Below, piece after piece: positions 1-21,894 of a DNA stretch of 21,894 nt. This DNA is from a virus. Below the pieces are notes generated by a model. It was not told the origin of the DNA. It ran no database searches and saw only the letters and a program-made list of their open reading frames with translations. The position numbers were made by a program, and so were the translations under genes. The DNA lies in the IMG/VR virus record IMGVR_UViG_3300043420_001340, positions 1 to 21,894 of that record. One strand, written 5' to 3'. Position 1 is the first letter of the stretch. Every line of letters begins with the position of its first letter.

Positions 1-12
1 AGGTCAAGGGAA

Positions 13-162
13 ATGACAGAAGAGAACACACAACCAAAGACTTTTGGATGGGTTGCTGGAGTTCCTGTAGGTATGCAGGAACATCCAGATACCATTAAGG
101 ATCTTGAAGAACGTAGAAAACGTTTTCAACAACAACAAGAATCTGAATCTTCTGAATCTTAA
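13..162 (+). CDS. Small hypothetical protein (or 3' end of a gene starting upstream)
   Basis: The frame reads 49 codons from ATG at 13 to TAA at 160-162, beginning MTEENTQPKTFGWVAGVPVG. The C-terminal third is highly charged and low-complexity: EERRKRF, then four glutamines, then an ESESSES tail. The frame is also open from base 1 to the ATG, and AAGGG at 6-10 lies too close to the ATG (2 bases) to be a normal ribosome binding site. The true start may therefore lie outside the window, making this only the end of a longer protein. I do not recognise the family. The charged tail suggests a disordered C-terminus. A 7-base inverted repeat begins at the stop codon. Confidence 0.5.
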   Translation: MTEENTQPKTFGWVAGVPVGMQEHPDTIKDLEERRKRFQQQQESESSES

Positions 163-191
163 GTCTTATAACCGCGTAGCTCTGTAAGACT
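162..191 (+). other. Inverted repeat just after a stop codon (possible RNA hairpin)
   Basis: AGTCTTA at 162-168 is perfectly complementary to TAAGACT at 185-191. A G-U and an A-U pair can extend the stem inward to 9 pairs. No T-run follows (next bases AGCGAAAATC), so it does not look like a simple intrinsic terminator. It could be a 3'-end or processing structure, or chance. The rest of the 163-233 gap holds an AT-rich CTATATAAG (205-213) that only loosely resembles a late promoter. Confidence 0.3.
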
Positions 192-233
192 AGCGAAAAT
201 CTCTCTATATAAGAGGATGGGGCGTTTCCTAAA

Positions 234-836
234 ATGGAAGAGTTTATAAGCGTAAAAGATGAATGGTTTTCAATTCATGAAAACGATCTTTGGGTTTATA
301 ACAAGTTATTCTTAAATCAACGTCTAAGGCATCTCTGCGGTCCTGCAGGGGTGCCTGTTCCATGTTCTGGGTATTATATCGTCCGACCAAGTATTAATTT
401 ACTTGGTATGGGGCGATTTTCTCGTATTGAGTGGATTGATAATGAAACTGAACACTTACATCCCGCTGAGTTTTGGTGTGAAATCTTTGAAGGAGATCAC
501 TTAAGTGTAGATTTTCACTACAAAAAGACAGAATTAGTGGTTATAGGGGAGAAAGATGAAGAAGATCCTCTATATAAGTGGAAAAAATGGACAAAAATAG
601 ATAAAAATGTGCAATTTCCTACTATATTAAATAGTTTAGTGGGTGATTATGAGTGGATAAATTGTGAATTTATCGGAAATCACCTTATTGAAGTTCATGT
701 AAGGCAAAATCCTAACTTTAGATATGGAAATACTGTTGCAATTCCCGTTTGGGGTGATGAGGAAGTAGAAGAATATAAAAATTTGCGCTATATTCATGAT
801 GAATCATACCTAAGAAAAGGTTTTTACATCAATTAA
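234..836 (+). CDS. ATP-grasp-like protein, function unknown
   Basis: A 200-aa soluble protein with no signal peptide or membrane segment. Its motif order resembles the nucleotide-binding half of ATP-grasp enzymes. NKLFL with a following GVPVP (residues 23-43) resembles the 'DK..l...G.pvP' opening. YYIVRPSINLLGMG (47-60) resembles the 'vvRPs...gG.G' nucleotide loop. CEIFEGDHLSVDF (82-94) resembles the 'vEefi.G.E.sVd' strand. NCEFIGNHLIEVHVRQNP (143-160) resembles the closing 'viEiNpRp', with E153, R157 and N159 as candidate metal or ligand residues. ATG 234 is the only ATG start possible, since TAA at 210-212 closes the frame upstream. The RBS is weak: GAGG at 213-216 is too distant. Fold assignment is inference from motif spacing; substrate and reaction are unknown. 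The pre-ATP-grasp domain is absent or reduced. I have a loose memory of similar proteins in cyanophage genomes but cannot confirm it here. Confidence 0.6.
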   Translation: MEEFISVKDEWFSIHENDLWVYNKLFLNQRLRHLCGPAGVPVPCSGYYIVRPSINLLGMGRFSRIEWIDNETEHLHPAEFWCEIFEGDHLSVDFHYKKTELVVIGEKDEEDPLYKWKKWTKIDKNVQFPTILNSLVGDYEWINCEFIGNHLIEVHVRQNPNFRYGNTVAIPVWGDEEVEEYKNLRYIHDESYLRKGFYIN

Positions 837-843
837 AGATTGA

Positions 844-861
844 ACGGGATAGCAACCCCGT
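844..861 (+). other. Short GC-rich hairpin downstream of the ATP-grasp-like gene
   Basis: ACGGG (844-848) pairs with CCCGT (857-861) around an 8-base loop, seven bases after the TAA at 834-836. It is one of few GC-rich spots in the window. No T-tract follows (AAAAAG), so a terminator call is not supported. Confidence 0.25.
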
Positions 862-869
862 AAAAAGTT

Positions 870-892
870 CTGATTTTACAAAAATCAGGAGG
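870..892 (+). promoter_or_regulatory. Perfect hairpin abutting a strong Shine-Dalgarno
   Basis: CTGATTTT (870-877) and AAAATCAG (881-888) form a perfect 8-bp stem with a 3-base ACA loop. The consensus Shine-Dalgarno AGGAGG occupies 887-892 and shares its first two bases with the stem's 3' arm. It sits 4 bases from the ATG at 897. The hairpin could modulate ribosome access to the 82-aa ORF. This is the only near-perfect Shine-Dalgarno in the window. Confidence 0.5.
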
Positions 893-896
893 CAAA

Positions 897-1145
897 ATGT
901 CAAATCCAGTAGATAGAGACATTAATTTTATGATGAGTGAGTGGGGAACAAATAGACTTGTAACAGATTATGGTTCTCTTGAAGAATTAAATTCAAGAAT
1001 TGTTCAAAATAATGACCATAATCCAAGTTTTTCTTCAGGAATGAAAGAAAAATTTGAAATTCAAAATGAATTACACTCACAAATTCGTAACGATGAAGAT
1101 TATGATGATTGGGAGTACGGAACAGAGCCAATAATCTTCAAATAA
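897..1145 (+). CDS. Small acidic hypothetical protein
   Basis: An 82-aa protein starting MSNPVDRDINFMMSEWGTNR and ending in a D/E-rich stretch (NDEDYDDWEYG) before PIIFK. No membrane segment, signal peptide, cysteine motif or family signature is visible. The start is well supported by AGGAGG at 887-892. A phage late-promoter-like motif begins three bases after its stop, so the gene probably ends one transcription unit and gp25 starts the next. I do not recognise it. Small acidic proteins are common between structural modules of T4-like phages, but nothing here shows a role in the virion. Confidence 0.7.
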   Translation: MSNPVDRDINFMMSEWGTNRLVTDYGSLEELNSRIVQNNDHNPSFSSGMKEKFEIQNELHSQIRNDEDYDDWEYGTEPIIFK

Positions 1146-1148
1146 GTG

Positions 1149-1156
1149 GATAAATA
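1149..1156 (+). promoter_or_regulatory. T4-type late promoter candidate upstream of gene 25
   Basis: GATAAATA differs from the T4 late promoter core TATAAATA at the first base only. It lies in the 30-base gap between the 82-aa ORF and gp25. If the T4 geometry holds (core at -13 to -6), transcription would begin near 1162 and leave a leader of about 14 bases (GAATTATAAACTAA) with no Shine-Dalgarno. In an AT-rich genome this match can occur by chance; its place in one of the few intergenic gaps supports it. Confidence 0.5.
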
Positions 1157-1175
1157 AGTTAGAATTATAAACTAA

Positions 1176-1580
1176 ATGCCACCAAGTCGCGTCAGTAAGG
1201 GGTTTAAAGATATTAGTTTATCTTTCCAATATAACCCCATTAACAACGATCTAATTGCAATTAAGAATGAAACTGCAATCGCACGTTCTGTGCGTAATAT
1301 TGCACAAATTGCTCTTGGCGAGAAGTTATTTGATAACCGCTTTGGTTCTCAATTGCCAAGATCTTTATTTGATAATTTAGATCAAGTTTCTGCAGACATG
1401 ATTGCATTTGACCTCGAAGCAACAATAAAAGAGTTCGAACCTAGAGTTGAATTGGTGAGTGTTTCTGCGTTTCCAAATTACGATGAAAATAATTTGAATG
1501 TTGTAATTGATTATAGAATTATTGGTCTTGGTGCAGGGACCAACCAACTTTCGTTCGCATTAACACCAACTAGAAGATAA
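1176..1580 (+). CDS. 25: Baseplate wedge subunit gp25 (T4 gp25-like)
   Basis: A 134-aa protein, close to the ~132 aa of T4 gp25. The GPW/gp25 family layout is visible: a SKGFKDISLSF N-terminus, the central segment NETAIARSVRNIAQIALGEK with FGSQLPRSLFD following (residues 31-66), and the hallmark EPRV at 88-91, followed by an NNLNVVIDYRI strand. In T4 gp25 sits in the inner wedge next to gp6 and gp53, contacting the sheath start site. An in-frame TAA at 1173-1175 fixes ATG 1176 as the start. No Shine-Dalgarno precedes it. Its stop TAA (1578-1580) shares its last base with the ATG of gp6 (TAATG), a classic coupled junction. Arginine is partly encoded by CGT/CGC here, which is rarer in the giant gene downstream. 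Confidence 0.95.
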   Translation: MPPSRVSKGFKDISLSFQYNPINNDLIAIKNETAIARSVRNIAQIALGEKLFDNRFGSQLPRSLFDNLDQVSADMIAFDLEATIKEFEPRVELVSVSAFPNYDENNLNVVIDYRIIGLGAGTNQLSFALTPTRR

Positions 1581-3544
1581 TGGCACTTGTAGACTTAACT
1601 AGCTTAAATTTTTCTGATATTAAGACTTCCATCAAGGCATATCTGAGGGCAAATTCAACCTTCACAGATTATGACTTTGAAGGATCAAACCTGTCTATAA
1701 TTTTAGATATTCTTGCATATAACACTTATATAACCTCATATAATGCCAATATGGTTGGCAATGAGGTCTTTATTGATAGTGCAACTCTTCGTGAGAATGT
1801 TGTTTCATTGGCAAGGAATGTTGGATTTGTTCCCAAGTCAAGAACAGCAGCAAAAGCAATAATCTCATTCATTGTAGATACAAGTACCTTTGTAAACCAA
1901 CCACTAACACTCACTCTGAAAAAGGGAACTGTTGCAGTAAGTCAGGAAACTTTTGGTAATCAAAACTACACCTTTATGATTCCAGAGGACATTACTGTTC
2001 CTGTAGTTGAGCAAATAGCACAATTTAACAATATTGAGATATATGAAGGATCATATGCTATCAGCACATTTACAGTAAATACTGAACTTGAAGATCAGAG
2101 ATTCCTTCTTGATAATGAAAATATTGATACTAAGACCATATCAGTTAGAGTTAGACCAACACAGGCAAGCTCTATTGTAACAAAGTATAATATGGTTGAT
2201 TCTTTGATTGATACTAAGTCAGATTCAAAGATATTCTTTATTCAAGAAGTAGCTGATCTGCGTTATGAACTTCTATTTGGAGATGGTATTTTTGGTCAAA
2301 AATTAGAAGATCAGAATTATATTGAAGTTTCCTATTGTATTACAAATGGCCAGGAAGGTAATGGAGTTACCAATCTAGAATTTTCTGGCAGAATATTTGA
2401 TAATGCAGATCGTATTATTACAGAAGGTGTTTCTGATATCTTTATTGAATCTGGATCTCAAGGCGGACAAGAGATTCAGTCTGTAAATTCAATCCGTAAG
2501 TATGCTCCAAAACTATATGCATCACAAAATCGTGCAGTTACAGCATCTGATTATGAAGCACTTATTCCCGTAATTTATCCAGAAGCAGAATATGTTACAG
2601 TATATGGTGGAGAAGATCTAACTCCTCCGCAGTTTGGAAGAGTTTATATTGTTATAAAACCATTTAATGGTCAGTTTATTTCAAATGCAGTAAAAACAAA
2701 TTTATTAACTACTTTAAAAAAATATGCTGTCTCTGGTGTAAAACTTGAAATAGTTGATCTGAAATATCTCTATATTGAAACTACTTCTAACGTTTACTAT
2801 AATCAAAATAAAGCACCATCTTCTCAATTTGTTAAAAGTATTATATCTACAAATATCAACCAATACTCAAGATCCAGAGAAATTAATCAGTATGGATCCA
2901 AGTTTAAGTACAGTAAATTCCTCAAAGTTGTTGATGATAGTCACGATTCAATTACTTCTAATATTACCACTGTTCAGATTAGAAGGAATCTAAAACCAGT
3001 AATAAATAGTCTTGCTGAGTATGAACTCTGTTATGGAAATGCTTTTTATGTGAGATATGACAAAGAAAAAAATTCTTTGTCAGAAACTGATATGAAAAAT
3101 CCAGCAATTAATTGTGATGGATATAACATCAAGTCTTCTGGTTTTTCAGTTGAAGGTATCTCAAGTACTGTATATTTGTCAGATTTTCCATCCATGGACG
3201 GGAAAACTGGAGAACTATTCTTCTTTAGACTTGATTCTGATGCTCAACCAGTTATTATGAGAAGAAATATTGGAACTGTTGATTATGAGAAGGGGGAAAT
3301 TTTATTAAAACCAATAAAAATTATTTCTACTTTGAAGAATTTTGGCGGTGAGTCAATCATTGAAATATCAGCAACTCCTTTATCAAATGATGTTATTGGA
3401 CTCCAAGATTTATTTGTTCAGTATGAGTTGTCCAGAAGCACCATAAACATGGTTCCAGATGTTATAACCTCTGGTTATGATTCATCTGCATTAAGTCATA
3501 AGTCAAGTTCAAGTTATGTTAATGGGTCTTTAGTAAGAAATTAA
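1580..3544 (+). CDS. 6: Baseplate wedge subunit gp6 (T4 gp6-like)
   Basis: A 654-aa protein, near the ~660 aa of T4 gp6. The N-terminal segment around residues 33-90 (FEGSNLSIILDILAYNTY, then FIDSATLRENVVSLARNVGF) is the conserved gp6 entry region. FGDGIFG at 233-239 followed by an IEVSY strand and GQEGNG is the core signature shared with baseplate-J-like proteins. YEALIPVIYPEAEYVTVYGG and FGRVYIVIKP (~325-365) continue that fold. Two gp6 copies per wedge form the inner baseplate ring in T4 and hold gp25, gp53 and gp7. Start ATG 1580 overlaps the gp25 stop by one base, and the stop TAA is followed one base later by the next ATG. No truncation or frameshift is seen. Confidence 0.93.
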   Translation: MALVDLTSLNFSDIKTSIKAYLRANSTFTDYDFEGSNLSIILDILAYNTYITSYNANMVGNEVFIDSATLRENVVSLARNVGFVPKSRTAAKAIISFIVDTSTFVNQPLTLTLKKGTVAVSQETFGNQNYTFMIPEDITVPVVEQIAQFNNIEIYEGSYAISTFTVNTELEDQRFLLDNENIDTKTISVRVRPTQASSIVTKYNMVDSLIDTKSDSKIFFIQEVADLRYELLFGDGIFGQKLEDQNYIEVSYCITNGQEGNGVTNLEFSGRIFDNADRIITEGVSDIFIESGSQGGQEIQSVNSIRKYAPKLYASQNRAVTASDYEALIPVIYPEAEYVTVYGGEDLTPPQFGRVYIVIKPFNGQFISNAVKTNLLTTLKKYAVSGVKLEIVDLKYLYIETTSNVYYNQNKAPSSQFVKSIISTNINQYSRSREINQYGSKFKYSKFLKVVDDSHDSITSNITTVQIRRNLKPVINSLAEYELCYGNAFYVRYDKEKNSLSETDMKNPAINCDGYNIKSSGFSVEGISSTVYLSDFPSMDGKTGELFFFRLDSDAQPVIMRRNIGTVDYEKGEILLKPIKIISTLKNFGGESIIEISATPLSNDVIGLQDLFVQYELSRSTINMVPDVITSGYDSSALSHKSSSSYVNGSLVRN

Positions 3545-3545
3545 T

Positions 3546-6500
3546 ATGAAAGAAAATAGAATTAAAACTAAGTACATTCTCGAAAATCATCTACCTAGTT
3601 TTGTTCGAGAAGAATACCCATTATTTGTTAATTTCCTTAAGCAATATTATGATTCTATGGAGTATCAGGGTGCTCCTAAGGATATAATAGAAAATATTGA
3701 CGAGTATACAAAGTTAGAAAGTCTGACAAACAAAATAAGTTCAACCTTATTAACTGAAGATGTTGAGCTTTATACTATAGACATTAAGGTTGAGTCTGTT
3801 AAGGGATTCCCTAAAGAGTCTGGTTTGATTCAGATTGGAGAAGAGATAATTTATTATAAAAACAAAAATTCCACTACTAATACATTTGAGGGGTGTGTTA
3901 GAGGGTTTACTGGTAGAGTATTAAATGATAGTGGAAGAGATAATGAATTAATTTTTAGTGCTTCATTTGCATCTTCACACTCAAAAGATGCTGTTGTTAA
4001 AAATTTAGGAGTTCAGTTTCTAAAAATCTTTTTAGAAAAAACTAAAAAACTTCTACTTCCTGGACTGGACAATAGAGAACTCGCTCCAGATCTAGATCAG
4101 AATCTTTTTATAAAGCAAGCAAGAGACTTTTATTCAACAAAAGGAACTCCAGAATCATTTAATATTCTTTTTAAGGCGTTATTTGGTGTTGAAGCATCAA
4201 TTACAACACCATATGATTATGTAATTCAACCATCAAATGCTGATTATAGACTGGATACAGTAATCACTGTTGAAGTCATACAGGGAGATCCCTCAAAAAT
4301 TTTAAATAAGACTCTTTATCAAGATCAATACGGAACAATAAACAAAGCGTATGGTACTATTAACAATGTATTGAAGATATTAGAAGATAATAGAGAATAT
4401 TATACTTTATCTGTTGATAATAGTTTAACTTTTGATGAAAATAGTATATTTGGAAATTTTACTGTACATCCCGCAACATTTTTAATCACCTCCGCTGATA
4501 TTGGGGATGATACATTAGATGTTGATTCAACAATTGGTTTTCCAGAGAGTGGAACTTTATTTGTAAAGTTTGCGGATAATGTAAATGTGTTAGTTGATTA
4601 TACTTCAAAATCAACTACTCAGTTTTTTGGATGTTCTAATATTACAAGACGTTTAGATTCAGAGACAAGATTATCTTTAAACACATATGCATATGTATAT
4701 GGTGACAATGAAGACGATCTAATTACTGTTAGAATAACTGGAATTTTATCTGATTTTGTATATTCTGATGATGTTAAATTGATGTCCAAAGATGATACTA
4801 TTGAGATTTCATCTCTTGGGTATTCTGATGCAAATGATTTTAGATCTAATGATTGGATATTCAATCAATCAATATCTCACAAAGTCCAGGAACTTAAGAA
4901 TTTGGGAGGATTTAACTATGAATTATTCACCTATAATCCAATCAATATAGTAACTGGCGACACTGTTTCTGTTAATTGTATTATCAGAGATTCTTTTGGT
5001 AATCTTGAAAATGTTACAAGAGTTTTTGATGCTACTACTGGATCTAATCCTAGAAAATCATTAAAAATTACAAATGATGTAGAAATTGTATACGTATATA
5101 CTGTAACAAGAAGTCTTAGAAAAGCTCCTGGACTTAATTATAATTCAGATGTTCAGAACACATATGTAGATTCGGGAAAAAATACTTATATAACAACACC
5201 TTCAATTTCAAGATACTATAATGAAAGCTTTGAGTTGAGAGGTAGAATAGCTAATTTTGATGCAAATTTAAATAACGAAGAAACAATTCCCGTTTTTAAT
5301 CATGGATTTTTAACTGGCGATGCAATTGTATATTTTCCTGTAGATGAAAATAATACTTTAGATATTCCTAAAGCGATTTATTTTGTCAAAAAAGTAGATA
5401 ATGATCGTATTAAAATCTCGAAAAGTAGATCGGATCTTTTTAAAAGTGATTTTATAAAAATTACTGGAATTGCAACCAATAATACATTTGCTCCACTTGA
5501 TTTTACACAAGTTAGTTCTGTAGAGAATGAAGGACTTGTAGTAAGAGAAATACAATCACAAAACTTAATTAGAAAATTAGAAGATCCTCAATTAACAGAA
5601 AAAACTTATAATACACTGCCTGGAAAGATTGGAATTCTACGCAATGGTGTAGAAATTTTAAATTATAAATCCATAGATTGGATTAGATATGGACCTCTTA
5701 CTGAGATTAGAGTTTCTGCTCCTGGTCAAGATTATGATGTTATTAATCCCCCTTTAGTAAATATTGCAGATATACAACACTCTTCTGAAGTTGGATTTGG
5801 TGCTACAGCATTTGCTAGAGTTACTGGTTCTTTAAGTAGAGTTGACGTTATAAATCCAGGATTTGACTATACTAGCACACCATTTTTGGCAATTTCTGGA
5901 GGAAATGGCACTGGAGCACTAGTTAAAGCAAATTTAGTTGCTTATAGACATAGAGTTGAATTCAATGCTATCGCACAAGCACAGAGAGTAAACCTGGCAG
6001 ATAATATTATTACATTTTCCGAGTATCACAGATTCAGAAATGGTGAGAGAGTAATTTATAATACTCAAGGTGGAGTATCTATTGGCGGATTAGTAAATAA
6101 TGCTTCATATTATGTTTCTATAATCGGATCAAGACAAGTAAAACTTCATAGATCATATGAAGATGCCATGGCAGCTTCTTTGACATATAATCCTGAAGTT
6201 GGAATTGTTACTGGAGCATATAATGAAATTCAGTTTACTTCTTTTGGAAGTGGAAACCATATCTTAGAATCATATGAAAGAAGAAAGAGAATTGGCGGCA
6301 CAAGAGTTATCAATCCAGGAAAAAATTATTCAAATAGGAAAACAATATTTGATGTAGATAACGTTAATTTGTATTCAAATACTATTAGTATTTTTAAACA
6401 TGGATATGAATCTGGAGAAATTATTTGGTATGAATCTGATCAACCAGTTGGTGGATTATCCTCATCAACTTTGTATTATGTCACGAAAATTGATCAAAAT

Positions 6501-9500
6501 ACTATACGTTTATCCGAAATTGCAAGTGATGATCTTGGCAAGTCTTATAATTATGACAATCAAATTTATATAGATTTTACTTCTACTGGAAATGGTTCAT
6601 TCAATTACGAACCAATAAAACTATCCATATCTGGAAATATTGGAATTTCCTCCCATTATTTTACTGGTGTCAATACTAGCGCAACATTTAATAGCGATAT
6701 TCCTAGTTTTATTGGAATTGACACTTCAAATATCAAAGTAGGTCATATTGTAAATGAATTATCTGGATTCATATCTTCTGATGTTAAAGTAACATCGATT
6801 GGAATAGGAAGTATTGGTATTAGTACTTCTCACTTATTCTCTTCTGGAATTACAACCACTACTTTATCTTTCAGCGAATTTATAGATTTTGAAGCTAAGA
6901 TTATTCCAGTATTCAGAGGAGAAATTCATTCTCTTGTTGTAGAAAAAGAAGGAAATGAATATGGATCTCCAGATATATTAAATTATGATAGACAACCTCT
7001 TGTTTTATTAACAGAAGGGGTTGATGCTCGAGCAATTCCAATTGTAAGTGAAGGTATTATAAAAAATGTTTTAGTTCAGAATAGCGGAAGATATTACAAA
7101 GCACAACCAAATATTGAAGTAATTGGATCTGGAGTTGGAGCTCAACTAAGTGCCGTAATTGATGAACAAGGAAGATTGTCAGAAATTGTAGTAATAACTG
7201 GCGGTTATGGTTATGATCCAGTATCTACTAGAATAGTAATTTCAACTCCAGGTGTTGGTGCGAAATTTGATTCTGTGATTAAAACTTGGAATGTAAACTT
7301 ATTCAGTAGACTATTGAATAGTGGACAAATATCCAATGATGGTGGTGTTCTTGTAAAGGGTAATAATGGATTACAATATACGAATATATACGCTCCAAAT
7401 AACCTTAGAAGAGATTTATATTCTTCACGGGTTATTGGTGGCAATCTTGAGGTTTATCGTTCAGACTTATCAAATGATACCTCCAGAATTAAAGTACATT
7501 CTCCAATAATTGGATGGGCATATGATGGAAATCCAATTTATGGACCATATGGATATGGAAATCCAAGTATTGGTGGTGGAATAGTACAAATGAAGAGTGG
7601 TTATACTCTAACAAGATTGGCCAATAGACCACCAGATTTCCCACTAGGATTTTTTGTAGAAGATTATAAATTTACAGGAACGGGCACTTTAGATGAAAGT
7701 AATGGAAGATATTGTAAGACTCCAGAATTTCCCAATGGAACTTACGCATATTTTATGACTCTTTCTACAAATATTGCAGATGCTGGAATTTTTAATGGCA
7801 CAAAGTTTCCAGTATTTCCATATTTGGTAGGAAATAAATTTAGATCTTTGCCGATTGAGTTTAATTACAATCCACGTTCAAATCAAAAAGATTTTGATTT
7901 TGCTAGTTCTGGTTTAATTAGAAATACATATCTCTATAGTTTAAATTCTAATAATTCCGAATATCCATATTTCGTAAGTTCTTATAAAATTAGAAAGCAG
8001 TTGTCCGATGTCAAAGCAACATCAGTTGGAACTGTTGATGGCGTGGATATTGTCTCTGGTGGACAAAATTATCAAGTTGGCGATCAAATCATATTTAATG
8101 ATAGCAAATCACTTGGCGGATTTGGTGCTTATGCAACGGTCTCGAAAGTTTCTGGAAAGGAAATTGAAAAAATAACATCAGAGACTACTATTTTAGAGGA
8201 TGTTGAAATAATTAAATTAACAGATTCTCCAAATCAGTATCTTTTTATTTCCGATACTCCTCATGATTTCTCCAGTGATGAAGTAATATCAATATCAGGA
8301 ATAAACACAAATGCAGTAAGCTTCAAATCTTCATATAAAATTACAATCTTATCAAATACTTTACAACTAAAAGTTGGTCTTAATACTATAGCATCTACTG
8401 GAATAGTAACTGCATTTGAAGTTTCTGGAAGATTTGATGAACCAAATCTACTAATAAATGATTATTATCAAATTGGAGATGAAGTTGTAAAAATTATTGG
8501 AGTGGATCCTTTAAACTCCAAAATCACTGTTTTGCGTGGACAAAATGGACGAGATGGAAATCATTTAGTAAATACTTTCTTAGTAGAAAAGTCTAGAAAA
8601 TTTAAAATATCTGAAGAGTTTAAAAATTATCCATTTAATAGGTCTAAAGAACGATACTTTAATCCACAGTCAACTCTTGGAATAGGTACTGTTGGAATAA
8701 CATCAACGTTATTCTTGAACTTGATTTCACCTGGAGTAACAGCTTCTGTAGGAATTGGCACTACAACATTACTATATTTTGAAAATATTGATGAAATTAG
8801 AGGATTTAGAAATGGTGGTTATGTAAGTATTGCATCTACTTTAATTGATCTAGTTTCTGATAGAAAGAAAATTATTTCAGTTGGGGGAACCTCAATAACA
8901 ATTGACTTTGACACATCCTCAGTAAGTTACAGTGGAGAACTTTGCACAGTATCAAAGTGGAATTTTGTATCTTTAAATTCCCAATCCATGTACTTGCCTC
9001 AACATGGATATAGAACAGGACAAAAGATCAAATATAGTCCAAATGTTGGTACTGGAATTACTGTATCTGAGGATGGTATTTCAGAATACGCTCTAGATTA
9101 TGATCAGGAACTTTATGTTGCAAGATTTAATGATGATGTTATTGGACTTTCTACTTCTATTATTGGAATTGGTTCAACTGGTGGTTTTACTGGAATAGGA
9201 ACTACTTCTATTAATCTATTATATTTTGTTGGATTTGGTACTGGAATTTATCACAGTTTTACGAATATTCCAAACGATATTGTAAAAGTTGATATTAATC
9301 AATATTTGAATACTGTATATACTGCAGAAGATCATGAGATAAACATAGGAGATACAGTAGATGTTTCTTGTATTCCCGACGTTTCTTCAGAATATGATAT
9401 TGTTTATGATGATACCAATAGAATTTTAGTAACCAAAAGAAAAAACTTTAGTGCTATTGATATCAATATTGAAAACAATACTGTTACTATTGAAAATCAT

Positions 9501-12500
9501 GGATATTATAACGGCGAAAAGATTCTTCATACTTCATCATCTCCAGCAGGTGGACTTGAAAATAATAAGATATATTATGTAAATGTTTTAGATTCTGATA
9601 GAATTCGTTTATCATCCTCTTTCTTAAGAAGAGAAGATAGTTTGGTTAAAATTACAAGCCAATCTTTTGGAACTATTTCATCAATAAATCCAAAAATTGA
9701 TTTAGTAAGAGGTAAAATTTTAACATTTAATCTATCAGATCCATCATTGTCATATGCAAAGGGATTTGGAAGAGCATCTGCATTTACTTTTAATATTTTC
9801 TCAGATAAAACATTTAATACAAGATTTGTATCGTCCCCCAAAACTGCTAATTTTGAAGTTGTTAAATATGGAGAAATTGGAGTATCTACAGATGCAAAAG
9901 TTACAATAAGAGCAACGGAAAATCTTCCCACTAAGTTGTATTATAAATTGACTCCTGTTGGAGATATTGCTTTACCATTAACAAAACAACAAATAGTTGT
10001 AAGTGATGATTCAAATCCAGAGCACAGTACAATATTAAAAGTAAATAGTGCATTCTCTGGGACACAATCTATTGTTGGTGTATCTTCAACATCATTCTCA
10101 TACACAACTGCAGTAAGACCAGAATCTGATTTATATGTTAAGAATGATGGGATAATTAATTATTCCACAACATCTTTGACTGCACATGGTCCAATTTCAA
10201 AATTAAAACTAGAGTCTAAAGGTCAAAGATACAAGCGTCTTCCATATATTGACACAATAAAAACAAAATTAGGAAAAGATGCAATTCTATTCCCAACTTC
10301 AGATACTATCGGAAAGGTTTTAACTATAAGACTAAATGGAGAATCTGGTTATGATTATCCATCAGATATTACATTAAAACCTCAAGCAAAATTCCCACAA
10401 ATTATTAAAGTAGATCCATTAGCATCATTCTTAAGTATTGATGTTGTCAGTGAGGGAGTTAACTATTCAACTGCTCCTAGCGTAGTCGTTAAAGACGGAT
10501 TTACAAATAAAGTGATACGAGATCTCACTCTCTCATATCAAACTGGTTCACTTAAGGTTGATATTATCCGAAATACAACAGGAATTTATGATGTAACCCC
10601 AACATTTATTCCAATTAATAATAGCAACGGTATTAGAATACTATCAATTTCTTATAATAGAGAAGCAAATGAAGCAACCTTAACTTTAGAACCCGATTAT
10701 AGTAGTATAGATGACTTTCCGTTTGGAGTTGGAACAAGATTTCTACTAGAAAATATAACAACTATAGATGAAGTTGGATATGTAAACAGAGGATATAGTA
10801 GCTCTGGATTTGAGTACAATTTGTTTACAGTAAAATCTGCTGATCCAAATATTGGCGGAGCAAATGCTACGATTGTTTTTAGTTTAGACGGTTTTATAAT
10901 TCCATCTGGAGAAACTCCAGGAATATATTCTTCCGAGAATAGTTTAGCGAGAATTATTCCCGAATCATATTTCCCAGTTTTTGACGCAAAATTACAAAGA
11001 AACAATTTTTATATTGGGGAAAACGTAAATAGACTCACTGAAGAAAGTAGTATTGAACTTTTGGAGAGAATAAAAAGATCAAATCCAAACGCACCTGAAG
11101 ATCTGTTGACTCAAATAGTACAAAGAAATAATCTAAGTATTAGAACAATATTTGAAGATCCAGTGTCTGGTCAGGTAGAAGACTGGGATCTTCAAAATCA
11201 ATACATTAAAGTTTCTTCTGATGACTTTTTTCAAATAGGTGATATTATAAAAGGATCTTCTTCAAATTCTCAGGCTGTTGTTACAAATGTATTAAATTAT
11301 GTTGGCAATTACAAAATTGACTCTTCTTCGTTAATTGAGAGAGGATGGAATAGAAAAACAGGATTCCTGAATGATTCTCTCCAAAGAATTCATGATAATG
11401 ATTATTATCAAGCTTTGTCTTATGCGGTAAAGTCAAATGTTTCCATTGAGAAATGGGATGACGCGGTTTCTACTTTAACTCATCCATCTGGATTTAAAAA
11501 ATTCAGTGATTTGTCAGTTGAAACTAATGCAAACTCTGGTATAAGTTCCGATCAAGATTTTGGTGATTTTTCATCCCAAGTAATATTAACCGAGATTATT
11601 GATACTCAGTCAATATATGATTTTGATTTGGCAACAGAGGAAGCATTTAATATTGATGGAAAAAATATTTCTGAAGTTATCAATCTAAATTCTGCAATTA
11701 TACAAGATTATGCAAAGTCTGTTGGCAATAAAGTTCTTCTTGTTGATAACATATCTGATGAATTTAATAGTCAACCTAGATTTGAAAAATACAGTATTGT
11801 TAATAAATTTAGAATATCTGATCTCAAATCTAGAAAATATGTGATGGCAGTAAGAGATAAGCGTTTTACTGCACAGAAAGAAATATTATTAATTACACTT
11901 TTCCAAACATCAAATGAAATTTATTTAAATCAGTATGGAAGAATTGATACTTTTGGTGATCTTGGGTATTTTGATGCTCAAATTTTTGGAGAAGAAGTGT
12001 CTCTATTATTCTATCCAAATAAATTTGAATTTAATGACTATGAAACTTCATTTATTTCATTTGATATTGCATCAACAGAAGAGTCTGGAACTCTTTCTTT
12101 AGGAGATTCTATAGATATAGTCAATAATTATTCTACTATTTCTGCTGGTGTTGGTCAAACAACAGTATTTTCAATGCCCACTAGTAATAGAGCATCAAAA
12201 ATTATTATTGGATATAGAAAATCTGGAAAATATGAATTTGATGAAATTTCAGTAGTTCATGATGGTTCTAATGTACAACTTCTTGAGTATGGTCAACTAA
12301 GTAATGAATTATCAGCATCTGCATTTGCTGGTGTTGGATTTGGAACATATTATCCTTACATTAGTGGTTCTAATGTTAATATTGATTTAATTCTAAATGA
12401 CACTAGTGAGGAAATTCTTGTAGACTACATTTCAATAAATGCTGCAAGTTCTCCTACTGGAGTTGGTTCAACTGCAATTAATACTGGAACTGTTCAATCC

Positions 12501-12875
12501 TTTAATACGAGTATTGGATCTTCAACATCCCCAACTGCAAATATTGTTGCTCAGTACTATAACTACCCATCAGGAATTAGTTCTGAGGGAGTTGGAGCCT
12601 ACTTGTTTGCGTGCGTATCAGATACTACAAATTCTAGATATGAAGTATCTGAACTATGCATTTCCAGTGAAGATTTATACTCTTCTATCTCTGAATTTGC
12701 AATACTACAATCAAATTCTGGAGAAAGATTAGGAGTATTTGATTCGGAATCGGATGGTACAAACACCTATATTAAGTTCACTCCTGCTGAAAATATTGAT
12801 GTTGATGTTACAATATTCCAGACATCTGTGAGGATTCCCACAACATTCTATGATGTAACTAGTATAGATATTTAA
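3546..12875 (+). CDS. 7: Giant gp7-like baseplate wedge protein with YHYH domain and repeated beta modules
   Basis: A 3109-aa protein between gp6 and gp8, the place of gene 7 in T4. Residues 15-42 (HLPSFVREEYPLFVNFLKQYY) and DFYSTKGTPESFNILFKALF (194-213) resemble T4 gp7 as I recall it (DFYSTKGIEASYKFLFKVLY). Near the C-terminus, DNDYYQALSYAVKSNVSIEKW and THPSGF (2618-2650) resemble gp7's SYYVMKIKSN..W and HPVGF. In T4 these lie about 100 residues apart; here ~2,450. Between them are HG.x3.G.x5-Y...GGL...YYV modules (starting near 586, 826, 951, 1820, 1985; a weak one at 1573), 'PGxxY/GGxGY' modules (e.g. 726, 771, 924, 1180, 1219, 1505, 2303), 'GFPxSG...RGxxG' modules (87, 331, ~1664) and a YHYH domain at ~1315-1425. 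The ~650 N-terminal residues of T4 gp7 have no counterpart. In T4 gp7 links the inner wedge to gp8 and gp10. ATG 3546 follows the gp6 stop by one base; no clear Shine-Dalgarno. The frame is certain, gp7 identity is good inference, and module functions are unknown. Confidence 0.8.
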   Translation: MKENRIKTKYILENHLPSFVREEYPLFVNFLKQYYDSMEYQGAPKDIIENIDEYTKLESLTNKISSTLLTEDVELYTIDIKVESVKGFPKESGLIQIGEEIIYYKNKNSTTNTFEGCVRGFTGRVLNDSGRDNELIFSASFASSHSKDAVVKNLGVQFLKIFLEKTKKLLLPGLDNRELAPDLDQNLFIKQARDFYSTKGTPESFNILFKALFGVEASITTPYDYVIQPSNADYRLDTVITVEVIQGDPSKILNKTLYQDQYGTINKAYGTINNVLKILEDNREYYTLSVDNSLTFDENSIFGNFTVHPATFLITSADIGDDTLDVDSTIGFPESGTLFVKFADNVNVLVDYTSKSTTQFFGCSNITRRLDSETRLSLNTYAYVYGDNEDDLITVRITGILSDFVYSDDVKLMSKDDTIEISSLGYSDANDFRSNDWIFNQSISHKVQELKNLGGFNYELFTYNPINIVTGDTVSVNCIIRDSFGNLENVTRVFDATTGSNPRKSLKITNDVEIVYVYTVTRSLRKAPGLNYNSDVQNTYVDSGKNTYITTPSISRYYNESFELRGRIANFDANLNNEETIPVFNHGFLTGDAIVYFPVDENNTLDIPKAIYFVKKVDNDRIKISKSRSDLFKSDFIKITGIATNNTFAPLDFTQVSSVENEGLVVREIQSQNLIRKLEDPQLTEKTYNTLPGKIGILRNGVEILNYKSIDWIRYGPLTEIRVSAPGQDYDVINPPLVNIADIQHSSEVGFGATAFARVTGSLSRVDVINPGFDYTSTPFLAISGGNGTGALVKANLVAYRHRVEFNAIAQAQRVNLADNIITFSEYHRFRNGERVIYNTQGGVSIGGLVNNASYYVSIIGSRQVKLHRSYEDAMAASLTYNPEVGIVTGAYNEIQFTSFGSGNHILESYERRKRIGGTRVINPGKNYSNRKTIFDVDNVNLYSNTISIFKHGYESGEIIWYESDQPVGGLSSSTLYYVTKIDQNTIRLSEIASDDLGKSYNYDNQIYIDFTSTGNGSFNYEPIKLSISGNIGISSHYFTGVNTSATFNSDIPSFIGIDTSNIKVGHIVNELSGFISSDVKVTSIGIGSIGISTSHLFSSGITTTTLSFSEFIDFEAKIIPVFRGEIHSLVVEKEGNEYGSPDILNYDRQPLVLLTEGVDARAIPIVSEGIIKNVLVQNSGRYYKAQPNIEVIGSGVGAQLSAVIDEQGRLSEIVVITGGYGYDPVSTRIVISTPGVGAKFDSVIKTWNVNLFSRLLNSGQISNDGGVLVKGNNGLQYTNIYAPNNLRRDLYSSRVIGGNLEVYRSDLSNDTSRIKVHSPIIGWAYDGNPIYGPYGYGNPSIGGGIVQMKSGYTLTRLANRPPDFPLGFFVEDYKFTGTGTLDESNGRYCKTPEFPNGTYAYFMTLSTNIADAGIFNGTKFPVFPYLVGNKFRSLPIEFNYNPRSNQKDFDFASSGLIRNTYLYSLNSNNSEYPYFVSSYKIRKQLSDVKATSVGTVDGVDIVSGGQNYQVGDQIIFNDSKSLGGFGAYATVSKVSGKEIEKITSETTILEDVEIIKLTDSPNQYLFISDTPHDFSSDEVISISGINTNAVSFKSSYKITILSNTLQLKVGLNTIASTGIVTAFEVSGRFDEPNLLINDYYQIGDEVVKIIGVDPLNSKITVLRGQNGRDGNHLVNTFLVEKSRKFKISEEFKNYPFNRSKERYFNPQSTLGIGTVGITSTLFLNLISPGVTASVGIGTTTLLYFENIDEIRGFRNGGYVSIASTLIDLVSDRKKIISVGGTSITIDFDTSSVSYSGELCTVSKWNFVSLNSQSMYLPQHGYRTGQKIKYSPNVGTGITVSEDGISEYALDYDQELYVARFNDDVIGLSTSIIGIGSTGGFTGIGTTSINLLYFVGFGTGIYHSFTNIPNDIVKVDINQYLNTVYTAEDHEINIGDTVDVSCIPDVSSEYDIVYDDTNRILVTKRKNFSAIDINIENNTVTIENHGYYNGEKILHTSSSPAGGLENNKIYYVNVLDSDRIRLSSSFLRREDSLVKITSQSFGTISSINPKIDLVRGKILTFNLSDPSLSYAKGFGRASAFTFNIFSDKTFNTRFVSSPKTANFEVVKYGEIGVSTDAKVTIRATENLPTKLYYKLTPVGDIALPLTKQQIVVSDDSNPEHSTILKVNSAFSGTQSIVGVSSTSFSYTTAVRPESDLYVKNDGIINYSTTSLTAHGPISKLKLESKGQRYKRLPYIDTIKTKLGKDAILFPTSDTIGKVLTIRLNGESGYDYPSDITLKPQAKFPQIIKVDPLASFLSIDVVSEGVNYSTAPSVVVKDGFTNKVIRDLTLSYQTGSLKVDIIRNTTGIYDVTPTFIPINNSNGIRILSISYNREANEATLTLEPDYSSIDDFPFGVGTRFLLENITTIDEVGYVNRGYSSSGFEYNLFTVKSADPNIGGANATIVFSLDGFIIPSGETPGIYSSENSLARIIPESYFPVFDAKLQRNNFYIGENVNRLTEESSIELLERIKRSNPNAPEDLLTQIVQRNNLSIRTIFEDPVSGQVEDWDLQNQYIKVSSDDFFQIGDIIKGSSSNSQAVVTNVLNYVGNYKIDSSSLIERGWNRKTGFLNDSLQRIHDNDYYQALSYAVKSNVSIEKWDDAVSTLTHPSGFKKFSDLSVETNANSGISSDQDFGDFSSQVILTEIIDTQSIYDFDLATEEAFNIDGKNISEVINLNSAIIQDYAKSVGNKVLLVDNISDEFNSQPRFEKYSIVNKFRISDLKSRKYVMAVRDKRFTAQKEILLITLFQTSNEIYLNQYGRIDTFGDLGYFDAQIFGEEVSLLFYPNKFEFNDYETSFISFDIASTEESGTLSLGDSIDIVNNYSTISAGVGQTTVFSMPTSNRASKIIIGYRKSGKYEFDEISVVHDGSNVQLLEYGQLSNELSASAFAGVGFGTYYPYISGSNVNIDLILNDTSEEILVDYISINAASSPTGVGSTAINTGTVQSFNTSIGSSTSPTANIVAQYYNYPSGISSEGVGAYLFACVSDTTNSRYEVSELCISSEDLYSSISEFAILQSNSGERLGVFDSESDGTNTYIKFTPAENIDVDVTIFQTSVRIPTTFYDVTSIDI
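5298..9630 (+). repeat. Dispersed repeats of an 'HG-x-x-x-G ... GGL ... YYV ... I-R-L' module (protein level)
   Basis: About 45-residue units recur within the giant gene: NHGFLTGDAIVYF (from residue ~585), YHRFRNGERVIYN..GGL..ASYYV (~827), KHGYESGEIIWYE..GGL..TLYYV (~951), QHGYRTGQKIKY (~1819, diverged tail) and NHGYYNGEKIL..GGL..KIYYV (~1984). PHDFSSDEVISI (~1572) is a weaker copy. A related NHNFVSGEEVEYD is at residue ~56 of the next gene. Units end in a strand of the pattern D.x.I.R/K.L/I.S. They are diverged in sequence and separated by other modules, so they are old duplications rather than a recent tandem array. The boundaries are approximate. Confidence 0.6.
7488..7820 (+). other. YHYH domain within the giant gp7-like protein
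   Basis: Residues ~1315-1425 carry SPIIGWAYDGNPIYGPYGYG, then LDESNGRYCKTPEFPNGTYA with a closing YF. This matches the YHYH family pattern of DG.PIYGPYGY, LDE.NGR, TPE(F/Y)P.GTY.YF. The final 'YHYF' appears as YAYF, so the histidine that names the family is replaced by alanine at 1401. YHYH domains occur in marine bacteria and in large proteins of T4-like marine phages; their biochemical role is not established to my knowledge. Confidence 0.8.
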
Positions 12876-12890
12876 AAGGTAAAACAAGAA

Positions 12891-15800
12891 ATGGGTGCTT
12901 TAATCAATAGTGGTATTGGTGCATATGAGTCAACTTCAAAAGCAGTTAAAACGTCTTTTGAGTTGAATCATAGAGGAGTTCCTATTTTTGAAAGATATTT
13001 TAATGGACAAAGTGAAACAGTTATTGATATTGAAAATAGTAGAATTTCAATCCCCAATCACAATTTTGTAAGCGGGGAAGAAGTTGAGTATGATTATGAT
13101 TATGATTTTTTACATGAACCAATAGGAATTAAAACAACAACTATTGCTGGAGTTGGTTTAACTGATATATTACCGTCTAGACTCTATATCATTCGTGATG
13201 ATGGTTTGCATATAAGATTTGCAGACTCTCCAGAAAATGCTACTGTTGAATTCCCAATTCCAATTGAACTTAGATCCGTTGGAATTGGAACCCTTCACAA
13301 AATAGCATCGAAGGATACTGATAGTAGAGTTTTACTTGCAGTTGATAATATTATTCAGTCTCCATTAGTTGGCACAGGAGTTACAGTATCTTTACTATTT
13401 GATGTTAATACTATAGTTGATATTATTGGTGTTAGTACAACAACAAATTTATATAATGGAGATTTGATTAAAATAAATGATGAAATTATGGAGATAAGAA
13501 CCGTTGGGTTTAGTAGTGCAAATTATCTCTTAGTAAGAAGACCTGTAGTTGGGACAAATCTTGGTATACACACAGCAGGGAATATTGTTGAAAAACTATC
13601 TGGAAACTATACTATTACAGGAAATCAATTAAACTTTACTGGTGCCCCATTTGGAATTAGACCAACTGCAATAGGAATTACTGAAGGAGCATCATTCAAT
13701 GACTTCGACTACACAGGAATAAATACCTCATCAAAATTTAGTGGAAGAGTTTTTACTCGCTCAGCTATTCCTGGAAGTACTAATAAAGCATATCATGATA
13801 ATTATATTTTTGATGATATATCTGAGCAATTTACAGGAATTTCATCTGAATTTTATTTAAAAACCAATAAAACAGATGTTTCTAATTTTAACTTAGACTC
13901 TTCTTTATTGCTGATAAGAGATGTATTTCAAACTCCAACCGTTACATATAATAATTTTAACTCAGGAAACTACGAATTAAATGTTGGAGTAAGTTCGGTA
14001 CAAGTTAATTTTACTGGATTAGTTGAATTTAATCAGGATGATGTTAATAGTTCTGGCGTTCCAATTGGTGGAGTTATTTCTTCAGTTGGATCTTCCGAAG
14101 GATTTGCTTATCAAAAACTTAAAGTAGCAAGTGCCTCTCCAACATTAAGTCCATCTGGTACAATTCAATCTATTGAAATCAATGATAGTGGATCTGGATA
14201 TCGCCCAACAATTCAAAATCCAATTAATGTATATGCTAAAACGGGGGACTTTAATAACGAATTAATAGTAAAAGTTGGAGAAGCTGTTGTTGGGGAAGAC
14301 ATTGATAATAAAGGAAGAATAGTTTCAATAAACATAACTAATCCAGGGTCTGGTTATTCTGTCGAAAATTCTCCAGAAATAATTATTGATCAACCTCTAA
14401 ATTATACAAATATTCCTTTAGTCTATAGTTCATCTTCTCAGCCTGGAGTTGGAACTGGAGCAAAAATTGATGTTGTGGTTGGGCAGGGTTCTAGCATTAT
14501 ATCTTTTGAAATAAAAGAATATGGATATGGGTATAAGCCTGGAGATATTCTTACTTTACCATTTGGATATGATAATGGCGGTATAGAAGGTCTAGTTGAT
14601 TTTGATTATAATGTTTTAACAGTCAATCAAAGTATTAATCCAGGCATTACCACAACATTCGATAGTCCAACTGTAGTTGATGATGGAATTCTAGTTTATG
14701 TTGATGATACTGGCACATTAATTATAGGGGACAATAAATACGTATCCATTTTAGAAGAATTTCAAATATATGTTGATTCTGTATACAAAGACAAGTTTAG
14801 TTCTTGGTCATTTGGGGAACTAGAAATTTTTGATTCACCACAAAATCTTTTTAATGGTAGAAGAACCGTATTTCCATTAACAATTAATGGAATTCCAAAA
14901 TCAATCGTTGGAGATTTTAGATTAGATCTTCAGTCTGCACTGATAGTATTTGTTAATGGAATTCTTCAAGTTCCTGGAGAAGGATATGTATTCAGTGGAG
15001 GAAGCACTATAAGGTTTACTGATCCTCCAAATGGACCTTTAGAAGGAACTGAAAATACTGGAGATACATGCCAGATTGCCTTCTACAGAGGAACAAAAAA
15101 TGTTGATGTCATAAACGTAGATATACTAGAGTCAATTAAAAAAGGTGATACTGTCAGATTGTTAGGAACAGAAGATATTTACAAACAAGATTCTCGTCTT
15201 GTACACAGAATAACTTCTACTAGCAGATTTGATACAAACATATATGCTGGTGTTGGTATTGTTTCTGATACTAGTTTCCAAAGGTCTTTATATTGGAGTA
15301 AGCAAAGAGAAGATTTATTTGTTGATGGTCAAGCGGTCACAAAAGATCGTCCATTATATGAGCCAAAAATCTATCCAGTCACTAATATAATTAAAAATGT
15401 TGGCACAGCAGCATCAACATCAATATATGTAGAAGCTGCTAAGGCATTTTTTGATAATCATAGAGAAGACATTAATGGGGATGTATTTGAAGATATTGAA
15501 ATATTAGATCAAAGTGAAAAAATAAGAGCATCTGCAACTGCATATGTTTCATCAGGAATAGTAACATCAATTATCGTTACCGATGGAGGATCTGGTTATG
15601 AAAACGGGACGAATCCATTAGTATCAATATCAGTTCCAGTTGGGGTTGGTACAACTGGACGGGCAACAGCATATGGAAATGTTTCTTCAGGAAAGATAAC
15701 ATCTATAACTATAACAAATCCTGGTTATGGTTACACAAGCACTCCAGAAGTCTTTATTGAACAACCTGCAGGAAAGAGAGAAGTAATTTCTGGAGTTTCA

Positions 15801-16436
15801 TATATTGGAGATTATGGTGTTGTTACTGGAATAGTAACTACTTCCATAGGAGTTGGATCGACAGGATTAACCTTTAGTCTTTATGTGCCAGAAGGTTCAT
15901 CTATAAGAGACACTGCAATTACAGGAGTGGCAATTACAGTAAGCCAACTCCAGCAGGGAGATTATTTTACTGTTAAAAATTCTTATGTTGGCAATGGAAT
16001 AACATCATTAGACCTTGATGGAAATATTATTGGAATAGGTACGACATTTGTAGATAATGTGTATCAAGTATATTCCACCTCATTTGATAGTAAAACATTT
16101 GATACGACAGAAACAATCAGTGGATTTGAGATCTACAATAGTCCTGGTGTGATTGATGAAGGTATCACTATAACTATTGATGATGATTCAATACTTGTTA
16201 TTGATGAATTTTCTACAACAAATGTCACAGTTAGAGTTGCTGAAGTCTATTCAAGTCTTGATAGTCTATCTCCAACACTTTTCTATGCAGATTATAGCTG
16301 GTCAAAAATACAAACCGTTGGAAGAAGATCGCCAAAAACTTTTGAATCATATAACCAGAACGGAGTTGTTGGACTCACAACATCTCCTATTGTTAGAAGG
16401 ATTAATCCTCTAAATTATGTTGATTATATTTCATAA
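12891..16436 (+). CDS. Large modular structural protein, probably baseplate or fibre-associated
   Basis: An 1181-aa protein without signal peptide or membrane segment. The N-terminus (MGALINSGIGAYESTSKAVK) is followed by an NHNFVSGEEVEYD module (~57) like those in the preceding giant protein. A 'LIKINDEIMEI...LVRRP' unit lies at ~190-220. GGSGY-type units occur at DSGSGYRP (~433), NPGSGY (~485), YGYGYKPGD (~544), GGSGYENG (~899) and NPGYGYTSTP (~944). Residues ~655-735 (TVFPLTINGIP, then LIVFVNGILQVPGEGY, then IRFTDPP) resemble a common phage tail-fibre segment. A unit 'SP.VVDDGI.VYVDDT..LII' at ~591 is repeated at ~1084 (SPGVIDEGITITIDDDSILVI). It lies between gp7-like and gp8 genes and shares modules with both, so it is likely a virion part; the exact position is unknown. 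ATG 12891 has a weak AAAAGG 11 bases upstream. It is in the same frame as the giant gene, divided from it by one TAA and five codons. Confidence 0.75.
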   Translation: MGALINSGIGAYESTSKAVKTSFELNHRGVPIFERYFNGQSETVIDIENSRISIPNHNFVSGEEVEYDYDYDFLHEPIGIKTTTIAGVGLTDILPSRLYIIRDDGLHIRFADSPENATVEFPIPIELRSVGIGTLHKIASKDTDSRVLLAVDNIIQSPLVGTGVTVSLLFDVNTIVDIIGVSTTTNLYNGDLIKINDEIMEIRTVGFSSANYLLVRRPVVGTNLGIHTAGNIVEKLSGNYTITGNQLNFTGAPFGIRPTAIGITEGASFNDFDYTGINTSSKFSGRVFTRSAIPGSTNKAYHDNYIFDDISEQFTGISSEFYLKTNKTDVSNFNLDSSLLLIRDVFQTPTVTYNNFNSGNYELNVGVSSVQVNFTGLVEFNQDDVNSSGVPIGGVISSVGSSEGFAYQKLKVASASPTLSPSGTIQSIEINDSGSGYRPTIQNPINVYAKTGDFNNELIVKVGEAVVGEDIDNKGRIVSINITNPGSGYSVENSPEIIIDQPLNYTNIPLVYSSSSQPGVGTGAKIDVVVGQGSSIISFEIKEYGYGYKPGDILTLPFGYDNGGIEGLVDFDYNVLTVNQSINPGITTTFDSPTVVDDGILVYVDDTGTLIIGDNKYVSILEEFQIYVDSVYKDKFSSWSFGELEIFDSPQNLFNGRRTVFPLTINGIPKSIVGDFRLDLQSALIVFVNGILQVPGEGYVFSGGSTIRFTDPPNGPLEGTENTGDTCQIAFYRGTKNVDVINVDILESIKKGDTVRLLGTEDIYKQDSRLVHRITSTSRFDTNIYAGVGIVSDTSFQRSLYWSKQREDLFVDGQAVTKDRPLYEPKIYPVTNIIKNVGTAASTSIYVEAAKAFFDNHREDINGDVFEDIEILDQSEKIRASATAYVSSGIVTSIIVTDGGSGYENGTNPLVSISVPVGVGTTGRATAYGNVSSGKITSITITNPGYGYTSTPEVFIEQPAGKREVISGVSYIGDYGVVTGIVTTSIGVGSTGLTFSLYVPEGSSIRDTAITGVAITVSQLQQGDYFTVKNSYVGNGITSLDLDGNIIGIGTTFVDNVYQVYSTSFDSKTFDTTETISGFEIYNSPGVIDEGITITIDDDSILVIDEFSTTNVTVRVAEVYSSLDSLSPTLFYADYSWSKIQTVGRRSPKTFESYNQNGVVGLTTSPIVRRINPLNYVDYIS

Positions 16437-16439
16437 ATA
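16432..16439 (+). promoter_or_regulatory. T4-type late promoter candidate upstream of gene 8
   Basis: CATAAATA matches the T4 late core TATAAATA at seven of eight bases and overlaps the TAA stop (16434-16436) of the 1181-aa gene. With T4 spacing, transcription would start near 16445, giving an 11-base leader (AAACTTTAAA-type) before ATG 16456 that has no Shine-Dalgarno. The arrangement copies that in front of gp25 (GATAAATA, short SD-less leader). Confidence 0.5.
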
Positions 16440-16455
16440 AATAAAAAACTTTAAA

Positions 16456-18027
16456 ATGGCAGCAATAATAACTGATCAATTAAGAGTATTAACTGCGAAA
16501 TTATTCGTAGAAAGATCTACTGATCCAAACAACTCATACTATACTTTTATTGGTTTACCAAATCCAGAAGATATTTTATCTAACTGGGATACTAATCCAA
16601 TAGCGCCAAAAGATTGTCTTGATGAGGAGAATAATTATTGGGACACAACTATTGCATTAAAAAAGATTACTTCAGATAATATTAGATTATCTATAAGAAG
16701 ATATCAATGGCAGAGTGGAAATGTGTACGATATGTATCGTCATGATGTATCCAGAACAAATCTTTCTAAACCATCAAAGTCAACTACCCTCTATAGGGCT
16801 CCATATTATGTAATAAACCAAGATTATAGGGTTTATATTTGCCTTCAAAATGGAACTACTCCAGAAACTCCAGATGGTTCTCCATCACTAGATGAACCAA
16901 CTTTTACTGATCTAGAACCAAGAGAGGCGGGTACAAGTGGTGATGGTTACATTTGGAAGTATCTCTTTACAGTAAAACCTGCAGACATTATTAAGTTTGA
17001 TTCTATTGATTTTGTACCAACTCCCCCAAATTGGAGCACTAATCAAGAGTATGCCGCAATTAGAAATAATGCAAAAAATAGTGGACAATTAAAAATTATA
17101 ACTATAACCAATAGAGGATCTGGTATTGGAACCGCTAATGCAGTTTACACAAATGTTCCGATTAAAGGGGATGGATCTGGCGCTGAAGCAACTATTGTTA
17201 TTGATAATGATTCGAAAGTTGAGTCTATTACGGTTTCTAAGGGAGGTAGTGGATATTCATTTGGGTCTATAGACTTAGTTGCTGGAAATGTTCCTCAGGG
17301 AACTGTAGACCCAACATTTGATGTCATCATTCCACCTAAAGGAGGACATGGTGCGGATTTATATGCCGAATTGGGAGCTTTCAATGTTCTACTTTATACT
17401 AGAATTGAAAATGATGAACTAAATCCAGACTTTATAACTGGAAATAAAATTGCAAGAATCGGAGTTGTAGAAAATCCAACTTCTTATGGATCTCAGAACA
17501 TATTAAATACAGAAAAAGCAAGCGCCTTGTATGCTATTCGCCTAACAGGATCACCAGGAACAGTACAAACTGCAGTATTTGAGCCGAATAGTTTTGTTTA
17601 TCAAACGGTAGGACTTGGAAAAACTTCAGTGGGAAGAGTTGTATCATATGACCAACAAACTGGTGTTTTAAAATTATGGCAAGATAGAACTTTTGCAGGA
17701 TTTTCTACAGATGGTTCTAGAGTAAATAATCCTCCATATGGATTTGCATTGAACGAGTTTACATCATCTCCAGAAACTGGTGGAAATTTAACAATCACAG
17801 GTGGTTCAGTAAACTTAGATATTGACGCTGGATTTAGTGGTATCACAACCACAATAAATAATGATGGTAATTTTAAAACATATTATCTAGGACAAACTTT
17901 TGCCAACGGAATAGCAAATCCAGAAGTTACAAAATATTCTGGAACAACCCTATATGTTGACAATAGACCATCGATCACAAGATCAAAGTCACAAAAAGAA
18001 GATATCAAAGTCATTTTGCAGTTCTAA
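16456..18027 (+). CDS. 8: Baseplate wedge subunit gp8 (T4 gp8-like) with an inserted beta module
   Basis: A 523-aa protein; T4 gp8 is ~334 aa. The gp8 framework is clear: an N-terminal segment with NSYYTFIGLPNPED (26-39), YRAPYYVINQDYRVYICL (113-130), GDGYIWKYLF (162-171, compare T4 GDGYVWEYLF), GNKIARIGVVENP (329-341, compare T4 GNKGFRQISIITNP), and the C-terminus TLYVDNRPSITR...DIKVILQF (498-523, compare T4 MIYMENRPPI...EINILFTF). T4 comparisons are from memory. Extra length lies at ~210-300 (TNRGSGIG and KGGSGYS units) and ~345-490. gp8 forms a dimer on the outer wedge, joining gp7 and gp10. A late-promoter-like CATAAATA precedes it. The start MAAIITDQLRVL fits relatives in marine T4-like phages. 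Stop TAA is 6 bases before the next ATG. Confidence 0.92.
   Translation: MAAIITDQLRVLTAKLFVERSTDPNNSYYTFIGLPNPEDILSNWDTNPIAPKDCLDEENNYWDTTIALKKITSDNIRLSIRRYQWQSGNVYDMYRHDVSRTNLSKPSKSTTLYRAPYYVINQDYRVYICLQNGTTPETPDGSPSLDEPTFTDLEPREAGTSGDGYIWKYLFTVKPADIIKFDSIDFVPTPPNWSTNQEYAAIRNNAKNSGQLKIITITNRGSGIGTANAVYTNVPIKGDGSGAEATIVIDNDSKVESITVSKGGSGYSFGSIDLVAGNVPQGTVDPTFDVIIPPKGGHGADLYAELGAFNVLLYTRIENDELNPDFITGNKIARIGVVENPTSYGSQNILNTEKASALYAIRLTGSPGTVQTAVFEPNSFVYQTVGLGKTSVGRVVSYDQQTGVLKLWQDRTFAGFSTDGSRVNNPPYGFALNEFTSSPETGGNLTITGGSVNLDIDAGFSGITTTINNDGNFKTYYLGQTFANGIANPEVTKYSGTTLYVDNRPSITRSKSQKEDIKVILQF
17083..17355 (+). other. Inserted GGSGY-type module inside gp8
   Basis: Residues ~210-300 hold two units of the kind abundant in the two upstream large proteins: ITITNRGSGIG (~215-225), then GDGSGAEATIVID, then SITVSKGGSGYSFGSIDL (~257-274). 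They lie between the segments corresponding to T4 gp8 'YLF...VP' and 'GNKG...TNP', where T4 gp8 has no such units as I recall it. Boundaries are approximate. Confidence 0.6.
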
Positions 18028-18033
18028 AAAATC

Positions 18034-21000
18034 ATGCCCCAAGAAACTAATTTAAATATTTCTCCATATTTTGACGATTTTGATGCAAATAAGAACTTTT
18101 ATAAAGTTCTCTTTAAACCTGGATATCCTGTTCAAGCGAGAGAACTGACTGGGTTACAGTCTATTTTGCAAAACCAAATTGAGCAGTTTGGAAATCATGT
18201 ATTTAAAGAGGGTTCTGTTGTAATTCCTGGTCAGATAAATTACAACAACCAATTTTTTGCAGTAGAAGTTGAAGATTCTTATGCAGGAATCTCTTTATCA
18301 TTTTATTTGGATGATTTGGTAGGAAAAACTATCAAAGGGGCAACATCCAATGTTCAAGCAAAAATTGTAAAGGTTCTTGATACTTCTTTTTCGGAAAGAT
18401 CATACGTTACTCTATATGTTTCCTATCAGGGAGCTGGTGTTGATAATCAAGCAGTTTTTTCTGATGCAGAAACTCTTCTTCTTGAAGAAAATTTAGTTAA
18501 GGGACAATTCATCATTCAAAGTGGGGAAGGATTTGCAAATACTGCTGGAGTTGATGCAACTTCTATCGGATCTGCTGTTATCTTATCTGAGGGTGTTTAT
18601 TTTATAAGAGGAACATTTGTAAATGTAGAGAGTCAGACTCTAATTCTTGATGCACATTCAAATTTCCCATCATATAAAGTTGGTTTTGATATCGTTGAGG
18701 AAATTATTTCTTCAGATGATGATGAAACGCTGAATGATAATGCAAAGGGATTTACAAATTATGCTGCATCTGGTGCAGACAGATTTAGAATTAGAGCAAT
18801 TCTTTCTAAAAAACCATTAGATAATAATGAAAATCAGAGTTTCATTAGTCTTTTAGAAGTAAGAGAAGGTATTTTAATCTCAGGGAAGAAAAAAGAATCA
18901 ACATATAACATTCTCCAGGATGAGATTGCTAGGAGAACATACGATGAGTCTGGAGATTATTATGTAAGACCTTTTTCAATATCGGCCAGAGAGTCATTAA
19001 ATAATAATCTTGGAAATAATGGCATATTTAATGATAATCAATTAACATATTCAAATAATGTCCCCAGCGATTCTCTGGGAGTTTACAGAATATCTCCTGG
19101 AAAAGCTTATGTTCAGGGATATGAAGTTGAGACTATTTCAACAACCTATATTGATTTTGAGAAACCAAGAACAACAAATACCACAGAAAACGAGGAGATT
19201 GTATATCAAACTGGATCAACTTATGTTCTTAATAGGGTTTATGGAGCACCTTCTATCAATCTAGGAGCACCATTTACCGTAAGTTTAAGATCCGAAAGAA
19301 TTGGTGGTATCAATACAGTATCTGCAGGTAAAGAAATCGGACTTGCTAGAGTATATGATTTTGCTCTAGAGTCTGGATCATATGATACAATATTCCCAGA
19401 CCTAAATCAATGGAATATTTCACTGTTTGATATCCAAACATACACAGAAATATCCTTAAATGAACCAATTACACTTTCCACTCCAAAGTTTATCAAAGGA
19501 AAGTCTAGCGGTGCAACTGGTTATTTGGTAGAAAATGTAACCAACTCAAATATCATTACACTTTATGGGACAAAAGGAACTTTTTCAAAAGGAGAAAAGT
19601 TCATTTTTGATGGACTAGAAACTGACAGTAGAGTTTCTATTGCAATTACTTCATATGCAGTTGATGATGTCCAATCACTTTCTCAAGTAGGAACATCATC
19701 TACAATTTTCAATGCTGATATTATTCCCGATATAAAGCAGTTTTTTGGAAATGCTACTATTACTACAGAGTATGATAATGGAAGTGGAGTTGGAATTAGT
19801 ACCATTAGAGTAACAGATAGTCAAGATATTATATTTACAAATATTGTAAAACCAGGAAATCTAATTTCTTATACAAAGTCAGGAGAAACCTCTCAGACTT
19901 TTTCAAAGGTATTGACCGTAAATGAAAAAGACTTAGTAATTGCTGGTATTACTACTGTAGCAAACATTTGTGAAGGTTCTCTTCCACAGAGTAATATTGA
20001 CGTTAATGACTTAACCCTTTTAGCATCAAGATTTTTACCTTCTGGGGATAACACTTTATATACAACTCTACCACGTCCATTTATTTCAAATGTAGATTTA
20101 AGTGAGTCTAATTTAATAATCAGAAAAGAATATCCAATTACAATCTCTTCAAATGAGACTAATGCAATTACTGCAGATCAAGATGAAACATTCTTACCAT
20201 TCGATGAAGAAAGATATGTATTGACTACATCATCTGGCGAATTTGAAATTCTGACTGAAGATAGATTTATTTTTGCAAATGGACAGAAGCAACTTCAGAT
20301 TGTCGGATTGGCAAGTGCAACTGATGCTAATGCAAGATTAATTGCAACTCTGAGAAAAATTAATGTAAAGAATAAGGTAAAAAATAAAACTAGAATTAAT
20401 AGTTTAGTATTTGATAGATCCAGAGACGTTTCTTCTGGTGTTGGTACTACATCTTTAAATGATGGACTTTCATATAGCGAAAGTTATCCATATGGAACTA
20501 GAGTTCAGGACGAAGATCTTTGCCTTTTAGTTCCAGATGTTACTAAGGTATATGCTATTTTAGAGTCTACAAATACAAATGATCCTATTCTACCAACTAT
20601 AAACTTCTCAACTCTTAGTGGCGCATCAGCAACTACAGAGGATCTTGCAATTGGGGAAGAGTTTATTGGAGAAAGAAGTGGTGCAGTTGGAGTACTCGTA
20701 TCTAAGATAAATGATGGTAGAATTGAGTTTAGTTACTTAAATGAAAATGTTATTCAAGAATCAGAAACAATCAGATTTAAAGAATCTGGAGTTACTGGTA
20801 TAGTTGGATCAATTAGTGCTGGAAGTAGAAACGTAATAACCAACTTTACATTTGATTACGGTCAAAAAGATACCATATATGACTATACTTACCTAAAAAG
20901 AAATGCAAATAGTCCAGAACCAAAAGGAAAAATAAGAGTCATATATGAGTCTGCAGATTTTACTAGTGCAGATACTGGAGATATTGTAACATCAAACTCA

Positions 21001-21894
21001 TATAATCAGTATGATTATTGTACTATTACATTTGCAAAAGAGACTGTAAATAATGGCGATATAATTGATGGTCGTCTTAGAGTAAAACAATATGACTTAA
21101 ACAATACAGATCGCTCACCTTTTGAATTCTGGGGAAGATCTTTTGATCAAACAAATAACTGCACAAAGCATGTTTTAGCAAGTGATGAATCTTTTGTTGC
21201 ATCTTATTCATATTATTTACCAAGAATTGATAAAATTTATCTAACAAAAGATGGTATTTTCCAATTAAATAAAGGTACTCCAGCAGAAATGCCAGAAGAA
21301 CCACCATCTGTTGATGGGGCACTTGAAGTTGCGACTATATCAATTCCACCATATCTTTGCGATGCATCTAGAGTTTCTATTGATCTAACCGATCATAAAC
21401 GCTATAGAATGAGCGATATTGCAAAACTTGAAGAGAGAGTAAAAAATCTAGAGAAATATACTTCTCTCAATTTACTTGAATCCGCAACAGAAAATCTGAA
21501 GATCAAAGATTCTGCAGGATTAGATAGATTTAAGTCTGGATTCTTTGTTGATGATTTTACAACTACAAGTTCTCAGACTAAAACAACAATTGTAAAAAAT
21601 AGTATTGATACAAAAAATTCAGAGTTAAGACCAGCACCTTATACCACAGAGGTTGATCTTATCATTGGATCTAGATCTTTGGTTGGAATTGGATCAACAC
21701 TAAATCCACTAGCAGATCCTCAATATGTAACGGACTTAATTGGAAACGGTTCTAAGAGAACTGGTCAATTAATATCTCTAGACTATGAAGATGTTGTTAA
21801 AATAGAAAATCCATATGCAACGAGAACTGAAAATATTACTCCTTTCCTTGTAATTTCATATACAGGGTCAATTACTCTATTCCCATCATCAGAT
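18034..21894 (+). CDS. Large virion structural protein, DUF4815-like, 3' end outside the window
   Basis: The frame is open from ATG 18034 to the last base: 1287 codons checked with no stop, so the gene is cut by the window edge. The N-terminus (NLNISPYFDDFDANKNFYKV, then FKPGYPVQARELTGLQSILQ and NQIEQFGNHVFKEG) fits a conserved marine T4-like phage family that I believe is Pfam DUF4815; the name is from memory. YRISPGKAYVQGYEVE at ~351-366 is a second family signature. Units of the type 'G.SSGATGYLV' recur at ~103, ~489, ~879 and ~918. Near the end, MSDIAKLEERVKNLEKY (1126-1142) is a short coiled coil, followed by DRFKSGFFVDDF. No Shine-Dalgarno is seen; the start follows the gp8 stop by 6 bases in the same frame, suggesting coupled translation. 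Likely a baseplate or tail-fibre component; the exact T4 counterpart is unclear. Confidence 0.88.
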   Translation, partial: MPQETNLNISPYFDDFDANKNFYKVLFKPGYPVQARELTGLQSILQNQIEQFGNHVFKEGSVVIPGQINYNNQFFAVEVEDSYAGISLSFYLDDLVGKTIKGATSNVQAKIVKVLDTSFSERSYVTLYVSYQGAGVDNQAVFSDAETLLLEENLVKGQFIIQSGEGFANTAGVDATSIGSAVILSEGVYFIRGTFVNVESQTLILDAHSNFPSYKVGFDIVEEIISSDDDETLNDNAKGFTNYAASGADRFRIRAILSKKPLDNNENQSFISLLEVREGILISGKKKESTYNILQDEIARRTYDESGDYYVRPFSISARESLNNNLGNNGIFNDNQLTYSNNVPSDSLGVYRISPGKAYVQGYEVETISTTYIDFEKPRTTNTTENEEIVYQTGSTYVLNRVYGAPSINLGAPFTVSLRSERIGGINTVSAGKEIGLARVYDFALESGSYDTIFPDLNQWNISLFDIQTYTEISLNEPITLSTPKFIKGKSSGATGYLVENVTNSNIITLYGTKGTFSKGEKFIFDGLETDSRVSIAITSYAVDDVQSLSQVGTSSTIFNADIIPDIKQFFGNATITTEYDNGSGVGISTIRVTDSQDIIFTNIVKPGNLISYTKSGETSQTFSKVLTVNEKDLVIAGITTVANICEGSLPQSNIDVNDLTLLASRFLPSGDNTLYTTLPRPFISNVDLSESNLIIRKEYPITISSNETNAITADQDETFLPFDEERYVLTTSSGEFEILTEDRFIFANGQKQLQIVGLASATDANARLIATLRKINVKNKVKNKTRINSLVFDRSRDVSSGVGTTSLNDGLSYSESYPYGTRVQDEDLCLLVPDVTKVYAILESTNTNDPILPTINFSTLSGASATTEDLAIGEEFIGERSGAVGVLVSKINDGRIEFSYLNENVIQESETIRFKESGVTGIVGSISAGSRNVITNFTFDYGQKDTIYDYTYLKRNANSPEPKGKIRVIYESADFTSADTGDIVTSNSYNQYDYCTITFAKETVNNGDIIDGRLRVKQYDLNNTDRSPFEFWGRSFDQTNNCTKHVLASDESFVASYSYYLPRIDKIYLTKDGIFQLNKGTPAEMPEEPPSVDGALEVATISIPPYLCDASRVSIDLTDHKRYRMSDIAKLEERVKNLEKYTSLNLLESATENLKIKDSAGLDRFKSGFFVDDFTTTSSQTKTTIVKNSIDTKNSELRPAPYTTEVDLIIGSRSLVGIGSTLNPLADPQYVTDLIGNGSKRTGQLISLDYEDVVKIENPYATRTENITPFLVISYTGSITLFPSSD
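21409..21483 (+). other. Short heptad coiled coil in the DUF4815-like protein
   Basis: Residues ~1126-1150 read MSDIAKLEERVKNLEKYTSL with hydrophobic residues at I1129, L1132, V1136, L1139, Y1142 and L1146, a 3-4 heptad spacing. It is preceded by HKRYR and followed by the conserved-looking LLESATENLKIKDSAG. Such a helix typically trimerises or dimerises fibrous phage proteins; here this is inference. Confidence 0.55.

Follow-up and report, generated by a model that had tools for sequence, protein, structure and literature searches.

A very small cyanophage protein of predicted ATP-grasp fold, encoded in an exchangeable slot beside the baseplate genes

The gene at positions 234 to 836 of a 21,894-base viral record, the whole of which is referred to here as the window, encodes a 200-aa protein whose fold, as judged from predicted structures, is almost certainly that of the ATP-grasp enzymes. 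We consider it moderately probable that the protein is an early, exchangeable accessory ligase of minimal size whose target is a protein or metabolite of the host. This assignment provides a fold and a testable chemistry for a phage family left as one of unknown function in every database checked, and a predicted stand-alone ATP-grasp protein of such small size offers a handle on the minimum needs of the fold.

234 to 836, + strand: phrog_3577 gene, 200 aa, predicted minimal ATP-grasp-fold protein without a pre-ATP-grasp domain (ORF; phrog_3577 profile; AlphaFold2 and Foldseek)

The open reading frame is intact and starts with ATG; the strand opposite contains many stops and is closed. The profile of phrog_3577, a family annotated as "unknown function", matches residues 7–199 of the protein, i.e. 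its full length (E 6.9e-54), and is matched by all 30 members of the alignment described below. Fifty GenBank records were retrieved by tblastn, all of them from Synechococcus phages and labelled 'hypothetical protein', with identities of 75% in S-T4, 57% in S-SRM01, 44–46% in ACG-2014f and 25% in BUCT-ZZ01. Among IMG/VR sequences, 326 relatives were confirmed with one query and at least 563 were found with another, and the median dN/dS among relatives is 0.21. The phrog_3577 match, the hundreds of relatives and this ratio identify 234 to 836 as a genuine gene under purifying selection, not a chance ORF. The family is restricted to cyanophages, viruses of Synechococcus; no bacterial homologue was present in the GTDB contigs searched, and 292 genomes of the cyanobacterial phylum gave a single chance-level match of 41 positions. 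In S-SRM01, a frame change near the glycine-rich loop splits the gene (locus L083, 7994–8593), for which a shorter ORF is annotated; the gene may have decayed naturally, or the break may be a sequencing error. Unbroken copies are present in other phages, and the idea that the family is decaying is disfavoured by the purifying selection seen elsewhere.

Searches with the protein sequence gave no match in Pfam or NCBIfam and no relevant match in the PDB (phmmer, hmmsearch). Two members of the family were modelled with AlphaFold2: model 1, the window protein, built from 45 family sequences, has a pLDDT of 89.5 and a pTM of 0.86, and model 2, a 45% identical member from locus L169, has a pLDDT of 90.1 and a pTM of 0.86, with all five models reaching at least 85. 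When compared with the PDB by Foldseek, each of the two models returned ATP-grasp enzymes in 50 of 50 listed matches, in agreement with the initial annotation, which had read the motif order as that of the ATP-binding part of an ATP-grasp ligase. The top match of model 1 is 3df7, a putative ATP-grasp protein of Archaeoglobus fulgidus (E 1.0e-5; TM 0.56 by query; identity 12%), which at 301 aa has extra parts that the 200-aa phage protein lacks. PylC (4ffl) was matched with E-values of 1.8e-5 by model 1 and 1.1e-6 by model 2, and the other listed matches include the L-amino-acid ligase 3vot, PsnB, Ddl, ArgX, GAR synthetase and biotin carboxylase. TM-scores of the top matches are moderate (0.49–0.57 by query length) because the phage protein is without whole subdomains. 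Indeed, while both models contain the two-subdomain ATP-grasp fold, the N-lobe consists of strands and at most one short helix, the protein begins about 20 residues before K24 with helices only there, and the Rossmann-like pre-ATP-grasp domain at the N-terminus is absent from both.

A Foldseek comparison with the viral library (BFVD) placed the family's own member first, followed, among the named matches, for the most part by ATP-grasp proteins from giant viruses and from phages. Short viral ATP-grasp proteins of 230–250 aa in this library (Catovirus A0A1V0S972 and uncultured Caudovirales A0A6J7WWD7) have the same fold but share at most 13% identity with the window protein and lie outside phrog_3577 as far as tested. 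Profile comparison by hhalign, in which MurB and FtsQ served as negatives and column shuffles as controls, gave scores within the column-shuffle range for R2K, Ddl, RimK, ATP-grasp_3 (PF02655) and ATP-grasp_4 (PF13535). The alignment with the PF02655 set fell in the expected register over residues 21–174 but was not significant, and neither the window record nor hmmscan gave a PF02655 match above the Pfam cut-off. Since profile comparison is not significant alone, the fold claim rests on predicted structure together with motif conservation. The same lack of a significant sequence-profile match would be expected if the motif resemblance were coincidental and the protein not an ATP-grasp protein at all, a reading rendered highly improbable by the unanimity of the Foldseek PDB matches for two models and by the agreement of the viral library. 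Phrog_3577 is a new, very small family within the known ATP-grasp superfamily.

The reading frame and the motifs quoted in the initial annotation were found where it had placed them: NKL at residues 23–25, GVPVP at 39–43, VRPS at 50–53, GMG at 58–60, EIFEGDHLSVD at 83–93 and IEVHVRQNP at 152–160. The corresponding features of the gene are as follows.

303 to 305, + strand: K24, in the N-terminal helix (WVYNKL), conserved in 30/30; putative equivalent of the first ATP-binding lysine, from motif order
384 to 419, + strand: R51-P52 and glycine-rich loop (VRPSINLLGMGRF), with R51 at the VxKP lysine position in the alignment
480 to 512, + strand: ExFxGxHxSVD (E83, G87, H89, D93), equivalent to the ATP-grasp 'ExxxGxxxSVD' strand-loop (alignment; hhalign in register, not significant)
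660 to 710, + strand: INCEF...IEVHxRxN (N143, E145, E153, H155, R157, N159), predicted Mg/ATP-phosphate site (alignment)

Conservation was counted in a 30-member phrog_3577 alignment with identities down to 28%. The five residues singled out beforehand as a check on the assignment are retained in 27 to 30 of the members: R51 in 27 (K in 3), E83 in 29, D93 in all 30, E153 in 28 (D in 2) and N159 in all 30. Five columns drawn at random would all be this conserved with P = 0.0018, and with P = 0.0003 when only polar columns are drawn. K24, G58, H89, N143, E145 and R157 are invariant (30/30), G60 is kept in 26, and position 155 is occupied by H in 27 and by Q in 3. The lysine that replaces R51 at the VxKP position occurs in ACG-2014f and locus L157, the ACG-2014f members displaying a canonical ILKP. 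On the basis of superfamily motif order, we take K24 to be the lysine before the N-lobe and R51 to mark the VxKP position; the carboxylates that bind the metal would be E145 and E153, and the position of the ExN asparagine is presumably taken by H155 (Q in 3). The predicted metal site accordingly reads ExH or ExQ where ExN is usual, and N159, which was rightly named as a conserved residue, is therefore not the canonical asparagine, a role that falls to the position of H155. Other polar residues occasionally replace the ExN asparagine in ATP-grasp proteins (PMC4431377).

The conserved metal carboxylates, K24 and R157 suggest that the protein is likely to be an active enzyme. A dead ATP-grasp fold, retained as a nucleotide- or protein-binding regulator of the host, would be compatible with the very small size of the protein, the N-lobe helices mostly missing from the models, the change of the ExN asparagine to H or Q and, in 27 of 30 members, an R where a lysine is usual. 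This explanation is unlikely, however, as E145 (30/30), E153 (E or D in 30/30), K24 and R157 are kept to the most distant member, as catalysis expects.

Among known enzymes, PylC (4ffl/4ffr), the amide-bond-forming ATP-grasp ligase of pyrrolysine biosynthesis, is the best fold match of model 2 and the second-best of model 1, and has the same motif order. It differs in its size of ~350 aa, which includes a pre-ATP-grasp domain, shares 14% identity with the phage protein, and no operon or pathway common to the two was seen. The L-amino-acid ligase 3vot of Bacillus licheniformis and the PF13535 and PF02655 families present ExxxGxxxSVD and E...ExNxR in the same order as the phage protein, but carry ExN in place of ExH/Q, and the phage protein is without their N-terminal domain. 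The graspetide ligase PsnB and Ddl were matched by both models and ArgX by model 1; these are ATP-dependent carboxylate-amine or ester ligases of ~300 aa, mostly with lower TM-scores, and no PsnB-type precursor peptide was recognised beside the phage gene. From these nearest folds, we put the formation of an amide or peptide bond by the phage protein at slightly better than an even chance. In such a reaction, the phosphates of ATP would be gripped by K24, R51 and the GMG loop and the nucleoside by E83 with its strand, and E145, E153 and H155 would coordinate Mg2+, with R157 and N159 facing the acyl-phosphate. A carboxylate phosphorylated by ATP would then be attacked by an amine to give an amide or peptide bond, the chemistry known from PylC, the L-amino-acid ligases and Ddl. 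As a second small substrate would have no pre-ATP-grasp domain to bind it, the protein would likely act with a macromolecule as partner, or with a small metabolite that another subunit holds.

Short ATP-grasp proteins of jumbo phages have been proposed to modify host proteins; they belong to the R2K clade (CDC123, R2K.2, R2K.3; PMC4431377, PMC7824862), which is defined by a pair of lysines conserved in the RAGNYA domain (PMC4431377). In phrog_3577, K24 is invariant but precedes the RAGNYA domain, the strand carries R51 in 27 of 30 members, and no second lysine is conserved there. The ExR of R2K is likewise absent, the strand being HxSVD with D93 in 30/30 and no arginine. Membership of the R2K clade was rejected on these motifs, the missing second lysine and ExR, together with the lack of a match to R2K Pfam families.

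Downstream of the gene, the window contains the following features, in the order in which they occur.

844 to 890, + strand: conserved RNA-like element, an H-type pseudoknot candidate with a second hairpin by the ribosome-binding site of the ORF at 897; slot boundary
897 to 1145, + strand: 82-aa ORF; phages that lack the ATP-grasp gene have related small ORFs at this place as well
1149 to 1156, + strand: GATAAATA, T4-type late promoter motif of gp25, between the ATP-grasp gene and the baseplate operon
1176 to 1580, + strand: gp25, baseplate wedge subunit, start of the late block (PF04965, phrog_261)
1580 to 3544, + strand: gp6, baseplate wedge subunit (phrog_219)

Further baseplate genes follow gp6. 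Within this block, a 3109-aa ORF (3546–12875) is the probable counterpart of the very long virion/baseplate proteins annotated there in S-T4, S-SRM01 and ACG-2014f.

The location beside gp25 and gp6 was correctly noted in the initial annotation, which suggested from it that the enzyme might modify a virion protein. Proximity to gp25 does persist among relatives: the ATP-grasp gene precedes gp25 in 174 of the 177 loci with enough sequence, the exceptions being BUCT-ZZ01 and L169/L170, in which the gene lies away from gp25. Promoter motifs separate the two genes. In 99 of 128 distinct loci, counted over the whole interval, the late promoter motif NATAAATA, described for the cyanophage S-PM2 (PMC2984593), occurs between the ATP-grasp gene and gp25, mostly 27–30 bases upstream of gp25 (the window copy is at 1149); in a separate promoter count, it lies ahead of gp25 in 89 of 109. 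Upstream of the ATP-grasp gene, the late motif was found in 1 of 122 loci, and a sigma-70-type promoter of the gene's own (10/12) in 1 of 115. A conserved glycosyltransferase-like gene ~300–500 bases upstream heads the cluster, and here a sigma-70-type promoter (at least 10/12) is present in 80 of 88 loci, as opposed to 3% of shuffles. In locus L001, this gene (443–1210; WIDNDI, DxD-like; assigned by eye) has a strong sigma-70-type promoter at the head of the cluster, and 91 of 96 loci have a relative of it upstream. An operon of the ATP-grasp gene with gp25 was rejected on the basis of these promoters, and their motifs suggest that the gene is quite likely expressed early in infection.

The region between a gene for a 50-aa basic protein (432 cyanophage records) on one side and the RNA-like element with its small ORF on the other is an exchangeable cargo slot of T4-like cyanophages. 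Among 72 contigs that carry the element, the gene upstream of it belongs to phrog_3577 in 8 and to two other unknown families in 30 and 19, and in most other T4-like cyanophages the slot holds unrelated genes or none. Variants seen at loci L307–L424 and L425–L427 comprise two other families, purM, other single genes, or nothing; several contigs have an empty slot, the flanks being 40–75 nt apart. Proximity to gp25 is thus an address, not an operon: the gene lies next to tail genes because both border the swappable slot. Although the gp25 adjacency in 174 of 177 relatives favours a ligase that modifies a baseplate or tail protein, the late promoter and small ORF that intervene, the early-type promoter at the head of the gene's cluster, the relatives that keep gp25 and gp6 in place with unrelated genes or nothing in the slot, and the phages that carry the gene elsewhere (BUCT-ZZ01, L169/L170) all argue against it. 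We regard that ligase as very unlikely, and a target anywhere in the virion as equally so. Gene adjacency can mislead, and here promoters and slot comparison point to an early accessory programme in place of the virion programme.

In S-BM3 the slot contains purM, and in S-SRM01 speD lies between the ATP-grasp gene and gp25. Both would suit an auxiliary metabolic gene whose product, an ATP-grasp-type enzyme of other chemistry, carries out phosphotransfer or carboxylation-like activation of a metabolite, and HxSVD and INCEF...ExHxR appear closer to the carboxylase/ATP-grasp_4 side than to the ExR peptide-ligase side. Such chemistry is rather improbable, as the nearest folds are those of amino-acid and peptide ligases and the conserved neighbours include no recognisable enzyme partner; indeed, no specific partner gene was found, since the conserved neighbours that were examined are present in phages lacking the ATP-grasp gene as well. 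In the model we favour, an early accessory ligase, the gene would be one of several alternatives between the glycosyltransferase-like/basic-protein pair and the gp25 late block, and the virion would therefore be a less likely target than a protein or metabolite of the host. The initial annotation had likewise raised host-protein modification, which is possible. A narrower version, in which a single-domain ExH ligase of the early cyanophage programme, without the usual domain for holding a substrate, attaches an amino acid or peptide to a Synechococcus protein and represents one swappable option of a host-takeover slot, is speculative and, in our estimation, improbable.

The slot boundary itself is a near-invariant element, CGGGATAGNAACCCCGTAAAAAGTTCTG, located upstream of the small ORF before gp25 and present in 119 of 306 loci and in at least 118 IMG/VR contigs. 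Within 844 to 890, the possible pseudoknot pairs are CGGG with CCCG and AG-N-AAC with GUUCU, joined by an A-rich linker, and the hairpin that follows lies beside or around the ribosome-binding site. No match to the element was found in Rfam. The only variable pair covaries (CG 13, AU 9, UA 1, UG 1), and the fold of the window element has z = -2.7. The element is a candidate translation-control RNA, whose arrangement may resemble that of preQ1-I riboswitches and of the leader of T4 gene 32. An antisense tRNA-Thr remnant behind the ATP-grasp gene was considered and rejected, as the intact tRNA of L170 is unrelated in sequence and Rfam returned nothing. In many relatives (L016, L033, L035, L044, L056, L069, L074 and others), the reading frame extends into the element and adds a C-terminal tail, e.g. 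RDSNPVKSSD or GIATP, and the same tail is gained by unrelated cargo genes in the slot.
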